From positions 2,852,001-2,916,000 of the forward strand of contig NZ_JARUBN010000001.1 of the NCBI RefSeq assembly GCF_029626265.1: a stretch of 64,000 bases of DNA. The letters run 5' to 3'. Origin of the DNA: Micromonospora sp. WMMD1102. GTDB lineage: Bacteria > Actinomycetota > Actinomycetes > Mycobacteriales > Micromonosporaceae. A program made the translations under genes and the position numbers. This document shows positions 1-64,000 of the stretch, in pieces (the stretch's first letter is position 1; every line of letters starts with the position of its first letter). A model generated the notes under the pieces. The model saw nothing but the letters and a program-made list of their open reading frames with translations, was not told the DNA's origin and searched no databases.

Positions 1-1
1 G

Positions 2-1069
2 CCGTCGCACGCCCCGGTCGCGGCGCCGACGACGTCGCTGCCGGAACAGCCCGGCGGGACACGGAACTGGGACTACCGCTACGTCTGGCCCCGGGACGCC
101 AGCATCAGCGTCGCCGCGTTCCTCGGCGTCGGCAAGCCCGACCAGGCGCGCGGCTTCCTCGCCTGGCTGCTGCGGGCAAGCCGGTTGCAGCGACCGCGCC
201 TGCCGGCCCTGTTCACCCTGGACGGCCTGCGGGTACCGGCCGAGCGGCGGCTCGCCGGCTGGCCCGGCTACGCCGGCAGCACCCCGGTACGGGTCGGCAA
301 CGACGCGGCCGGCCAACACCAACTCGACGGCTACGGCTGGGTCGTCGACGCCGTCTGGGTGTACGCGCGGGCCGGTCACCACCTCGACGCGGAGACCTGG
401 CGGACCGTGCGCGGCTTCGCCGACGTGGTCGCCCGGCGGTGGCGGGAGCCCGACGCCGGCATCTGGGAGCTACGCCACCCGGCCCAGCACGTGCACTCCA
501 AACTGATGGGCTGGCTCGCGCTGGACCGGGCGCTGCGGATCGCCGAGATCCGGCCGGCGCCGGAGCGGCAGCGGCGACGCTGGCAGGACGCCCGCCAGGC
601 GATCACCGAGGACGTACGGGTGCACGGGGTCGACCCCGGGCGGACGAACTACGTCCGGGGCTACGGATCCGGGGACGTCGACGCCGCGCTGCTGGTGCTG
701 CCGCTGCTCGGCATCGAGGACGCCGGCTCGCCCCGGGTCGGGCGTACCGTCGACGCCGTCCGGAGCGACCTCGGGGCCGGCGGCCCGCTGCTCTACCGCT
801 ATCCACCCGGCCGCGACGGGCTACCCGGCACCGAGGGGGCCTTCCTGCCCTGCTCGTTCTGGCTGGTGCAGGCGCTCGCCGCCACCGGCCGGCGGACCGA
901 GGCGGTGGAGCTGTTCCGGGACCTTCTCGACCGGGCCAGCCCACTCGGCCTCTACGCCGAGGAACTGGACCCGGGCACCGGTGCCATGCTCGGCAACTAT
1001 CCGCAGACCCTGACCCACGCGGCACTCGTCCAGGCCGTACTCGCGATCCACTCGGCACCGCTCCGTTAG
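2..1069 (+). CDS. Glycoside hydrolase family 15 (glucoamylase/trehalase type), 3' part
   Basis: The frame is open from the left edge, so the N-terminus lies outside the window; about 355 C-terminal residues are present. GH15 landmarks are visible in order: RNWDYRYVWPRD near the left edge, the general-acid region (IWELR followed by VHSKLMGWLALDRA), EGAFLPCSFWLVQA, and the catalytic-base region LYAEELDPGTG followed by GNYPQTLTHAAL. These form the alpha/alpha-barrel active site of enzymes that hydrolyse alpha-glucosidic bonds from the non-reducing end. Bacterial relatives include glucoamylases and trehalases; the sequence does not decide between them. No secretion signal can be judged because the start is missing. 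Confidence 0.9.
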   Translation, partial: PSHAPVAAPTTSLPEQPGGTRNWDYRYVWPRDASISVAAFLGVGKPDQARGFLAWLLRASRLQRPRLPALFTLDGLRVPAERRLAGWPGYAGSTPVRVGNDAAGQHQLDGYGWVVDAVWVYARAGHHLDAETWRTVRGFADVVARRWREPDAGIWELRHPAQHVHSKLMGWLALDRALRIAEIRPAPERQRRRWQDARQAITEDVRVHGVDPGRTNYVRGYGSGDVDAALLVLPLLGIEDAGSPRVGRTVDAVRSDLGAGGPLLYRYPPGRDGLPGTEGAFLPCSFWLVQALAATGRRTEAVELFRDLLDRASPLGLYAEELDPGTGAMLGNYPQTLTHAALVQAVLAIHSAPLR

Positions 1070-1174
1070 CCGCTGCCGTCACCTCCGGCAGCCGCTGCCG
1101 GACGCGACCTGGCACGTACGACCCGACGAGTCCTGATGGGGTGCGCGGCTTTCGTACGATTCCTGTCGTCCGGC

Positions 1175-1217
1175 GACCACCGCCCTCGACCACCGCCCTC
1201 GACCACCGCCCTCGACC
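1175..1217. repeat. 13-bp tandem repeat, three copies
   Basis: Three perfect copies of gaccaccgccctc, plus four bases of a fourth, lie directly upstream of the ribosome binding site of the next gene. The intergenic stretch 1070-1229 otherwise holds no gene. A unit not divisible by three fits a non-coding position. Confidence 0.9.
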
Positions 1218-1229
1218 AGAAGGAAGACC

Positions 1230-1706
1230 GTGGACTCGTCACTCGCGATCCTCATCGGCGGTACCGCCGTCTGTGCCGGCGCCGTCGCCTACCTGGTACT
1301 GCTGCGCGATCTCGGCCTGCGGCGGGCCGTCGGGGCCGGTGCGGGCGTCACGATCGGCGTCACCGCGAGCTTCTTGCTGATGCTCTACCTCGCCACGCTC
1401 GCCATCCCGGCGGTGCTGGCCTTCGTCGCGGTCTTCGCCGCCGCGGTCGGCTACCCGGTTTTCCGTCGCGACCTCGGCCCGCAGCGTGCCGCGCTGGCCG
1501 CCGCCGGTTCGGCCGCCGTGGTCACCGCGAGCTTCCTCTTCGTCGTCTACCTCGCGGTGATCGCCTTCATCGCCGCCGTCGGCGTCTACCTGCTGCTGCG
1601 GGACCGGATCCGGATCGCGCCGGCGCTGATCCTCACCGGTACCACCCTCGGCGGGCTGCTCGCCGCCTCCGCGCTCGTCTTCTGGGTCAGCCTCAGCTAC
1701 ATGTGA
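1230..1706 (+). CDS. Small membrane protein built of three repeated TM hairpins
   Basis: Hypothetical integral membrane protein of 158 residues. The GTG start at 1230 follows AAGGAAG with suitable spacing. The protein is almost entirely hydrophobic, with about six predicted membrane segments. It is internally triplicated: YLVLLRDLG (about residue 21), YPVFRRDLG (about 75) and YLLLRDRI (about 126) each precede a similar pair of hydrophobic segments, and VTASFL recurs in the first two copies. I do not recognise the family and assign no function. The gene stands alone between the GH15 gene and a convergent sirtuin gene. Confidence 0.75.
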   Translation: MDSSLAILIGGTAVCAGAVAYLVLLRDLGLRRAVGAGAGVTIGVTASFLLMLYLATLAIPAVLAFVAVFAAAVGYPVFRRDLGPQRAALAAAGSAAVVTASFLFVVYLAVIAFIAAVGVYLLLRDRIRIAPALILTGTTLGGLLAASALVFWVSLSYM

Positions 1707-1823
1707 CAGGTCGCGGCAACGGGCCGACGACCATCGGCGGCCGGACGCCGGGCCGAACCCAGCTCAGGTGCAGGCACCGGCCAGCCCGTCCGGTCCGGGT
1801 GAGCTGGTGCTGGTGGAGCGCGA

Positions 1824-2609
1824 TCAACGACGGGCGGACCGGGCGGCGGTGACGAGGGTCGGAAGCACCTGGGCCGCCGTTCCGCGCAGGTTCACCGCAC
1901 AGACGTCGTCGAGCGGCGTCGGTTCCGGGTTGACCTGGATCACGGCAGCGCCACGGCGTGCCGCGACCAGCGGGATCTCGGCCGCGGGATAGACCACTCC
2001 CGAGGTGCCGACGGTCAGCAGCACGTCGCAACCGGCGGCAGCCTCGACCGCCGCCGTCAACGCGGCCTCCGGTAGGGCCTCGCCGAACCACACCACCCCG
2101 GGCCGGACGAGCCAACCGCATTGTGCGCAGCGGGGTGGCGGGATCCGGGCGCCCTCGCCCGGGTCGGCGGGCTCGTCCTCCGCCGGCTCCGGCAGGGCGG
2201 CCGGGTGGGCGCCCGCGCCGATGCAGCGCGGTGCGAAGAGGCTGCCGTGCAGGTGGACGGGGAAGCGGGAACCGGCCCGCTCGTGCAGGTCGTCGACGTT
2301 CTGGGTGACCAGCATGGTGTCGGGGCACAGGGACTCGATGGCGGCCGTGGCGAGGTGCCCGGGGTTCGGCCTGGCCCGGCGTACCCGGGCTCGGCGCCAC
2401 TCGTACCAACCCCAGACCAGGTCCGGGTCGGCGTGGAACGCCTCCGGAGTGGCGAGTTGGGTGGCGTCGAACCGGGCCCACAGCCCGGTGAGGTCGTCCC
2501 GGAAGGTCGGCACGCCGCTTTCGGCCGAGATCCCGGCGCCGGTGAAGACGACCACCCGCCGGGCCTGGGCGAGCAGCGCGGCTGCCTCGGTCGGCGGAAC
2601 CTGCTCCAT
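1824..2609 (-). CDS. Sir2-family NAD-dependent protein deacylase
   Basis: 261 residues. The sirtuin NAD-binding motifs are clear: VVFTGAGISAESGVPTFRD (residues 20-38), the TQNVDDLHERAGS region, and the HLHG catalytic histidine region. Y69 and R72 form the YxxR pair that marks class III sirtuins (SIRT5/CobB type), which remove succinyl and malonyl as well as acetyl groups from lysine. The zinc site looks incomplete: the second pair (CAQC) is present, but only one cysteine (PRCIG) is seen where the first CxxC is expected. The enzyme would act in the cytoplasm on acylated lysines. AGGA lies about 10 nt before the ATG. Family is secure; acyl preference is inferred. Confidence 0.92.
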   Translation of the reverse strand: MEQVPPTEAAALLAQARRVVVFTGAGISAESGVPTFRDDLTGLWARFDATQLATPEAFHADPDLVWGWYEWRRARVRRARPNPGHLATAAIESLCPDTMLVTQNVDDLHERAGSRFPVHLHGSLFAPRCIGAGAHPAALPEPAEDEPADPGEGARIPPPRCAQCGWLVRPGVVWFGEALPEAALTAAVEAAAGCDVLLTVGTSGVVYPAAEIPLVAARRGAAVIQVNPEPTPLDDVCAVNLRGTAAQVLPTLVTAARSARR

Positions 2610-2660
2610 CCCGGAGATCCTGCCAGACCGTCTCCGGCCAGCGGAGTCGCCGCCGCCGGA

Positions 2661-2726
2661 CCGGTCAACGTTTACGCGCGCTGGCCGGTCAAACTCCGCG
2701 CGCGGCGGTCAACTTCCGCGCGTTGG
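2661..2726. repeat. Imperfect 21-24-bp direct repeats around ggtcaac..cgcgcg
   Basis: Three degenerate units beginning ccggtcaa or cggtcaa run between the sirtuin start and the glycosyltransferase 3' end, and the last overlaps the stop codon of the glycosyltransferase. No gene or clear hairpin is seen here. Confidence 0.6.
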
Positions 2727-3881
2727 CCGGTCGCGTACCGCCTCCCGGTAGAGGTCGAGCAGTGTCCGCGCGTGCGTCGCCCACGGTCGGGGCGCGACCT
2801 CCCGTGCCGCCGGGGGCGGGCCGGCGGTGACCGACTCGTCGATCGCCCGGGCGGTGCCGGCCAGGTCGTCCGGGTCGACGAGCCGGGCCGCCGTGCCGAG
2901 CAGTTCCCGGTAGGTGGGGATGTCGGCGGCGACCACCGCCGTCCCGACCGCCAGCGCCTCCAGCGGCGGAAACCCGAAACCCTCGCTCGCCGAGAGACTG
3001 ACCAGGGCACCGGCCCGCAGGTACAGCGATTGCAACACGCTGTCGTCGACCGCGCCGAGCAGCACCGCCTCGGCCGCGACCGGGTGACCGGCGACCAGCG
3101 CGGCACCGGGACCGCCGGGGGCGAAGTCGTTGCCGACCAGCACCAGCGGCACGCCGCGACGCCGGCTCGCCGTGCGGGCGTACGCGTCCAGCACCGCGCC
3201 GATCCGCTTGTGTGCCCGGGCCAGCCCGACGTAGAGGACGAACCCGTCCGGCACCTGTGGAACCCGCTCCGGCGGTGCCGGCGCGCCGAGCAGGTGATCG
3301 CTGCCCCACGAGCTGACCAGCACCGGTGCGTCGGCCCGGACGGCGGCCCGGAACTGCCCGGCGACGGTCTCGGTCGGTACGACGATCCGGTGTGCGGTCG
3401 CCGCGAGATGCGCCATCATCAGCCCGTAGTACTCCTCGTGCACCGAGGCGGGATGTGCCCGCGCGGCCGGTGCCGGCGGAGTGAGTGCGCGCAGTTCCGC
3501 GACCGCCCGGCGCATCGCCGCCAGGTCGTCGGCACCGAACCGCGCGGCGAAGGCGGCGTCCGGGTAGCACAGACCGGGATCGCGCAGCCGGACCACGTCG
3601 TGCACGGTCACCACCAGTGGGATGCCGGGATCGGGCCACGGGATCCGGTAGTCGAACAGGTGGATGACGTCGGCGCCCACCCGGCGGGCCGTGTCGAGCA
3701 GCTCGTCGGCCTCGGCGGAGCCGTACCGTGGCGTGCCGGTCGGCGCCAGCACGTCGAGCCGGATCCCGTCCCCCGGGACCGGTATCCCGACCACGGACCG
3801 GAGCGCCGCGATCGTGCAGCGGGTGTAGCGCCCGATGCCGTCGGGGGCGTCGATCCGTCCGTCCGTCAGAACCCCGACCAT
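2709..3881 (-). CDS. Glycosyltransferase, GT4 family
   Basis: 390 residues with a GT-B fold. I chose the ATG at 3881, which gives MVGVLTDGRIDAPDGIGRY, a typical GT4 N-terminus with the acceptor-side glycine-rich loop, and which follows GAGGTGG; an in-frame start 42 bp upstream adds an unlikely leader. The C-terminal donor half shows FVLYVGLARAHKR and the E-x7-E motif in SASEGFGFPPLEAL, expected of retaining nucleotide-sugar transferases. The sugar and acceptor cannot be read from sequence. It is divergent from the epimerase gene, with only 57 bp between the starts, suggesting shared control and perhaps a shared sugar pathway. Confidence 0.88.
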   Translation of the reverse strand: MVGVLTDGRIDAPDGIGRYTRCTIAALRSVVGIPVPGDGIRLDVLAPTGTPRYGSAEADELLDTARRVGADVIHLFDYRIPWPDPGIPLVVTVHDVVRLRDPGLCYPDAAFAARFGADDLAAMRRAVAELRALTPPAPAARAHPASVHEEYYGLMMAHLAATAHRIVVPTETVAGQFRAAVRADAPVLVSSWGSDHLLGAPAPPERVPQVPDGFVLYVGLARAHKRIGAVLDAYARTASRRRGVPLVLVGNDFAPGGPGAALVAGHPVAAEAVLLGAVDDSVLQSLYLRAGALVSLSASEGFGFPPLEALAVGTAVVAADIPTYRELLGTAARLVDPDDLAGTARAIDESVTAGPPPAAREVAPRPWATHARTLLDLYREAVRDRPTRGS

Positions 3882-3924
3882 CCGCTCACCACCTCGTCCA
3901 TGGTGTGGACAACGCATCGGCACC

Positions 3925-3930
3925 TATCCT
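3925..3930 (+). promoter_or_regulatory. -10 box TATCCT for a leaderless epimerase transcript
   Basis: TATCCT fits TANNNT and ends 8 nt before the epimerase ATG at 3939, where no Shine-Dalgarno sequence is visible. That spacing would place the transcript start at or next to the ATG. Prediction from pattern only. Confidence 0.5.
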
Positions 3931-3938
3931 TCCATCTC

Positions 3939-5186
3939 ATGAGGCCGGGGCGTGCCGACACGACCCGCGCGCTGACCGACACCGGCTCCCCGGTGCTCGT
4001 CACCGGCGGAGCGGGATTCCTGGGGGTCGCCGTGGTCCGCCGGCTGCGCGCCGCCGGCCGGCAGGTGACCGTGGTCGACGACGGCAGCGCGGGCACACTG
4101 CGCCGGCTGCGCGAGTTCGCCGACGACGCCGACGTGGTGCACCACCGGACCAGCGTCTGCGACGCCGACGCGGTGGCCGAGCTGCACCATGCCGTACGTC
4201 CCTGGGCGGTGATCCACCTCGCCGCTAAGCACTTCATCCCGGAGTGCGAGCGGGACCCGGCGGAGACCGGGCGGGTGAACGTCGACGGCACTGCCAGCAT
4301 GCTCGCCGCCTGGCGGGCCCACCGCCCACAGCGGTTCGTCTTCGCCTCCTCGGCGGCCGTCTACGCCGACTCCACCCGCCCGCTCTCCGAACGTTCCCGG
4401 TGCGCCCCGCCCACCCTCTACGGGCGGACCAAGCTGGCCGGGGAGCGGATGGTGCACCGGTACGCCGCCCGGCGCGGCGTGGCCGCGTTGTCGGTGCGGC
4501 TGTTCAACCTCTACGGCCCCGGCCCCACCGTCGAGCACCTGGTCCCGACCGCGCTCGCCCAGGCCCGGGCCGGTGGCCCGCTGCGCCTCGGTGACCTGCG
4601 GACCGTCCGCGACTACGTCTACGTCGAGGATGCCGCCGACGCCGTGCTGGCGCTGCTCGCCCAGGGCGCGACGGGCCGGGTGAACGTCGGCACCGGCCGG
4701 GGCACCGCCGGCCGGGACGTGGTGGCCGGCATCCTGGAGGTCCTCGGGCTGGCCGGCACCGCCGTCTTCGACCCGGCCCGGACGAGGGCGTGCGACAGCC
4801 CGGCGGTGGTGGCCGACATCCGCCGGCTCCGTACGCTGCTGCCGGACTGGCGACCCGTCCAGCTCCACGAGGGACTGTCGCGCACGGCACGGTCACCGGT
4901 CTACGAGGGACTGTCTCGCACCGCATGGCCGCCGGACCATGCGGGACCGCGGCGCACCGCACTGGCACCGGTCCACGAGGGACTGCGTCGCACCGCACGA
5001 TCGCCGGACCACGAGGATCCGCGGCGTACGGCGCGGCCACCGGAGGTCGAGCCTCGACAGCGCGTCGTCAGCCGGGAACGCGGGACGGGACCGGGTCCGG
5101 CGGCGGAAGCCAGTCCAGCAGCTCCGGCCAGCGGGCCCGAAGGTGTGCCGCCAGCCGCTCCGCGGCCACCGGGCGGCGCTGGTTGA
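3939..5186 (+). CDS. NAD-dependent epimerase/dehydratase (extended SDR) with a repeat tail
   Basis: 415 residues. The first ~310 form a nucleotide-sugar epimerase/dehydratase: the NAD motif VTGGAGFLG (residues 19-27), HLAAKHFIPECERDP, the catalytic SSAAVY followed by YGRTK, and NLYGP, as in UDP-glucose 4-epimerase-like enzymes. The ATG is the first start after the divergent glycosyltransferase and has a leaderless-type -10 box. The tail from about residue 311 consists of five 12-residue repeats (consensus EGLRRTARSPDH), then low-complexity sequence. The tail ends by overlapping the convergent APH-like gene by 119 bp. The catalytic call is firm; substrate and the role of the tail are unknown. 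Confidence 0.88.
   Translation: MRPGRADTTRALTDTGSPVLVTGGAGFLGVAVVRRLRAAGRQVTVVDDGSAGTLRRLREFADDADVVHHRTSVCDADAVAELHHAVRPWAVIHLAAKHFIPECERDPAETGRVNVDGTASMLAAWRAHRPQRFVFASSAAVYADSTRPLSERSRCAPPTLYGRTKLAGERMVHRYAARRGVAALSVRLFNLYGPGPTVEHLVPTALAQARAGGPLRLGDLRTVRDYVYVEDAADAVLALLAQGATGRVNVGTGRGTAGRDVVAGILEVLGLAGTAVFDPARTRACDSPAVVADIRRLRTLLPDWRPVQLHEGLSRTARSPVYEGLSRTAWPPDHAGPRRTALAPVHEGLRRTARSPDHEDPRRTARPPEVEPRQRVVSRERGTGPGPAAEASPAAPASGPEGVPPAAPRPPGGAG
4869..5048 (+). repeat. 36-bp in-frame tandem repeat, five units, in the epimerase tail
   Basis: Five consecutive 36-bp units encode EGLSRTARSPVY, EGLSRTAWPPDH, AGPRRTALAPVH, EGLRRTARSPDH and EDPRRTARPPEV. Divergence between units suggests an old expansion under reading-frame constraint. 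No unique spacers separate the units, so this is not CRISPR. Confidence 0.95.
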
Positions 5187-6201
5187 GCAGGTCGAACCGG
5201 CGCCGGGCCAGCATCAACGGCAGCAGTCGGTCGAGCCGCTCGTGGTCCACCCCGCCGCCGTAGCCGGCCAGCGCCGACTCGACGGTGCCGCCGAGGCCGA
5301 GGTCGACCGCGATGCACCAGGCCAGGTCGAGCATCGGCGGGCCGACCTGGATGGCGCCCGGGTCGAGTACGGCGCGCAGCCGCGCCCCGGTGAACAGCAC
5401 GTTGTGCCCGACCGCCATGTCCCCGTGGATCGCCGTCATCGGGGCACCCCGGCACGCCTGGTCGAGGGCCGCCGCCAGGCGTAAGGCGCAGGACGGGTCC
5501 CGCAGCCGGATCTCGCCGAAGAACATCACGGCGCTGCCCGGCGCGTCCAGCCGGCGACCGACCGGCGGGGCGTGGTCGTGCCAGCGGCGCATGGTGGCGG
5601 TGACCGCCCGCTGGCGCCGGGACAGCAGCGGGCCGCCGCCGCCGTGTGACCCGGGCACCCGCTCCAGCACGGTCCACCACCGGCGCGCACCGCCGGCCAG
5701 GATCTCGCCGTGGTCGAGCAGGGCCGGTGCCGGGATGGCGGCGGCGACGCGTACCCGCTCGTAGTCGAGGCAGACCGCGAGCGTCTCGTGCCGGCGGTGC
5801 TGCACCTTGATCAGGGTCCGGCGGCCCGGCAGCACGGTCGCGCCGGAATCTGTCGGCGACGGGCCGTCGTAGGCCGGACTCCGCGCCGCCGCCCGGACCA
5901 GCGCGTCGACCACCTCACCCGGCAGCTCGCCGGCCGACGGCGTCGCGTCCCCGCTCAGGTTCAGGTCGAGCGGCCCACAACGCGGCATCTCCGTGCCCGG
6001 CCCACGACGCGGCATCTCCGTGCCCGGCTCACGACGCGGCATCTCCGTGCCCGGCTCACGACGCGGCATCTCCGTGCCCGGCTCACGACGCGGCATCTCC
6101 GTGCCCGGCCCACGACGCGGCATCTCCGCGGCCGGTTCGCGGGGCGGAACTCCCGCCGCGTCCGGCCGGTCCGAGGGCGTGGCCGCGTCCGGCTCGTCCA
6201 C
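5068..6201 (-). CDS. APH-like phosphotransferase with repetitive N-terminus
   Basis: 377 residues from a GTG at 6201, 7 bp after the STAND ATPase stop, so probably co-transcribed with it. From about residue 85 it resembles the aminoglycoside phosphotransferase/choline-kinase superfamily: a Brenner-type catalytic loop TAIHGDMAVGHNVLF followed by the metal-binding D in AVLDPG, and an acceptable lysine in LIKVQH. The preceding ~75 residues are repeats of GTEMPRREP and look unstructured; the true start could be downstream of them. It may phosphorylate a small molecule, but resistance cannot be claimed from sequence. Its 3' end overlaps the epimerase tail on the other strand. Confidence 0.75.
   Translation of the reverse strand: MDEPDAATPSDRPDAAGVPPREPAAEMPRRGPGTEMPRREPGTEMPRREPGTEMPRREPGTEMPRRGPGTEMPRCGPLDLNLSGDATPSAGELPGEVVDALVRAAARSPAYDGPSPTDSGATVLPGRRTLIKVQHRRHETLAVCLDYERVRVAAAIPAPALLDHGEILAGGARRWWTVLERVPGSHGGGGPLLSRRQRAVTATMRRWHDHAPPVGRRLDAPGSAVMFFGEIRLRDPSCALRLAAALDQACRGAPMTAIHGDMAVGHNVLFTGARLRAVLDPGAIQVGPPMLDLAWCIAVDLGLGGTVESALAGYGGGVDHERLDRLLPLMLARRRFDLLNQRRPVAAERLAAHLRARWPELLDWLPPPDPVPSRVPG
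5981..6142 (-). repeat. 27-bp in-frame tandem repeat, six units, at the kinase N-terminus
   Basis: Six 27-bp units (plus-strand form starting cgcggcatctccgtgcccgg) encode a nine-residue repeat GTEMPRREP. Units two to five are nearly identical, implying recent expansion and possible length variation between strains. Confidence 0.95.
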
Positions 6202-6208
6202 TGGGCGC

Positions 6209-8869
6209 TCACCCGCCCGGTTCGGCCGCCGCGCGGGCGGCCCGGAGCATCCGCAGCGGGCCCAGCCAGCGCTGCCGGGCCAGCTCGGCGGAGTCGTACC
6301 AGCCGATCGCCGCGAAGTCGTGCAGCCCGTCGTCGCCGAGCCACAACCCGGCGACGGCCGCCCAGACCGGAGGCGCGAGCTGGTCGGAGCGGGCGTCGGC
6401 GGCGAGCGCCAGCGCGGCGGTACGGGCCAGCTCGGGCCGGTCGGTGGCCAGCGCCGTGAGTACCGTGATCGCGCCGACCGGCAGCAGCTGACCGACCACG
6501 CCGGACTCCTCGGTCAGCCGGTCGGCCCGGGCGAGCAGCTCGTCCACCTCGTCGCGGTCGCCCTCGGCAGCCGCTCCCACCGCCGCCGCGAGGTCGCACT
6601 GCGCCAGTCCGATCAGGTCCCCGAGCGACTGGTTGAGGTCCCGGGCCTCCGGCAGCATCGAGACCGCGAGCCCAGGGTCGGTCCACATGGTGGCCAGCGC
6701 CAGGTGCCGGGCGGCCCGGGCGCCCCAGAGCGGTGCACCGGTGGCCCGCGCCTGGTCGAGCGACCGCCGGAAGAAGTCGGCGGACCGGGCGAAGTCGCCG
6801 CCGTGCTGGTAGACGTGTCCGAGCAGGTCCCACGTCCGGGCGTCCTCCAGCGGCTGGCCGGCCGACGAGGGGGCATAGCCCAGCACCTCGCCGAGCCGGC
6901 TGCGGCGCAGCGCCACCCCGGCCCGGCCCCACGCCCCGGCGCCGCGCAGCAGCGGCCCGGCCTGATCGAGCGAGGCGAAGAACTCGTCGCCTTCCGCGTG
7001 GTGCCCGGTCGACTGGGTCAGCGAGCCGAGTTCGTAGGCGACGTACGCGTCGTAGGGGTGCTGCCACGGCGACTGCGCCAGCGCCTTGAGCCGCTGGTAG
7101 CGGGGACGGGCGTCGACCTCGGCGGTGGCGGCCAGCCGGGCCGCCTCGACCAGCCGGCGCAGCGCGGGCGCGGCACCGTCGGCGGGCGGCAGTGCGGCGA
7201 GCACCTGCCAGTGCCCGAGCTGGCTGAGCGTGTAGGTGAGGTCCCCGAGCCCGTCCGGCAGCAGCTCGTGCTCGACGGCCGCCTGGAGCACCAGCAGCAT
7301 CGCGGCCACCGCGCACTGGCTGCGCTGCGCCGACACCACCGTGTCGCCGTCGTCGGGCCGCCAGACCTCCAGGCCGACCTCGGTGACCCGGGCGGTGGCC
7401 CGGGCAGCCCGGTCGACCCGCTCGGCACCGACCCAGCCGTCGTCGGTGTACTCGTCGCAGGCGTTGATGCTCTGCCGGAGATTCTGGTGGATCCGGTACT
7501 CCGGCCAGGTGCCCGCCGCGTGCCGGACGAAGCTGTTGGTGAGGAAGCGGTGGATCGTCGCCGTCGCCACGTCCGGGAGTACCGCGCGCAGGATGTCGGC
7601 GTCGAACGCCGCGAGCAGCGCGGCGGCGCGCAACAGGTTGCGTTCGGCGGGGGAGAGGTCGCGCATGATCCGCAGGACGAGTTCGGGCAACGGGCCGCCG
7701 AACTGGGCCGGATCCGGGTGCTCCCCGCGCAGCGCCGCACTGCGGTACTGGCTGACCGACAGTTCGAGATAGAGCGGCGAGCCGGCCGAGGCGTCGACGA
7801 TCCGCCGGCGTACCGCCTCCTCGATCGCCGGCTCTCCGCCGTCGGCCGTCAGCCGCTCCCGCAGGAAGGCGTCGGCGTAGTCGGGGGTCAGCCCGGCGAG
7901 CGCGTACTGGTCGCTGACCCCGTCCACTCCGGCCAGGCGCGGCCAGCGCGTGGCGCCGCCGTAGGTGAGGGTGACCGCGCGGACCGGGTCGTGCCAGCGC
8001 AGCGGACGCCGGCTGGCCACCACGAACAGCACGTTGGGCATCAGGTAGACCATCCGGGCGAGCAGGTCCTCCAGCAGTCCCTTCTCCCGGGGCAGCGCCT
8101 GGACGGCCTCGAAGGTGTCGAGGTGGCAGACCGCCAGCGCCGGGCGCCTGGCCCGGATCCGCTCGATGTCCCAGGCGAGCAGGATGGGCAGGTAGCCGAG
8201 CATCCGGTCCGGATCGTTCTCCCGGAGGATGAGGTCGAAGGGTGGGAACTCGCGCCGGAGGCGGCGCACCTCGGCGGCCTCGCGCAGCCGGCGTACCAGT
8301 CCGGTCGCCATCTTGTAGCCGACCTCCACCACCGCGACCGAGCCGAGCAGTTCGTCGACGACCCCGGCGATCTGCTGCGCGGTCTCCTCCCGGTCCTCCT
8401 GGCCGAGGAAGCCGCTGCGCCCGACGAAGTCGGTGAGACTGACGCCGGGATGCTTCAACTCCCAGTAGACCGACAGGCCCGTGTCGAAGGCGGTGAACGG
8501 CCGGCCGAGCCGGCCCAGCGCGGCGCGGACCCGCAGGACGACGGTCTCGAAACCGAGGTTGCTGCCGTCGGCGAAGTCGAAACTCGACACGACCCGGCGT
8601 TTGGGCAGCTCGGGAGCGGTCGACGCGGTCAGCTCCGCGCAGAACTGGTTGACCAGGGTGGTCTTGCCGATCCCGCCCTGGCCGTAGATCACCACCACGT
8701 TCCGGGCCGGCCGGCCGAAGTCGAGCAGGTCCGCCGTGGAACACGGCTCGGCGGCCATCCGGTGCGCCCGCTCGATCAGCAGCCGGGTGTACTCCTCCCG
8801 GTCGGTGAAGACCTCGTTGCGCCGATACGGCCCGGAGGCACCGAAAACGAAGTAGTCGTCGAGGTCCAC
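6209..8869 (-). CDS. STAND (NB-ARC-like) ATPase with helical-repeat C-terminus
   Basis: 886 residues. A P-loop GQGGIGKTTL lies at residues 63-72, a Walker B-like AVCHLDTFE at about 240, and a GLPL-like AGSPLYLEL at about 335, the order seen in STAND NTPases. The region after about residue 430 is alpha-helical and alanine/leucine rich, with TPR-like stretches such as DFARSADFFRRSLDQA. STAND proteins act as ligand-triggered ATPase switches; bacterial examples include MalT-type regulators and phage sensors. No DNA-binding, nuclease or other effector domain is recognised, so the output is unknown. The GTG start has a weak SD; the gene heads a transcript with the downstream APH-like kinase. Confidence 0.8.
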   Translation of the reverse strand: MDLDDYFVFGASGPYRRNEVFTDREEYTRLLIERAHRMAAEPCSTADLLDFGRPARNVVVIYGQGGIGKTTLVNQFCAELTASTAPELPKRRVVSSFDFADGSNLGFETVVLRVRAALGRLGRPFTAFDTGLSVYWELKHPGVSLTDFVGRSGFLGQEDREETAQQIAGVVDELLGSVAVVEVGYKMATGLVRRLREAAEVRRLRREFPPFDLILRENDPDRMLGYLPILLAWDIERIRARRPALAVCHLDTFEAVQALPREKGLLEDLLARMVYLMPNVLFVVASRRPLRWHDPVRAVTLTYGGATRWPRLAGVDGVSDQYALAGLTPDYADAFLRERLTADGGEPAIEEAVRRRIVDASAGSPLYLELSVSQYRSAALRGEHPDPAQFGGPLPELVLRIMRDLSPAERNLLRAAALLAAFDADILRAVLPDVATATIHRFLTNSFVRHAAGTWPEYRIHQNLRQSINACDEYTDDGWVGAERVDRAARATARVTEVGLEVWRPDDGDTVVSAQRSQCAVAAMLLVLQAAVEHELLPDGLGDLTYTLSQLGHWQVLAALPPADGAAPALRRLVEAARLAATAEVDARPRYQRLKALAQSPWQHPYDAYVAYELGSLTQSTGHHAEGDEFFASLDQAGPLLRGAGAWGRAGVALRRSRLGEVLGYAPSSAGQPLEDARTWDLLGHVYQHGGDFARSADFFRRSLDQARATGAPLWGARAARHLALATMWTDPGLAVSMLPEARDLNQSLGDLIGLAQCDLAAAVGAAAEGDRDEVDELLARADRLTEESGVVGQLLPVGAITVLTALATDRPELARTAALALAADARSDQLAPPVWAAVAGLWLGDDGLHDFAAIGWYDSAELARQRWLGPLRMLRAARAAAEPGG

Positions 8870-8877
8870 TTCGCCAT

Positions 8878-9002
8878 GTAATCATCTGACTACTAGTGTC
8901 TCCATCGACCGAACCGACCGAACCCGAACGGACCGAACCGATCGAACGGACCGATCCGGTGGAGTCAGGTTCCGGGGCAGACCTGAGCCTGGACGGAGGC
9001 GT
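8878..9002. promoter_or_regulatory. Divergent intergenic region with CGAACSGACC-type repeats
   Basis: This region lies between the STAND gene and a glycosyltransferase gene transcribed away from it. About 60 bp (8903-8960) is a patchwork of ccgaac, ggaccg and gatcgaac elements, which can form direct and inverted repeats. ACGGAGG just before 9003 serves the downstream gene. Control elements for both genes must lie here, but I cannot name a -35/-10 pair. Confidence 0.45.
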
Positions 9003-10298
9003 ATGACGCGGGTCCTGGTCGACATCCGTGCCAACCAGCCGACCGGCATCGCCCGGTACGGCGCCAACCTGCTGCGTGAACTGGCCGTGCTGGCGAGCGT
9101 CGGCGACACCCCACGGCTCACCGCGTACGTCGACCCGGTGCAGGCCACGGTGGCACGGGAGGCGATCGGGACCGCGCCGGTACGCCTGCTGGTGGCCGCC
9201 GAACCGGACGGCTTCGTACGCCGCAGCGCCGAACTGCGCACCCTGCTGGGCAGCGGCGAGTTCGACCTCTACCACACCACCCACTACACCCTGGACCGGC
9301 GCTGTCCGATTCCTTACAGCTACACGGTGCACGACCTGACCCGGTTGCGCTTCCCGGAACACGACTACGGTCGGGAGCAGTTCGTCCGGCACTTCGGCTC
9401 CGCACAGTGGACGGCGCTCGGCGCGGAACTCGCCGCGCTCTCCGACTGGGACGACGGGCACGGCGGGACCTTCCGGCGCTACTTCCGGGCGCTCAACCGG
9501 GCGCTCGCGGCCGGTGCCAGCCGGATCGTGGCGGTCTCCCGGGCGACCGGTGACGACCTGGTGCGGCTGCTCGGCGTACCGGCCGGTGCGATCGACCTGG
9601 TGCCCTGCGCGGTCCGTACCGAGATCTTCCACCGGCGCCCGCCGGCCGAGGTGACCGCCGCCCGTGTCCGGTACGCACTGCCCGGCCCGTACTGCCTCTA
9701 TGTCGGGCTCGCCGGTCCGATCAAGCGGTTCGACTGGCTGCTCGCCCGGTGGCTGGCGGCTGCCGAACGGTTCCCGGCCGACGCCCGGCTCGTCGTGGTG
9801 GGCGGCTATGCCGAGGCCCGCCCGGAGGTCGTCGCGCTGCTGCGGGACGCGTCCGCCGCAGGGTCGGTGGTGTTCACCGGCCGGGTCGACGACGACACCC
9901 TGGCCGCGCTCTACTCCGGGGCTTCGGCCCTGCTGGTCGCCTCCCGGAACGAGGGCAACCACCTCGGACCCCTGGAGGCGCTGGCCTGCGGTTGCGAGGT
10001 GGTCTGCACCGACATCCCACCGCTGCGGGAGACGGTCGACGGCCACGCGCACTTCTATCCGTTGACCGACGCCGCCCGGCTGACCAGACTGGTCGACAGC
10101 GCCCTGCGCGGCACGTTGCCCCGGCTCGGCGCCGGCTTCGCGGTGCCGCGCTGGCCCGACTCCGGCCGGGCGCTCGTCGACTCGCTGCGGCGGGCGCTGA
10201 CCGGGCACACTGACGGTCCGACCGGAGGCCACGACACGCACGCCGGGCGCGCCGACCGGTCGGGCGCAGGGCCCGCCCGCCGAACGGAGGTCCGATGA
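9003..10298 (+). CDS. Glycosyltransferase, GT4 family
   Basis: 431 residues, ATG preceded by ACGGAGG. The N-terminus MTRVLVDIRANQPTGIARY is a classic GT4 acceptor-domain start. The donor domain has YCLYVGLAGPIKR (about residue 230), FTGRVDDDTLAALY and SRNEGNHLGPLEAL, the last supplying the E-x7-E pair. It is predicted to be cytoplasmic or membrane-associated, moving a sugar from a nucleotide donor to an unknown acceptor. It overlaps a two-TM protein gene by ATGA. It resembles the glycosyltransferase at 2709-3881 in architecture, so the two may act in one glycan pathway. Confidence 0.88.
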   Translation: MTRVLVDIRANQPTGIARYGANLLRELAVLASVGDTPRLTAYVDPVQATVAREAIGTAPVRLLVAAEPDGFVRRSAELRTLLGSGEFDLYHTTHYTLDRRCPIPYSYTVHDLTRLRFPEHDYGREQFVRHFGSAQWTALGAELAALSDWDDGHGGTFRRYFRALNRALAAGASRIVAVSRATGDDLVRLLGVPAGAIDLVPCAVRTEIFHRRPPAEVTAARVRYALPGPYCLYVGLAGPIKRFDWLLARWLAAAERFPADARLVVVGGYAEARPEVVALLRDASAAGSVVFTGRVDDDTLAALYSGASALLVASRNEGNHLGPLEALACGCEVVCTDIPPLRETVDGHAHFYPLTDAARLTRLVDSALRGTLPRLGAGFAVPRWPDSGRALVDSLRRALTGHTDGPTGGHDTHAGRADRSGAGPARRTEVR

Positions 10299-10459
10299 GG
10301 TACCTGCCCGTCACCGCCGCCATCCTCGCCGCCGCGCTCGGCGGTGCCGGATTCGTCTACGGAGGCTTCGACGACTCGCCCGGCCTGCAGGGCATCTCCG
10401 CGCTCCTGGTCATCGGCATGATCGCCTACGGCGTGCGAATCACCCGGCGCAGCCGTTAG
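10295..10459 (+). CDS. Small two-TM protein
   Basis: 54 residues beginning MRYLPVTAAILAAALGG. The ATG overlaps the stop codon of the upstream glycosyltransferase as ATGA, indicating translational coupling. Two hydrophobic segments (about residues 5-23 and 32-48) flank a short acidic loop (GGFDDSPG), and the C-terminus is basic (RITRRSR). It may anchor or assist the glycosyltransferase, but this is inferred from position only and I do not recognise the family. Confidence 0.7.
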   Translation: MRYLPVTAAILAAALGGAGFVYGGFDDSPGLQGISALLVIGMIAYGVRITRRSR

Positions 10460-10469
10460 GGCATGCGGG

Positions 10470-11645
10470 TCAGGTTGGCGGCTTCTGGCCGGCGCCGTGC
10501 AGCAGGCCGGCGGTGGCCAGCGCGGCGAACTCCTCGGTGCGGCCGGTCAGCAGGTCGAAGTCGTGGAAGGTGCGCAGTGCCCCGGGTCCCATGCTGCGCA
10601 GGGCACGCCGCGCCAGCGGAGTCTCCAGGCGCTCGGTCAGCCGTTCGGCACTCTCCGGCCAGTTGGTGCTGAGCACCACGCCCGTCGCCACCGCGGTCTC
10701 CCAGAGCGCGCGCAGGTGGCGGTCGCCGATCTCGGCGCGCAGCGCGCCGCCGGCCGGGATGTCGGCGAGCGCCGCCCGGTAGGCGTCGGTCAGCTCCGTC
10801 CCGTCCCAGCCCCACCCGGCGAGCACCCGACCGGTCGGCAACCGGGTCGAGTAGGAGCCGTCCGTGGTGTCGATGGTGGTGGCGGTGCCGTCGGTCCAGG
10901 CCAGGAAGGGCAGCAGCGCCGGAACGTCGAGCACGCCGCCGGTGAGCTGCGCGGCGTCGCCGGCCGGTCCGGGCCCGTCGGGAAGGAGACAGGCGGACAG
11001 GCGTACACCGTGCGCGTGGTTGCCGATCAGACTGGACCGGTCGTCGTGCTCGACGAGATTGGGCACGGTCACCAGGCACGGCACCCCGGCCCGGCCGAGG
11101 AAGTCGAGGGCCAGTTCGTCGTCGGCCACCCCGGTGTCCGGCTGGGTCGCCAGGAAGGCCGCGAACTCCCGGGCGACGTCGGCCGGCAGCGCGAGTGCCT
11201 GGGTCGGCACGTACGGATTCACCATCGGCACCCAGGAGGCGCCGGTCAGGGCCGCGAACCGGACCAGTGCGGCCGTCCGCGAACCCCACTCGACGAAGTA
11301 GCTGACCGCCGCCCGGGGCTGCCGGGCCAGGCTCTGCCGCGCGGCGGCCGCGAAGCCGTCCGGCAGCAGGACGTCGTCCTGCACGACGAGGTGGTGGGTG
11401 GCGTCCGGGGCGACCGCGGCGTAGGCCAGCCGGGCACTGCGGACGGTGCTCGGCGGGCCGTCCGGCTCCGGATCGACCGCGAGCGCGGCGTCCAGCGGGG
11501 CGAGCCCGGCGGCCACCGCGCGGGCCTGCGACAGCCGGTCCGGGTGGGTCATCACGGCCGCCGACAGCACGGGTAGGTCCTCGTGCCCCGCGGCGATGCG
11601 CTGCCGGGCGGGGAAGTCGGCGGTGGACGGATCATCGGCGGCCAT
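10470..11645 (-). CDS. Glycosyltransferase-like protein
   Basis: 391 residues from an ATG at 11645. The first half resembles nucleotide-diphospho-sugar transferases: LSAAVMTHPDRL near residue 28, then HHLVVQDDVLLPDG with an acidic cluster in the DxD position. The C-terminal ~150 residues match nothing I know. There is no SD; TAAGCT lies 8 nt before the ATG, suggesting a leaderless mRNA. It is convergent with the two-TM gene and divergent from the sulfotransferase-like gene. Enzyme class is likely; donor and acceptor are unknown. Confidence 0.6.
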   Translation of the reverse strand: MAADDPSTADFPARQRIAAGHEDLPVLSAAVMTHPDRLSQARAVAAGLAPLDAALAVDPEPDGPPSTVRSARLAYAAVAPDATHHLVVQDDVLLPDGFAAAARQSLARQPRAAVSYFVEWGSRTAALVRFAALTGASWVPMVNPYVPTQALALPADVAREFAAFLATQPDTGVADDELALDFLGRAGVPCLVTVPNLVEHDDRSSLIGNHAHGVRLSACLLPDGPGPAGDAAQLTGGVLDVPALLPFLAWTDGTATTIDTTDGSYSTRLPTGRVLAGWGWDGTELTDAYRAALADIPAGGALRAEIGDRHLRALWETAVATGVVLSTNWPESAERLTERLETPLARRALRSMGPGALRTFHDFDLLTGRTEEFAALATAGLLHGAGQKPPT

Positions 11646-11653
11646 GTGACCGG

Positions 11654-11659
11654 AGCTTA
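11654..11659 (-). promoter_or_regulatory. -10 box TAAGCT for a leaderless transcript
   Basis: On the minus strand TAAGCT matches TANNNT and ends 8 nt before the ATG at 11645. No Shine-Dalgarno sequence is present, consistent with initiation at or next to the start codon. Confidence 0.45.
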
Positions 11660-11792
11660 ACGCATGGATCGGTGTCGAACGGGGTAGATAGACCCGCGTA
11701 GATCGTCTCGGTGTTCGCCGCCGACGCCGGTCAGCGGGGTCGGGGCGGACGTCACGGGGGAGCGTGAGACGGATGCTCGACGCACGCTGGGT

Positions 11793-12884
11793 GTGCCCAC
11801 CGGTGATCGACCGGTGAGGCCGAAGATCCTGCAGATCTCGGTGCCGCGCGGCGGATCCAACGCCGTGGCCCGGATGATGGGGCAGAGCCCGGACGTCGCC
11901 GCCGTACTGCGGTCGCGGCTGCTGGAGGACGGGCGGGACGGACTGTTCCGGGCCCTGCGCGAGGTGGAGCGGGAGGCACCGGACCGGCTGCCCTACGTCA
12001 AGGAGCAGGCGGCGTTCCTGCCCGACCATCCCGACGAGCTGTTCGCGCCGTACGACCGGTTTCTCGTCGTCGTCCGGGACCCGGTGCAGCAGGTCGCCTC
12101 GGAACTGCTCGCCGTGCTGGGCAACCGGGAACTGTTGCGGGACAAGCTGGTCGAGCGGACCGGGATGCCGGTCGGACGGCGGGAGACGGCCCGGCTGCTC
12201 GACCGGTACGCCGCCGCGGCCTGCCTCGATTTTCCGATCGTGCGTCCCGGGGTGCGCGGCTGCTGGCAGGACGTGCTGGCGTACCTGCGGCGGACCCGGG
12301 ACTTCCGGCCGGTGCACCGGCTGGTCGGCGACCTCTACGACGCGCAGCCGGGCCGGCGGGAGTGCGCCTCCGACACCGAGTGGTTCAACCGGGCCATCTT
12401 CCGGGTCGGGGTGCTCTGCTGGCTGCGTACCGTCGAGCTGGTCCGGACGCTGGTCGAGGCGGGCGTGCCCCGGCTGGCGATCGTGGACTTCGGCGACCTG
12501 CAGTACCGGCCGGGCCGGATCGCCGAGGTGTGCGGCCGGCTGGCGGTCCGGTTCGACGAGCGGATGGTCACCGGGCCGTGGCATCCGCCGGGGCGGTGGT
12601 TCGAGGCGGGCCTGGACCGGGACGAGGGACACCGGTGGGTCGGCCGGGCCTTCACCGCGACCCGCCTCTACCCGTCCCGCCCCACACCCTGCGATCCGCG
12701 CACCCTGCCGCCGGTCGCCCAGGAGGCACTCGCGTCCAGTATGGACAGCTACCGTGCCCTGCTCGGCCATCCGGCCTGCCTGTCGCCGGACGACCCGATC
12801 GCCTCCGGCGGGGTGGCGGCAGCCGACCGTGCCGGCGCGGAGGGTGCGGCGGCGGTGACCGGTCCCGGCACGGTGCGTCGATGA
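11793..12884 (+). CDS. Sulfotransferase-like P-loop protein
   Basis: 363 residues from a GTG. Near the N-terminus KILQISVPRGGSNAVARMM resembles the 5'-phosphosulfate loop of sulfotransferases, and RFLVVVRDPVQQVASE (about residue 91) resembles the 3'-phosphate motif (RDP followed by S). These would bind PAPS and transfer sulfate to a hydroxyl or amine; the acceptor is unknown. A second GTG at 11814 is an equally possible start, since neither has a strong SD. The stop overlaps the next ATG (ATGA), so it is the first gene of a four-gene operon running to 19019. Confidence 0.7.
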   Translation: MPTGDRPVRPKILQISVPRGGSNAVARMMGQSPDVAAVLRSRLLEDGRDGLFRALREVEREAPDRLPYVKEQAAFLPDHPDELFAPYDRFLVVVRDPVQQVASELLAVLGNRELLRDKLVERTGMPVGRRETARLLDRYAAAACLDFPIVRPGVRGCWQDVLAYLRRTRDFRPVHRLVGDLYDAQPGRRECASDTEWFNRAIFRVGVLCWLRTVELVRTLVEAGVPRLAIVDFGDLQYRPGRIAEVCGRLAVRFDERMVTGPWHPPGRWFEAGLDRDEGHRWVGRAFTATRLYPSRPTPCDPRTLPPVAQEALASSMDSYRALLGHPACLSPDDPIASGGVAAADRAGAEGAAAVTGPGTVRR

Positions 12885-15223
12885 CCACGACCGGGCACCG
12901 GACGCTGCCGCGCGCCGCGCTGGTGAACGCGGTGCTGCGCCGGGTCCGCGCCTGGACCGGGCTGGCCGGAGCGCTCGCGTCCGAGCTGACGGCCCGACTG
13001 CGCGACCAGGACGAGGTCGCCGAACTGCTGGCGGGCGCGCGTGCCGAGGCGGTGATCCGGGTACCCGACGCGCACCTCGCCGCCGACCTGCTCGTGCTGC
13101 TCGACCAACTCGCCCTGTACGGCGGTCGGCGGCTGTCCCTGTGGCCGGAGGGCGGCTGGGCGTACCGGGTCGTCGACGCGTCGACGGCGGCACCGGCGTT
13201 GCCCCGCACCCTGCTCCGGCAGCTCGCCGAGCAGGCGGTGCCGGAGCGGGCGGCGGTGCCGTACCAACCGTGGTCGGGGCGGATCGACCGGATCGCCGTG
13301 ATCACCCACGACCGTCCGGAGACCCTGGCCGACTGCCTCGCGGCCCTGCACGCCAACCTGCGCCACTTCGGTCGGCGACATGTCGAGGTGGTGGTCTACG
13401 ACGACTCGGGTCCGGTGCGGCGTCCACGGGTCCGCTCGGTGGTGGGCGACGCCGCCTCGGCGGGCCTGCCGGTCCGCTACGTCGGGCCGGCCGAGAAGGA
13501 CGCCCTGCGGTCCGTCTTCGAGCGGAGCCTGCCGGACGGGGATGTCGACCGGCCGGTGCTGGACCGGCTGCTCGGCGCGTGGCGTGCCGACGGGAGCTGG
13601 GCCGGGTCGGCCGCCGAGCAGCGGAACTGGGCGATCCTGTCGGCCGCCGGCCGGCGGGTACTCGTCTGCGACGACGACGTCCGGCCGGCGGCACTCGACG
13701 CCACCCTGCCCGAACAGCGCGCGGCGGCCACGGCCGCGGTGCGGGACGCCGAACTGCGCGCGGCGGGCACGGCCGTGGGGCGGGACGCCGAACTGCGCGC
13801 GGCGGGCACGGCCGCGGTGCGGGACGCCGAACTGCGCGCGGCGGCCAGCACCGTCGGGTCGGAGGCCGGGCGGCTGCTTGCCGGGCACCTGGCTGGCCGG
13901 TCGGACCGGGCGGCGCCCCGGCCGTGGCCCACCGACCTGCTGGGCATCCTGGAGGAGACCGGGCCGACCCTGGTGTCCGCCGCCTACACCGGACATCCGG
14001 ATCGGCGCAGTGCCCTGCTGCTGGAACGCTTCTTCGTGGCCTCGGAACGCAGCATCGACGTCTGTGACACCGATCCGCCGTGCCGGCAGGTCCGGCAGGC
14101 GGCGTTCACCGGCGGCCCGCGCAAGTTCCGGGGCGGCGCGTTCGTGACCAGCGGCACCGGCGAGGGGGTCGAGTTCGCGGTCCGGCGGGGACGCAACGAG
14201 GACTTCGCGCTCGCGATCAGCCTGGCCGTCACCACCAGAGGCCGGCCGGAGCCGCACGAGTCGCCGACCGCCTTCCTGCTGCACGAGCGCGGGCCACGGC
14301 ACTCCGGGCCGTTCCTGGCACACCGGCAGGAGCGGGAAGGCGACCTGGTCAACCGGCTGATCGAGGAGTTGGGCCGGGACTACGCCGAGACGGTGCCCGG
14401 CCCCTTCGACCCGGCGGGCTTCGGTCGGTACGGGCTGACCCGGGTCGACGAGGGTCTGGACCGTGCTGCCGCCGTACTCGCCGGTGAGCTGTTCCGGGAC
14501 GGGCTCGCGTACCGGGGGCGGGCGGTGGCACATCTGCGGGTCCTCGGCACGGTCGAGACGCGGCTCGGTGCGGCGGCGACCGGACGGGCGCTGGCCAGAC
14601 TCCGCACCCGCTGGTACGCCGACCGGGCCACCCCGGCGCCGGCCCTGCTGCGTACCGCCGCCCGGCTGCTGCGGGAGCGTCGCCCGCTGCCCGCCCCGGT
14701 GCTGGCCGCCTGCGTGCAGGTACTCGTCCCCGCGGGGATCATCGCGTTCATGGACGTCAGGTCGACCCGGCAGCGGCTGCGTACGCTGGCCGGCGACGAG
14801 CAGGCCGCCGCGGTCGCCGTACTGGAGCGGGAGGCGGGCTGGTGCACCGGCACCGGCCACCGGGCCGGTCCGACCGGAGTGGGCGCCTCCGGCGGTGCCC
14901 AGGTGCCGCTGTCGGAGCTGGCCGGCCGGCTCGCCGCGAAGGCGGCCAGGACCCGTCGACTGATCAGCGAGATCGACGCCGAACTGGGCTTCGGGTCGAC
15001 ACCCGCCGACCGGCCACCGGACGAGCGGACCCGTCTTGCCGCACAGGCCCGGTTCGCCGTCGACGTGCGCGCCCGGGTACGCGACGAGGTGCGACTGTTC
15101 CTGCGCGCCGTGCCGTACGCCTACCGGTTGCGGTCGGTGCTGCCGGCGCTGGACGGAGCGCCTCGGCTGGAGGGAGCGCCTGGGTTGGACGGGGCGGGCC
15201 AGCGGGACGGAGCGGGCCGGTGA
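12881..15223 (+). CDS. Large GT2-like protein of unknown role
   Basis: 780 residues. IDRIAVITHDRPETLADCL (from about residue 133) and RVLVCDDDVRP (about 262) resemble the nucleotide-sugar and DxD regions of GT-A glycosyltransferases. The N-terminal 130 residues and the C-terminal half are unfamiliar. A 13-residue repeat (RDAELRAAGTAVG, three copies) is inserted directly after the acidic motif, probably as a surface loop. The gene is coupled on both sides: ATGA with the sulfotransferase-like gene and GTGA with the exporter gene. This placement suggests it builds or modifies what the transporters export. Function beyond a probable GT-A domain is not assigned. Confidence 0.6.
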   Translation: MTTTGHRTLPRAALVNAVLRRVRAWTGLAGALASELTARLRDQDEVAELLAGARAEAVIRVPDAHLAADLLVLLDQLALYGGRRLSLWPEGGWAYRVVDASTAAPALPRTLLRQLAEQAVPERAAVPYQPWSGRIDRIAVITHDRPETLADCLAALHANLRHFGRRHVEVVVYDDSGPVRRPRVRSVVGDAASAGLPVRYVGPAEKDALRSVFERSLPDGDVDRPVLDRLLGAWRADGSWAGSAAEQRNWAILSAAGRRVLVCDDDVRPAALDATLPEQRAAATAAVRDAELRAAGTAVGRDAELRAAGTAAVRDAELRAAASTVGSEAGRLLAGHLAGRSDRAAPRPWPTDLLGILEETGPTLVSAAYTGHPDRRSALLLERFFVASERSIDVCDTDPPCRQVRQAAFTGGPRKFRGGAFVTSGTGEGVEFAVRRGRNEDFALAISLAVTTRGRPEPHESPTAFLLHERGPRHSGPFLAHRQEREGDLVNRLIEELGRDYAETVPGPFDPAGFGRYGLTRVDEGLDRAAAVLAGELFRDGLAYRGRAVAHLRVLGTVETRLGAAATGRALARLRTRWYADRATPAPALLRTAARLLRERRPLPAPVLAACVQVLVPAGIIAFMDVRSTRQRLRTLAGDEQAAAVAVLEREAGWCTGTGHRAGPTGVGASGGAQVPLSELAGRLAAKAARTRRLISEIDAELGFGSTPADRPPDERTRLAAQARFAVDVRARVRDEVRLFLRAVPYAYRLRSVLPALDGAPRLEGAPGLDGAGQRDGAGR
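13742..13858 (+). repeat. 39-bp in-frame tandem repeat, three units
   Basis: Three units of 39 bp encode RDAELRAAGTAVG, RDAELRAAGTAAV and RDAELRAAASTVG within the GT2-like gene. The first two are almost identical in DNA. Confidence 0.95.
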
Positions 15224-17232
15224 GCTGGTGGGCGGAGGCGGTCCGGCCGCGCCTGTTGCTGCTCGGCGGGCTGCGGACGGCCGGTCCGGGGCCGGTCACC
15301 GCCCTGCTCGGCGTGAACCTGACCCTCGGGGTGCTGCCGGTGGCGTTCGTGGTGGCCAGCAGCGTCCTGGTCGGGCGGGTGCCGGCGGCGGTCGACGCCG
15401 GTCCGGGATCGCCCGCGTCGGCCGGGCTGTTCTGGGCGTTCGGCACGGCTGCCGCGCTCTTCCTGGCCCAGCAGGCGCTCGCACCGGTGCAGGTGGCGCT
15501 CGGTGAACTCGTCAGGCTACGGGTGGACGGTGCCGTGCACGACCGGGTCATCGCCACCGCGCTCGGCGGGACCGGGATCGCCCGGATGGAGGATCCGGCG
15601 GCGCTGGACGCCCTTGCCGACGCGGCCCGCCGGCTGGAGAGCAACTGGGAGACGCCGGGGATGGGCTGTGCCGGGCTGCTCGCCCTGGTGGCCCGGTATG
15701 TCCGGCTGGCCGGGTTCGCCGCACTCGTCGGTGTGGTGGTGGGCTGGCTCCCGGCGGTACTGCTGGCGGTCACCACGCTGCTGTTCCGCTACGGCCAGCG
15801 TGGCGGCCTACGGAAGTACTCGCAGGTGTGGGTGAAGGTGACCCCACTGATCCGCCGGGGCCGCTACCTGCGCGGCCTGGTCCTCGGACCGGGCGCCGCC
15901 AAGGAACTGCGGGTGTACGGGCTCGGCGGCTGGCTCGCCGAGCGCTACGAACGCAGCTACCGGCGCTGGCTGGCGCCGGTGTGGCAGGCCCGTCGCCGGG
16001 TCTACCTCTGGCCCTACCTCGGCTACACGACGATCGGGCTGGTGACCGCCGTCTGGGTCTTCACCACCGTGGCGGACGCCGGTACCGGCCGGCTCACCCT
16101 CACCGAGCTGGCACTCGCCCTCCAGGCGACGGTGGCGGCGCTGCTGCTTGGCGAGTACTACCCTGAGGCGGACTCGCCGACCCAGTTCGGCATGCTGGTC
16201 GCCGGTGCCGTGTCCCGGTTCGAGCGCCGGATGCGTCCGACCGACGGCCCGATCGCCCGACACCCCGCCCCGGCCCGCGACGGGCCCGTCGAGCCGGGCC
16301 GCGACGCGGCTGTCGGACACGACGTCCGCGACGCGGCTGTCGGCCCGGACCCCGACCCGGCCGTCGAGCCGGCCCACGATTCGTCTCGCGAGCCGGCCCG
16401 CGGTTCGTCTCGGGACCCCGCCGGGCTGCCGGAGCCGGTCGTGCGGTTCGAACACGTCACCTTCCGCTATCCCGGCGCTGACCACGACGTGCTCGCCGAC
16501 CTGGACCTGACCCTGCCGGCCGGCCGCTGCACCGCCCTGGTGGGCCTGAACGGCGCGGGCAAGACCACCCTGGTGAAGCTGCTGACCCGGCTGCACGAAC
16601 CGACCGCCGGCACCGTCCGGTTCGGCGGCGCCGACCTGCGCGACTTCGACGTCACCGCCTGGCGCCGGCAGATCAGCGTGGTGTTCCAGGACTTCGTCCG
16701 GTATGAGCTGTCGATCGCCGACAACGTCGCCTTCGGTGCCGTGCACGCGCCGCGCGACCCGGACCGGATCCGGCGGGCCCTGCACCGGGCCGACCTGGCC
16801 GACCTGCTCGACGGCCTGCCCGCCGGCCTGGACACACCGCTGTCCCGCAGCTATCCGGACGGCGTCGACCTCTCCGGAGGGCAGTGGCAGCGGGTCGCCA
16901 TCGCCCGCGCCCTGTACGGGGTGGACCACGGCGCCCGGCTGCTGGTGCTGGACGAGCCGACGGCCGCCCTCGACGTACGGGCCGAGGCGGCGTTCTTCGC
17001 CAGGTTCGTGGAGTTGACCCGTGGGGTGACCTCGTTGCTGATCTCGCACCGCTTCTCCAGCGTGCGGCACGCCGACCACATCGTGGTGCTGGCCGACGGT
17101 CGGGTGGTGGAAGAGGGTGACCACGACGCGCTGGTCGCCGCCGGTGGCCGTTACGCCGAACTCTTCCACCTCCAGGCGGAACTGTTCGCCGACGAGCCCG
17201 GCGTGACCATTCCGGACGGGGGTGACCGGTGA
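15220..17232 (+). CDS. ABC exporter half-unit (TMD + NBD)
   Basis: 670 residues; GTG start overlapping the upstream stop (GTGA). An N-terminal membrane domain of about 340 residues is followed by a charged, repetitive linker (about 347-407, rich in D/R/P/A), then a complete nucleotide-binding domain: Walker A LVGLNGAGKTT (about 440), Q-loop VFQDF, signature LSGGQWQRVA (about 551), Walker B LLVLDEPT (about 576) and an H-loop in ISHRFSS. It should pair with the next gene product to form a heterodimeric exporter. Such tandem half-transporters often sit in actinomycete natural-product and RiPP loci. Substrate unknown. Confidence 0.9.
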   Translation: MSWWAEAVRPRLLLLGGLRTAGPGPVTALLGVNLTLGVLPVAFVVASSVLVGRVPAAVDAGPGSPASAGLFWAFGTAAALFLAQQALAPVQVALGELVRLRVDGAVHDRVIATALGGTGIARMEDPAALDALADAARRLESNWETPGMGCAGLLALVARYVRLAGFAALVGVVVGWLPAVLLAVTTLLFRYGQRGGLRKYSQVWVKVTPLIRRGRYLRGLVLGPGAAKELRVYGLGGWLAERYERSYRRWLAPVWQARRRVYLWPYLGYTTIGLVTAVWVFTTVADAGTGRLTLTELALALQATVAALLLGEYYPEADSPTQFGMLVAGAVSRFERRMRPTDGPIARHPAPARDGPVEPGRDAAVGHDVRDAAVGPDPDPAVEPAHDSSREPARGSSRDPAGLPEPVVRFEHVTFRYPGADHDVLADLDLTLPAGRCTALVGLNGAGKTTLVKLLTRLHEPTAGTVRFGGADLRDFDVTAWRRQISVVFQDFVRYELSIADNVAFGAVHAPRDPDRIRRALHRADLADLLDGLPAGLDTPLSRSYPDGVDLSGGQWQRVAIARALYGVDHGARLLVLDEPTAALDVRAEAAFFARFVELTRGVTSLLISHRFSSVRHADHIVVLADGRVVEEGDHDALVAAGGRYAELFHLQAELFADEPGVTIPDGGDR

Positions 17233-19019
17233 TGGTCGAGACGGTTCGCGGCTGCCTCGAACTGGTCCGCCTCTCCTGGCGCCAGCGACCGGCCAAGCTG
17301 ATCCTGGCGGTACTGCTCAAGCTCGCCGAGGCCGCCGCGCTGCCGCTGGTCGCCGCCGCGCTCGGCGCGCTGACCGACGCGGTGCTGGACGGTGACCGGC
17401 CGGCCGCCGTGTTCGCCGGGTGCGCCGCCGCGACGGCGACGGTAGCGGCGCTCACCCTCGGGCACTTCGCGCACATCGCCTACTTCGAACTCGGCGAGGT
17501 CAACCTGCTGACCAAGGATCGCCAGCTCATCGACGTGGTCACCGGTTCCGCCTCGATCGAGCACCACGAGCGCCCGGACTACGCCGACCGGATGCAGACG
17601 CTGACCCAGGAGATGCAGCGGGTCGGCTGGCGGAGCATGGAGTCGCTGCTCTCCGGGTTGGGCACCGCTGTCGCGGTTACCGTCACGGCGGTGCTGCTCG
17701 CCCGGCTGCACCCGGCCCTGCTGTTGCTGCCGCTGGCCGCCGTACCACCGATGCTGCTCGGGCAGCGGGCGGAACTTCTGCTCTCCCGGGCCCGCGACGC
17801 CACCGCCGAGAGCGCCCGGCGGGCGCGGCACCTCTTCGACCTGGCCACCGACCCCGGTGCGGCCAAGGAACTGCGGGTCTCCGGAATGACCGCCGAACTC
17901 CGCCGCCGGCACGACACGCTGTGGCGTTCGACCGTCGGCCGGCTGTGGCCGGCCGAGGTGAGGGCGGCGCTGTTGCGGGTGGCCGGCCAGACCTGCTTCG
18001 CCCTGGGTTACGCCGGGGCGGCGCTGCTGGTGCTCCGGGACGCGGTGGCGGGCCGGCGCAGCGTCGGGGACGTGGTCCTGGTCATCGCGCTGGCAGCGCT
18101 GGTCAACCAGCAGGTGAGCGCCATGGTCGGGCTGCTGCGGGACCTGCAACGGGTGTCGCTGGCCCTGGCCGGCTTCCGCTGGCTGCGGGAGCTGGTCACC
18201 CGGGCGCCGCGCCCGGCGCCGGACGCCGCCGTACCGGCCCGGCTGCGGGACGGGATCCGGCTGCGCGAGGTCGGGTTCGACTACCCGGGCACCGACCGTA
18301 CCGTCGCCGACGGTGTGGACGTGCTGCTGCCGGCCGGTGCGACCGTGGCCCTGGTCGGTGAGAACGGTGCCGGCAAGACGACGCTGGTCAAGCTGTTGTG
18401 CCGGATGTACGAGCCGGACCGGGGCCGGATCGAGGCTGACGGGGTGGACATCGCGCGGTTCCCGCTCGACGACTGGCGGGCCCGGATCGCGGTCGGCTTC
18501 CAGGACTTCGTCCGGTTGGAACTCGCCGCGCGGCAGGCGGTCGGTGTCGGCGACCTGCCGCTTGTCGACTCCGAAGAGGCAGTGCTGGCGGCGCTGGACC
18601 GCGCGGAGGCGGCGGAGCTGGTCGAGGAGTTGGACCGGGGGCTGGACACCCCGCTCGGCCTCTCGAACCGCAACGGGCGCCAGCTCTCCGGCGGGCAGTG
18701 GCAGAAGATCGCGCTGGGCCGGGCGATGATGCGGCCGGCCCCGCTGCTGCTGGTCCTCGACGAGCCGACGGCGGCCCTGGACGCCGAGGCCGAACACCGG
18801 CTCTTCGCCCGCTACGCGGCCAGTGCCGGACGGGCCGCCGCGAGCACCGGTGCGATCACGGTGCTGGTCTCACACCGCTTCTCGACGGTGCGGATGGCGG
18901 ACCTCATCCTGGTGCTGTCCGGCGGCCGGCTCGTGGAGGCCGGCGACCACGACCAGCTGATGGCCGCCGGCGGATTCTACGCCGAGTTGTACGCCATCCA
19001 GGCACGCTCCTACCGTTGA
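17232..19019 (+). CDS. ABC exporter half-unit, partner of the preceding gene
   Basis: 595 residues. The ATG at 17232 overlaps the upstream stop (TGATG) and follows GGGGGTGA; a GTG one codon earlier is also possible. Domains: six-TM region to about residue 330, then Walker A LVGENGAGKTT (about 374), Q-loop FQDFVR, signature LSGGQWQKIA (about 485), Walker B LLVLDEPT (about 505) and SHRFST. Motif style matches the upstream half-unit, supporting a heterodimer that exports the product of this locus. It overlaps the convergent FAD enzyme gene by 10 bp, so no terminator separates them. Confidence 0.9.
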   Translation: MVETVRGCLELVRLSWRQRPAKLILAVLLKLAEAAALPLVAAALGALTDAVLDGDRPAAVFAGCAAATATVAALTLGHFAHIAYFELGEVNLLTKDRQLIDVVTGSASIEHHERPDYADRMQTLTQEMQRVGWRSMESLLSGLGTAVAVTVTAVLLARLHPALLLLPLAAVPPMLLGQRAELLLSRARDATAESARRARHLFDLATDPGAAKELRVSGMTAELRRRHDTLWRSTVGRLWPAEVRAALLRVAGQTCFALGYAGAALLVLRDAVAGRRSVGDVVLVIALAALVNQQVSAMVGLLRDLQRVSLALAGFRWLRELVTRAPRPAPDAAVPARLRDGIRLREVGFDYPGTDRTVADGVDVLLPAGATVALVGENGAGKTTLVKLLCRMYEPDRGRIEADGVDIARFPLDDWRARIAVGFQDFVRLELAARQAVGVGDLPLVDSEEAVLAALDRAEAAELVEELDRGLDTPLGLSNRNGRQLSGGQWQKIALGRAMMRPAPLLLVLDEPTAALDAEAEHRLFARYAASAGRAAASTGAITVLVSHRFSTVRMADLILVLSGGRLVEAGDHDQLMAAGGFYAELYAIQARSYR

Positions 19020-20305
19020 GCCGGCGCTCCCAGCAACCGGGGAGCCGTGCGGCGACGACCGCCCAGCAGCCGGGCGGCGGCGATCCGGGCCAGCGCCCGG
19101 GGGCCGACCAGGCCCAGCAGGTTGCCCGGGGAACGGAACCGGGACATCGGAACGGCTCCGGAGAGTACGCCGAGGAACTGGTCGACGGCGGTCGGCCGGG
19201 CGGCCAGCGCGGTGAAGAGTTCCCGGTCCACCGCGCCGGGCGGCCGGAAGGCGGCCAGTTCGAGGGTGAGGTCGTACATCGGTGTCGCGGCGGCGTCCCG
19301 GCGGGCCAGGTACCCGGCCAGTTCGTCGTCGAGCCGGCCGCCGCTGTCCAGCCCGGCGGCGACGGCGTCGACAAGCAGTTCGGCGTCCCGGAAGGCGTTC
19401 CCGATGCCCTGTCCGGTGATCGGGTCCAGCACCAGCCCGGCGTCGCCGACAAGCGCCCAGCCGGGGCCGTGCGGCATCCGGAACGTGCTCGGCAGGTCCG
19501 GGGTGAGCCGGAACCGTTCGGCCCGCTGGCCGGCGCGTACCCGGGCGCCGAGATCGCCGCAGTCGTCGAGGGTGTCGAGGTAGCGGGCCTCGACGTCGGC
19601 CCGGAACGCCGGGAACTCGCCGGCCGGTCCGGCGACGTAGGCGATGGTCAGGCCGTCGTCGGTGGGGAAGACGGCCACCGTACGCCCGGGGCGCTGGTAG
19701 AGCTCGCCGCCGGACATCGCCACCCCGGACCAGTACGTGTAGCAGGCGAACGTGCGGGGCGGCTGCTCCCGGTAGGCGGTCGCCTGTACCGCGGCGGCGA
19801 CGGTGGACCGCTTGCCGTCGGCGCCGACCACCAGCGAGGCGGTCTCGGTCACCGCCGCGCCGCCGCGCTGCCGCCCGCGCAACCCCACCACCCGGTCCCC
19901 GTCCCGGACCAGCTCGTCGACGTCGAACCCCTCCCGTACCTCGGCACCCGCCTCCCGGGCCGCGTCGACAAGCAGTGCGTCCAGCCGGGTACGCCGTGGA
20001 CTGTAGAGGGCGTCGGCGCCCTCGTGTCCCGGGTAGCGGCCGGCGAGTACGACGCCGAAGCCGGTGTCGAGCCGGACCTCCCGGGTGGCCGGAGCGCCGG
20101 TTGCCGCCAGCCGGTCCAGCAGGCCCCAGCGGAGCAGTCGGGCGATCCCCGGCACCTGGATCTGGTGTGTCGAGAGGGTGTCACTGGGAAAGCGTGCCCG
20201 GTCCACCGCCAGCACCCGCAGGCCCCGGCGGGCCAGCAGCATGGCGGTTGCCGCACCGGCCACCCGGCTGCCGACGACGATGACGTCGTACCCCCGTACC
20301 GGCAT
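19010..20305 (-). CDS. FAD-dependent oxidoreductase (geranylgeranyl-reductase/halogenase-like)
   Basis: 431 residues; ATG preceded by GAAGGGTGAG. The N-terminal Rossmann loop is YDVIVVGSRVAGAATAMLLARRG. A mid-protein LVVGADGKRS and the C-terminal FAD loop ALVGDAGLVLDPITGQGIGNAF place it in the flavoprotein monooxygenase superfamily, nearest the geranylgeranyl-reductase and halogenase-like branch. I do not see the conserved tryptophan-rich halogenase signature, so halogenation is not claimed. It may modify the product of the adjacent glycosyltransferase/exporter operon, although it is on the opposite strand. Confidence 0.85.
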   Translation of the reverse strand: MPVRGYDVIVVGSRVAGAATAMLLARRGLRVLAVDRARFPSDTLSTHQIQVPGIARLLRWGLLDRLAATGAPATREVRLDTGFGVVLAGRYPGHEGADALYSPRRTRLDALLVDAAREAGAEVREGFDVDELVRDGDRVVGLRGRQRGGAAVTETASLVVGADGKRSTVAAAVQATAYREQPPRTFACYTYWSGVAMSGGELYQRPGRTVAVFPTDDGLTIAYVAGPAGEFPAFRADVEARYLDTLDDCGDLGARVRAGQRAERFRLTPDLPSTFRMPHGPGWALVGDAGLVLDPITGQGIGNAFRDAELLVDAVAAGLDSGGRLDDELAGYLARRDAAATPMYDLTLELAAFRPPGAVDRELFTALAARPTAVDQFLGVLSGAVPMSRFRSPGNLLGLVGPRALARIAAARLLGGRRRTAPRLLGAPAQR

Positions 20306-20392
20306 CGGATCTCACCCTTCTTTGGATACGGTCGGCCGGCCGGTCCACTGTGTCGCCGCGGACGGCGACGGCGCGCCCGGCCGAGGCGATGG

Positions 20393-20830
20393 TCAGCGCG
20401 GCGCGGGCCGTTCCGGCTCCAGGTCCGCGAGCCGGGCGATGTTCTCCGCCTCGTCTGGATCGGGCCGGGGTGTTTCGAGGAACGCCCGGGTGACCTCGAC
20501 GGCCACGTCCGGGGCGAGCCGCTTCAGGCTCAGCGCGAGCACGTTCGCGTCGTTCCAGAGCCGGGCACCGGTGGCGATCCACGGCTCCCAGGCGAGTGCG
20601 GCGCGTACTCCGGGCACCTTGTTCGCCGCGATCGCGGTGCCGGTACCCGTCCAGCACATCAGCACGCCGAAGTCGGCCCGTCCGTCGGCCACCGCCCGGC
20701 CCACCCCGGCACCGATCTCCGGCCACTGGTCGCCGCTACCGACGCGCTGCACCTCACCGAGTCCGGACAGGTAGCCCAGCACCGCTCTGGTCGCCTCGTT
20801 CTCGTCGTCGGCGCCGAAGGCGATTCGCAT
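20393..20830 (-). CDS. RpiB/LacAB-type sugar-phosphate isomerase
   Basis: 145 residues. MRIAFGADDENEATRAVL matches the RpiB N-terminus, and MCWTGTGTAIAANKVPGVRAAL matches the RpiB active-site loop, with the catalytic cysteine kept but the usual C-G replaced by C-W. RpiB interconverts ribose 5-phosphate and ribulose 5-phosphate; LacAB relatives act on galactose 6-phosphate. I start at 20830 because homology begins there and TATGCT lies 6 nt upstream; the in-frame extension upstream is repeat sequence. The altered residue may change substrate range. Confidence 0.85.
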   Translation of the reverse strand: MRIAFGADDENEATRAVLGYLSGLGEVQRVGSGDQWPEIGAGVGRAVADGRADFGVLMCWTGTGTAIAANKVPGVRAALAWEPWIATGARLWNDANVLALSLKRLAPDVAVEVTRAFLETPRPDPDEAENIARLADLEPERPAPR

Positions 20831-20836
20831 CCGGCC

Positions 20837-20842
20837 AGCATA
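20837..20842 (-). promoter_or_regulatory. -10 box TATGCT for a leaderless rpiB-like transcript
   Basis: TATGCT on the minus strand ends 6 nt before the ATG at 20830, and no SD is present. The position supports both the chosen start and a leaderless mRNA. Confidence 0.45.
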
Positions 20843-20868
20843 CGGATCGCACCGCCGCGGCCGGATCC

Positions 20869-20947
20869 CACGACGACCGGTCGTTGAGTGCGCGGCGTCA
20901 CGACGCCCGGTCGACGGGTGCGCGGCGTCACGACGGCCGGTCGAAGG
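20869..20947. repeat. 30-bp tandem repeat, about 2.6 units
   Basis: Units begin cacgacgaccggtcg, cacgacgcccggtcg and cacgacggccggtcg, with gtgcgcggcgt linking them. The repeats fill the space between the rpiB-like promoter and the GlsB promoter region. Confidence 0.9.
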
Positions 20948-21009
20948 TTTCTCGCCGCAGGCCAACGGGCACTGCGTCCCGGGTCGACAACACGCGAAGG
21001 AGACTCAGC

Positions 21010-21276
21010 ATGGAGATCAGCGGCATTTTCGGTGCCCTCGTCATCGGTCTGATCATCGGCGCTCTCGGCCGGCTCGTCGTACCAGGCAAGCAGAACCTCC
21101 CGATCTGGCTGACCCTGGCGATCGGCATCATCGCCGCACTGCTCGGCACGGTTCTCGCCGCCGCCTTCGGCGTGGCCAAGACCCCCGGCATCGACTGGAT
21201 CGAACTCTTCCTCCAGATCGGTCTCGCGGCCGTCGGCGTCGGTCTGGTTGCCGGCGTCTACGGGCGCCGTCCCTGA
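21010..21276 (+). CDS. GlsB/YeaQ/YmgE-family small stress membrane protein
   Basis: 88 residues; ATG preceded by GAAGGAGAC. Three hydrophobic segments with conserved glycines (GALVIGLIIGALGRLVVPG, then two further helices) and a short basic tail (YGRRP) match the transglycosylase-associated/GlsB family. These are small inner-membrane proteins linked to general stress responses; the molecular role is unknown. The gene is monocistronic, facing the EamA gene across a strong hairpin. Confidence 0.9.
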   Translation: MEISGIFGALVIGLIIGALGRLVVPGKQNLPIWLTLAIGIIAALLGTVLAAAFGVAKTPGIDWIELFLQIGLAAVGVGLVAGVYGRRP

Positions 21277-21287
21277 CCGGGGACTCG

Positions 21288-21318
21288 GACGGGATGGCCG
21301 GGCGCCGGCCATCCCGTC
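21288..21318. terminator. Bidirectional hairpin terminator between convergent genes
   Basis: A perfect 13-bp stem (gacgggatggccg) with a 5-nt loop lies between the GlsB stop and the EamA stop. There is no U-tract, as is common for high-GC actinomycete terminators. Confidence 0.75.
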
Positions 21319-21357
21319 GGCGTCGGGCCGCTCAGCTGAGTGCCGGTGTCGACCCGC

Positions 21358-22413
21358 TCATCGAAGTGCCGGCGACCGTGCCTCGTCAGCTCCGTCCGCC
21401 CGCCGTACCCGATCTGTCGGCACCGCCCGCCCGACGCGGTGGCCGCCGGCCGGGGTGCGGCGTCGCACCCGGGTCCGCCGCACCCGATCTGCCGGCAGCG
21501 TCGGCCGGGACCGGGTGCGCTGGATCAGGACGACGCAGGCCAGCACCACAAGCGCCGCCCCGATCGACGCCGGGGTGACGGCCTCGCCGAGCAGCAGCGC
21601 CGACCAGGCCAGGGTGAGCACCGGCTGCGCGAGCTGGACCTGGCCGACCTGGGCGATGCCGCCCCGGGCCAGGCCGGCGTACCAGGCGAAGAAGCCCAGG
21701 AACATGGAGACCAGGGTGAGGTAGCCGAACGCCGACCAGGTGACGGCGTCGGCGCGCGGCGGGGCCGCCACGGCGGCGACGATCGTGACCGGCAGGGTGA
21801 CCGGCAGCGAGAGCAGCAGGGCCCAGCAGATCGTCCGGGCGCCGCCGAGCTCCCGGGCGAGTACGCCGCCCTCGGCGTACCCGAGGCCGCAGAGCAGTAC
21901 CGCCGCGAGCAGGAACAGGTCGGCCACGGAGAACCCACCGTGCACCGCACCGCTGGCGGCGAGGAAGGCGAGCACAGCCAGCAGCCCGGCGGCGCTCGCT
22001 ACCCAGAACAGCGGCGGCGGACGCTCGCCGGCCCGTATTACCGCGAAGACGGCGGTCATCGCGGGCAGCACGGTGATCACGACCGCGCCGTGTGCCGAGG
22101 TCTGGGTGAGCAGCGCCAGCGAGGTGAAGAGCGGGAACCCGACGACGACGCCGAGCGCGACGACCGACAGCCGCCGCCACTGGTCGCCGGTGGGGCGGGG
22201 CGCCCCGGTGATCCGCAGGTACGCGAAGGCCAGCAGTGTGGCGCCGACGGCCCGGCCGAAGGCGATGAACCACGGGTCGAGCTGCTGCACCGCGACCCGG
22301 GTCGCCGGCAGCGACATGCTGAAGGCGAGTACGCCGAGTGCGCCGAGGGCGAGGCCGAACGCCCGGCCCGCCGTTACCGTCCGATGCGCAGTAGCGCTAC
22401 TCTCATCCCTCAT
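21358..22413 (-). CDS. EamA/DMT-family transporter
   Basis: 351 residues with about ten hydrophobic segments in two EamA repeats. FGLALGALGVLAFSMSLPATRVAVQ opens the first, and the second ends near LLLGEAVTPASIGAALVVL, a typical DMT motif. Family members export amino acids or small metabolites. The C-terminal ~45 residues are basic and low complexity. The start at 22413 shares its CATG with the divergent MocR start, and MocR-type regulators commonly control a neighbouring transporter. The substrate is unknown. Confidence 0.88.
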   Translation of the reverse strand: MRDESSATAHRTVTAGRAFGLALGALGVLAFSMSLPATRVAVQQLDPWFIAFGRAVGATLLAFAYLRITGAPRPTGDQWRRLSVVALGVVVGFPLFTSLALLTQTSAHGAVVITVLPAMTAVFAVIRAGERPPPLFWVASAAGLLAVLAFLAASGAVHGGFSVADLFLLAAVLLCGLGYAEGGVLARELGGARTICWALLLSLPVTLPVTIVAAVAAPPRADAVTWSAFGYLTLVSMFLGFFAWYAGLARGGIAQVGQVQLAQPVLTLAWSALLLGEAVTPASIGAALVVLACVVLIQRTRSRPTLPADRVRRTRVRRRTPAGGHRVGRAVPTDRVRRADGADEARSPALR

Positions 22414-22427
22414 GGACAACGGTAACG
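22372..22427. promoter_or_regulatory. Overlapping divergent leaderless promoters with palindromic operator
   Basis: The minus-strand ATG (22413) and plus-strand ATG (22412) overlap within CATG. For the plus gene, TACTCT (22398-22403) ends 8 nt before its ATG; for the minus gene, TACCGT (plus coordinates 22419-22424) ends 5 nt before its ATG. A perfect 12-bp palindrome AGTAGCGCTACT (22390-22401) overlaps the plus -10 box. An inverted pair CGTTACCG (22372-22379) and CGGTAACG (22420-22427) brackets the region. These are good operator candidates for MocR, but binding is inferred. Confidence 0.6.
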
Positions 22428-23806
22428 CCCGAGAGCGCGTTATCCAAGATCTGCGCGGCCTGGCGGCCGTCGCGGCGCCCGGCACGCGGCTGCCCTCGGT
22501 CCGCGAGCTGACCGCCCGGCACCGCGCCTCACCGGTCACGATCGCCGGGGCGATCCGGCAACTGGTGGCCGAGGGCCTGGTCGAGGCGCGGCCCGGCCGG
22601 GGCACCTTCGTGGCCGTACCGCCGCGGCCGCGAGCCGCTCCCGACCTTTCCTGGCAGACCGTCGCGCTCGGTCCGGGCCGGCCGGGGGAGGAGGAGATGC
22701 AGGCGCTCCTGGCGATACCGCCGGCCGGAGCGATCCCGCTCTCCGGCGGCTACCTCGAACCGGAGCTGCAACCGGCCACCGCGCTCGGCGTCGCGCTCGG
22801 CCGTGCCGCCCGGCAACCGGCGACCTGGCAGCGCGGCCCGGCGCAGGGGCGGGAGGACCTGCGCGCCTGGTTCGCCCGCGAGGCCGGGTCCGGGCTGCGC
22901 GCCGACGACATGGTCATCTGCCCCGGTGGCCAGGCGGCGTTGTCGACGGCACTGCGCGCACTCGCCGTCCCCGGTGACACCCTGCTCGTCGAGTCGCCGA
23001 CCTACCTGGGCGCGCTGGCCACCGCCCGGGCGGCCGGGCTGCGGGTGGTGCCGGTGCCCGTCGACGGCGACGGCGTACGCCCCGATCAACTCGCCGCCGC
23101 GTTCGCCCGTACCGGCGCCCGGCTCTTCTACTGCCAGCCGCTGCACGCCAACCCGCACGGCGCGACGCTGGCCGGGAACCGCCGGGTCCGGGTCACCGCC
23201 GCCGTACGCGACGCCGGGGCGTTCCTGATCGAGGACGACTACGCCCGCGACCTCACGATCGACGGTGAACCCCCGCCGCCACTTGCCGCCGACGACCCGG
23301 ACGGGCACGTCGTCTACCTCCGTTCGCTTACCAAGTCGACGGCTCCCGGGCTGCGCGTCGCCGCCGTCGGTGCCCGTGGCCCGGCCGGCGCCCGGCTGCG
23401 TACGGCCCGGCTGCGTGACGACCTCTTCGTGGCCGGTCCACTGCAACAGGCCACGATCGAGTTCGTCAGCACCCTGGCGTGGACCCGGCACCGCCGTACC
23501 CTGCGCACAGCCCTGCGGGCTCGCCGCGAGGCGCTGCTCACCGCGCTCCACCGGCACCTTCCGGACCTCGCCGGGCAGCCGGTCCCGCGTGGCGGCATGC
23601 ACCTGTGGGTCCGGCTTCCGGACGGTAGCGACGACGTCGCGCTGGCCGCCGCCGCGGCGGCCGAGGGGGTCGTCGTCTTCCCCGGCCGCCCCTGGTACGC
23701 GGCCGAACCCCCCGCCCCGCACCTGCGCCTCAGCTATGCCAGTGCCCCGCCCGATCTGATGGACGAGGCGGTCCGCCGCCTGGCCCGCGCCTTCGGCGCC
23801 TGCTGA
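22412..23806 (+). CDS. MocR-type regulator (GntR HTH + aminotransferase domain)
   Basis: 464 residues. The N-terminal ~75 residues form a GntR winged helix (LPSVRELTARHRASPVTIAGAIRQL then GLVEARPGRGTFV). The remainder is a fold-type I aminotransferase-like domain with the PLP lysine in YLRSLTKSTAPGLRVAA and the conserved LIEDDYARD and ESPTYLG. MocR proteins sense PLP or amino-containing ligands and regulate PLP, GABA, taurine or transport genes. Its likely target is the divergent EamA transporter gene, whose start codon overlaps its own. Confidence 0.92.
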   Translation: MDNGNARERVIQDLRGLAAVAAPGTRLPSVRELTARHRASPVTIAGAIRQLVAEGLVEARPGRGTFVAVPPRPRAAPDLSWQTVALGPGRPGEEEMQALLAIPPAGAIPLSGGYLEPELQPATALGVALGRAARQPATWQRGPAQGREDLRAWFAREAGSGLRADDMVICPGGQAALSTALRALAVPGDTLLVESPTYLGALATARAAGLRVVPVPVDGDGVRPDQLAAAFARTGARLFYCQPLHANPHGATLAGNRRVRVTAAVRDAGAFLIEDDYARDLTIDGEPPPPLAADDPDGHVVYLRSLTKSTAPGLRVAAVGARGPAGARLRTARLRDDLFVAGPLQQATIEFVSTLAWTRHRRTLRTALRARREALLTALHRHLPDLAGQPVPRGGMHLWVRLPDGSDDVALAAAAAAEGVVVFPGRPWYAAEPPAPHLRLSYASAPPDLMDEAVRRLARAFGAC

Positions 23807-23850
23807 GCCGCCGCGTGCGCCTTGGCCGACCCTGCCGAGCCTCGGTGGCA

Positions 23851-23984
23851 CCCTCGGTCGCGCCTCTGGCCGCGCCCTTCGGTGGGTCCGGGCGGACGTG
23901 GCGGTCCGCGATGGAGTCCCTCGGTCGCGCCTCTGGTCGCGCCCTCGGGTGCGTCCGGGCGGATGTGGCGGTCCGCGACGCGGT
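23851..23984. repeat. 67-bp tandem duplication
   Basis: Two 67-bp units starting ccctcggtcgcgcctctgg lie between the MocR stop and the Hsp70-like gene, with about ten mismatches. Apart from this and the -10 box at 24015, the 220-bp intergenic region shows nothing further. Confidence 0.85.
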
Positions 23985-24014
23985 CCGTGCCCGGATGGGG
24001 CTTGCCGCCATTGA

Positions 24015-24020
24015 TACCGT
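24015..24020 (+). promoter_or_regulatory. -10 box TACCGT for a leaderless Hsp70-like transcript
   Basis: TACCGT ends 6 nt before the GTG at 24027, where no SD is visible. Confidence 0.45.
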
Positions 24021-24026
24021 CCGTTC

Positions 24027-25868
24027 GTGGCAGCGACCCCACCCGCCCTCGGCATCGACTTCGGCACCTCGCACACCGTGGCCGCACTGCGGATGCCGGG
24101 CGACCGGATCGAGTCGCTGCTCTTCGACGCGTCGCCGCTACTCCCGTCGGCGGTGTTGGCGCAGCCGGACGGTCACCTGCTGGTCGGTCACGACGCGCTG
24201 CGCGGCGCACGGCTCGACCCGGGCCGGCTGGAGCCGAATCCCAAGCGCCGGATCGACGACGGGACGCTGCTGCTCGGCGAGGTCGAGACACCGGTCGGAG
24301 AGGCCGTCCGAGCGGTGCTCGCCCGGGTGGCCGAGACGGCGCAGCGTGCGCTCGGCGTCGTACCCCGGCCGGTGGTGCTGACCCATCCGGCGAGCTGGGG
24401 TGTGCGGCGTCGTACCGTGCTCGCCGAGGCCGCGACCGGGGCGGGGCTGGGCAGCCCCGGCCTGGTGGCCGAGCCGGTCGCCGCGGCGATGTACTTCACC
24501 GAGGTGCTCGGGCACCGGGTGCGGCCGGGCGACACCCTCGTGGTGTACGACCTCGGGGGCGGAACGTTCGACGTCAGCGCGGTGCGACGGAGGACCGACG
24601 GCGGCTGGGCGGTACTGGCCACGGCCGGGCTGGACGACGTCGGCGGGGTCGACGTCGATGCCGCGATCGTCGACTGGATCATCGCGCATCAAGCGGTCGA
24701 GGTTCCCGCGCGCGACACCGCGCTCGTCGCGCTGCGCTGGTGGCAGCTCGTGCGTCAGGAGGCGCGGGCCGCGAAGGAGCAGCTCAGCCGGGTCGCCTCG
24801 GCGTCGATGGTCCTACCTGGACTGGATCGTGACATCCACCTGACCCGGGAGGAGTTCGAGCGGCTGGCCCGGCCGCTGCTGGACCGGACCGTGGCGCTGA
24901 CCACGTCGACACTCGCTGCCGGCGGCGTCGCAGCCGACCGGCTGGCCGGGGTCTTCCTGGTCGGCGGGTCCAGTCGGATACCGCTGGTCGCCACCATGCT
25001 GCACCGGATGCTCGGGGTGCCGCCGACGGTCATCGACCAGCCCGAACTGGTCGTCGCGCACGGCAGCCTCCGCACAATGCCCGAACCGGCCAGCGCCGCA
25101 CCAGGGCCACCACCGTCGGGGGCGCCGGGACCGCCGGTGACAGCACCGGAAGTGCCGGCGGGAGCCCTCAGGCCGCCGGTGACAGCACCGGGAGGACCGT
25201 CGGGAGCGCCCTTGTCGCGGGTGACAGCACCGGGGGTGCCGGCAGCCGTGCCTGTGTCGCCGACGGCAGCGGCACGCCGGCCAATGGCTGCCGTCGCCGC
25301 CGTGCTGCTGCTCGGCGCCGTGCTGGGTGCGACGATGACGGCATACCCGCTCGTCGCGACGTACGACGGGCCGATTCCATACTGGACGGACCGGTACGCC
25401 TGGCAGCTGCTGCCAGTGGCGGGTGTGCTGGCCGGGCTGTGGACCCGTCGGCGTGGCGCGGCACTCGCCGCCCAGGCGGTCGCCGGGGTGGTCGCCGGGA
25501 TCGTCGGGCTCGCGGTCGAGCGGGCCGACCGGAACATCTTCCGCCTGCCGTGGGGTACTCCGGAACACTTCTACTTCTGGGACCACAACCCGGATCTGTG
25601 GTTCGTGGCGCTGGTCGGTGGCTGCCTCGTCGCCGGTCTCGCCACCGAGGCGGCACTCGCCGTGACCGCGCGGCTGGCCAGCCGCGGCCTGGCCCTGGCC
25701 GTCGTCGTCGCCGCCGGCATGCTGCCGAGTCCGCTACTGCTCCTGGTCCTCGACTGGTCCTCCCGGCCGCCGCTCAGCCGGGTGGCGGTCGACACGCTGT
25801 TCGCGTACCCGTTCGTCCTGCTGCTGGTCTGGCCCGCGGCGTGGCTCGCCGGGCGGCCCTCGCAGTAG
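24027..25868 (+). CDS. Hsp70-like ATPase domain fused to a membrane domain
   Basis: 613 residues. Residues 1-345 are an actin/Hsp70 nucleotide-binding domain: phosphate-1 loop GIDFGTSHTVAAL, phosphate-2 loop VVYDLGGGTFDVSAV (about 172) and adenosine motif VFLVGGSSRIPLV (about 308). The Hsp70 substrate-binding domain is absent. Instead a proline-rich linker (about 350-413, repeating APG and TAP) leads to a hydrophobic region with about five membrane segments (414-610). The protein probably presents an ATPase at the inner membrane face and is unlikely to be a classical chaperone. No grpE or dnaJ neighbour is seen. The GTG start is supported by the leaderless -10 box and immediate homology. Confidence 0.85.
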   Translation: MAATPPALGIDFGTSHTVAALRMPGDRIESLLFDASPLLPSAVLAQPDGHLLVGHDALRGARLDPGRLEPNPKRRIDDGTLLLGEVETPVGEAVRAVLARVAETAQRALGVVPRPVVLTHPASWGVRRRTVLAEAATGAGLGSPGLVAEPVAAAMYFTEVLGHRVRPGDTLVVYDLGGGTFDVSAVRRRTDGGWAVLATAGLDDVGGVDVDAAIVDWIIAHQAVEVPARDTALVALRWWQLVRQEARAAKEQLSRVASASMVLPGLDRDIHLTREEFERLARPLLDRTVALTTSTLAAGGVAADRLAGVFLVGGSSRIPLVATMLHRMLGVPPTVIDQPELVVAHGSLRTMPEPASAAPGPPPSGAPGPPVTAPEVPAGALRPPVTAPGGPSGAPLSRVTAPGVPAAVPVSPTAAARRPMAAVAAVLLLGAVLGATMTAYPLVATYDGPIPYWTDRYAWQLLPVAGVLAGLWTRRRGAALAAQAVAGVVAGIVGLAVERADRNIFRLPWGTPEHFYFWDHNPDLWFVALVGGCLVAGLATEAALAVTARLASRGLALAVVVAAGMLPSPLLLLVLDWSSRPPLSRVAVDTLFAYPFVLLLVWPAAWLAGRPSQ

Positions 25869-25902
25869 GCCCTCGCGGTAGGTCCTCCGCCGTGCCGTGC
25901 CG

Positions 25903-25935
25903 GCCGACCGGCCGACCGGTCGGTCGGTCGGTCGG
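25903..25935. terminator. GACC/GGTC inverted repeat between convergent genes
   Basis: Arms built of ccgaccggccgacc and ggtcggtcggtcgg can pair with one mismatch between the Hsp70-like and hydrolase genes. The simple-repeat character makes terminator function plausible but unproved. Confidence 0.45.
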
Positions 25936-25993
25936 ATCGTGGCGGGTCAGAGCGTGGCGGGGCGGGCCAAAGGCGTGGCGGCTCCGGGGCAGG

Positions 25994-26770
25994 TCAGGGC
26001 GTCTCGTGGCGCGGCAGGGTCTCGCGGAGGAAGTCGACGAGCAGGGCGGTGACCTCGGCTGGTCGTTCCAGGCTGGGCAGGTGGCCGGCCCAGGGGAGTT
26101 CGCGGTGCCGGGCGTTCGGCAGCAGTCCGGGCAGCCGTTCGGCGATCTGCCGGAAGTCCGCCAGGTCGTGCCGGCCGGAGACGACGAGGCAGGGCGCGGT
26201 GATCTCTCCGAGGTCGGGCTCGCCGAGATCGAGACGCGGTACGTCCTCGACGGCGGCGAGCTGCACCTGGAAGGCGTGCCGCTGCATGTCTCGGACCCGT
26301 TCCCGGGTCGGCTCGTCGGTTTCCGGCCCCAGCCAGGTCGCCACGTTGAGCTCGACGGCGCCCGCGAGGTCGCCCGCCTCGAGCAACTCGTCCTCGCGCT
26401 TGCCGAAAGCCGCCAGCTCCGGGCCCGGCTGGTGTCCCGGCATGCCGGGACAGAGCAGTGCCATGCCGCTCACCCGGTCCGGCCAGCGGGCGGCGAACTC
26501 CAGCCCGACCCGACCGCCGAAGGAGGCCGCCACCAGGGCCACCCGCCGCACGCCGAGCGTGTCCAGCAGGTCGAGCACGTCCGTGACCTCGGAGTATGGC
26601 TGGTCCGGCAGCGGAGTCTCGCCGAAGCCCCGGAAGTCGCAGCGGATCACCTGGTATCCGGCGTCGCGCAGGGGGAGCCACTGCTGGTCCCACATCCGGC
26701 GATCACAGACCGAGGAGTGCAGCAGGAGAACGGCGGGGCCGGATCCGTCGACATCATGGCAGAGCGTCAT
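25994..26770 (-). CDS. Alpha/beta hydrolase
   Basis: 258 residues from the ATG at 26770. Features: LLLHSSVCDRRMW oxyanion loop, FRGFGET, nucleophile elbow VAASFGGRVG (AxSxGG type), acid in CLVVSGRHDLADF and histidine in LPWAGHLPSLE. The triad is complete, so it is an active hydrolase, perhaps esterase or lactonase; the substrate is not indicated. I chose 26770 over the ATG 51 bp upstream because the shorter form starts just before the first strand, and TAGGGT lies 8 nt before it, suggesting a leaderless mRNA. The next gene is divergent. Confidence 0.85.
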   Translation of the reverse strand: MTLCHDVDGSGPAVLLLHSSVCDRRMWDQQWLPLRDAGYQVIRCDFRGFGETPLPDQPYSEVTDVLDLLDTLGVRRVALVAASFGGRVGLEFAARWPDRVSGMALLCPGMPGHQPGPELAAFGKREDELLEAGDLAGAVELNVATWLGPETDEPTRERVRDMQRHAFQVQLAAVEDVPRLDLGEPDLGEITAPCLVVSGRHDLADFRQIAERLPGLLPNARHRELPWAGHLPSLERPAEVTALLVDFLRETLPRHETP

Positions 26771-26778
26771 CACCGGAG

Positions 26779-26784
26779 ACCCTA
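26779..26784 (-). promoter_or_regulatory. -10 box TAGGGT for the hydrolase at 26770
   Basis: On the minus strand TAGGGT ends 8 nt before the chosen ATG; no SD precedes it. This box would lie inside the gene if the longer start at 26821 were used. Confidence 0.45.
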
Positions 26785-26979
26785 GGTTCCCCGATCTGAG
26801 GTCACCAGCGAATATCGCCATCCCGTCGGCCCGGTCCGGAGCGGCTGGCTAGGCTGATCTGGGACGACAAAATCGACAATTCGTGCATCTATCGGCGAGG
26901 ACGGGGTACTCGCCGACGCGCGTCGGTCGACGCCACCCGCCGGCAACTGCGGGCGGACACGGGGGAAGGGAAGAGACGG

Positions 26980-27831
26980 GTGCCCTATCTGACTGTCGGC
27001 GTGGAGAACTCCGCGCCCATCGATCTGCACTACGAGGATCATGGCGCCGGGCAGCCGGTGGTGCTCATCCACGGCTTTCCGCTCAGCGGGTCGGCGTGGG
27101 AGAAACAGATCAACCCGCTGCTGAACGCCGGCTACCGGACCATCAGCTACGACCGCCGAGGATTCGGCATGTCGAGCCAGCCGGCCGTGGGGTACGACTA
27201 CGACACCTTCGCCGCCGACCTCAGCATCCTGATGAACGAGCTGGACCTCACCGACGTGATCCTGGTCGGGCACTCGATGGGCACCGGCGAGGTGGCGCGG
27301 TACATCTCCAACTACGGCTCCGCCAGGGTGAACCGGGCGGTCTTCATCTCGCCGATCCCGCCGTTCCTGCTGAAGACCGAGGACAACCCGGAGGGCGTCG
27401 ACCAGAGCCTCTTCGACGGGTTCATGCAGAATGTGATCACCGACCGGGCAAAATACCAGTCGTCGTTCCTGCACGACTTCTACAATCTCGACGAGAACCT
27501 CGGCAAGCGGGTCAGCGACGAGGTGGTCCGGATGAACTGGAACGTGGCGGTGAGCGCCTCGCCGATCGGCACGCTGGCGTCCATTCCCGCCTGGCTCACC
27601 GATTTCCGGCAGGATCTGCCCCGGATCGACGTACCGGCGTTGATCATCCAGGGCGACGCGGACCGGGTACTGCCCTATCCGGTGTGCGGGCAGCGGATGC
27701 ACGCTGCGATGCCGAACAGCCAGCTCGTCACCCTGAAGGGTGCGCCGCACGGCATCCCGTGGACCCATGCCGACGAGGTCAACCAGGCGTTGCTGGACTT
27801 CATCAGGACCCCGGTCGACGCACTGCTCTGA
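26980..27831 (+). CDS. Alpha/beta hydrolase, cofactor-free haloperoxidase type
   Basis: 283 residues; GTG start preceded by GGGGGAAGGGAAG. LIHGFPLSGSAWEKQ, YDRRGFGMSSQP, elbow VGHSMGTGEVARY, acid in IIQGDADRVLP and histidine in GAPHGIPWTH match the non-heme chloroperoxidase/esterase subfamily (perhydrolase activity). The in vivo role is usually ester hydrolysis, and halogenation is a side activity of this fold. The gene is divergent from the hydrolase at 25994-26770 but clearly of a different subfamily. Confidence 0.9.
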   Translation: MPYLTVGVENSAPIDLHYEDHGAGQPVVLIHGFPLSGSAWEKQINPLLNAGYRTISYDRRGFGMSSQPAVGYDYDTFAADLSILMNELDLTDVILVGHSMGTGEVARYISNYGSARVNRAVFISPIPPFLLKTEDNPEGVDQSLFDGFMQNVITDRAKYQSSFLHDFYNLDENLGKRVSDEVVRMNWNVAVSASPIGTLASIPAWLTDFRQDLPRIDVPALIIQGDADRVLPYPVCGQRMHAAMPNSQLVTLKGAPHGIPWTHADEVNQALLDFIRTPVDALL

Positions 27832-27837
27832 GCGGAC

Positions 27838-27885
27838 CCGAACCCGGACCCGGCGGCGCGACGGCGCCGCCCGGTCCAGGTTCGG
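27838..27885. terminator. Long imperfect hairpin between convergent genes
   Basis: A stem of about 20 bp with few mismatches (ccgaacccggacc with ggtccaggttcgg) surrounds a GC-rich inner stem and small loop. It lies just after the haloperoxidase stop and faces the ferredoxin gene. Confidence 0.6.
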
Positions 27886-27931
27886 GCTGACGGTCCAGGT
27901 TCGGGCTGACGGTCCAGGTTTTTCGGGCTGA
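27872..27931. repeat. 19-bp tandem repeat, three units
   Basis: cggtccaggttcgggctga occurs twice perfectly, then a third time with three extra T residues. It overlaps the right arm of the hairpin terminator. Confidence 0.9.
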
Positions 27932-27941
27932 CAGGTCCGGG

Positions 27942-28172
27942 TCAGCCCTCGGGTGCGATGAGTCGCTGGTCGCTCGCGTCCCGGACCAGGATCGCCTCGA
28001 CCGGGCAGGACTCGGCCGCGTCGACCACCGGATCGGCCGGGTCGACCGTCCCGGCCAGCGGGGTGGCGAGCCCGTCGACGAGCCGGAAGTGCTCCGGCGC
28101 CGTGCCGGCGCAGATGCCCGAGCCGATACAGCGTTGCGGGTCGACGCTGACCCGCCAGGCGGTGCTGCTCAC
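27942..28172 (-). CDS. P450-associated [3Fe-4S] ferredoxin
   Basis: 76 residues from a GTG that overlaps the P450 stop as GTGA; longer in-frame starts would run far into the P450 gene. Cysteine pattern: C-I-G-S-G-I-C, then a later C-P (AAESCPVEAILV). This is the three-cysteine arrangement of single-cluster ferredoxins, in which the second position of a four-cysteine site is non-cysteine, giving a 3Fe-4S cluster. It passes electrons from a ferredoxin reductase to the adjacent cytochrome P450. The reductase is not in the window. Confidence 0.9.
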   Translation of the reverse strand: MSSTAWRVSVDPQRCIGSGICAGTAPEHFRLVDGLATPLAGTVDPADPVVDAAESCPVEAILVRDASDQRLIAPEG

Positions 28173-29374
28173 CAGGTCACCGGCAGCGCGAGCGGTCCGC
28201 GCACCAGCAGGCCGCTCTTCCACGGGATCTCCGGCTCCGGCACCGCCAGCCGCAGTCCGGGCAGGCGGCCGACCAGGGTACCGATGGCCACCCGCAACTC
28301 CATCCGGGCGAGCTGCGCGCCGACGCAGTGGTGCACACCGTGACCGAAGCCGACGTGTGGATTGACCTCCCGGCCCAGGTCCAGCCGGTCCGGGTCGGCG
28401 AATACCGACTCGTCCCGGTTCGCCGAGCCGACCGCCGGCAGCACCGGTTCGCCGGCCCGGACGAGTACCCCGCCGAGCTCGATGTCCTCCGTCGCGTACC
28501 GGGGGAAGGCCGAGGCCGCCCCGAGCGGTACGTAGCGCATCAGCTCCTCGACGGCGTTCGGGATCAGCGCGGAATCGGACCGCAGCCGGGCCAGCTCGGA
28601 CGGGTGCTCCAGCAGCACGTAGACGAAGTTCGGGATCTGGGTCACCGTCGTCTCGTGCCCGGCGGCCAGCAGGCCGGCGGCGAGCTGCACCAGCTCCTGC
28701 TCGGTGAGCCGGTCCTCGTTCTCGTCCCGTGCCCGCACCATCGCACCGAGCAGGTCGTCGATCGGCTCACGGCGCCGGATCGCCACCAGCTCACCGATGT
28801 AGCCCCAGAGGCTCTCCAGGTATGCCTGGATCTGCTCGGGAGGCAGCGAGGTCGTCGAGACGATCGCCTCCGACCAGGTGTGGAACTTGTCCCGATCGGC
28901 GAACGGAACGCCGAGCAGCTCGCAGATGACCTGGATCGGCAACGGGGTGGCGAAGTGCTCGACCAGGTCGATCGGGGGACCGGCCTTGACCATCTCGTCG
29001 ACCAGCCCGTCGGCGATCTCCTGGGCGCGGGCGCGGAGCAGCTCCACCCGGCGTGCGGTGAAGGCCTTCGCCACCAGCCGGCGCAACCGGGTGTGGTCCG
29101 GCGGATCCATCCCGAGCATGCCCTGGTCCGGCTGCCGGGGCATGGTGCGCGGCTGGTCACGTCCGACCCCGGCGGCCCGGCTGAACCGGGCGTCGCCGAG
29201 TACGACCCGGACGTCGGCGTGGCGGGTGGCGAGCCAGGACTCCTCGCCGAACGGCAGTTGCACCCGGATCAGTGGCTCCTCGCGACGCAGCCGCGCGTAC
29301 TGCGGGTGGAGGTTGAGCCGGTCGGGGGCGGCGAACGGGTACGGGTGGGCGGTCACCTGCCGGCTGTCCGTCAT
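28169..29374 (-). CDS. Cytochrome P450 (class I bacterial type)
   Basis: 401 residues, normal for soluble bacterial P450s. The ATG at 29374 follows GGAGGGATCCGAG; the upstream extension is not P450-like. Motifs: I-helix AAGHETTV (oxygen activation), a K-helix E-x-x-R region near VEELMRY, PRYATEDIELGG, and the heme loop FGHGVHHCVGAQLAR with the cysteine thiolate. The style is that of CYP105/CYP107 enzymes that oxidise macrolides, xenobiotics or other secondary metabolites. Translational coupling to the ferredoxin indicates a two-gene electron-transfer operon. Substrate cannot be predicted. Confidence 0.93.
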   Translation of the reverse strand: MTDSRQVTAHPYPFAAPDRLNLHPQYARLRREEPLIRVQLPFGEESWLATRHADVRVVLGDARFSRAAGVGRDQPRTMPRQPDQGMLGMDPPDHTRLRRLVAKAFTARRVELLRARAQEIADGLVDEMVKAGPPIDLVEHFATPLPIQVICELLGVPFADRDKFHTWSEAIVSTTSLPPEQIQAYLESLWGYIGELVAIRRREPIDDLLGAMVRARDENEDRLTEQELVQLAAGLLAAGHETTVTQIPNFVYVLLEHPSELARLRSDSALIPNAVEELMRYVPLGAASAFPRYATEDIELGGVLVRAGEPVLPAVGSANRDESVFADPDRLDLGREVNPHVGFGHGVHHCVGAQLARMELRVAIGTLVGRLPGLRLAVPEPEIPWKSGLLVRGPLALPVTW

Positions 29375-29485
29375 CTCGGATCCCTCCGTCGAGCGGGCAC
29401 GGTCGGCGCGACGGTCCGTGACGATCGGCTTGACCATTGGTGATCGGTGCGACCGGACCCTTGGCGCCGGGTAAGGCACTGATGG

Positions 29486-29512
29486 CGGATAGTAGCGAAC
29501 TACACTGATCAA
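29486..29512 (-). promoter_or_regulatory. Possible P450 promoter TTGATC / TATCCG
   Basis: On the minus strand TTGATC is followed 15 bp later by TATCCG, with gtagttcgctac (GTAG arms) between. Spacing is short of the optimum, so this is tentative. It would give a leader of about 100 nt before the P450 ATG. Confidence 0.3.
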
Positions 29513-29541
29513 TTCCATCGGTCACAGTGGAGGGTGCCCCT

Positions 29542-29604
29542 GCCGACGGCCGATCCGGTCCCGCCGACGGCCAGTCCAGTTCCGCCGACGGCCAATTCAG
29601 GCGT
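29542..29604. repeat. 21-bp tandem repeat, three units
   Basis: Three units each begin gccgacggcc; the last runs over the stop codon of the response regulator gene at 29597. Confidence 0.85.
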
Positions 29605-30241
29605 TCAGGTATGCCAGCACGGCCAGTACCCGCCGGTTGTCGTCCTCCGACGGCGCAATGCCGAGTTTGCTGAAGATGTTGTTTATGTGCTTGCTGACCG
29701 CCTTCTCGGTGACGAAGAGCCGGCCCGCGATCGCCGCGTTCGACCGGCCCTCCGCCATCAGGCCGAGCACCTCGCGCTCCCGGGCGGTGAGCGCGTGCAG
29801 CGGTTCCTTGCCGGAGCGGTTGGTCAGCAGCTCCGCGATCACCTCCGGATCCATCACGGTGCCGCCGGCCGCCACCCGCCGCACCGCGTCGACGAACTGG
29901 CCGACGTCGGAGACCCGGTCCTTGAGCAGGTAGCCGATCGCCCCGCTCCGGTCGGCCAGCAGCTCCCGGGCGTAGAGCTGCTCCACGTGCTGGGAGAGGA
30001 TCAGCACCGGCAGACCCGGAATCCGGGTACGGGCCTCGATCGCCGCCTGGAGTCCCTCGTCGGTGAAGGTCGGCGGCAGGCGTACGTCCACCACCGCCAC
30101 GTCGGGCCGGTGGTCGAGCAGGGCCGGCAGCAGCGCCGGCCCGTTGTCGACCGCGGCGACGACCTCGAACTCGAACGCCCGGAACAGCCGGGTCAGGCCG
30201 TCCCTGAGCAGGGCGAGGTCCTCGGCGATGACAACTCGCAC
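29597..30241 (-). CDS. LuxR/NarL-family response regulator
   Basis: 214 residues. The GTG at 30241 gives VRVVIAEDLALLRDGL, the usual receiver start with the acidic pair; phospho-acceptor D lies in VAVVDVRLPP (about residue 53). A C-terminal LuxR helix-turn-helix is seen in LTAREREVLGLMAEGRSNAAIAGRLFV then VSKHINNIFSKLGI. It is partnered with the histidine kinase whose 3' end overlaps it by 49 bp, a tight coupling typical of this class. Targets are unknown; self-regulation is common in the family. Confidence 0.93.
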   Translation of the reverse strand: MRVVIAEDLALLRDGLTRLFRAFEFEVVAAVDNGPALLPALLDHRPDVAVVDVRLPPTFTDEGLQAAIEARTRIPGLPVLILSQHVEQLYARELLADRSGAIGYLLKDRVSDVGQFVDAVRRVAAGGTVMDPEVIAELLTNRSGKEPLHALTAREREVLGLMAEGRSNAAIAGRLFVTEKAVSKHINNIFSKLGIAPSEDDNRRVLAVLAYLNA

Positions 30242-31512
30242 GGCAGCTCCATGGTCACGGTCGTGGGCCCGCCGGGCGGGCTGGCCACGCATATCGTGCC
30301 ATCGAAGGCGGCGAGCCGTCGTTCGATGCCCCGCAGTCCGGTCCCGCCGGCCGGGTCGGCACCGCCGACACCGTCGTCGCCGACCACCATCAGCAGCCGG
30401 CCGTCGCCGTGCCGCAGCCGCAGCCAGCCACTCCGCGCCGCACTGTGCCTGGCGACGTTCGTCAGCAGCTCGGCCGCGGTGAAGTAGACCGCCGACTCCA
30501 CCGGCGCCGGTGGCCGGCCCGGCAGGTCGACGTCGACCTCGACCGGCAGCGGCAGCTTCAGGGCGAGCGCCCGGACCCCGCCGGCCAGCCCGCGTTCGGC
30601 GAGTACCGGCGGATGCATGCCCCGGACCAGGTCCCGCAGCTCACCGAGGGCCTGCCCGCTGGCCTGGCGGGCCTCGGCCATCAACGGTCGCGCTGCCGCC
30701 GGATCCCGGCTCATCAGCTCCTCGGCCAGCCCGATGCTCATGCTCAGCGCCACCAGCCGGGCCTGGGCCCCGTCGTGCAGGTCCCGCTCGATCCGGCGCA
30801 GCTCGGCGGCCTGCGCGTCGACGGTCCCCGCCCGGGTCTCGGTGAGCTGGCGTACCCGCTGGCGCAGCGCCGCCTTCGAGGTCGGCGACAGCAGGGCCCG
30901 GACGAATTCGGCGTGCAGCCGGTGGACCAGGTCGCCGGCCACGCCGCCGAGGGCCAGGAAGACGGCCGCCTGCGGCGCCACCAGCAGGGCCTTGCCGAAA
31001 CTGTCGACCGGCCAGAGCAGGCCGTAGCCGTACCAGACGTCCAGCGCCCAGAGCAGCACCGGCACCCCGAGCAGCCCCTCCAGGCCGTAGGCCAGCAGGC
31101 AGGCCGGCAGCAGGCCGAGCACCAGCCCGACCGGGACGGACAGCAGCAGCCAGAGCAGGTCCCGCCAGGTGGCCGGGTCGGTCACCGTCCACCGGTACCG
31201 GCGCCAGATTGTCATCCGCGCCGGCTTCGGCCGGTACGGGCTGGCGACCTCCCGGCCGGTCCAGCGGCCGGCGAACCGGCGGTTGAGGTCGGCGACCCCG
31301 CGCACCGCGGCGGTCACCACCGGAAAGGCGAACACTCCCACACCCAGCACGGTGAAGCCGAGGGAGAGCACCGAGAGCACCAGCAGGACGATGTTGGCGG
31401 TCACGGAGAGCACAGCCAACAGCAGCGCCTGGCCGGCCCGGCCGAGCCGGCGCCCCAGCCACGGTGGTAGCCGGCGCCACGGCGGTGGCCGGTCGGCGGT
31501 CGCGGAGTCCAT
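30193..31512 (-). CDS. Membrane sensor histidine kinase (HisKA_3 type)
   Basis: 439 residues. The N-terminal half has about four to six membrane segments with short loops (first from about residue 28), so it probably senses an envelope or membrane signal. The dimerisation/phospho-acceptor region is ELRRIERDLHDGAQARLVALS, with the histidine in the HDGAQ motif, followed by an ATPase domain with LLTNVARHS and VGDDGVGGAD. It phosphorylates the overlapping LuxR-type regulator. The signal is unknown. Confidence 0.93.
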   Translation of the reverse strand: MDSATADRPPPWRRLPPWLGRRLGRAGQALLLAVLSVTANIVLLVLSVLSLGFTVLGVGVFAFPVVTAAVRGVADLNRRFAGRWTGREVASPYRPKPARMTIWRRYRWTVTDPATWRDLLWLLLSVPVGLVLGLLPACLLAYGLEGLLGVPVLLWALDVWYGYGLLWPVDSFGKALLVAPQAAVFLALGGVAGDLVHRLHAEFVRALLSPTSKAALRQRVRQLTETRAGTVDAQAAELRRIERDLHDGAQARLVALSMSIGLAEELMSRDPAAARPLMAEARQASGQALGELRDLVRGMHPPVLAERGLAGGVRALALKLPLPVEVDVDLPGRPPAPVESAVYFTAAELLTNVARHSAARSGWLRLRHGDGRLLMVVGDDGVGGADPAGGTGLRGIERRLAAFDGTICVASPPGGPTTVTMELPCELSSPRTSPCSGTA

Positions 31513-31735
31513 CCCGCCATTCTGGTCGACCGCCCGGCCCGGATCGGTGGTGCTACGACCACCTTCACGTCCGCCGGCCCCCTGCCCGGCACCCCGGCCC
31601 TACGCTGGCCCGGCCCCGGCCCGGCACACCCGCTCCGCCTCGGTGAACTCCATGTCGACAAGCGGCGCGGTCAGCCCGACGGCCGGCTGCCGGTCCATCC
31701 GCTCTATCGGCCCCGACCTGTCCGCCGGCCCGCTG

Positions 31736-32803
31736 TCACGGGCGCACGGAGGCACCGGGCGGTGCCGGCCGGCTCCGCCGCTGCCGGGCCGCCTCGTAGA
31801 GCGCGACGGTGCCGGCGGCGGCGGCGTTCAGCGAACTCGCCGAACCGGTGATCGGGATCCGCAGCATCCGATCGCAGGACTGCCGCCACGCGGCGCTGAG
31901 CCCGTGCGTCTCGTTGCCGACCAGCAGCACCGTGGGCCCGGTGAGGTCGTGCTCGGCGATTTCCACCTCGCCGGCCTCGTCGGTGCCGAGCAGCTGCACC
32001 GGCAGTCCGCCCCCGCGCAGGCTCCCGAGCCAGTCCAGCACGTCGCGGTGCGATCCGGTGCGGACCACCGGTACCGCGAACAGCGATCCGGTGCTGGCCC
32101 GGACCGCCCTCGGGTCGTACGGGTCGGCGGCGTGCCCGACCACCACCACCCCGGCGGCGCCGAAAGCGTCGGCGGAGCGGACCAGGGTGCCGATGTTGCC
32201 CGGTGCGGTCGGCCGGTCGAGGACCACCACCAGCGCGTCCGGCCCGGTCGGGATCCGCTCCAGCCGGTCCGCCGGCAGCTCCAGCACGGCGACCAGCTCC
32301 GGCTGGTCCTCCTCCTTGCCGCCGAGTTCCCGCAACAGGTCGGGGGAGACCGCCACCCGGGTGCCGGTGGTCTGGTCGAGCAGTTCGGTGGCCCACCGGG
32401 ACAGCGGTACGCCGTCCGGGTGCAGCAGCGCGTGCACCGGCCAGCCCTGCCGCACCGCCAGGCTGATCGGCCGGACGCCCTGCACCAGGAACTCGCCGGC
32501 CCGCTGCCGCTTGCCGCGATTGGTCAACAGCGCCGACCACTGCTGGAAGCTGGCGTTCCGGGTGGTGACCCGCAGCGTCCGCCCCGCACCGGCGGACCGG
32601 GTCGACCCGCTCGGGCCGCTCCGACCGGTCCGACGGCCCGTACCGGACCGACCGGCCGGGTCGCCGGAGCCGTTCCGGTCGCTGGAGCCGTTCCGGTCGC
32701 TGGAGCCGGCCTGGTCACCGGAGCCGGTCCGGTTGGGTGAGTCGGTCCGCGCGGAGGTCCGGTACCGGCCGACCGGGCTCCGACCGACGCCGTCGGCACG
32801 CAC
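31736..32803 (-). CDS. SpoU/TrmH-family RNA 2'-O-methyltransferase
   Basis: 355 residues as annotated from a GTG. From about residue 80 it is a SPOUT methyltransferase: an N-terminal RNA-binding domain (GKRQRAGEFLVQGVRPI), then motif 1 RPTAPGNIGTLVRSADAFGA, motif 2 LLVGNETHGLS and motif 3 IPITGSASSLNAAAAG, which form the knotted SAM site. It methylates a ribose in rRNA or tRNA. The first ~78 residues are serine/glycine/arginine-rich repeats unlike the family, so the real start may be further in, although no good alternative codon is obvious. 31513-31735, downstream of the stop, holds no gene. Confidence 0.88.
   Translation of the reverse strand: MRADGVGRSPVGRYRTSARTDSPNRTGSGDQAGSSDRNGSSDRNGSGDPAGRSGTGRRTGRSGPSGSTRSAGAGRTLRVTTRNASFQQWSALLTNRGKRQRAGEFLVQGVRPISLAVRQGWPVHALLHPDGVPLSRWATELLDQTTGTRVAVSPDLLRELGGKEEDQPELVAVLELPADRLERIPTGPDALVVVLDRPTAPGNIGTLVRSADAFGAAGVVVVGHAADPYDPRAVRASTGSLFAVPVVRTGSHRDVLDWLGSLRGGGLPVQLLGTDEAGEVEIAEHDLTGPTVLLVGNETHGLSAAWRQSCDRMLRIPITGSASSLNAAAAGTVALYEAARQRRSRPAPPGASVRP
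32666..32737 (-). repeat. 18-bp in-frame tandem repeat, four units
   Basis: Units starting ggagccgttccgg or ggagccgg lie in the questionable N-terminal extension of the SpoU gene and encode SDRNGS-like hexapeptides. The first two are identical. Confidence 0.9.
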
Positions 32804-32837
32804 CGGACGACGATACCGCCGACCGGTCCCGTCCCTG

Positions 32838-32917
32838 CCGGCGCGGCACCGCGACGAGCGTGTCGTCGACCGCCCTGGCCTACCGGCGCAGCACCGCCAC
32901 GAGCGTGTCGTCGACCG
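32838..32917. repeat. 45-bp duplication spanning the AftA-like stop codon
   Basis: The last ~35 bp of the AftA-like gene (32883-32917) recur almost exactly at 32838-32872, just beyond its stop codon. Only two bases differ in the shared core. The extra copy is untranslated. Confidence 0.85.
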
Positions 32918-34961
32918 TCGACACCTCGAAGTGCTCCGGCCCGACCAGCCTGCTCGGGAAGCTGATCTCCCGCCTGGTGGTGCCGAACGGGAAGGCGTCG
33001 TCCCGGAACTTGAAGACGAGCCGGTCGGCGTCGCGGTGCAGCACCAGTACGTCGATCCGGTCGTACGGGTTGTCCCGGAGCCGGCCGGCGAACTCGGCCG
33101 GGGTCGCTGCCCGGGACAACTCCGTCAGGAACTCGATCCGGTTCCTGAACTGGCCGGTCGGATGGCTGTAGTTGGCGTTCCACTGCACGAATCCGTAGTA
33201 CGGGTGGAGCGCCATCAGGTCGGAGTGCCCGGTCAGTACGACCGGCCGCCCCTCGCCCCGGTACCGGGCGTCGATGATCGCGCTCAGCTCGGCCGGGGGT
33301 GACCCCCACGCCTTCGCGTCGGGGGAGTGGAAGGGCGGCAGTTGGCCGTTCGGCAGGGTCCGGTTGTGCGCGTTGTCGATCTCCGCCAGCACCACGTTGA
33401 CGAACCGGTCACCGGCGAAGACGGCGAGCAGCACCGCGACGGTCGCGGCGAGCCGCCGGACGTGTTCGGCGGAGAACCTGCGGGCCGCGAGCCGGGCCAC
33501 CCGGACCAGTCCGAGCGCCGCCCCGGCGAGCAGTACGACCGGCACCAGTTCGCGCATCCGGAACGACATCAGCGGCGTGCCGGCGACCAGGAAGAGGAAG
33601 CCCAGCACGTGCCAGGCGTACACCGCGACGAGCAGGGTCAGCAGGGCCCGGGACAGCGCCTCCCGGGCGGTCAGCACCAGGAAGACCAGGCCGAGCAGGC
33701 AGAGCGCGCCGAGCACCGACGGTTCGAGCATCGGCAGGGCGAGCTTGCCGGAGTTGAGGGTGATCCACCGGTTGTTCAGCGATTCGAAGTGTGGCCCGGT
33801 GAGGAAGTTCCAGGCCAGCGGTGCCCAGTACGGCGACGAGCCGAGGGCGGAGATACCGAGGATGCCGAGCGGCCGGCCGATCTCCCGCCAGTCGACCCGG
33901 CCCTGTCGGCGGGCCCAGGCGATCTGGAGGAGCAGGACGATCGGGATGACGAAGAAGAAGTAGTAGTAGACGGTGAACAGCACCGCGCCGATCGCGCCCA
34001 GCACCAGCGGGGACCACCGCCGCAGGCCGGGCCGGGTCAGGTCGTGCCCCACCTGGAGCCACCACGGCACGAAGGCGACCAGGACGATCCAGGCGTACGT
34101 CTCGGCGAGCCCGGGGACGATCAGCGGTACGGCGGAGACCAGTGCGGCGACCCGGGGCGGCACCACCCGGCGCCACAGCAGGTACGACACGATCGGCGTG
34201 AGGAAGCTCACCGCGACCGTGCCGTACTTGAGCATGTGCCACGGTGCCGTCCCGGCGAGGTCGGCGACCCGACCCAGCAGCCAGAAGTAGGTCGGCGCGT
34301 AGTAGGCCGGCAGGTCGCGGTAGGTGTAGTCGCCGCCCCACCAGGAGTCGGCGAACCGGGTCACCGCGGCGGTCCGGAACAACTGGTCCCCGTCCAGGGC
34401 GTACAGGTCGAACGGGGTGCCGTGCAGGCCGGTGAGGACGGTCAGCGCGCCGAGCCCGCCGAACAGTGCCGGGATCAGGTCGGCGTCCCAGGACCGCCCG
34501 CGCCGCCTGGCCCACCAGACGGCTGCCGCCGCCAGTGCGGCCACCACGATCGGGGCGGCCCGCATCCCGTACTGGACCCGCCCGGAGAACGGGCTGTACC
34601 CGGCGGCTATCCCCAGCGCCTGGATCGCCAGCACGACGACCGCCACGGCGGCGGCGAAGAGCAGCGGCCGGAGCGCCACGAGGCCACGGTGGAGCCGCGA
34701 CCCGGACCGGCCGCCCCGGTCGTGGGCGGCGTCGGACGGCGTGCCGCCGCGCACCGCGTCGGGGTCGTGGTCCGGCCCGGCGCTGCCGTCGGGCCGTTCA
34801 CGCCGGGCGTCGGAACCGTCCGGCCCGGCGCTGTCGTCCTGGGGCCGTTCACGCCGGGCGTCGGGACCGTCCGGCCCAATGTTCCGATGGTCTCGGTCGG
34901 CGAGGGTCGTCACCGGCTGGCCGGAGTCGCCGGCGGCCGGGTCGTCGAGGGCGCGTTCCAC
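32880..34961 (-). CDS. AftA-like arabinofuranosyltransferase (GT-C membrane enzyme)
   Basis: 693 residues from the GTG at 34961, which has GGAG at ideal spacing; an in-frame TTG further upstream is less likely. A charged, repetitive N-terminal tail of about 85 residues precedes a polytopic membrane region with about 11-12 segments, then an extracytoplasmic C-terminal domain of about 150 residues. The first large loop carries YALDGDQLFRTAAVTRF, with acidic residues where GT-C enzymes hold their catalytic aspartate, then GDYTYRDLPAYYAPTYFW. This resembles the AftA family that primes arabinan on galactan using decaprenyl-phosphoryl-arabinose. Arabinose-containing walls occur in Micromonosporaceae. 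GT-C class is likely; AftA identity is moderate. Confidence 0.65.
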   Translation of the reverse strand: MERALDDPAAGDSGQPVTTLADRDHRNIGPDGPDARRERPQDDSAGPDGSDARRERPDGSAGPDHDPDAVRGGTPSDAAHDRGGRSGSRLHRGLVALRPLLFAAAVAVVVLAIQALGIAAGYSPFSGRVQYGMRAAPIVVAALAAAAVWWARRRGRSWDADLIPALFGGLGALTVLTGLHGTPFDLYALDGDQLFRTAAVTRFADSWWGGDYTYRDLPAYYAPTYFWLLGRVADLAGTAPWHMLKYGTVAVSFLTPIVSYLLWRRVVPPRVAALVSAVPLIVPGLAETYAWIVLVAFVPWWLQVGHDLTRPGLRRWSPLVLGAIGAVLFTVYYYFFFVIPIVLLLQIAWARRQGRVDWREIGRPLGILGISALGSSPYWAPLAWNFLTGPHFESLNNRWITLNSGKLALPMLEPSVLGALCLLGLVFLVLTAREALSRALLTLLVAVYAWHVLGFLFLVAGTPLMSFRMRELVPVVLLAGAALGLVRVARLAARRFSAEHVRRLAATVAVLLAVFAGDRFVNVVLAEIDNAHNRTLPNGQLPPFHSPDAKAWGSPPAELSAIIDARYRGEGRPVVLTGHSDLMALHPYYGFVQWNANYSHPTGQFRNRIEFLTELSRAATPAEFAGRLRDNPYDRIDVLVLHRDADRLVFKFRDDAFPFGTTRREISFPSRLVGPEHFEVSTVDDTLVAVLRR
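34791..34875 (-). repeat. 51-bp in-frame repeat in the AftA-like N-terminal tail
   Basis: gggccgttcacgccgggcgt occurs at 34791 and 34842, a 51-bp (17-codon) period, encoding ARRERP-containing units. A further partial copy starts near 34771. Confidence 0.85.
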
Positions 34962-35176
34962 TGAGGCTCCAGCGACAGGAGGGGATGGGGGATGGCGAGC
35001 AGTAGAGTAGCGAGCCTTTCGACGGGTCGGGGGACGGCCGTCCCGGCTCGGCTGCGGGCGGCGTCCGGTTCGTCCGGAAGGGGGATCCTGGCCGACCTCC
35101 CACCGGGCTCCGGACGGTCCTTTGTGAACCGGAACGGCTGGCCGGTGCAATGGTCAGCTGTCCCGCCGCCGGCGGG

Positions 35177-35563
35177 TCAGGCGTTCCGCCGCCGGCGCCA
35201 GGTCTCGACGACCCGCTCGACGTCGAAGACCGGCAGCAGCACCGGCGGCCCGTCGACGAGGCCGCGTCGGGCCAGCACGATCCGTTCGTTGAGCGCGGTC
35301 ACCACGTCCCGGACGGCTGCCTCCGACGACTCCCGGTCCAGCCGCTCCGGCATTTGTTCCGCCTCCTTGCGGATCATCAGCGAGGCAGGTCCGACGCCGG
35401 TCAGGTTCTCCCGGCGTACCCAGTCCCGGATCCACCAGTTCTCGTCGTACGTGCCGCCGTGTCCGGGTAGCGGGCTGCCGGCTCCGGGGAGGTTGTCGAA
35501 CTCGCCCCGCTCCTGGGCCTCGCGGATCTGCCGCTCGACCCGGGACTCGTGTCCGCTCGGCAT
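35177..35563 (-). CDS. DUF1992 (DnaJC28-like) family protein
   Basis: 128 residues; ATG preceded by GGGAGGG. The conserved DUF1992 core is visible: VERQIREAQERGEFDNLPGAGSPL near residue 9, then WWIRDWVRRENL. Human DNAJC28 and E. coli YhdN-type proteins share this domain; its function is not established. The protein is soluble, small and charged. It is divergent from the metallophosphoesterase across 193 bp containing an inverted repeat ggctgag/ctcagcc-like element near 35635. Confidence 0.88.
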   Translation of the reverse strand: MPSGHESRVERQIREAQERGEFDNLPGAGSPLPGHGGTYDENWWIRDWVRRENLTGVGPASLMIRKEAEQMPERLDRESSEAAVRDVVTALNERIVLARRGLVDGPPVLLPVFDVERVVETWRRRRNA

Positions 35564-35756
35564 CGATCATCCCTCCCGGCCCGTCCGCTCCGCGTACTCC
35601 GCGATCCAGTCTAAATCGGCTCCGACACCCGCCGTTGGCTGAGAGCCGGCTCAGCAACGTGGTCGATGTCGCCCGGCCCGTGCCATGCTGCACCCACCGG
35701 GGCGCCGGACCTCGCCCCCCGGCCCCGGAGCGCAGCCGACGAAGGAGTCCCCGCCC

Positions 35757-36944
35757 GTGTCAGCCAGCGAAACCGCTTCCGCGGTACCGGTCGCGCCCGC
35801 CCGGCGGCTGCTGCGACCACTGCTTTTCGGCCTGACCCTGACCGCCGTGCTGGCGCTGCTCTTCGGCGTACCCTGGTGGACCCTGCTCGCTGCGGGCGCG
35901 CACTGGCCCACCCCGGTCTTCGCCGGTGGCACGACCCTGTTCGCGATGGCCCTCGCCACGTTCCCGGTGTTGATGTACCTCGGGCACGGCCGGGGCCGGG
36001 ACTGGGCGGCCCGGACCGGCGACACGCTGTTGGGCGTGGTCTGGGTGCTCTTCGCCTGGGCGCTGCTCGGCAACGTCCTGCGGGCCGGGCTGGCGGTCGG
36101 CGGCGTCGCCGATCCGGCCCGCTCGCGGATCACCGCCGCCGTGGTCGCGGTCGTCTCGGTGGTCCTGCTGGTCTGGGGGTACGTCGAGGCGATGCGGCTG
36201 CCCCGGGTCCGCCGGGTCGAGGTGCCGATCGGTCGGCTCGGTCCCGGGCTGGACGGCCTGCGGATCGCCCTGCTCACCGACACCCACTACGGGCCGATCG
36301 ACCGGGCCGGGTGGTCGGCCCGGGTCGTGGCGGCGGTCAACGACCTCGACGCCGACATCGTCTGCCACACCGGTGACATCGCCGACGGCACCGTCGGGCA
36401 ACGGCGTGCCCAGGCGGCGCCGCTGGGCGAGGTGCGGGCCCGGCTCGCCCGGGCGTACGTGACCGGCAACCACGAGTACTTCGCCGAGGCGCAGGGCTGG
36501 CTCGACCACATGCGTGAACTCGGCTGGGAGCCGTTGCACAACCGGCATCTGGTGGTCGAGCGGAACGGGTCCCGCCTGGTACTCGCCGGGGTCGACGACG
36601 CGACCGCCGGGGCGTCCGGCCGTCCCGGGCACCGCCCCGACCACGCCGCCGCGCTGGCCGGTGCCGACCCGGAGCTGCCGGTGGTGCTCCTGGCGCACCA
36701 GCCGAAGCAGGTCGGTGCGGCGGTCGCGCACGGCGTCGACCTGCAACTGTCCGGGCACACCCACGGCGGGCAGATTTGGCCGTTCAACTTCCTGGTCCGG
36801 CTCGACCAGCCGACGGTGCGGGGGTTGACCCGGCACGGCGAGCGGACCCGGCTCTACACGAGTGCCGGCACCGGCTTCTGGGGGCCGCCGTTCCGGGTTT
36901 TCGCGCCGAGCGAGATCACCCTGCTGACCCTGCGTCGCGGGTAG
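35757..36944 (+). CDS. Membrane-anchored metallophosphoesterase
   Basis: 395 residues; GTG start preceded by GAAGGAG. About four N-terminal membrane segments (to about residue 145) are followed by a calcineurin-like phosphoesterase: LLTDTHYGPIDR (DxH), CHTGDIADG (GD), VTGNHEYF (GNH), LLAHQP and LSGHTHGGQIWP (GHTH). All dimetal ligands are present. Related YkuE/YaeI-type enzymes hydrolyse lipid-linked or nucleotide phosphates; the substrate here is unknown. A terminal PPFRVFAPSEITLLTL is typical of the group. Confidence 0.92.
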   Translation: MSASETASAVPVAPARRLLRPLLFGLTLTAVLALLFGVPWWTLLAAGAHWPTPVFAGGTTLFAMALATFPVLMYLGHGRGRDWAARTGDTLLGVVWVLFAWALLGNVLRAGLAVGGVADPARSRITAAVVAVVSVVLLVWGYVEAMRLPRVRRVEVPIGRLGPGLDGLRIALLTDTHYGPIDRAGWSARVVAAVNDLDADIVCHTGDIADGTVGQRRAQAAPLGEVRARLARAYVTGNHEYFAEAQGWLDHMRELGWEPLHNRHLVVERNGSRLVLAGVDDATAGASGRPGHRPDHAAALAGADPELPVVLLAHQPKQVGAAVAHGVDLQLSGHTHGGQIWPFNFLVRLDQPTVRGLTRHGERTRLYTSAGTGFWGPPFRVFAPSEITLLTLRRG

Positions 36945-37073
36945 CTGCCCGCGAGCTGTCGGTGCGCCGGGCCTCGGCGGCAGGTGGACGTGCCGGCGGG
37001 GCGGGCGGGTTCCGCCTGCTCGCCAGCCGATCCGCCCGCCCCTGACCAGCGGCACGCCGGGAGGATGGTCGAT

Positions 37074-37100
37074 TTGCCCGGACATTGATGCTGGTATATT
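37074..37100 (+). promoter_or_regulatory. Promoter TTGCCC-15-TATATT
   Basis: In an unusually AT-rich patch, TTTGCCC (-35 region, 37074-37079 for the hexamer TTGCCC) is followed 15 bp later by TATATT (37095-37100), a near-consensus -10. It would serve the secreted propeller gene with a leader of about 45 nt carrying GAGGGGAG. The region 36945-37073 holds nothing further that I can identify. Confidence 0.5.
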
Positions 37101-37153
37101 TTTCCTGGCAGGATCCGGCCGAATTCGGACGGACCCGGCGGAGGGGAGCGCAC

Positions 37154-38332
37154 ATGTCCGGATCCGGCACATCCACCCTACGGCGGGGACTCTCCGTGAT
37201 CGCAGCGGCGATGCTCTGTGCCTGGACCGTCGCGCCGCCGGCCTCGGCCACCGCACGGGCGCTCCCGGCCGATCCGGCCCGCTCGGCGGTTTCCGACGCC
37301 GCGCCCGGCCTGTACGCCGGTGGCACCTTCACCCGGGCCGGTGGGGTCGCCGTCGACCGCCTCGCCAGCTGGAACGGCGCCGCCTGGTCCGGGCTGGCCG
37401 GGGCGTCGGGCGGCGGACCGGACGGCTCGGTCACCGCTCTCGTCGTCTACCAGGGCGACCTGATCGCCGGCGGCAGCTTCCTCAACGCCGGCGGGGTACG
37501 CGTCAACGGCATCGCCCGCTGGGACGGCACCGCCTGGGCGCCGTTGACCGGATCGTCCGGTACCGGAGTGATGACCAACCCCCTCGACTTCGTCGACGCG
37601 CTGACGGTCTTCGACGGGGACCTGATCGTCGGCGGGCAGTTCCTCCGGGCCGGGGGAGTGACGGTCAACCACATCGCCCGGTGGGACGGCACCGAGTGGT
37701 GGCCGCTGACCGGTCCCGCCGGCACCGGCGTGGACGTACCGTCGGTCTGGGACCTGGCCGTGCACGACGGCGCGCTGGTCGTCGGCGGCGGCTTCAGCCA
37801 GGCCGGCGGTACGGCCGCCAACCGGATCGCCCGGTGGACCGGCAGCGCCTGGTCGACCCTCGGCACCGGCTTCAACGGCGACGTGCTGGCGCTCACCGTC
37901 TTCGACGGCGCGCTGGTGGCCACCGGCGGGTTCACCCAGGCCGGCGGGACCGCTGCCGGCTACCTGGCCCGGTGGACCGGGAACGCCTGGGCTGCGCTCG
38001 GTGCGGGGCTGAACGCCGAAGGGCGGGCCCTCGCCGTCTTCGGCACGGCGCTGGTGGTCGGCGGCACGTTCACCCGGGCGGGCGGGGCGGCCGCGAACTA
38101 CGTCGCCCGGTGGGACGGTTCCGGCTGGTCCGCGCTGGGGTCCGGCACCGAGGACATCGTGCTGGCGCTGAGCGTCCACAACGGACGATTGATCGCCGGT
38201 GGCTTCTTCGCCGGGGCCGGTGGGGTGGCAGTGAACCACGTGGCCGGCTGGAACGGCAGCGCCTGGGCGGCTCTTGGCGGCGCGTCCGGCACCGGCACCG
38301 ACGCCGGGGTGTACACCCTGCACACCGTCTGA
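37154..38332 (+). CDS. Secreted seven-repeat beta-propeller protein
   Basis: 392 residues; ATG preceded by GAGGGGAG. A signal peptide (LRRGLSVIAAAMLCAWTVA followed by SATA) is followed by seven repeats of about 45 residues, each with GGxFxxAGG, a hydrophobic patch and ARWDGxxWxxL. Seven repeats imply a seven-bladed beta-propeller, probably closed by the C-terminal VYTLHTV. No catalytic motif is present, so a binding or surface role is likely. Similar delta-60/Kelch-like repeats occur in many secreted actinobacterial proteins. The function is unknown. It is convergent with the GntR gene. Confidence 0.8.
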   Translation: MSGSGTSTLRRGLSVIAAAMLCAWTVAPPASATARALPADPARSAVSDAAPGLYAGGTFTRAGGVAVDRLASWNGAAWSGLAGASGGGPDGSVTALVVYQGDLIAGGSFLNAGGVRVNGIARWDGTAWAPLTGSSGTGVMTNPLDFVDALTVFDGDLIVGGQFLRAGGVTVNHIARWDGTEWWPLTGPAGTGVDVPSVWDLAVHDGALVVGGGFSQAGGTAANRIARWTGSAWSTLGTGFNGDVLALTVFDGALVATGGFTQAGGTAAGYLARWTGNAWAALGAGLNAEGRALAVFGTALVVGGTFTRAGGAAANYVARWDGSGWSALGSGTEDIVLALSVHNGRLIAGGFFAGAGGVAVNHVAGWNGSAWAALGGASGTGTDAGVYTLHTV

Positions 38333-38399
38333 CGCGGGGTCCGGGTCGCGGCGCTGTCGCGCGCCTGGCTGCGAGAGCCGCCGCCGGACGAGAGCCTGG

Positions 38400-39125
38400 T
38401 CAGCGGGGCGCGGGCACGCCCTCCGGCACCCGCTCGGCGTACGCCTCGACCAGTTGCCGCTCGGCGGTCCGCAGGTAGTCGTCGAGCACCGCGTGCGCCC
38501 GTTCCACCTCGCCGCCCCGGATCAGTGCCAGCAGCTCCCGGTGCCGCACCAGGTAGGGCTGATGGAAGGTCTGCGGTGCGGCCATCACGTGGAACGCCAG
38601 GCGGATCTCGGCCAGCGCCTGCCGCATGATCTCCTCGATCCGGGGGCTGCCGGCCAGCCCGGCGATGGCCTGGTGGAACTGCATGTTGGCGGTGCCGACG
38701 TCGAACCACCGCTGCTCCGCCGCCGCCTGCTCGCCCTCGACCAGGGCGGCCTCGAGCGCGTCCAGCGCCTCGCCGGAACTGTGTCGGGCGTTGCCGACGG
38801 CCGCGCACTCCAGCACCCGGCGTACCCGGTAGATGTCGATCACGTCCTGCACGTCGAGCACCCGGACAAAGACGCCCCGGTTGAGTTCGTGCACGACGAG
38901 CCGCTCGTGCATCAGCAGCCGGAACGACTCCCGCAGCGTGTTGCGGGAGACGCCGAGCGCCGCCCCGATCATCTCCTCGGAGAGCCGGGTGCCGGGCAGC
39001 AGCGCTCCCTCGGTGATCCGTGCCCGCAGGATCTCCGCCACCCGTTGCGCGGTACTCGCCCGGGTGATCAACGAGCGGTCGTCCTGGAGCTTCGCCAGCC
39101 ACGTCACGCGGTCATTGTCCTTCAT
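38400..39125 (-). CDS. GntR-family (FadR/FCD) regulator, likely controller of the pyroglutamate operon
   Basis: 241 residues. N-terminal winged helix: AQRVAEILRARITEGALLPG, EEMIGAALGVSRNTLRESFRLL, GVFVRVLD. The C-terminal FCD helical domain has histidine-rich ligand/metal positions (ANMQFHQAI, VRHRELLALI). FCD regulators bind organic acids or amino-acid derivatives. It is divergent from pxpA across 128 bp containing an inverted repeat, which strongly suggests it controls the 5-oxoproline genes, probably as a pyroglutamate-responsive repressor. The ligand is inferred from context. Confidence 0.88.
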   Translation of the reverse strand: MKDNDRVTWLAKLQDDRSLITRASTAQRVAEILRARITEGALLPGTRLSEEMIGAALGVSRNTLRESFRLLMHERLVVHELNRGVFVRVLDVQDVIDIYRVRRVLECAAVGNARHSSGEALDALEAALVEGEQAAAEQRWFDVGTANMQFHQAIAGLAGSPRIEEIMRQALAEIRLAFHVMAAPQTFHQPYLVRHRELLALIRGGEVERAHAVLDDYLRTAERQLVEAYAERVPEGVPAPR

Positions 39126-39175
39126 GCCGTCGGGCCCACAATCGTGCGAAGGTGCATGCTACGACGAGGTTACAA

Positions 39176-39193
39176 GTCAACATGACCATTGAC
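39176..39193. promoter_or_regulatory. Candidate GntR operator GTCAA-N8-TTGAC
   Basis: An inverted repeat GTCAA-N8-TTGAC lies in the divergent GntR/pxpA intergenic region, flanked by further ACAA and TTGT half-sites. TTGTTC (39197) and CTAAAT (39217) just downstream could be pxpA promoter elements, so binding here would block transcription. Confidence 0.5.
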
Positions 39194-39253
39194 GGATTGT
39201 TCAACAGTCTGCCAACCTAAATCGACGGCGTTCACCGCAGTCCAGGAGGTGCC

Positions 39254-40015
39254 ATGACGGTCATCCTCGATCTGAACAGCGACCTCGGCGAAGGCTTCGG
39301 GGTCTGGCAGCTGGGCGACGACATGGCCCTGCTCTCCGTCGTGACCAGTGCCAACGTCGCCTGCGGCTTCCACGGCGGCGACCCGACGATCATGCGTCGG
39401 GTCTGCGCCGAGGCGATCAGCCGGGACGTCTCCATTGGCGCCCACGTCGGCTACCGGGACCTGGCCGGCTTCGGCCGCCGGGCCATGGACATCGAACCCG
39501 ACCGGCTCTCCGACGACGTGCTCTACCAGCTCGCCGCGCTGGACGGCATCGCCCGCAGCGAGGGCGGACGGGTCCGGTACGTCAAGCCGCACGGCGCGCT
39601 CTACAACCGCACCGTCACCGACCAGGCCCAGGCCGCCGCGGTGGTCACCGCCGCCTCCGCGTACGACCCGAGCCTGCCGATCCTCGGGCTGCCCGGCTCG
39701 CAACTGCTGCGCCAGGCCGCCGAGGTGGGACTGAAGACGGTCCGGGAGGCGTTCGCCGACCGGGGTTACCGGGCCGACGGCAGCCTGGCCAGCCGAGGCA
39801 GCCCCGACGCGCTGGTCACCGATCCGGAGGCGGTCGCCCGGCGCTGCGTGAAGATGGCCACCACCGGACAGGTGACAGCCGTCGACGGTGCCCCGGTGTC
39901 GGTGCGGGCCCGGTCGATCTGTGTGCACGGCGACACCCCGGGCGCGGTCGAGCTGGCCCGCCAGGTGCGCACCGCGTTGCAGGACGCGGGCGTCACCCTC
40001 GCCTCGTTCGTCTGA
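39254..40015 (+). CDS. pxpA: 5-oxoprolinase subunit A (LamB/YcsF family)
   Basis: 253 residues; ATG preceded by a strong AGGAGGTG. The N-terminus LDLNSDLGEGFG is the family hallmark. Later motifs NVACGFHGGDP, VGYRDLAGFGRRAMD and YVKPHGALYN match PxpA throughout. With PxpB and PxpC (46487-48155) it forms the prokaryotic ATP-dependent 5-oxoprolinase that opens 5-oxoproline to glutamate in the cytoplasm. Here the subunit A gene is separated from BC by a peptidase and an ABC importer gene set. A 7-bp hairpin follows the stop. Confidence 0.95.
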   Translation: MTVILDLNSDLGEGFGVWQLGDDMALLSVVTSANVACGFHGGDPTIMRRVCAEAISRDVSIGAHVGYRDLAGFGRRAMDIEPDRLSDDVLYQLAALDGIARSEGGRVRYVKPHGALYNRTVTDQAQAAAVVTAASAYDPSLPILGLPGSQLLRQAAEVGLKTVREAFADRGYRADGSLASRGSPDALVTDPEAVARRCVKMATTGQVTAVDGAPVSVRARSICVHGDTPGAVELARQVRTALQDAGVTLASFV

Positions 40016-40017
40016 CC

Positions 40018-40034
40018 TGCTGGCACCGCCAGCA
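40018..40034 (+). terminator. Small hairpin after pxpA
   Basis: TGCTGGC-acc-GCCAGCA, directly after the pxpA stop, may attenuate or stabilise the operon mRNA. The 190 bp that follow hold no other gene, only the RBS region of the peptidase. Confidence 0.4.
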
Positions 40035-40225
40035 GCACCGGACCCGCTGGACCGGTGCCCGTCGACCCGGCTGCCACCGTAGCGACGGGCACCGGCTCCC
40101 GCACCCGAACGCGCAGCCCGCTGCCACGGGCGGCCCGCCACAACCCCACGCACCGGCTCCGTACCTCCGCCTCGAGCCGCCAGACGCGGAACCGGTGCGC
40201 TACCGAGGAAAGGCAGAAGATCACC

Positions 40226-41572
40226 TTGGATGTGCAGAAGTTGACCGAGAGTGTACGTGGCCGACTGAGGCTGCTCACCGCCGCCGGCATCGGCGCGGCC
40301 CTGCTGGCCGCCCCGGGCGCTGCCGGGGCGCAGCCGGCCGGGGCCGCCACCGCCGCCGGGGACTGCTACGACCGCGGCCGCCCGTCGACCTACGAGGAGA
40401 CCCGGATCGACACCCCCGCCCAGCCGGGCGGGGTGCAGGTGCCGACCACGCTGATCGAGGTCGGCGGCTTCACCCCGTTCGTCACCCGGTTCACCGCCGA
40501 GCTGTGCCAGGTGCGGTCGACCGGTGACGCCGACCGGCTGCTCAAGGCGCGCGGCGCCGAGCTGTGGCGTACCGCCGTCGAGCGGGCCCAGGGCAAGCGT
40601 TGGATGGGCAGCATCGAACGGTACGACGACCGCCCGCTCTACTGGTCGCGGCTGACCGCCACCCGGGACCTGCGACAGTGGACGCCCCCGTTCCGGCTCA
40701 CCGACAGCGCTCGGGCGGCCCTGCTGAAGACCTTCGAGTACGCCTCCCGGGGCATCTCCGCCACCGACTTCTCCGCCGGCCGTACGGTGACCCGGGTGCT
40801 GGTCAGCGGCTTCGACCCGTACCAGCTGAACGGGGAGATCCGCCGGTCGAACCCGTCGGGCGCGTCGGCGCTGCAACTCGACGGGCAGGAGTACCGGGTC
40901 GGCGACCGGCTGGTGCAGATCCAGGCGGTGTCGCTGCCGGTGACCTGGAGCGGCTTCGACCTCGGCTACGTCGAGGACGCCTTCGGACCGCACCTGACCC
41001 GGAACAGCCGGGAACGCGCCGACCTGATCATGACGATCAGCCAGGGCGGCCGGGCCCGGATGGCCGTCGAGCAGTGGGCCGGCGCCTGGCGCGGCGGCAG
41101 CCCGGACAACAACAACGAGGGCACCGCCGAACTGGTCCCCCAGGTCACGAACTGGCCGCAGCCGGAAACCGACCCGGAGTTCATCGAGACCACCCTGCCG
41201 TACCAGCAGATGATCGACGCCGGCACGACGCCGTGGCCGACGGCGCTCAACCCGCGCATCTGCGAATGGACCGGCAACACCCGGCCGGACCCGACCAGGG
41301 TCTCCTGCCACGACAACGGCCCTTCCCCGGACGCGCAGGCCCAGGCGGGTGGGGGCGGCAACTACCTCTCCAACGAGAGCATGTACCGGTCGAACCGGCT
41401 CCGGCTGGCCCTCGGCGCCACCGACGTTCCCGGCGGGCACCTGCACATCTCCTCGCTCGTCTATCCGCAGAACCCGCTGGACGTCATCGACCCGCCGTTC
41501 GCCGCCGACCGGGCGCAGACCATCGAGCAGACCGTCGCCCTGGTGAAGGCCGCCGGCGCGGCCGTCGCCTGA
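40226..41572 (+). CDS. Secreted pyroglutamyl-peptidase I-like protein with Ser at the Cys position
   Basis: About 448 residues from a TTG at 40226; a GTG at 40232 is an alternative, with GAGGAAAGG upstream. A signal peptide (LRLLTAAGIGAALLAA..AGAQPAGA) implies export. From about residue 188 the C-terminal half resembles peptidase family C15: RVLVSGFDPYQ, NPSGASAL, and a conserved glutamate in RMAVEQWAG. In the nucleophile position, where the family has AGxxxCN, this protein has GGNYLSNESMY with Ser382 in place of Cys. A histidine follows in GGHLHIS. It may still cleave N-terminal pyroglutamate via serine or may only bind it. Operon context supports a pyroglutamate role. Confidence 0.75.
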   Translation: MDVQKLTESVRGRLRLLTAAGIGAALLAAPGAAGAQPAGAATAAGDCYDRGRPSTYEETRIDTPAQPGGVQVPTTLIEVGGFTPFVTRFTAELCQVRSTGDADRLLKARGAELWRTAVERAQGKRWMGSIERYDDRPLYWSRLTATRDLRQWTPPFRLTDSARAALLKTFEYASRGISATDFSAGRTVTRVLVSGFDPYQLNGEIRRSNPSGASALQLDGQEYRVGDRLVQIQAVSLPVTWSGFDLGYVEDAFGPHLTRNSRERADLIMTISQGGRARMAVEQWAGAWRGGSPDNNNEGTAELVPQVTNWPQPETDPEFIETTLPYQQMIDAGTTPWPTALNPRICEWTGNTRPDPTRVSCHDNGPSPDAQAQAGGGGNYLSNESMYRSNRLRLALGATDVPGGHLHISSLVYPQNPLDVIDPPFAADRAQTIEQTVALVKAAGAAVA

Positions 41573-41580
41573 ACCGCCCG

Positions 41581-41614
41581 CCGGGCCCGGGAGACCGGCA
41601 ACTCCCGGGCCCGG
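41581..41614 (+). terminator. Strong hairpin inside the pyroglutamate operon
   Basis: A perfect 13-bp GC stem (ccgggcccgggag) with an 8-nt loop lies 8 bp after the peptidase stop and before the binding-protein gene. It may be a partial terminator or a 3'-end stabiliser setting different expression levels on either side. Confidence 0.6.
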
Positions 41615-41639
41615 CCGGGGTCGACGCCGCCGGCCCCTC

Positions 41640-41715
41640 GCCACCGTCTTCGCCGCAGCCCACCGTCTTCGCCGCAGCCCACCGTCTTCGCCGCAGACCA
41701 TCGTCTCCGCCGTAG
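41640..41715 (+). repeat. 19-bp tandem repeat, four units
   Basis: Units of cccaccgtcttcgccgcag (the second and third are perfect) lie between the hairpin and the RBS of the binding-protein gene; the fourth merges into the RBS. Confidence 0.95.
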
Positions 41716-41727
41716 AAAGGCGTGACC

Positions 41728-42993
41728 ATGCGCAGAACCACAAGCATCACGGCCGCTCTCGTCCTCGCCGCCGCGCTCGCGGGTTGCGGAGGATCCGACG
41801 GTGCCGGCAGCACCGACGAGGTGAAACTCGCCGGACTCTGGCCGCTCAGCGGCCCGAACGCCACCCAGGGCACCGACGTGCTGCACGGCGCCGAACTCGC
41901 CGTGGACGTCGTCAACAACGACCACCCCGGGCTGGACCTGCCGCTCGGCCCCGGCCGGGGACTGCCGGGACTGGGCGGCGCCCCGGTCAAACTGATCACC
42001 GGCGACACCCAGGGCAAGCCCGAGGTGGGTGCCGGCGAGGTGGACCGGCTGGTCACCGGCGAGAAGGTCGCCGCGGTGATCGGCTCGTACCAGTCCGGGG
42101 TGACGCTCACCGCCAGCCAGCGCGCCGAGCGGCTCGGCGTACCGTTCGTCAACGAGGCCTCCTCGTCGGTGGCGCTGACCGAGCGCGGCCTCAAGTGGTT
42201 CTTCCGGACCGGGCCGACCGACGAGACCTTCGCCCGGTCGATGTTCGACTACCTCCGGGCCCGGCAGGCGGCCGGCGCCCAGATCCGCTCGGTCGGCGTC
42301 TTCCACAGCAACGACCAGTTCGGCAACGACGGCGCCGGGGTTACCGAGAAGGTCGCCGCCGAGGCCGGGCTGCCGGTCACCGTCAACGTCGGCTTCGACC
42401 CCACCGCCGCCGACCTCGGCTCCCAGGTGGCGCAGGTACGCGGCAGGAACCCGGACGTGCTCTTCGTGCTCGCCTACACCGACGCGGCCATCAAGCTGAT
42501 GAAGACGCTGGACCAGTTGGACTACTACCCGCCGGCGCTGCTCGCCTACGGCACCGGGTTCGCCGATCCCGCCTTCGCCACCGGGCTCGGCGCGCTGGCC
42601 GACGGGGCGTCGACCCGGGCGGCCTGGTCCGGTGAGATCGCCGCGAAGCGGCCGGCCGCGAAGACCGTCGCCGACCTCTTCCAGCAGCGCTACGGCGCAC
42701 CGATGACCGAGAACTCGGCGCGGGCCTTCACCGCCGTACTCGCCCTGGCCCAGGCGATCGACACTGCGAAGTCGGTCGAACCGGCGAAGATCAGGGACGC
42801 GTTGCGCGGGCTGGACATCCCGGGCGAAAAGACGATCATGCCGTGGACCGGGATCAGCTTCGACGACAAGGGACAGAACACCGGCGCGGCCGGGGTGGTC
42901 GAGCAGATGATCGACGGCAGGTACCGGGTGGTCCACCCGGCCGACCTGGCCACGGTGGCGCCGGTCTGGCCGATGGACAGGGCCCGGCGGTGA
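41728..42993 (+). CDS. ABC transporter substrate-binding lipoprotein (LivK type)
   Basis: 421 residues. The ATG at 41728 has AAAGG at good spacing; the GTG 6 bp upstream is too close. A lipoprotein signal ends in LAGC, so the mature protein is tethered outside. The body is a type I periplasmic-binding fold of the branched-chain amino-acid/amide family: VKLAGLWPLSGPNA, VAAVIGSYQSG, then VLFVLAYTDAAIKLM. It delivers ligand to the LivHM-like permease encoded next. From its position between pxpA and pxpBC, pyroglutamate or a related compound is the likely ligand, but no residue in the sequence proves this. Confidence 0.9.
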   Translation: MRRTTSITAALVLAAALAGCGGSDGAGSTDEVKLAGLWPLSGPNATQGTDVLHGAELAVDVVNNDHPGLDLPLGPGRGLPGLGGAPVKLITGDTQGKPEVGAGEVDRLVTGEKVAAVIGSYQSGVTLTASQRAERLGVPFVNEASSSVALTERGLKWFFRTGPTDETFARSMFDYLRARQAAGAQIRSVGVFHSNDQFGNDGAGVTEKVAAEAGLPVTVNVGFDPTAADLGSQVAQVRGRNPDVLFVLAYTDAAIKLMKTLDQLDYYPPALLAYGTGFADPAFATGLGALADGASTRAAWSGEIAAKRPAAKTVADLFQQRYGAPMTENSARAFTAVLALAQAIDTAKSVEPAKIRDALRGLDIPGEKTIMPWTGISFDDKGQNTGAAGVVEQMIDGRYRVVHPADLATVAPVWPMDRARR

Positions 42994-43027
42994 ACCGGCG
43001 GACCGGAGCACCCGGCAGGGAGACGCC

Positions 43028-43888
43028 ATGACCGACCTGCTCCAGTCGGTGGTCAACGGCCTGCTGATCGGCGCCGTCTTCGCGCTGGTCGCGGTCGGGC
43101 TGACGCTCATCTACGGCGTGATGGACATCGTCAACTTCGCACACGGCGAGATGGTCATGCTCGGCATGTACACCTCCTTCTTCGCCTGGTCGCTGCTCGG
43201 CCTCGACCCGCTGCTGTCGATCCCGCTCGCCGGGGTCTCGATCGCGCTCACCGGCGCGCTGATGTACGTCGGCGCGGTCGGCCGGGTGCTCGGCAGGTCC
43301 CCGCTGGCCCAGGTGATCGTCACCTTCGGACTCCAGGTGTTCCTGCGCGGGCTGGCACAGTTCCTCTGGACCCCGAACACCCGGACCGTGCCCCGGCCCT
43401 GGGCCGCCGGGCTGCGCTGGGAGATCGGCCCGGTGGTGGTCGGCGGACCGCAGGTCGTGATGGCGGCCGGCGCACTGCTGGCCACCGGCGCGGTCGCGTA
43501 CTTCATGAACCGGACCCGCCTCGGTGGCGCCGTACGGGCCGCCGGGGAGGACCCGGCGGCGGCGTCGCTGATGGGCATCGACCCCCGCAAGATGTACGCG
43601 CTCTGCTGGGTGATCGCCGGCCTGGCCACCGGCGTCGCCGGGGCGCTGCTGATGAACTCCTACTCCGCCGCGCCGACCGCCGGGGTCAGCTTCGTGCTGA
43701 TGGCCTTCGTGGTGGTCGCGTTCGGCGGCTTCGGCAGCATCACCGGGGCGGCCCTGGCCGGCCTGCTCGTCGGAGTCGCCCAGGGCGTCGTCGGGCTGTA
43801 CGCCCCGAGCTACACCCTGGCCGCCGCGCTCGCCCTCTATCTGGTGGTCGTCCTGGTGCGACCGCAGGGACTCCTGGGGACCCGATGA
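43028..43888 (+). CDS. Branched-chain-type ABC permease, LivH-like
   Basis: 286 residues; ATG preceded by AGGGAG. About eight membrane segments; LLIGAVFALVAVGLTLIYGVMDIVNFAHGE at the start and AAGEDPAAASLMGID in the cytoplasmic coupling region are LivH signatures. It forms a heterodimeric channel with the LivM-like protein and overlaps its gene (ATGA), implying fixed stoichiometry. It is part of the importer lying within the 5-oxoprolinase operon. Confidence 0.92.
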   Translation: MTDLLQSVVNGLLIGAVFALVAVGLTLIYGVMDIVNFAHGEMVMLGMYTSFFAWSLLGLDPLLSIPLAGVSIALTGALMYVGAVGRVLGRSPLAQVIVTFGLQVFLRGLAQFLWTPNTRTVPRPWAAGLRWEIGPVVVGGPQVVMAAGALLATGAVAYFMNRTRLGGAVRAAGEDPAAASLMGIDPRKMYALCWVIAGLATGVAGALLMNSYSAAPTAGVSFVLMAFVVVAFGGFGSITGAALAGLLVGVAQGVVGLYAPSYTLAAALALYLVVVLVRPQGLLGTR

Positions 43889-45039
43889 CCGGACACGATC
43901 AAGCTGGGGCGACGAGCGCCCTGACCCTGCCACGCCGGCCGGCACCGACCCGGCCCGGCACTCCGCCGGCCCGTCGACTGCCGGCGTTCAGCACCGCCGC
44001 GTTGATCCTGGCGGTGCTGGCCGCCTATCCGCTGGTCTTCACCGGCTCGGCGGCACACAACATCGGCATCCTGGCGTTGACCTTCGGGATCGCGGCCACC
44101 GGTTGGAACCTGCTCGGCGGCTACACCGGGCAGATCTCCTTCGGGCACGCGCTCTACTTCGGCACCGGCGCCTACACCACCGCGCTGCTGGTCCGGCAGG
44201 GCTGGTCGCCGTGGCTGGCGATCGCGCTCTCGCTGCCACTGGCCGCGCTGCTGGCCGCCGCCGTCGGCTGGCCGTGCTTCCGGCTGCGGCACCACTACTA
44301 CTCGATCGCCACGATCGCGGTCGCCGAGATCGTCTTCATCCTGGTCACCAACCTGCCCGGACTCGGCCAGGCGAACGGCTGGGAGTTGCCGGTGGTCGAG
44401 CCCTCGCTGGCCAACCTCCAGTTCTCGCTGCTGGACAAGCGACCGTACTACTACGTCGCGCTCGGCTTCTTCGGCCTCGCCGCGCTGGCGGTCTGGGCGT
44501 TCCTGCGCGGCCGGGCCGGCAACTACGTCCGGGCGATCCGGGACGACCAGGAGGCCGCGGCGGCGGTCGGCATCGACGTACACCGTTACAAGCTCGCCGC
44601 CGCCGCGCTCTCCGGCGCGATCACCGCGCTGGCCGGCGGCTACTACGTGATGTACGTGCTCTTCGTCGACCCGCCCTCCGGGCTCGGCCTCGACCTGTCG
44701 GTGTCGTTCACCCTGATGGCGGTGCTCGGTGGGGTCGGCCGGTTCTGGGGGCCGCTGCTCGGCGCCTGGGTGCTGGTCTTCGTCCAGGACGCCACCCGGC
44801 AGGAGTTCTCCGGCAGCGGCCGCTCGATCGACCTGCTGCTCTACGGCGCACTGATCGTGCTGATCTCGATCACCGAGCCGGGCGGCCTGCTCGCCATCGG
44901 GCAGCGGCTCTGGGCCCCGGTCGCCCGGCGGCTGGGCCGCGGCCGACCGGCCGAAGACGGCTCGGGACCGCCCGGAGCGACCGCGGGACCGCGGGACGAT
45001 GCCCCGGGGCCGGCCGGATCTGCTGAGGTGGAGCGATGA
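43885..45039 (+). CDS. Branched-chain-type ABC permease, LivM-like
   Basis: 384 residues. It overlaps its neighbours on both sides by ATGA. About ten hydrophobic segments; NLLGGYTGQISFGHALYFGTGAY and IRDDQEAAAAVGID (coupling helix) are LivM signatures. A basic/proline-rich N-terminus and a charged C-terminus (about 35 residues) are extra and probably disordered. It pairs with the LivH-like permease. Confidence 0.92.
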   Translation: MTGHDQAGATSALTLPRRPAPTRPGTPPARRLPAFSTAALILAVLAAYPLVFTGSAAHNIGILALTFGIAATGWNLLGGYTGQISFGHALYFGTGAYTTALLVRQGWSPWLAIALSLPLAALLAAAVGWPCFRLRHHYYSIATIAVAEIVFILVTNLPGLGQANGWELPVVEPSLANLQFSLLDKRPYYYVALGFFGLAALAVWAFLRGRAGNYVRAIRDDQEAAAAVGIDVHRYKLAAAALSGAITALAGGYYVMYVLFVDPPSGLGLDLSVSFTLMAVLGGVGRFWGPLLGAWVLVFVQDATRQEFSGSGRSIDLLLYGALIVLISITEPGGLLAIGQRLWAPVARRLGRGRPAEDGSGPPGATAGPRDDAPGPAGSAEVER

Positions 45040-45758
45040 CCGGGACGCTGCTGAGGATCGACAACCTCTCCTGCCGGTTCGGCGGCCTCTGGGCCAACCG
45101 CGACGTCAGTTTCGAGGTGGCACCGGGGGCGATCGTCGGGCTGATCGGGCCGAACGGCGCCGGCAAGAGCACGCTCTTCTCGATGGTGGCCGGCGCCCAG
45201 CGTCCCACCTCCGGTCGGTTGGAGTTCGACGGCCGGGACGTCACCGGCTGGGCACCGCACCGCGCCGCCCGGGCCGGCGTGGGGCGCACCTTCCAGCTGA
45301 TGCGGGTCTTCGGCTCGATGAGCGTGCTGGAGAACCTCAGCACGGCGGCCTTCGCCCGGCACCCCCGGCTCCGGGACGCCCGACGGCGGGCCGGCGAGGT
45401 CGCCGAGCTGACCGGACTCGGCCCGGTCCTGGACGCACCGGCCGCGTCGCTCACCGCCGCCTGGAAGAAGCGTCTGGAGATGGGGCGGGCGCTGGCAACC
45501 GGGCCGAAACTGCTGCTGCTCGACGAGGTGCTCTCCGGGCTGACGCCGACCGAGGCGCGCGAGGCGGTCGAGATCGTCCGCACCATCAACCGGAACGGCG
45601 TCACCATCCTGATGGTGGAACACGTGATGGAGGTAATCATGCCGCTCTGCCACCGGGTGGTGGTGCTGCACTACGGGCAGAAGATCAGCGAGGGTACACC
45701 GGAGCAGGTCGCGCACGATCCGGCGGTGGTCGAGGCGTACCTGGGGAAGGCGTTGTAG
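45036..45758 (+). CDS. ABC ATPase, LivG-like
   Basis: 240 residues. Walker A IGPNGAGKST, Q-loop TFQLMRVFGSM, an atypical signature region SLTAAWKKRLEMGRAL in place of a strict LSGGQ, Walker B LLLLDEVLSGL and switch VEHVMEVIM. The replacement of LSGGQ by LTAAWK is notable, since Liv-type ATPases usually keep LSxGxQ; ATP hydrolysis may then rely on the LivF site. It follows LivM with ATGA overlap and directly precedes LivF. Confidence 0.9.
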   Translation: MTGTLLRIDNLSCRFGGLWANRDVSFEVAPGAIVGLIGPNGAGKSTLFSMVAGAQRPTSGRLEFDGRDVTGWAPHRAARAGVGRTFQLMRVFGSMSVLENLSTAAFARHPRLRDARRRAGEVAELTGLGPVLDAPAASLTAAWKKRLEMGRALATGPKLLLLDEVLSGLTPTEAREAVEIVRTINRNGVTILMVEHVMEVIMPLCHRVVVLHYGQKISEGTPEQVAHDPAVVEAYLGKAL

Positions 45759-46460
45759 ATGCTGACCGTTCGGGATCTCCACGTGGACTACGCCGGTGTC
45801 GTCGCGCTGCGCGGCGTCGACCTGCGGGTCGAGGCGGGCGAACTGGTGGCGCTGGTCGGCGCGAACGGGGCCGGCAAGAGCACCCTGCTGGCGGCCGTCT
45901 CCGGGCTGCACCGGCCGGTACGCGGCACGGTGACCTTCCTCGACGAGGAGGTGAGCGGGCTGCCGGCGTACCGGATCGCCCGCCGGGGTGCGGTGCTGGT
46001 GCCGGAGGGGCGGCGGCTCTTCGGCCACCAGACGGTGTCGCAGAACCTGCTGCTCGGCGGCTACCACAGCAGCGCCGCCGAGCGGGAGAGCGACCTGGCC
46101 CGGGTCTACGACCTCTTCCCGGTGCTGGCCGAGCGCTCCGGCCAGCGCGCCGGTACGCTCTCCGGCGGCGAGCAGCAGATGGTGGCGCTCGGCCGGGCGC
46201 TGATGAGCCGGCCGAAGCTGCTGATGCTGGACGAGCCCTCGCTCGGCATCTCGCCGAAGTTCACCAGGATGATCTTCGAGGTGCTGGCCGAGATCCGTCG
46301 GTCCGGCACCACCATGCTGCTGGTCGAGCAGAACCTGCGGGCGGCGCTGGAGCTGGCCGACCGGGCGTACGTGTTGCAGACCGGCGAGGTGGTGATGTCC
46401 GGCCCGGCCGGCGAGCTGGCCGCCTCCGACGAGGTACGCCGCTCGTACCTCGGGCTGTGA
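45759..46460 (+). CDS. ABC ATPase, LivF-like
   Basis: 233 residues; its ATG follows the LivG stop without a gap. Walker A VGANGAGKST, Q-loop region LVPEGRRLFGHQTV, canonical signature LSGGEQQMVALGRAL, Walker B LLMLDEPSLG and switch VEQNLRAAL. This is the catalytically standard partner of the LivG-like ATPase. PxpB follows with a short gap. Confidence 0.92.
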   Translation: MLTVRDLHVDYAGVVALRGVDLRVEAGELVALVGANGAGKSTLLAAVSGLHRPVRGTVTFLDEEVSGLPAYRIARRGAVLVPEGRRLFGHQTVSQNLLLGGYHSSAAERESDLARVYDLFPVLAERSGQRAGTLSGGEQQMVALGRALMSRPKLLMLDEPSLGISPKFTRMIFEVLAEIRRSGTTMLLVEQNLRAALELADRAYVLQTGEVVMSGPAGELAASDEVRRSYLGL

Positions 46461-46486
46461 GCGGGTACGACGGGAAGGGTGCGAGG

Positions 46487-47209
46487 GTGCGGATCATCCC
46501 GGTGGGGCTGCGTGCGTTGCTGCTGGAGGTCGCCGAGCCGGGGCAGACCGCCGCACTTGTCGCCGAACTGCACCGGCGGCGGGACCGGGGCGAACTCGGT
46601 GGCGCGCGGGATGTCGTACCCGGTGAGGTGACCGTGCTGGTCGACGGGGTGGACGATCCGGCGGCGCTGGCCGGGCGGCTCGACGGCTGGCGGCCGACCT
46701 CGGCCCGGCCCCCGGACGGGCCGCTGGTCGAGGTGCCCGTCCGCTATGACGGCGCCGACCTGGCCGAGGTGGCCCGGCACTGGGGTGTCGCGGAGCGGGA
46801 GGTGCGGCGGATCCACGGCGCTCCGGAATACCGGGTCGCGTTCTGCGGCTTCGCCCCCGGCTTCGGCTACCTGACCGGGCTGCCGGAGCGCTACCACCTG
46901 CCCCGCCGGGCGGTGCCCCGGACCCGGGTGCCGGCCGGCGCGGTGGCGCTGGCCGGCGGCTACGCCGGCATCTACCCCCGGGACTCGCCCGGCGGCTGGC
47001 AACTGGTCGGCAGCACCGACCTGGTCCTCTTCGACCCGGACCGGGACCCGGTCGCCCTGCTCACCCCCGGCACCCGGGTCCGGTTCCGGGACGTCGACCC
47101 TGACAACGCGGGCCTTCGGGACGCGGACCTTCGGGACGCGGGGCTCCGGGACGCGGGCCTTCGGGACGCGGGCCGCCGGGAGGTCGACCGCCGGGACGTC
47201 GACGGATGA
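46487..47209 (+). CDS. pxpB: 5-oxoprolinase subunit B (KipI/AHS1 family)
   Basis: 240 residues. I use the GTG at 46487, which has GGGAAGGG seven bases upstream; a GTG at 46457 overlapping the livF stop is possible but has no better RBS. RIIPVGLRALLLEV and FCGFAPGFGYLTGLPE followed by VPAGAVALAGGYAGIYP are AHS1 hallmarks. Its complex with PxpC and PxpA converts 5-oxoproline to glutamate with ATP. Homologues were long named KipI, an inhibitor of kinase KinA in Bacillus. The C-terminal ~30 residues are a GLRDA repeat. Confidence 0.92.
   Translation: MRIIPVGLRALLLEVAEPGQTAALVAELHRRRDRGELGGARDVVPGEVTVLVDGVDDPAALAGRLDGWRPTSARPPDGPLVEVPVRYDGADLAEVARHWGVAEREVRRIHGAPEYRVAFCGFAPGFGYLTGLPERYHLPRRAVPRTRVPAGAVALAGGYAGIYPRDSPGGWQLVGSTDLVLFDPDRDPVALLTPGTRVRFRDVDPDNAGLRDADLRDAGLRDAGLRDAGRREVDRRDVDG
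47108..47182 (+). repeat. 15-bp in-frame tandem repeat, about five units, at the pxpB 3' end
   Basis: gcgggccttcgggac and close variants encode pentapeptides such as DAGLR at the PxpB C-terminus, beyond the conserved domain. Confidence 0.95.
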
Positions 47210-47231
47210 CCGGGCCGGGCGGGGCACCGGC

Positions 47232-48155
47232 GTGACCGGTGGACGCTTCGTCGAGGTCGTCCGGTCCGGCGCGCTCAGCACCGTGCAGGATCTCGGCCGG
47301 CCCGGTCACGCGCATCTCGGGGTACCGCACTCGGGCGCCCTCGACCTGCCCGCGCACCTGCTGGCGAACCGGCTGGTCGGCAACCCGCCCGGCGCGGCGA
47401 CGATCGAGACGACCGTCACCGGCGTCGCGGTGCGGTTCGGCCGGGCCGGCACCGTCGCGGTCACCGGAGCCTGGGCACCGGTCACCGTGGACGGCCGGCC
47501 GGCGAGCTGGTCGGCTCCGGTGTCGGTACCGGCCGGCGCCCGCGTCGAGGTGCACCCCGCCCGGCGTGGGCTGCGCAACTATCTCGCCCTCGCCGGTGGG
47601 ATCGCGGTGCCGGCGGTACTCGGCAGTCGCGCCACCGACCTGCTCTCCGGGCTCGGCCCCGCGCCACTCGCCGTCGGGGACCGGCTGCCGCTGGGAGAGG
47701 TCTCCGGGCCACCGGCCCCGGTCGACGTCGCACCGACCGGCACCCTGGTCGAGGAGCTGACCCTGCGGGTCCTGCCCGGCCCCCGGGCCGACTGGTTCAC
47801 CGACGACGCGGTACGCATCCTCGGCGCCGAGTGCTACCGGGTCTCCGTGCACAGCAACCGGATCGGGGTACGCCTCGACGGCCCCGCGCTGCCCCGCCGG
47901 ATCGGCGGGGAACTGCGCAGCGAGGGCGTGGTACTCGGCGCGGTGCAGGTGCCGGCGGCCGGCTCCCCGGTGGTCTTCCTGGCCGACCATCCGACCATGG
48001 GCGGCTATCCGGTGATCGGCGTGCTGCACCCCGACGACCTTCCGCAGGTCGCCCAGGCCGCTCCGGGAAGCCCGGTCCGCTTCCAGGTCGTCGAGCCCGG
48101 CCGGTGCACCGGCGCGGGTCTCGGCAGCCGCACCGGCGAGGGCCTCGGCCGGTGA
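47232..48155 (+). CDS. pxpC: 5-oxoprolinase subunit C (KipA/AHS2 family)
   Basis: 307 residues from a GTG 22 bp after pxp[21 protein letters not shown] followed by [19 protein letters not shown] is the AHS2 hallmark; [20 protein letters not shown] and [15 protein letters not shown] complete it. Forms the PxpBC part of ATP-dependent 5-oxoprolinase. It is the last gene of the operon that begins with pxpA. A short low-complexity C-terminus ([13 protein letters not shown]) extends past the domain. Confidence 0.93.
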
Positions 48156-48255
48156 ACGGCCGGTGAGTCGGACGGTGAACTGGTCACGGCCCGGCAAAAA
48201 GATCATGCTTGGATGGGAGGAGCGGCCGGGAACGCCCGGCGGAGAGGAGCGAACG

Positions 48256-48687
48256 ATGACCGTGGCCACCCGTCCCGGCTTCCACCTGGCGATCCCGGTC
48301 GACGACCTGGCCCGGGCCCGGGCCTTCTACGGCGGCGTACTCGGCCTTGCCGAGGGACGTTCGGCGGAGACCTGGGTCGACTGGGACTTCTACGGTCACC
48401 AGGTGGTGACCCACGCCGTACCGGGGATCGGCCAGGCCGACGCCGGACGCAATCCGGTGGACGGGCACGACGTACCGGTGCCGCACTTCGGGCTGATCCT
48501 CTCGGTCGACGACTTCCACGCCCTCGCGGACCGGATCCGGGCCGGCGGCGGCGAGTTCGTGATCGAGCCGTACCTGCGGTTCGCGGGTGAGCCGGGGGAG
48601 CAGTGGACGATGTTCTTCCGCGACCCCGCCGGCAACGCCCTGGAGTTCAAGGCGTTCCGTGACGAGTCCCAGATCTTCGCCCGCTGA
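48256..48687 (+). CDS. VOC-family (glyoxalase/dioxygenase-fold) protein
   Basis: 143 residues; ATG preceded by GGAGAGGAGC. Paired beta-alpha-beta modules: [23 protein letters not shown] at the start, and a second beginning [20 protein letters not shown] and ending [15 protein letters not shown]. Metal ligands are plausibly H in FHLAIP and E in ALEFK, plus H in the middle. Family roles include isomerisation, dioxygenation and binding of antibiotics; the substrate here is unknown. The FxDPxGNxLEF ending is typical. 100 bp of non-coding DNA separate it from pxpC. Confidence 0.9.
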
Positions 48688-48727
48688 GGCGCACTCCGCC
48701 GCCGCGCCCCGGGACGGTTCGCGGCGG

Positions 48728-48764
48728 TAAAACGGTGGACAGGGTAGGCCGGCCGGCCTAGCGT
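48728..48764 (+). promoter_or_regulatory. WhiB7-like promoter: TAAAA-3-TGGACA-17-TAGCGT
   Basis: TGGACA (48736-48741) and TAGCGT (48759-48764) are spaced 17 bp, ideal for the primary sigma factor. TAAAA (48728-48732) sits 3 bp upstream of the -35, the layout at which actinobacterial WhiB7 binds beside sigma-A. The start of transcription would be near 48771, giving a leader of about 120 nt. WhiB7 involvement is inferred from this pattern. Confidence 0.6.
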
Positions 48765-48789
48765 CGGCCGCGTCAGTGTCGATCCCGAC

Positions 48790-48876
48790 GTGTGAAGAGG
48801 TGCATTTTATGCGTGTCGAGTCCGTTCCGACCGTCAACTCGGGACGACCACGCTGATGCCCACGACCTCTTCACAC
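48790..48876 (+). promoter_or_regulatory. Long leader hairpin enclosing an upstream ORF
   Basis: Perfect 12-bp outer arms, GTGTGAAGAGGT (48790-48801) and ACCTCTTCACAC (48865-48876), are extended inward by GCAT/ATGC (48802/48856), GCGTG/CACGC (48811/48849), TCG/CGA and TCC/GGA pairs. The left arm contains GAAGAGG, the RBS of the leader ORF. The right arm ends two bases before TAAGGA, the RBS of the methyltransferase. Ribosome position on the leader ORF would therefore decide whether the stem forms, as in translational attenuators of resistance genes. Confidence 0.75.
48809..48856 (+). CDS. 15-residue leader peptide
   Basis: ATG to TGA encodes MRVESVPTVNSGRPR. GAAGAGG lies 8-14 nt upstream at proper spacing. 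The ORF is contained inside the long hairpin and ends 36 nt before the methyltransferase GTG. The SV-P-T-V-N core and R-P-R end could support ribosome stalling, but the sequence is unlike any leader peptide I know. Translation is inferred from its RBS and its placement. Confidence 0.55.
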   Translation: MRVESVPTVNSGRPR

Positions 48877-48892
48877 CTAAGGACTTCCAGAA

Positions 48893-49639
48893 GTGGACCT
48901 ACCACGTAACTTCACCATCCGGGAGCGCGGCCACCGCATCCACAACCCGTTCGACAGCGGCAAGCTCGCCACCCTGGGGGCGGCACTGCGGCTGCCGCCC
49001 GGCGCCCGGCTCCTCGACCTCGCCTGCGGCTCCGGCGAGATGCTCTGCACCTGGGCCCGGGACCACCGGGTGACCGGTACCGGGGTGGACATCAGCACGG
49101 TCTTCCTTCGGCAGGCCGAGACACGGGCCGCCGAACTCGGCGTCACCGACCGGGTCGAGTTCGTGCACGGCGACGCGTCCGGCCACGTCGCCGACACCCC
49201 GGTCGACGTCGCCGCCTGTGTCGGTGCCACCTGGATCGGTGACGGGGTTCCGGGCACCGTGGCGCTGCTGCGGCGCAGCCTCCGCCCCGGCGGGATCATG
49301 CTGGTCGGCGAGCCGTACTGGCGCCGCGAGCCGACCGACCAGACGGTCGTCGAGGCGTGCCACGCGACCACCCGGGACGACTTCCTGCCGCTGCCCGAGA
49401 CGCTGGAACGATTCGCCGAACTCGGCACCGACGTGGTCGAGATGGTCCTCGCCGACCAGGGCAGCTGGGACCGCTACGTCGCGGCCCAGTGGCTCAACCT
49501 GCGGCGCTGGCTCGACCGGAACCCCGACGACGAACTGCACGACGAACTGCGCGCGGAACTCGACACGGCTCCGGTACGGCACGTCAGATACCAGCGGGAG
49601 TATCTCGGCTGGGGCGTCTTCGCCCTGATGGACCGCTGA
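48893..49639 (+). CDS. Class I SAM-dependent methyltransferase under leader control
   Basis: 248 residues. The GTG at 48893 is fixed by an in-frame TAA at 48878 that itself overlaps the RBS TAAGGA. SAM motif I LLDLACGSGEMLCTWAR (about residue 43), acidic end of beta-2 GTGVDIS, motif II VDVAACVGATWIGDG and a post-motif LRPGGIMLVGEPYW are all intact. Conserved-looking N-terminal FTIRERGHRIHNPFD precedes the fold. The substrate is unknown; the family includes small-molecule methyltransferases. A WhiB7-like promoter, leader peptide and hairpin suggest inducible expression, so a protective or detoxifying role is possible. A bidirectional terminator follows. Confidence 0.88.
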   Translation: MDLPRNFTIRERGHRIHNPFDSGKLATLGAALRLPPGARLLDLACGSGEMLCTWARDHRVTGTGVDISTVFLRQAETRAAELGVTDRVEFVHGDASGHVADTPVDVAACVGATWIGDGVPGTVALLRRSLRPGGIMLVGEPYWRREPTDQTVVEACHATTRDDFLPLPETLERFAELGTDVVEMVLADQGSWDRYVAAQWLNLRRWLDRNPDDELHDELRAELDTAPVRHVRYQREYLGWGVFALMDR

Positions 49640-49646
49640 GTGCGGG

Positions 49647-49683
49647 CGGGTCGTGCTCCGCCCGCCCGGCGGAGCACGACCCG
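49647..49683. terminator. Bidirectional terminator, 16-bp perfect stem
   Basis: cgggtcgtgctccgcc pairs with its exact complement across a 5-nt loop between the convergent methyltransferase and sulfotransferase genes. Confidence 0.85.
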
Positions 49684-49741
49684 TCCCGGCGCATCCGCGA
49701 ACCGGTGGCCGGACCCCGATCGCCGGGCGGCCGGCCAGCGG

Positions 49742-50413
49742 TCAGAGGTCGAGGCGTGGACCGGCCGGCTCCGCGAGCCGCTCCTGGAACGAGGCCGTCG
49801 TGTTGAGCAGCGGAAACGGCTCGGCCGGCAGGTCGACGCCGAGAAAGGCGCAGAGCGGCTCCCAGCCCTGCGCCACGTCGAACTCGAGTAGCCGGTCGGC
49901 CGGCACGGTGGCGCGTACCTCCGCGTTGTGGTCCGCGTAGACCCGCAGGGCGTGCTCCCGGTCGTCGAACCGCCCGCCGAAGGTGCCCCGCCAGACCAGC
50001 GCGTCCGTCAGCTTCGGCTGGTCCAGCAGCTCCGGGTGCTCCCGCACCGCCTCGCGCAGCCCTGGTGGCGCCGCCTCCGGGTCGATGGTCCGGGCCCGGT
50101 AGATGGTGTCGTGGACACTGTCGTACCAGCGCTGCGGGTCGCGTACCGTCAACAGCACCCTGGCCTGGGGATAGACCTCGATCAGCTCCCGCCAGAAGTA
50201 CACGCTCGGCCAGTCCACGGTGCTGCGGTAGCCACCCAGCAGCCGGGACCAGTCCACCGGCCCGCCCCGGGCGGCCCGCAGCCAGTCGGCGATGCTGGCC
50301 GGCTGCGCGAACAGTTCGGCCATGTGGTGACACGGGCCGAAGCCGAGCAGTTCGAGCGCCTCCTTCGTCGACCTGGTGCCGGTACGGCCGAAGCCCACCC
50401 CGATGACCCGCAA
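49742..50413 (-). CDS. Sulfotransferase-family protein
   Basis: 223 residues from a TTG at 50413, preceded by GGGGAGG. VIGVGFGRTGTRSTKEALELLG forms the PAPS phosphosulfate loop, VLLTVRDPQRWYDSV the 3'-phosphate motif with RDP and S, and LLEFDVAQGWEPLCAFLG the family's C-terminal signature. It probably transfers sulfate from PAPS to an unknown small molecule. This short form (Sulfotransfer_4-like) is common in actinomycetes. It does not resemble the sulfotransferase-like protein at 11793-12884 closely. Confidence 0.88.
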   Translation of the reverse strand: MRVIGVGFGRTGTRSTKEALELLGFGPCHHMAELFAQPASIADWLRAARGGPVDWSRLLGGYRSTVDWPSVYFWRELIEVYPQARVLLTVRDPQRWYDSVHDTIYRARTIDPEAAPPGLREAVREHPELLDQPKLTDALVWRGTFGGRFDDREHALRVYADHNAEVRATVPADRLLEFDVAQGWEPLCAFLGVDLPAEPFPLLNTTASFQERLAEPAGPRLDL

Positions 50414-50640
50414 CTCGCCGCCTCCCCGTCCGTGGTCGTTCCTCCGGCCAGTCAACAGGTTCGACCGGCCGAGCGGAACAACCGCCGACCGTGATTTCCG
50501 CTCGTGTGTCCCGCGCTGTCCGTTCTCGGGGCTGCACTGCCCGCTCTCGGAGTGCGCGTCCGGGGCGGATGTCGAATGCCGTCCGGCGGCTCCGTCCGTC
50601 TTTGCCGGCACTTCACGGCACCACAGGACAGGAGATGACG

Positions 50641-51252
50641 ATGAGCAAGGTGTTCTTCACGGTCGGTGTTTCCCTGGACGGCTACCTCGCCGGACCGAAC
50701 GCCGGACCGGAGAATCCGCTCGGCGACGGCGGTAGCCGGATCCACGGGTGGGTCTACCGCACCGCGACCTTCCGGCAGCGGCTGCGGTACGGCGGCGGTG
50801 GCGGCGAGACCGGCCCCGACGACGACCGGATCCGGCAGACCTTCGAGCGGACCGGAGCGAGTGTGCTGGGCCGGCGGATGTTCGACGAGGGCGAGGTCAG
50901 CTGGCCCGAGGAGGCGCCGTTCCGGTGCCCGGTCTTCGTGGTCACCAACCGACCCCGCGAGCCATGGGTCCGCAAGGGCGGCACCACCTTCCACTTCGTC
51001 ACCGACGGCATCGAGAGCGCCCTGGCGCAGGCGCGGGCGGCGGCCGGGGACCGGGACGTACGGATCTCCGGTGGTGCCAACCTGATCCAGCAGTACCTGG
51101 CGGCCGGGCTGGTCGACGAGTTCGACATCGACCTGGCACCGGTACTGCTCGGTGGGGGCGTGCGGCTCTTCGACGGCATCCCCGGAGCTGCCGGGCTGCG
51201 GGTCGAGGCCGCCGAACGGGTCGCCCACCTGAGCTACCGGCTTGCCAACTGA
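50641..51252 (+). CDS. RibD C-terminal/DHFR-family reductase
   Basis: 203 residues. The ATG at 50641 has GGAG six bases upstream; an ATG at 50635 is too close to it. VFFTVGVSLDGYLAGPNAG, SVLGRRMFDEGE and VRISGGANLIQQYL followed by APVLLGGGVRLFDG match the RibD_C/dihydrofolate-reductase-like family. These NADPH-dependent reductases act in riboflavin-like or unknown pathways; stand-alone members rarely make folate. Together with the hydrolase 41 bp downstream it may form a two-gene operon. Substrate unknown. Confidence 0.9.
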   Translation: MSKVFFTVGVSLDGYLAGPNAGPENPLGDGGSRIHGWVYRTATFRQRLRYGGGGGETGPDDDRIRQTFERTGASVLGRRMFDEGEVSWPEEAPFRCPVFVVTNRPREPWVRKGGTTFHFVTDGIESALAQARAAAGDRDVRISGGANLIQQYLAAGLVDEFDIDLAPVLLGGGVRLFDGIPGAAGLRVEAAERVAHLSYRLAN

Positions 51253-51292
51253 CCGGCACCCCCGACAACCATCCATCGAGGAGTACGACGAG

Positions 51293-52282
51293 ATGACCAG
51301 GATCGACACCCTGGACGTACCCGGCGCGACGCTGTACCACGAGGTGCGCGGCAGCGGCCCGGTCCTGCTGCTGATCTGCGGCGGCGTGTACGACGCCGCC
51401 GGGTACACCGCGTTGGCCGAGCTGCTCGCCGACCGGTACACGGTGGTGACCTACGACCGGCGCGGCAACTCGCGCAGTCCGCTGGACGGTCCGCCCCGTC
51501 CGCAGCGGATCGAGGCGCACGCCGACGACGCGTACCGGCTGCTCACCGCGCTGGGGGTGACACCGGCGGAGCCGGCGTACGTCTTCGGCAACAGTTCCGG
51601 AGCGATGATCGGCCTGGGCCTCGCCGCCCGGCACCCGGAGCTGGTCCGGGTGCTGGTCGCCCACGAGCCGCCGGTGTTCGAACTGCTGCCCGACCGGGAT
51701 CACTGGCGTGCCTTGCTGCGCGACGTGGCGGCGGCCTTCGCCAAAGCGGGTGCCGAGGCGGCGAACCAGGTCCTCGCCGCCGCCTTCGCCGCCGAGACGC
51801 GGGCAGCGTCACCCACCGCCAACCGGCAACCGGGACCGGGGTCCGCCGCCGGCGGGTCCGCGCCGGGGGCCGTGGCCGGGTCGGCCGGGTCGGGGCCCGT
51901 GGCCGGACAGTCCGCGCCGGTTTCCGCCGTCGCCGCGCCGGAGCGCATTCCCGGCGGGGCGGAGGCTCCGGCCGGAGAGCCGGATCCGGAGACCGCCGCG
52001 ATGCTCGCCCGGATCGGCCGGAACATGGAGTTCTTCGTCGGCTACGAGGTGCCGCCGTTCGGCGGTCACCTCCCGGACCTCGACGGCCTGCGCAACGGGT
52101 CCGTCCAGGTCCGGCCTGCGGTGGGCGAGGCGTCGACGGGACAACCGCCGTACCGGGCGGCCGTGGCGGTGGCCGAGCGGCTGGGCGAGCCGCCGGTGGT
52201 CTTCCCCGGCGACCACGGAGGATTCGGCGACCGGGCCGAAGCCTTCGCCGCCAGGTTGCACGAGGTACTTTCGGCAGGCTGA
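51293..52282 (+). CDS. Alpha/beta hydrolase with disordered insert
   Basis: 329 residues; ATG preceded by CGAGGAG. Elements: LLLICGGVYDAAGY, YDRRGNSRSP, elbow VFGNSSGAMIGLGLAA, and terminal histidine in VVFPGDHGGFGD. The usual acid-bearing strand appears as VQVRPAVGEASTGQ, so the triad is likely but slightly unclear. About 65 residues of alanine/glycine/proline (about 178-243, e.g. SAAGGSAPGAVAGS) are inserted in the cap domain, probably disordered. Such a cap insert is unusual and may alter substrate access. Likely co-transcribed with the reductase. Confidence 0.85.
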   Translation: MTRIDTLDVPGATLYHEVRGSGPVLLLICGGVYDAAGYTALAELLADRYTVVTYDRRGNSRSPLDGPPRPQRIEAHADDAYRLLTALGVTPAEPAYVFGNSSGAMIGLGLAARHPELVRVLVAHEPPVFELLPDRDHWRALLRDVAAAFAKAGAEAANQVLAAAFAAETRAASPTANRQPGPGSAAGGSAPGAVAGSAGSGPVAGQSAPVSAVAAPERIPGGAEAPAGEPDPETAAMLARIGRNMEFFVGYEVPPFGGHLPDLDGLRNGSVQVRPAVGEASTGQPPYRAAVAVAERLGEPPVVFPGDHGGFGDRAEAFAARLHEVLSAG

Positions 52283-52356
52283 GCCGCAGCCGGGCTCGGT
52301 GGGCGCATCAGCGGGGCAGCTCGACAGTTGCCCTCGCGGAGTTGCCTGGTCCCGTC

Positions 52357-52428
52357 GAGCCCGGCCCGTCCGAACCAGCCGAGCCCGGCCCGTCCGAACC
52401 AGCCGAGCCCGGCCCGTCCGAACCAGTC
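52357..52428. repeat. 24-bp tandem repeat, three perfect units
   Basis: gagcccggcccgtccgaacc plus agcc repeats three times (last unit one change) in the 183-bp gap between convergent genes. No terminator hairpin is obvious around it. Confidence 0.95.
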
Positions 52429-52465
52429 GGTCCCGACGACACCGTCCGGTGTGTTCGGTGCCTAC

Positions 52466-53545
52466 TCACCATCGCGGCCCGTCCCCCTGCATCCGCCGGT
52501 AGAAGGGCGAGTCCGCACCCAGCTCGTCCGGCCGGACCGGCCGGCGGGTGAAGGCCGACGCGTACACCCCGGCGACCAGTCGCATCGTGCGGCGGGCCTC
52601 CGCCGAGGTGACCGGGGGCGGGGTGCCGCCGCGCAGGCTCCGGAGCACCTCGGCGAACTGCGCCTGGTGACTGCTGCGGACTCCGGCCGGGCCGGTGCGC
52701 CAGGCGGCGAGCACCTGCTCGGCGTACTCGGGTGCCGGGGTGATCCGCCAGTCGTCGTCGCCGTAGCCGTACAGGTGGGTCAGTTCGACAGTGGCCCGTT
52801 CGAAGTCGAACCGCAGGTAGCTCTCCTCCCGCACCGAGACCAGACTGTTCACCACGCTGGCCACCGCGCCGTTGGCGAAGCTGACCTGGGCCATGCTCAG
52901 GTCCTCGGTCTCGGAGCGCCGGGCCTGCCGGCGGGCCAGGGCGGAGACCTCGGTCCAGTCGCCGAGCACCGCGCAGAGCAGGTCCATCTGGTGGATGCCG
53001 TGGCCCATCGTCGGGCCGCCGCCCTCGGTGGCCCAGCGCCCGCGCCACTCCACGTCGAAATAGGACTGCGGGCGGAACCAGGTGGTGTGGCAGACCGCCA
53101 GCAGCGGCCGGCCCAGCACGCCGGCGTCGAGCATGGCGCGCAGCCGCAGCGCGCCGGAGCCGAACCGGTGCTGGAAGACGGTGGCCAGAGCCGCCCCGTG
53201 CCGCCGCTCCGCCTCGGCCAGCTCGTCCAGCTCGCCGAGGTTCAGCGTCGGTGGCTTCTCGACCAGCACGTTGACGCCGGCTCGCAGGCAGCCGAGGGCC
53301 AGCTCGTGGTGCGAGCCGGGCGGGGTGCAGACGTGCACCAGCTCCGGGCGCTCCTTCGCCAGCAGGCTGGCCAGGTCGGGGTGCCGGGCCGGTACGTCGT
53401 ACCGGTCGCAGAACGCCGACAGCCGGCCGGCGTCGGTGTCGACGGCACCGACCAGGCGTACCTCGTCGCCGAGCCGCCGCAGCGCCTCGGCGTGCAGGCC
53501 GGCGATGTTTCCGGTCCCGACCACGGCGGCGTGGATGGGTTCCAC
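52466..53545 (-). CDS. Gfo/Idh/MocA-family oxidoreductase
   Basis: 359 residues from a GTG preceded by AAGGAG. NAD(P)-binding AAVVGTGNIAGLHAEAL, the EKPPTLN motif (EKP lysine, about residue 97) and catalytic GHGIHQMDLLC histidine region are typical. It oxidises or dehydrogenates a sugar or inositol-like substrate. It is the third gene after a PmoA-like and a cupin gene on the same strand, 34 bp after the cupin, so they are probably one catabolic operon. Confidence 0.92.
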   Translation of the reverse strand: MEPIHAAVVGTGNIAGLHAEALRRLGDEVRLVGAVDTDAGRLSAFCDRYDVPARHPDLASLLAKERPELVHVCTPPGSHHELALGCLRAGVNVLVEKPPTLNLGELDELAEAERRHGAALATVFQHRFGSGALRLRAMLDAGVLGRPLLAVCHTTWFRPQSYFDVEWRGRWATEGGGPTMGHGIHQMDLLCAVLGDWTEVSALARRQARRSETEDLSMAQVSFANGAVASVVNSLVSVREESYLRFDFERATVELTHLYGYGDDDWRITPAPEYAEQVLAAWRTGPAGVRSSHQAQFAEVLRSLRGGTPPPVTSAEARRTMRLVAGVYASAFTRRPVRPDELGADSPFYRRMQGDGPRW

Positions 53546-53579
53546 AACTGCTCCTTAGCGCGAGGGGTGCCGGGCGCGG

Positions 53580-54341
53580 TCAGTCACGCCGGGCGTGCGG
53601 CGGGTCGTACGGGGAGAGGAAGCCGCACATGCCGAGGGTCGTCTGTTCGGGTTGGACGATCCGGGTGACGGTGGCCTCGGCGAGGTGGCGGTGGTCGCCG
53701 CGCCGCAGGGCGTCGAGCTGCTCCCCGGTCTGCCGGCTCACCGCCGCCGCCCCCTGTTCCCAGCGGGCCTGCCAGGCGTCGAGTTGCGGGCGTACCAGGG
53801 CGGCGGCGGCCGCGTAGAAGTCGTCGAGCGCTCCCGTGTCCCCGGCGGCGTTGCGGCGGCGGAGTTCGGCGAAGCCCTCGATGGCGAGGTCGCGGCGGGC
53901 CCGCGCCCGCTCCGCCGAGGGCCGGCCGGAGCCGTCCGGCCCGGTCAGCGACACCGCCCGCCGGTACGTCGCCGGATCGGTGAGCTGCCCCGGCGGCAGG
54001 GTGAGCACGGCGTCGCCGGCCTCGGGCAGCCCGCTGTTCTGCATGACCACGACGACCTGGAGTGCCCCGTCGTCGTTCACCGCCCGGTGGATGGTGCCGG
54101 GGGTGAACCAGAGCACGTCGCCGGGGGCGAGTGTGGACTCCTCGAAGCCCTGTCGGGTGAGCGTCTGCAACCGCCCCCGGCCGCCGACCACGATGTAGCA
54201 CTCGGTGCAGCACAGGTGCACGTGCGGCGTGCCGCCGTGCAGGCCGTCGTCGGTCTGCCAGGGATAGACCCGCAGGTTGGTGATGCCGACGGCACCGGGG
54301 AACGGCGGCGCCGGCGTGGAAAGGTCCCGGTCCTCGGTCAC
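53580..54341 (-). CDS. Cupin-domain protein
   Basis: 253 residues from a GTG that overlaps the PmoA stop (GTGA). The cupin barrel is in the N-terminal half: HVHLCCTECYIVVGGRGRLQ (metal-binding H-x-H and E), LAPGDVLWFTPGTIHRAVNDDG with a second histidine. The C-terminal ~120 residues are helical. This layout resembles sugar isomerase or lyase-type or sensing cupins in carbohydrate operons. Function likely concerns the same unknown sugar handled by the Gfo/Idh/MocA and PmoA neighbours. Confidence 0.85.
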   Translation of the reverse strand: MTEDRDLSTPAPPFPGAVGITNLRVYPWQTDDGLHGGTPHVHLCCTECYIVVGGRGRLQTLTRQGFEESTLAPGDVLWFTPGTIHRAVNDDGALQVVVVMQNSGLPEAGDAVLTLPPGQLTDPATYRRAVSLTGPDGSGRPSAERARARRDLAIEGFAELRRRNAAGDTGALDDFYAAAAALVRPQLDAWQARWEQGAAAVSRQTGEQLDALRRGDHRHLAEATVTRIVQPEQTTLGMCGFLSPYDPPHARRD

Positions 54342-55264
54342 GGTGCGTGCTCCGCCGCGAACGCCTCGATCTCGCTCCGCTCCCAGGCCCGGTCGGCGAA
54401 GACCACCCGGTGTCGCAACCGCAGGCTCTCGTCGGGCGCGAGGACCACCTCCTCGTCGAAGGCGGGGGAGGGGTTGACGGCCGGGAACGGGGTGTTGCGG
54501 ACGAACCACCTCAGCGGGACCGCCGCGCTGGAGGTGCCGGCGAAGACGAGTACGGTGCCGCCGCCGTCGACCTCGTCGTGCTCCCCGGTGTACGCCAGCC
54601 AGGGCGACCGCCGGCCCATCGTCTCCGGCCCGCCGCCACCGTCGGCGGTGATGATCCGGCCGTCCGTCCAGCCGCGCGGACCCCGCCAGAAGAACCCGGT
54701 GTAGCCGGCGTTCGGCCGGCCGTGCGTGGTCGGGCTGCCGACCCGGAGTTCCGCGCTCCGGGTGTTGCGCAGTTCGGTGCCGAAGTCCAGCATCCAGCTG
54801 CCGCGTCCGGGGTCCACCCCGTGGAACCGCAGCTCCCGCCGCTCGGCGACCCAGTGCTCGCCGGTGGAGGTGATCCAGGTCAGCGACTCGCGCAGGGTCA
54901 GCTCGGTCGGGGTCACGTCGACCAGGTCGAAGCCGTCGTGCCGCATCCGGCCGACGTTGTCCCGGGCGCGGTAGCCCTCGCCGTGCACGTACGAGTTGCC
55001 GCCCCAGAAGTTCTGCCCGGAGAGGTGCGAGATGGTCATCTGGAGCCCCTTGTGCCACCGGTGGTCGTTCGGCCGGTACGCCGAGACCAGGGCTCCGTCG
55101 AGGGTACGCAGCGGGTGCAGGTAGGGCTTGGGCCCCTCGAAGGCCGGCACCGGAGGGTCGTACGCGTAGGTCGCGATCTTCACACCGTTCGCGTCGACGA
55201 CGACCCGACGGCCGTGCTCGTGGGTGACGATGATCCGCCCGGTGCCGTGGTCCCTGGAGGTCAT
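54338..55264 (-). CDS. PmoA-family (DUF6807) protein
   Basis: 308 residues. YLHPLRTLDGALVSAYRPNDHRWHKGLQMTISHL has the HPL and DHxxH cluster characteristic of PmoA/DUF6807 proteins, followed by NFWGGNSYV and FFWRGPRGWTDG. The family was named after a methane monooxygenase gene in error and is found beside sugar-degradation operons; activity is unknown, with the histidine cluster suggesting metal binding. It is the first gene of the operon with the cupin and oxidoreductase genes, and lies downstream of a LacI-type operator. Confidence 0.88.
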   Translation of the reverse strand: MTSRDHGTGRIIVTHEHGRRVVVDANGVKIATYAYDPPVPAFEGPKPYLHPLRTLDGALVSAYRPNDHRWHKGLQMTISHLSGQNFWGGNSYVHGEGYRARDNVGRMRHDGFDLVDVTPTELTLRESLTWITSTGEHWVAERRELRFHGVDPGRGSWMLDFGTELRNTRSAELRVGSPTTHGRPNAGYTGFFWRGPRGWTDGRIITADGGGGPETMGRRSPWLAYTGEHDEVDGGGTVLVFAGTSSAAVPLRWFVRNTPFPAVNPSPAFDEEVVLAPDESLRLRHRVVFADRAWERSEIEAFAAEHAP

Positions 55265-55295
55265 GGAAGCGAGAAGGCCCTTCGGTGGCGTGATG

Positions 55296-55309
55296 GGTAA
55301 CCGCTTTCC
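55296..55309. promoter_or_regulatory. LacI-family operator GGTAACCGCTTTCC
   Basis: A near-perfect palindrome around a central CG (reverse complement GGAAAGCGGTTACC) lies 32 bp upstream of the PmoA start. It closely matches LacI/GalR-family operators, which centre on CG with AAA/TTT arms. A LacI gene is at 57484. Binding is inferred. Confidence 0.65.
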
Positions 55310-55388
55310 CGAGCTAACCCCGTTCCACCTGCAACGTCAAGATCCAGCTCGGCCCGAACTCCTCGGCCCGAACCCCCTCGGCCCGTCG

Positions 55389-56012
55389 TCAACCCCGGGC
55401 CGGGGCGGTCGAGGCCAGGATCTCGTCCCAGCCGGCGACCGCCGCCTCGGCGAGGGTGAGCAGCGTCTGCTCGGTCGCGCCGTCCCGAGCCCGCAGCGCC
55501 ATGCCCAGGGAGAGCGCGTAGAAGAACTCCGCCGCCGCTCCGGTGTCGGTGCCGGCGGGCACGTCGCCGTCCCGTACCCCCTGGTCGAGCCGTGCCCTGA
55601 GCTGGGCGATGTCGGCCTGCCGGCACTCGGCCAGGAACACCCGCACCCCGTCGTTGCCGGCGCTGATCGTGGTTGCCGCCAGAGCCACCATGCAGCCGGT
55701 CGGGCGCCCCGGGTCCACATAGCTGCGCGCGTAGTGCCGGAACAGGGCGGTGAACGCCTCCCGGGTGGTGAGCAGGTCCCGCAGCACCTGCCGTGGGACC
55801 TGCCCCGCCATCTCGTCGTAGCGCGCCACCGCCTCCCGGAACAGCGCCTCCTTGCAGCCGAACGCGGCGTACAGGCTGGGGGAGTTGATGCCCATCGCGG
55901 TGGTCAGGTCGGTCATCGAGGCGCCCTCGTAGCCGTGCCGCCAGAACACCTCCATGGCCCGTTCCAGCGCCTCGGTGCGGTCGAACCCGCGCGGCCGACC
56001 CCGCCCGCCCAC
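55389..56012 (-). CDS. TetR-family regulator
   Basis: 207 residues from GTG. Helix-turn-helix at about 30-50 (ASMTDLTTAMGINSPSLYAAFG). The C-terminus resembles the TetR subfamily with GCMVALAATTISAG, seen near SDR and MFS genes. Its likely targets are its own operon: SDR (56462-57200), Gdx-type exporter and this gene all run on the minus strand behind a palindromic operator at 57217-57232. RBS GGAAGGACGG is about 9 nt upstream. Confidence 0.92.
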   Translation of the reverse strand: MGGRGRPRGFDRTEALERAMEVFWRHGYEGASMTDLTTAMGINSPSLYAAFGCKEALFREAVARYDEMAGQVPRQVLRDLLTTREAFTALFRHYARSYVDPGRPTGCMVALAATTISAGNDGVRVFLAECRQADIAQLRARLDQGVRDGDVPAGTDTGAAAEFFYALSLGMALRARDGATEQTLLTLAEAAVAGWDEILASTAPARG

Positions 56013-56070
56013 CGACCACCGTCCTTCCGCACCGCCGCGCGTCGCCGCCCGCCGGCCAGGTGTGCGGCCG

Positions 56071-56388
56071 TCAGGTCCCGGAGACCTTCAGCCCGACGAT
56101 GCCGACCGCGATCAGCGCCACGAAGACCAGGCGGGCCGGGCTGAGGCTCTCACCGAGGGCGACGATACCGGCCAGGGTCACCCCGACCGCGCCGACACCC
56201 ACCCAGACCGCGTAGCCGGTGCCAACCGGCAGGTCGCGCAGTGCCAGCGAGAGCAGTACGAAGCTGAGCAGCGCGGTGGAACAGGCCAGCAGGGAGGGCC
56301 AGAGCCGGGTGAAGCCCTCGGTCTGCTTGAGCGCCAGTGCCCAGACGACCTCCAGCAGCCCGGCGACGATCAGCAGCAGCCAGGCCAT
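56071..56388 (-). CDS. SMR transporter, Gdx (SugE) subtype
   Basis: 105 residues with four membrane segments. MAWLLLIVAGLLEVVWA holds the essential E13, and W16 plus GFTRLWPS mark the Gdx subtype, which exports guanidinium in exchange for protons. EmrE-type members instead have Y at that loop. It functions as an antiparallel dimer. It lies between an SDR gene and a TetR gene, a setting not usual for riboswitch-controlled gdx; no ykkC-like leader was found. A role in export of a cationic product or toxin is possible. Confidence 0.88.
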   Translation of the reverse strand: MAWLLLIVAGLLEVVWALALKQTEGFTRLWPSLLACSTALLSFVLLSLALRDLPVGTGYAVWVGVGAVGVTLAGIVALGESLSPARLVFVALIAVGIVGLKVSGT

Positions 56389-56461
56389 GACGCCCCGCCC
56401 ACCTCGCTCGCCCCGCCCACCCGGCTGGCCCCGCTCCTCCCGCTCACGCCGCTCCTCCCGC

Positions 56462-57200
56462 TCATGCGGCGAAGCCGCCGTCCACGCTGATCGAGGTGCC
56501 GGTGATGTACCGGCCGCCCGGCCCGGCGAGGTGGCTCACCGTGGCCGCGATCTCGACCGGGTCCGCGTACCGGCCGAGCGCGATGTGACCGCGCTCGGCC
56601 TCCGCCGTCTCGCCGTCGGCCGGGTTCATCTCGGTGTCGGTCGACCCCGGGTGCACCACGTTTACGGTGATGCCCCGCCCGCCGAGGTCGCGGGCGAGCC
56701 CCCGGGTCAGGCCGACCAGCGCGCTCTTGCTCATCGCGTAGAGCGCGACCCCGGGGTACGGCACCCGCTCGGCGAGGCAGCTGCCGATGCTGATCACCCG
56801 CCCGCCGTCGGCCAGGTGCGGCACCGCCGCCCTGATCGCGACGTAGACACCCCGGACGTGTACCGCGAGGGTGTGGTCGAGGTCGCCCAGGGAAATCTCC
56901 TCGATCGGCCCGTACCGGAAGATGCCGGCGTTGTTGACCAGGATGTCGAGCCGGCCGAACTCGGCGGCGTTGCGCTGCACGGCGCCGGTGACCGCGTCCG
57001 GGTCGGTGTTGTCGGCGGCCAGTACCAGCCCGCGTCGGCCCAGCGGCGACGTCCCGGACGACGGCCTCGGCCCGCTGCTCCGCCCGCAGGTACGTCAGGG
57101 CCACGTCCGCGCCGTCCCGGGCCAGCGTGCAGGCGATCGCGGCACCGATGCCCCGACTTCCTCCGGTCACCAGCGCGACCTTGCCGGCGAGTGGTCCCAT
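56462..57200 (-). pseudogene. Short-chain dehydrogenase/reductase, frameshifted
   Basis: The ATG at 57200 (RBS GGGGAAACG) starts a normal SDR: KVALVTGGSRGIGAAIA. After about residue 50 the frame fails. The second half continues in another frame: LGRRGLVLAADN, then RLDILVNNAG, catalytic S and YAMSK, GSTDTEM. The shift is one net base in plus positions 57040-57048 (gcccagcggc). Read across it, the gene would be a full-length, ~245-residue SDR. This may be a sequencing error, a recent lesion or programmed slippage; the site is not a known slippery heptamer. Function: NAD(P)-dependent reduction of an unknown carbonyl. Confidence 0.85.
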
Positions 57201-57216
57201 GACGTTTCCCCGTTTC

Positions 57217-57232
57217 TGTATCGATCGACACA
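57217..57232. promoter_or_regulatory. Palindromic TetR-type operator over the SDR promoter
   Basis: TGTATCGATCGACACA is a 16-bp palindrome with one mismatched pair. It overlaps TATTGT (minus strand, 57230-57235), a good -10 for the SDR-Gdx-TetR operon. A repressor bound here would block initiation; the TetR at the operon's end is the obvious candidate. Confidence 0.6.
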
Positions 57233-57483
57233 ATAATCGGATCGTATGGCACCCGGACCGGTCGGAGCAAGACGAGCCGGGAAGTCCGGGCCATCTGCCG
57301 CACCGTCCAGGCTCGAAAGTGCACTGTGAACTGATCCGGTCCAGCCCGGCGCGTGGAAACCAAGGCGAGCCGTCCTCCTCTTCTCCCGCGACTGCGGTGC
57401 GGCGGACCGGCGGTAGGGTGCGGATGCCGGGCGGGGTCGCCGGCCCGGACGCCACCGCCGACACCTTTCCCGGGGGCCGCCAC

Positions 57484-58539
57484 ATGACCAAGCGTTCGTC
57501 CGGCACCATCACCCTGATGGACGTGGCCCAGGAGGCCGGGGTGTCGGTGGCGACCGCGTCACGGGTGCTCAACGGCAACGGCGCCCGCCAGGTGCGGGCG
57601 GACCTGACGGACCGGGTGCTGGCCGCCGCGGCCGCGCTGGACTACTCCGCCAACGCGCCGGCCCAGGCAATGGCCCGGGGCCGTACGAACGTGGTCGGGC
57701 TGCTCGTCCACGACACCGCCGACCCGTTCTTCTCGTCCATCGCGGCCGGTGTGATGCGCGCCGCCGAACAGCACCGCAGCATCGTGATGATGTACAGCAC
57801 CGGCCGGCCGGAGCGCGAACTCGACTACCTCGCGACCCTGCGCGGCCAGCGGCCCCGCGCCGTCATCGTGGCCGGCAGCCGGACCGCCGACCGGGCACTG
57901 CGGGACCGGCTCGGCACCCAGTTGCGCATCCTCGAGGAGGCGGGTGCCCGGGTCGCGCTGATCAGCCAGCACGTCCTGCCTGTCGACACGGTGCTGCTGG
58001 AGAACCGGGAAGGGGCGCGGCTGCTCGCCCGCCGGCTTGTCGAGCTGGGACACCGGCGGTTCGCCGTACTCGCCGGGCCACGGCACCTGCTCACCGCCCG
58101 GGACCGACTCGCCGGATTCCAGGCCGGACTCGCCGACCTCGGCGTCGGGATGTCACAGACGCAGGTGGCGTACGGCGACTTCACCCGGGACGGCGGCTAC
58201 CTCACCATGCGCGACCTGCTGACCCGCGACCTGCGGGCCGGTTGCGTCTTCGCGGTCAACGACGTGATGGCGGTCGGTGCCATTTCGGCGCTGCGCGACC
58301 ACGGGGTGCCGCTGCCCGGCGGGATGGCGGTGGCCGGCTTCGACGACATCGTGACGCTCCGGGACGTCACGCCGTCGCTCACCACGGTGCGGTTGCCGCT
58401 GGAGGAGGTCGGCGTGGCTGCGCTGGAACTCGTGATGCAGCCCCGCTCCGAGCGGCCCAGGCTGCGCCGGATCCGGGCCGAGGTGGTGGTCCGGGACAGC
58501 ACCCCCGCCCTGGGCCGTGCCCAGGGATCAGCAGGCTGA
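57484..58539 (+). CDS. LacI/GalR-family regulator
   Basis: 351 residues; ATG with upstream GGGGG. N-terminal LacI helix-turn-helix ITLMDVAQEAGVSVATASRVLNG (from about residue 8), hinge helix near ALDYSANAPAQAMARG, then a periplasmic-binding-like sugar-sensing domain ending in GFDDIVTLRDVTPSLTTVRLP. It probably binds the operator at 55296 upstream of the PmoA-cupin-oxidoreductase operon, although the SDR operon lies between. The ligand is unknown, likely a sugar related to that pathway. It ends 10 bp from the convergent FAD monooxygenase gene. Confidence 0.92.
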   Translation: MTKRSSGTITLMDVAQEAGVSVATASRVLNGNGARQVRADLTDRVLAAAAALDYSANAPAQAMARGRTNVVGLLVHDTADPFFSSIAAGVMRAAEQHRSIVMMYSTGRPERELDYLATLRGQRPRAVIVAGSRTADRALRDRLGTQLRILEEAGARVALISQHVLPVDTVLLENREGARLLARRLVELGHRRFAVLAGPRHLLTARDRLAGFQAGLADLGVGMSQTQVAYGDFTRDGGYLTMRDLLTRDLRAGCVFAVNDVMAVGAISALRDHGVPLPGGMAVAGFDDIVTLRDVTPSLTTVRLPLEEVGVAALELVMQPRSERPRLRRIRAEVVVRDSTPALGRAQGSAG

Positions 58540-58549
58540 GCCGGAGGCG

Positions 58550-59920
58550 TCAAGCTTTGACTTCGGTCCTCAGCTCCTCCGCGCCCCGGTAGTTGTACAG
58601 CTCGTCGACGAACCTGCGGCGCAGTGGCGGAAGCCGGCTGGTCACGCTGAAGTAGCCCCGGGCCGCCAGCATCGCCAACCGGCCGATGACCGGCTTGTAG
58701 ATCGGGTCGTCCCCGTTGGTGCCGTTGGTCCGCAGCGAGTCGGCGACCCGGGCGAAGCCGTACCGGATCATCTCCGTCTCGTAGTCCGCGACGGCTCCGA
58801 GCAGCGGCTTGGCGCCGGCCGCCACCGCGACCAACTGGCGGTGCAGCAGTGCGGCGTCCCGCAGCGCGGTGTTCGCCCCGACTCCACGTCCCGGCGTCAT
58901 GGTGTGGATGGCGTCGCCCAGCAGGGTCACGTTGCTGCTCGGCCAGGGGTCGACCGGTACCGACGTGGCGACCTTGATCGGGATGACACTGCCGGGGTCG
59001 CTGTGCCGGAGCAGCTCGCGCAGGTGCGGATGCCAGTTCCGGGTCAGCTTCCGGGCCACCTCGGCGAGCGGCTCGCCGCGCAGTCGCATCACGTCCGGCG
59101 GGAACCGGTCGGCGGCACTCCAGATGATCAGGTTGATGCAGTCCCGGGTGTTGTCGAAGAGCAGACCCGGCCACTGCCCGATCAGCCGGGCATCGGTGAC
59201 GCCGACGCCGGGCTTGACCGAACCGCGCTGGTCCCACTTGAACTCCATCACGTGCAGTACGCCCATCACGCCGCCGGCACCGAAGATCAGCGAGATGCCC
59301 CGGTGCATCTCCTCGGTGAGCAGGCTCCGGGTCTGCGGGGTCAACGGGATCTTGCTGGCGATGTTGATGCTCCCGGCGTCCCGGACCTCGGCGTTCGGCA
59401 GGTGCTGGCGGCGTACCGCGGAGTGCGTACCGTCGGCACCGACCAGCAGGTCGCCGGTGGCGGTGCTGCCGTCGGCGAAGTGCGCGGTGACCCGGCCGTC
59501 GTCGGTTCGGGTGTAGTGCGTGAACGTCTTGCCGAAGTGCACCAGGTCGTCCATGCCGGTCAGCAGCACCTGGCGCAGGGTCATCCGGGAGACCGACTGG
59601 TCGATGCTGGTCGGGTCGGCCTCGGGGCGCAGCGCGAAGGAGGCGGTGCGGTGCAGCTGCTCGGTCAGCACGTTGAAGTACTGCGGCGCCCGGGCACAGG
59701 TGGCGAGGAACGTGGTGAACAGCTCCGGCGGCAGGCACTCGCGCAGCGCCCTACAGCCGGTCGGGTTGATCCCCACCCGGTAGCCGAGCAGGCCGTCGCC
59801 CCGGTCGCGGTAGCGCTCGTAGACGCTGACCCCGATGCCGGCCCGCCGAAGGCCGTGCGCCAGGCACATACCGCCGGTACCGGCACCGACGACGAGCACG
59901 TGCATTGGTCTGGTGGACAT
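58550..59920 (-). CDS. FAD-dependent aromatic-polyketide-type monooxygenase
   Basis: 456 residues; ATG preceded by GGAAGGGG. FAD motifs: VLVVGAGTGGMCLAHGLRRAG (GxGxxG), DLLVGADGTHSAVRR (DG motif), and LLGDAIHTMTPGRGVGANTAL (GD motif). It resembles group A flavin monooxygenases that hydroxylate aromatic rings, including those acting on type II polyketides. It follows a TcmI-family cyclase gene by 33 bp on the same strand, implying co-expression. The hydroxylation site cannot be predicted. Confidence 0.9.
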   Translation of the reverse strand: MSTRPMHVLVVGAGTGGMCLAHGLRRAGIGVSVYERYRDRGDGLLGYRVGINPTGCRALRECLPPELFTTFLATCARAPQYFNVLTEQLHRTASFALRPEADPTSIDQSVSRMTLRQVLLTGMDDLVHFGKTFTHYTRTDDGRVTAHFADGSTATGDLLVGADGTHSAVRRQHLPNAEVRDAGSINIASKIPLTPQTRSLLTEEMHRGISLIFGAGGVMGVLHVMEFKWDQRGSVKPGVGVTDARLIGQWPGLLFDNTRDCINLIIWSAADRFPPDVMRLRGEPLAEVARKLTRNWHPHLRELLRHSDPGSVIPIKVATSVPVDPWPSSNVTLLGDAIHTMTPGRGVGANTALRDAALLHRQLVAVAAGAKPLLGAVADYETEMIRYGFARVADSLRTNGTNGDDPIYKPVIGRLAMLAARGYFSVTSRLPPLRRRFVDELYNYRGAEELRTEVKA

Positions 59921-59953
59921 CGGACCCCTTCCGGCCGGGCTTGGTCGGTGGTA

Positions 59954-60286
59954 CTATGCCGTCGTCTCCGGGCCGTCCCAGCGGTAGAAGCACCGCGCCA
60001 TCGCGTCACGCGGCGAGCGCCAGGTCGGCGAGTACGGCGAGATGTAGGTACGCAGCCGCTCCGTCACGTCGACGAAGAGCGGATGCCGGTTGGCCTGCTC
60101 CAGCCGGGACGGAGCCGAGTCGTCGGTCTCCATCAGGTGCAGGCAGAGGTCGTCGAGCTGGTAGAGCGAGCGGTGCCGTACCCCGGTGACCGTGTGCAGG
60201 TCCGTGTTGTCGGACTCCGCGAGGATCTTGGCGATCTCATCCTCGGTACCTGGGACGATCCTGCCGACGATCAACACGCGATTCAT
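59954..60286 (-). CDS. TcmI-family polyketide cyclase (first copy)
   Basis: 110 residues; ATG preceded by GGGGAGACG. RVLIVGRIVPGTEDEIAKIL, GVRHRSLYQLDDLCLHLMET and the terminal DAMARCFYRWD match the ferredoxin-like dimeric cyclase family that includes TcmI. These fold and aromatise the poly-beta-ketone chain made by a minimal PKS. It is paralogous to the cyclase at 61884-62228 (same start VGRIV/AKVV and end MARCFYRWD). It is expressed with the downstream FAD monooxygenase gene. Confidence 0.92.
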   Translation of the reverse strand: MNRVLIVGRIVPGTEDEIAKILAESDNTDLHTVTGVRHRSLYQLDDLCLHLMETDDSAPSRLEQANRHPLFVDVTERLRTYISPYSPTWRSPRDAMARCFYRWDGPETTA

Positions 60287-60409
60287 CTCGTCTCCCCACT
60301 GGATAGTCGGGCCCGATCCGGTCCGTATCCGGACCGGGTCCGACCGGGTCCGGCGGGCGTCCGGACCCGGTGCGGCCCGGACAACCTTCCGGCCATCCGG
60401 TCGGGCTCG

Positions 60410-60447
60410 ATCACCATGCCGGCAGTGACGTCACCATGCCGTCACCG
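60410..60447. promoter_or_regulatory. TCACC direct repeats and palindrome upstream of cyclase/monooxygenase
   Basis: TCACCATGCCG occurs at 60411 and 60431, and GTCACCA (60430) and GTCACCG (60441) are 11 bp apart. GTGACGTCAC (60425-60434) is a perfect palindrome. The 11-bp spacing equals one helical turn and is typical of SARP-binding repeats; the adjacent SARP is a natural candidate. The 60287-60409 region also holds a ggtccg/cggacc inverted repeat (60320-60335) but no gene. Confidence 0.5.
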
Positions 60448-60529
60448 CCGCCCGGGGTCGCTGTCCTCCTCCGGTGACGCCAGGTTGACGCCGCGGACGT
60501 CAGGGTGGCGAACGGGCTGGGACGGCGGG

Positions 60530-61399
60530 TCAGCGGCGGACCGGCATCGCCGGCAGGGACGGCCGGCCCGGGTACGCCTCGGCACGCGCCGCCGACGGGC
60601 GGGCACCCGGCCGGTGTGTCGCCGTGGGCCGGGGTATGGGTGCGAGCAGATCACTGAGCAGGGCACACATCGTCTCGGACGGCTCCAGTTGCAGCTCGCG
60701 GAGCAGCAGGTCCCGGTAGACGTAGAAGGCCTGTAGCGCCTCGTAGGCGTTGCCCTCGTCAAGGTGGATCTCGACGATCAGCCGGTGCGGCGTCTCCCGC
60801 AGCGGCTCGGCGCGGACCGCCTCGAGGGCGGCCTGCAACGCCTCGCCGTGCCGCCCGGCCCGCAGGTGACCCCGGGCGATGTCCTCCAGCATGTGCAGCC
60901 GGAGCTGGCGCAGCCGTTCACGTTCCAGCAGTACCCAGTCGTCGTACCAGCCGGGCAGCAGGTCGTGCCGGCCGGCGCCCCGGACCCGCGCCGCCCAGCG
61001 CGGGTCGCCGCCGTCGCGCACCCGCTCGGCGGCCCGGACGAGGTCGTCGATGTCCAGCCGTACCACCGGGTCGAGCCGGACCGTGTCCCCGCTGGTGAGC
61101 AGCGGACAACTACCCTCCTGACGCAACCGCCACAGCGCGGTGCGCAGCGAGGACATCGCCCGCTCCTCGGGGGTGTCCGGCCAGAGCAGACCGGCCAGGT
61201 GCGCCCGGGTCGCACCCGGGCGCAGCCCGACCAGCGCGATGATCCGTTGCAGTCCACGCGGCACTACCACCGGTATCCCGTCGTGCAGCAGGCTGAACCC
61301 GTCCAGCAGGAACAGCTGGACGGTGCGGCCGGACTGGTGCTCGGGCTGCTGGGCCGGTGTCCGGCGCCCGTCGTGCGGCGCGCTCTCCTCAGGAGTCAC
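60530..61399 (-). CDS. SARP-family transcriptional activator (BTAD)
   Basis: 289 residues from a GTG at 61399 with GGAGGGTGGG upstream; a longer in-frame start adds non-homologous sequence. The N-terminal winged-helix region (LFLLDGFSLLHDG, LVGLRPGATRAHLAGLLWPDT, SLRTALWRLRQEG) and the BTAD helical domain (DIARGHLRAGRHGEAL, ETPHRLIVEIHLDEGNAYEAL) are clear. SARPs bind 11-bp-spaced direct repeats and recruit RNA polymerase to antibiotic gene promoters. It lies between two TcmI-cyclase genes transcribed in opposite directions. The C-terminal 40 residues are proline-rich and variable. Confidence 0.92.
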   Translation of the reverse strand: MTPEESAPHDGRRTPAQQPEHQSGRTVQLFLLDGFSLLHDGIPVVVPRGLQRIIALVGLRPGATRAHLAGLLWPDTPEERAMSSLRTALWRLRQEGSCPLLTSGDTVRLDPVVRLDIDDLVRAAERVRDGGDPRWAARVRGAGRHDLLPGWYDDWVLLERERLRQLRLHMLEDIARGHLRAGRHGEALQAALEAVRAEPLRETPHRLIVEIHLDEGNAYEALQAFYVYRDLLLRELQLEPSETMCALLSDLLAPIPRPTATHRPGARPSAARAEAYPGRPSLPAMPVRR

Positions 61400-61883
61400 G
61401 GCCCCACCCTCCTGCACCCGGAACCCGTGTCCCGAGGTCCGCTCTGCCCGGACCGCCCCGTCCAGCTCGCCGATGCCGCTCCGCGCGCTCCGCCCGATCG
61501 GGCCGCTTGCACCGCAAAGTGTGACGAAGGTTATCAATCGCCGTTACGCTCGGTCAATCCGCCGGTCGGCATTCCGACGTACCCGTTCGGTTGCTGCCGC
61601 AGATGCTCTGAGCTGGGCATAAGGCGGTTGCGGCCGTTGCTCGGGGAGCGGATCAGGTGCCTCCTGACAGCTCGCGTGCGGGCATTCTGCCGCTCTGCCG
61701 TCACCGGAGCGTCACCGCGACAGGGGGACGGAGTACGCGATCGGGTGACACCGCGTTGACACCGGGTCGGCAGGGTGGTCACCAGTCGTTCGGACGAGTC
61801 GCAGTCGGGGGGAAGGCCCTTGTCGCGGCCCGGTACCGGTGTCACCCATCCGGAGCGCGGGAATCGCCCAGGGAGGCTGCACG
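61400..61883. promoter_or_regulatory. 484-bp intergenic region with phased GTCACC/TGACACC repeats
   Basis: No gene is seen here. It contains GTCACCG at 61700 and 61711, TGACACC at 61746 and 61757, and GTCACCA at 61778, several in 11 or 22-bp phase. The pattern suggests a SARP-controlled promoter for the cyclase/carboxyltransferase genes to the right. The left part (61510-61560) is AT-richer and probably carries the SARP promoter, but I cannot fix its boxes. AGGGAGG at 61870 is the RBS of the next gene. Confidence 0.5.
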
Positions 61884-62228
61884 ATGGATCGCTCACTGAT
61901 CGTCGCGAAGGTCGTACCGGCCGCCGAGGGACAGGTCGCACAGATCTTCGCCGAGTCGGACCGGACCGAGCTGCCCCGGCTGGTCGGCGTACGGCACCGC
62001 TCGCTGTACCGGCTGCACGACCTGTACGTACACCTGATCGAGACGGAGAGCCCGGGTTCCGCCGCGGTGGAGAACGCCCGCCGGCACCCCGAGTTCGTCC
62101 GGGTCAGCGAGCGGCTCGCCCCGCACGTCACGCCGTACCTGGCGAACTGGCGGGTGCCGGCGGACGCCATGGCACGCTGCTTCTACCGCTGGGACGCCCC
62201 CGCCGACCCGAGCGAGGTACGGCGATGA
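61884..62228 (+). CDS. TcmI-family polyketide cyclase (second copy)
   Basis: 114 residues; ATG with AGGGAGG upstream. SLIVAKVVPAAEGQVAQIF, GVRHRSLYRLHDLYVHLIET and DAMARCFYRWDAP align with the first cyclase along the whole length. Pairs of distinct TcmI-like cyclases are known in pentangular-polyphenol clusters, where they act together on later rings. Its stop overlaps the AccDA start (ATGA), linking cyclase and malonyl-CoA supply. Confidence 0.92.
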   Translation: MDRSLIVAKVVPAAEGQVAQIFAESDRTELPRLVGVRHRSLYRLHDLYVHLIETESPGSAAVENARRHPEFVRVSERLAPHVTPYLANWRVPADAMARCFYRWDAPADPSEVRR

Positions 62229-64000
62229 CCGCCGGCACGTCCACCGGCACCGTCTCGCCCGGCCGGAGCGGGTACGCCGACCGTGGGTACGCCGACCTGG
62301 CCCAGCAGCCGTGGACCCGCTGCCGCTCCTGCCCGGCGCTGCTCTACCGCAAGCGACTGCGGCGCAACCTCGACGTCTGTCCCGAGTGCGGTGACCATCG
62401 CCGGCTGGACGCGCCCGAACGGATCGCCCAACTCGTCGACCGGGACACGTTCCGCCCGTTGCCCGGACCGGCGGCCCAGGTCGATCCGATCGGGTTCGTC
62501 GACTCGATGCCGTACCCGCAGCGGCTCGCCGCAGCCCGTGCGGCGACCGGCCTGGCCGAGGCGGTGCTCTGCGGTACGGCGACGATCGGCGGGCACGGCC
62601 TGGTGCTGGCCGTGATGGACTTCCGTTTTCTCGGCGGCAGCCTGGGCTCGGTCACCGGTGAGCTGATCACCCGGGCGGCCGAGCACGCCCTCGCCGAGCG
62701 CCGGCCGCTGCTCCTGGTCACCGCCTCCGGGGGCGCCCGGATGCAGGAGGGCGTACTCGCGCTGATGCAGATGGCCACCATCAGCCAGGCGATCGCCGCG
62801 CTGCGCGAGGCGGGGCTGCTGACCGTCAGCCTGGTCACCGATCCCACCTACGGCGGGGTGGCCGCCTCCTTCGCGACCTGCACCGACATCGTGCTGGCCG
62901 AGACCGGTTCCCGGCTCGGCTTCGCCGGTCCCCGGGTGATCCGGCAGACCATCCGGCAGGCGCTCCCGGCCGACTTCCAGACCACCGACTTCCTGCTCCG
63001 GCACGGCCAGGTCGACATGGTGGTGGAGCGGCGGGCACTACGCCCCAGGCTGCGCTGGCTGCTCTCCGCCGTCGCCCCGGCACCGGCCCGCCGGCCCGGA
63101 ACGTCGTCGGCCGCGACCGGTCCGTCGTCGTCGCTGGTGTCGTCGTCGCTGGTGCCGTTGCCGTCGTCGCCGTCGTCGTCGCCGTCGCCGTCGCTGGTGC
63201 CGTCGCCGTTGCCGTCGCTGGTGGCGGTCGCGGTCGCGGCGGCGGTGCCGGATCCGAGCGACGCCTGGCAGGTCGTCCGGTCCGCCCGGCACGCCGGCCG
63301 GCCGACCACACTCGACTACCTGGCCGCCGCCTTCGACGGCTTCGTCGAGCTGCACGGCGACCGGCTCGGCGTCGACTGCCCGGCGATCGTCGCCGGACTG
63401 GCCCGGCTCGGCGACCGGTACGTCGCCGTGATCGGGCACCAGAAGGGACACCGGCCGAGGGAGCTGAGGTCCCGCAACTTCGGCATGGCCGGGCCGGCCG
63501 GCTACCGCAAGGCGATCCGGGTCATGCGGCTGGCGGCCAACCTGCGCCTGCCGGTGGTGACCCTGATCGACACCCCGGGCGCGTATCCGGGAGTGGAGGC
63601 GGAGCAGCACGGTCAGGCCGCCGCGATCGCCGAGAGCATCCTGGCGATGACCGGGCTGCCGACCCCGGTCGTATCGGTGATCATCGGCGAGGGTGGCAGC
63701 GGCGGCGCGCTCGCGCTGGCCGTGGCCGACCGGGTGCTGATGCTGCGCAACGCTGTCTACTCGGTGATCAGTCCCGAGGGCTGCGCCGCGATTCTCTGGA
63801 ACGACCGGGCGGCGGTGCCCCGGGCCGCCGAAGCGCTCCGGCTCACCGCACCCGACCTGCTGCGGCTGGGAGTAGCCGACGAGATCGTCGCCGAACCGCC
63901 CGAGGGGGCACACCGCGATCCCGCGGGGGCGGCCCTGCTGCTCCGCCGCGCCCTGCTGGAGAACCTGGCGCCGCTGCTCGACGTACCCGCGGGGGAGCTG
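62225..64000 (+). CDS. Fused acetyl-CoA carboxylase carboxyltransferase (AccD-AccA), partial
   Basis: 592 codons are open to the right edge; the stop lies outside. The AccD-like half (to about residue 290) has a zinc ribbon (C33, C36, C52, C55), and ITASGGARMQEG and TYGGVAASFAT-like loops of the beta subunit. The AccA-like half (from about residue 345) has HGDRLGVDCPAIV, VIGHQKG, IDTPGAYPG and IGEGGSGGALALA. A serine/proline/leucine/valine low-complexity linker separates them. It transfers carboxyl from biotin to acetyl-CoA, supplying malonyl-CoA for the polyketide. Such fused carboxyltransferases occur in aromatic PKS clusters. Confidence 0.93.
   Translation, partial: MTAGTSTGTVSPGRSGYADRGYADLAQQPWTRCRSCPALLYRKRLRRNLDVCPECGDHRRLDAPERIAQLVDRDTFRPLPGPAAQVDPIGFVDSMPYPQRLAAARAATGLAEAVLCGTATIGGHGLVLAVMDFRFLGGSLGSVTGELITRAAEHALAERRPLLLVTASGGARMQEGVLALMQMATISQAIAALREAGLLTVSLVTDPTYGGVAASFATCTDIVLAETGSRLGFAGPRVIRQTIRQALPADFQTTDFLLRHGQVDMVVERRALRPRLRWLLSAVAPAPARRPGTSSAATGPSSSLVSSSLVPLPSSPSSSPSPSLVPSPLPSLVAVAVAAAVPDPSDAWQVVRSARHAGRPTTLDYLAAAFDGFVELHGDRLGVDCPAIVAGLARLGDRYVAVIGHQKGHRPRELRSRNFGMAGPAGYRKAIRVMRLAANLRLPVVTLIDTPGAYPGVEAEQHGQAAAIAESILAMTGLPTPVVSVIIGEGGSGGALALAVADRVLMLRNAVYSVISPEGCAAILWNDRAAVPRAAEALRLTAPDLLRLGVADEIVAEPPEGAHRDPAGAALLLRRALLENLAPLLDVPAGEL
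63120..63226 (+). repeat. Trinucleotide-rich (tcg/ccg/ctg) linker repeat
   Basis: A run built of tcg, ccg, ttg, ctg and gtg codons encodes serine, proline, leucine and valine between the AccD-like and AccA-like halves. It keeps the frame and resembles an expandable microsatellite. Confidence 0.9.

Follow-up and report, generated by a model that had tools for sequence, protein, structure and literature searches.

A WhiB7-type promoter, an overlapping upstream reading frame and a stem before actinobacterial yjhP-family genes: a candidate translational attenuator

The methyltransferase gene and its leader

The window, i.e., the whole stretch of DNA analysed here (64,000 nucleotides of Micromonospora sp. 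WMMD1102), carries a gene for a class I SAM-dependent methyltransferase, preceded by a putative promoter, an upstream open reading frame (uORF) in two parts and a predicted RNA stem. The features, in order of position, are as follows.

48728..48733, + strand: AT-rich box TAAAAC of WhiB7/WblC type, 2 nt before the -35 element (consensus GAAAWY from PMC7157823)
48736..48741, + strand: -35 element TGGACA, which fits TKGMNN
48759..48764, + strand: -10 element TAGCGT after a 17-nt spacer, which fits TANNNT
48771..48772, + strand: predicted transcription start, 7-8 nt past the -10 element, placed after PMC7157823
48779..48889, + strand: whole leader element, matched by covariance model R1 with 73.7 bits (R1 was built from 36 leaders that include the window)
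48790..48801, + strand: left arm of the outer stem, GTGTGAAGAGGT, overlapping the uORF Shine-Dalgarno sequence (from sequence, fold and relatives)
48794..48802, + strand: Shine-Dalgarno sequence of the uORF, GAAGAGGTG, read from the sequence; relatives also have one
48809..48856, + strand: first part of the uORF, MRVESVPTVNSGRPR, from ATG 48809 to stop TGA 48854-48856, with a one-base shift relative to congeners
48811..48853, + strand: inner hairpin within the uORF, a minimum-energy prediction (81-82% of cells paired in the inner helix of relatives)
48856..48909, + strand: second part of the uORF, MPTTSSHLRTSRSGPTT, from a UGAUG restart to a TAA at methyltransferase position +14, the stop site in 38/67 leaders
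48865..48876, + strand: right arm of the outer stem, ACCTCTTCACAC (from sequence, fold and relatives)
48878..48883, + strand: Shine-Dalgarno sequence of the methyltransferase, TAAGGA, read from the sequence and also present in relatives; it starts one base past the right arm
48893..49639, + strand: YjhP-family class I SAM-dependent methyltransferase, 248 aa, GTG start

A sequence-only reading of this DNA had named the promoter, a 15-codon ORF, perfect 12-nt arms and the Shine-Dalgarno sequence TAAGGA abutting the right arm, and all of these were recovered. The second ORF (48856-48909), which ends 14 nt inside the methyltransferase gene, had gone unnoticed.

The solved structure of E. coli YjhP (PDB 1nkv) matched residues 1-247 of the window methyltransferase (E 2.4e-102), and two further solved relatives matched it over the full length. 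Judged by full-length homology, the protein is a member of the YjhP family. The enzyme is not Erm-like. We rejected an identity as Erm or another rRNA methyltransferase in favour of YjhP: Pfam and NCBIfam yielded generic SAM methyltransferase domains only, with no NCBIfam model near its cut-off for this protein. The copies of P. mayteni and P. endophytica (Plantactinospora) are 90% and 87% identical to the window methyltransferase, and those in three listed E. coli records 60.0-61.3%. Relatives also occur in 18 records of a plasmid collection, with ten listed Enterobacteriaceae (H3, H5-H7, H10-H15) at 60.0-63.0% identity. In the one E. coli record examined (H6), a YjhX(TopAI)-family ORF is followed by a GNAT-family ORF and then by the 61.3% identical copy, which is the gene order topAI-yjhQ-yjhP. 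An IS3-like transposase gene lies near this yjhP-like gene.

Beside the window gene topAI-yjhQ is absent; the neighbours are a glyoxalase-family gene, a sulfotransferase gene, a RibD_C-domain gene and an alpha/beta hydrolase gene. By eye and from translations only, 43885-48155 of the window appears to hold a branched-chain/urea-type ABC transporter-like set, followed by allophanate-hydrolase/5-oxoprolinase-like genes. For E. coli, the available text of PMC12096079 reports normal growth of a yjhP knockout. In the same study mRNA m6A peaks were down in all four knockouts tested, and the authors attributed the change to no single gene of the four.

Promoter, uORF and stem in related loci

We compared 185 loci, which gave 167 distinct upstream regions after merging those whose last 120 nt were identical. 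The homologue sets lean to close relatives (the best 80 of at least 553 confirmed matches); further homologues came from 60 hand-picked stretches, and class-level loci from 15/394 genomes at E 1e-90 or better. The methyltransferase gene itself was present in 144/300 genomes searched.

The WblC promoter consensus reads GAAAWY, 3 nt, TKGMNN, 16-19 nt, TANNNT (PMC7157823). We scored the 300 nt upstream of each gene, requiring the core letters of the -35 and -10 elements, permitting gaps of 2-4 and counting seven further positions. The window promoter (TAAAAC-2-TGGACA-17-TAGCGT) is a near match at 6/7 with its gap of 2, and locus L003 reads GAAAAC-3-TGGACA-17-TAGCGT. A score of at least 5/7 was reached in 95/167 upstream regions compared to 0.6 in dinucleotide shuffles, and 7/7 in 28/167 compared to 0.0, while 0/109 windows inside the gene reached even 4. 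A first scan, which included the last bases before the gene, had returned 99/167. The -10 element ends 90-152 nt before the methyltransferase start in 84 of these 99, 6-9 nt before it in 11 and elsewhere in four. A -10 element ending 6-9 nt before the start implies that the transcript would be leaderless; these relatives are L048, L096, L110, L160, L161, L171, L181, L188, L195, L199 and L209.

The window's genome also encodes, at L220, a WhiB protein whose AT-hook reads RGRPRK; its gene lies behind a promoter of the same type (GTAATT-3-TTGCCC-18-TAGCCT). An AT-hook of this kind is the mark of WhiB7, and L220 is presumably WhiB7. The WhiB7-like promoter of the sequence-only reading is thus borne out by its recurrence in relatives and by this protein, and there is strong comparative evidence that the gene would be under control of a WhiB7/WblC-type promoter. 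WhiB-family ORFs with identical translations also lie at three places in the window's own genome (L217, L218, L219). In S. coelicolor, WblC activates seven methyltransferase genes according to the available text of PMC7157823, and one of these may be a yjhP homologue. In M. abscessus, MAB_2845, named aconitate methyltransferase, is a ChIP target of WhiB7 (PMC10727445, available text).

A candidate uORF was found in 114/167 upstream regions. For 47 of these the call rests solely on a loose rule (a Shine-Dalgarno sequence plus an open overlapping frame), and some may be chance, because open overlapping candidates also occur in other frames. A pattern for the uORF start matched 68/99 distinct leaders, and removal of L072 as a false start left 67. 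The distance from uORF start to methyltransferase start was 1 modulo 3 in 63/67, over leader lengths from 55 to 124 nt; of the exceptions, three gave 2 modulo 3 and one, the window, 0. This frame is kept by 13/15 distinct leader lengths (P-value = 3e-5, with the frame named afterwards). Among 37 representatives below 60% identity the frames split 34, 2 and 1, and 35/37 were open past the gene start. When the uORF start was chosen by its Shine-Dalgarno sequence alone, the conserved frame was obtained in 59/72 cases at a score of at least 6 and in 96/152 at a score of at least 4. Across all 167 loci, an open frame led by a Shine-Dalgarno sequence and overlapping the gene start occurred 112 times in the uORF frame, 19 times in the other out-of-frame register and eight times in frame with the gene; at a score of at least 6 the counts were 63 for the uORF frame, and 2 and 0 for the other two. 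Stops between codon 3 and the gene start were found in 2/67 leaders in the uORF frame, compared to 54/67 and 22/67 in the other frames. The 112 leaders used below for arm swaps and for the M-x-V motif were picked for frame and openness and are no test of the frame, which was tested instead by the 67 leaders, the representatives, the choice by Shine-Dalgarno sequence, the overlap count over all 167 loci and the stop counts.

The uORF stops at methyltransferase +14 in 38/67 leaders, at +35 in 16/67, elsewhere inside the gene (+29 to +73) in 11/67, and before or at its start in 2/67. Judged by the frame, the rarity of stops and the stop positions inside the gene, what is conserved is a uORF that is out of frame with the gene and extends across its start. 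The window has one base fewer than its close relatives, and therefore its uORF stops after 15 codons in UGAUG, from where the second ORF leads to the usual +14 site. The split could be genuine, in which case ribosomes would still be led to +14, or it could reflect an assembly indel. Because the uORF is split in this genome and relatives usually carry a single uORF over the gene start, the 15-mer is not the typical element: of the leader-peptide ORF claimed from the sequence, the uORF stands, with its conserved frame, and the 15-codon peptide as a conserved element is not supported.

Conservation of the peptide in orthologues, which the sequence-only reading had put forward as a check, was not found beyond M-x-V, a motif near the uORF N-terminus in 92/112 leaders (selected for frame, not for the motif). 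The information content by uORF codon position (0.85, 0.91 and 0.95 bits in 35 leaders of equal length) has no protein-like pattern. No conserved arrest peptide was detected across the leaders: apart from M-x-V only C-terminal residues recur, since they overlie the Shine-Dalgarno sequence and the gene start, and the peptides of the window, L006 and L122 share little.

The start codon of the methyltransferase differs with the leader. ATG is used at 8/114 loci with a uORF compared to 28/46 loci that are leaderless or have neither promoter nor uORF (P-value = 2e-12, relatedness not removed); 5 of the 46 lack a usual start codon at the extrapolated place, and seven promoter-only loci were omitted. 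Sequestration of the Shine-Dalgarno sequence by methyltransferase codons 3-5 was also considered, but the third base of codon 3 varies freely (0.21 bits), which led us to drop the idea.

The perfect 12-nt arms of the window extend to a 19-nt pair (48783-48801/48865-48883) at 84%. The 130-nt leader folds with -50.7 kcal/mol, compared to -37.5 kcal/mol (sd 3.66) for 200 dinucleotide shuffles (z = -3.6; 0/200 as good). In 35 leaders of equal length, the named stem, which joins the Shine-Dalgarno region of the uORF to the right arm and includes an inner hairpin, had 71.2% of its cells paired versus 29-44% after sliding by 1-3 columns, a comparison that favours the named stem since it was drawn from one leader plus the consensus. 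Cells changed on both sides numbered 47 compared to 23.6 (sd 4.4) in shuffles, and the covariation score was 0.206 versus 0.152 (sd 0.011), as high in 0/500 shuffles, which keep relatedness. In the same leaders the number of pairs changed on both sides was not above shuffles (14 versus 12.0; 103/500 as high), and unguided RNAalifold missed the stem on this alignment. The outcome was similar for a second alignment of 36 leaders, most of them shared with the first (pairs changed on both sides 15 versus 12.3; 54/500 as high). The arms of a leader pair better with each other than after swaps across species (-13.23 versus -12.02 kcal/mol, sd 0.215, n = 112). By length group, own pairing beats the mean swapped pairing in 19/29, 25/48 and 21/35 leaders; with gains this modest, the short Micromonosporaceae leaders support the stem weakly. 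The stem pairing the Shine-Dalgarno region of the uORF with the right arm thus shows modest covariation. Conservation of the arms with compensatory change, another check put forward from the sequence, was found, best in the longer leaders.

In folding predictions, opening the region from -18 to +3 of the methyltransferase costs 13.2 kcal/mol in native leaders and 10.6 kcal/mol in shuffled ones (native higher in 94/116). With a ribosome on codon 1, 3, 6 or 10 the predicted cost is about 10 kcal/mol, and opening becomes easier with the ribosome on codon 1 in 99/116 leaders and on codon 10 in 91/104. A stall at codon 3 lowers the cost for -25 to +3 by 5.18 kcal/mol, compared to 0.38 in a truncation control (larger than the control in 106/116), and for -14 to +3 by only 1.9 compared to 0.29 kcal/mol (larger in 82/116). 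The window itself is predicted at 11.1 free, 8.0 shuffled and 8.4-8.7 stalled, and in L005, L006, L054 and L179 a codon 1 stall is predicted not to ease opening. The methyltransferase Shine-Dalgarno sequence lies beside the stem, outside its pairs. That a stalled ribosome would expose the methyltransferase start, as the sequence-only reading had held, is thus supported as a folding prediction by the codon 1 counts and the truncation controls.

No Rho-independent terminator was found in 48650-49000 of the window, and the last 45 nt before the gene contain a T-rich stretch at 5/114 loci with a uORF. The lack of a terminator argues for a control of translation, not of termination. Searches against Rfam gave three chance-level matches in the window, none of them over the leader, and a single tRNA in 11 related loci.

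Proposed control, alternatives and known systems

We propose, with a probability of roughly 60%, that the leader is a WhiB7-activated attenuator acting at the level of translation, in which a ribosome stalled early on the overlapping uORF would prevent the stem from closing and leave the gene start clear of passing ribosomes. Of its two layers, the promoter has been dealt with above; for the uORF and stem, the anatomy is supported and we infer the action. Induction of WhiB7 would lead to transcription from the WhiB7/WblC-type promoter. The transcript would carry a uORF with a strong Shine-Dalgarno sequence, overlapping the methyltransferase start out of frame, and a stem in which this Shine-Dalgarno sequence pairs with the right arm, directly upstream of the one of the methyltransferase. 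In unstressed cells, ribosomes would run along the uORF across the methyltransferase start and the stem would close behind them, such that the weak GTG or TTG start would be little used. A drug or a shortage that holds a ribosome early on the uORF would leave the left arm covered, and the right arm and the methyltransferase Shine-Dalgarno sequence open. With the ribosome stalled, the start would not be run over and the enzyme would be made. Since a stall at any of many codons would suffice, there would be no need for a conserved peptide. The attenuator first suggested from the sequence is therefore retained in part: promoter, uORF frame, covarying stem and predicted relief speak for it; its 15-codon peptide is not supported as the conserved element, and the enzyme is not of the Erm type.

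Translational coupling would assign the uORF a positive role: ribosomes would open the stem, terminate 14 nt into the gene and move back to start anew at the GTG, leaving the promoter alone as the switch. Stops inside the gene in 65/67 leaders, 38 of them at +14, fit this idea, and so does the window, where the frame is lost and yet the UGAUG restart leads a second ORF to the same +14 stop. However, 16/67 leaders stop at +35 and 11/67 elsewhere inside (+29 to +73), positions that are far for re-initiation. The weak start codons, together with the higher cost of opening, look more like repression, and where relatives have the promoter directly at the start, the gene would presumably be expressed without a uORF. 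We therefore regard coupling as unlikely. Quite unlikely, in our view, is a nascent-peptide sensor for one drug class in the manner of erm leaders, with M-x-V or the early codons as arrest motif; the frequency of M-x-V near the N-terminus (92/112) speaks for it, but no longer peptide is conserved and the window, L006 and L122 share little.

If the stem and Shine-Dalgarno sequence were kept for messenger stability or timing, the open frame would be a by-product, in agreement with the absence of peptide conservation beyond M-x-V and with third codon positions as conserved as the others. Such an RNA-only element would have to be reconciled with a frame kept over leader lengths of 55 to 124 nt (13/15 distinct lengths, P-value = 3e-5) and with stops that are rare in the uORF frame only (2/67 versus 54 and 22), which makes it very unlikely. 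Folding and open frames are common in long GC-rich leaders, and the other two frames contain open overlapping candidates at 19 and 8 of the 167 loci; nevertheless, the promoter, the frame, the covariation score and the start-codon association all exceed their controls, and a chance resemblance or an ordinary leader without control function is hardly tenable.

The proposed attenuator shares elements with several known systems. In ermC-type translational attenuation, a uORF with hairpins precedes a methyltransferase gene and a stall opens the gene start. The yjhP leader likewise has a uORF and a hairpin before a methyltransferase gene, with the opening by a stall only predicted. It differs in that the enzyme is not Erm, the Shine-Dalgarno sequence lies beside the stem, no arrest peptide is conserved and the uORF overlaps the gene start.

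The available text of PMC12121999, which also mentions ermC-type attenuation, places E. coli yjhP in the topAI-yjhQ-yjhP operon behind toiL, an antibiotic-sensing uORF. Several antibiotics that target the ribosome are sensed by this uORF, which frees a start site in response; the operon includes the homologous yjhP. As described there, toiL regulates the first gene, topAI, masks its Shine-Dalgarno sequence directly and works with Rho, whereas the actinobacterial uORF overlaps the methyltransferase start and lies behind a WhiB7-type promoter; the two uORFs are set apart by description. The uORF attenuator of whiB7/wblC resembles the yjhP leader in being an actinobacterial uORF linked to ribosome stress and a WhiB7-type promoter, but whiB7 uses a Rho-independent terminator (PMC10727445, PMC11550727, available text), of which none was found in the yjhP leader. 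Two layers also exist for are5sc of S. coelicolor, a WblC-regulon gene with a uORF stalled by lincosamide-type drugs; it is an ABCF gene with very short uORFs and a terminator/anti-terminator, and the available text of PMC12421871 reports no overlap with the gene start. Precedents exist for uORFs that sense antibiotics, for WhiB7 regulons and, in are5sc (PMC12421871), for control at two levels. The open literature, to which our search was confined and which omits most subscription papers and supplementary regulon tables, yielded no account of this leader or of a WhiB7-controlled yjhP.

Since E. coli yjhP sits behind toiL and the actinobacterial homologue behind a WhiB7-type leader, two phyla seem to put the YjhP enzyme under ribosome-stress control. 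As the ribosome-sensing leaders that appear to govern it differ between E. coli and actinobacteria, this widespread but uncharacterised methyltransferase can now be tested for a part in how cells respond to ribosome inhibitors. We raise more tentatively, at somewhat less than even odds, that YjhP is a widespread ribosome-stress enzyme, possibly an intrinsic antibiotic-tolerance methyltransferase, which two phyla placed independently under translation-sensing uORFs (toiL in one, a WhiB7 promoter with a run-over uORF in the other). The running over of the start by uORF translation would then itself be the repressor, and therefore any early stall, whatever the drug, would release the gene.

Distribution and probable loss of the leader

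The 167 loci comprise 81 with uORF and promoter, 33 with a uORF only, 11 leaderless with promoter, 7 with a promoter only and 35 scored as having neither, some of which look leaderless by eye with a promoter below the threshold. One leaderless-looking locus of this kind is L069; L038 keeps the promoter, and its leader is shortened. Leaders with a uORF are spread over most of a tree of 109 proteins (midpoint rooting only). By the scoring rules used, promoter and uORF are both missing from one nested group of 13 (Nocardia, Nonomuraea, Herbidospora, Streptomyces and others; support 94/45, and 100/96 for 12 of them). Our reading of this pattern is that the leader is old and was lost repeatedly. 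The nested loci (L057, L064, L066, L071, L072, L083, L091, L092, L095, L101, L139, L144 and L147) have a different upstream context, and several share a stretch similar to ATGACGGAAAGGAA before an ATG start.

The leader appears to be common to many soil actinobacteria, and its promoter, overlapping frame and hairpin together look like a switch opened by stalled ribosomes. The natural series of intact overlapping uORF, split uORF and leaderless genes offers a test of control by overlapping uORFs of a bacterial gene, and of leader loss.

Covariance model R1 gave strong matches (E < 1e-5) at nine places in nine genomes, out of 101 family and 148 class genomes with the own genome in both sets. All nine precede YjhP-family genes, one of them decayed, and at least four are rows of the model (G000, G003, G005, and G096 through its identical twin L106). 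Among six weaker matches, L229 lies before a YjhP-family gene; L228, L230, L231, L234 and L235 do not. The model is insensitive, with any match at E 0.1 or better in only 10/101 family genomes; it finds close variants only, and more distant leaders may therefore exist elsewhere. The decayed methyltransferase copy, in genome G337 (L233, 1500-2190), follows a leader (E 1.1e-10) in which promoter, uORF and stem all seem undamaged.
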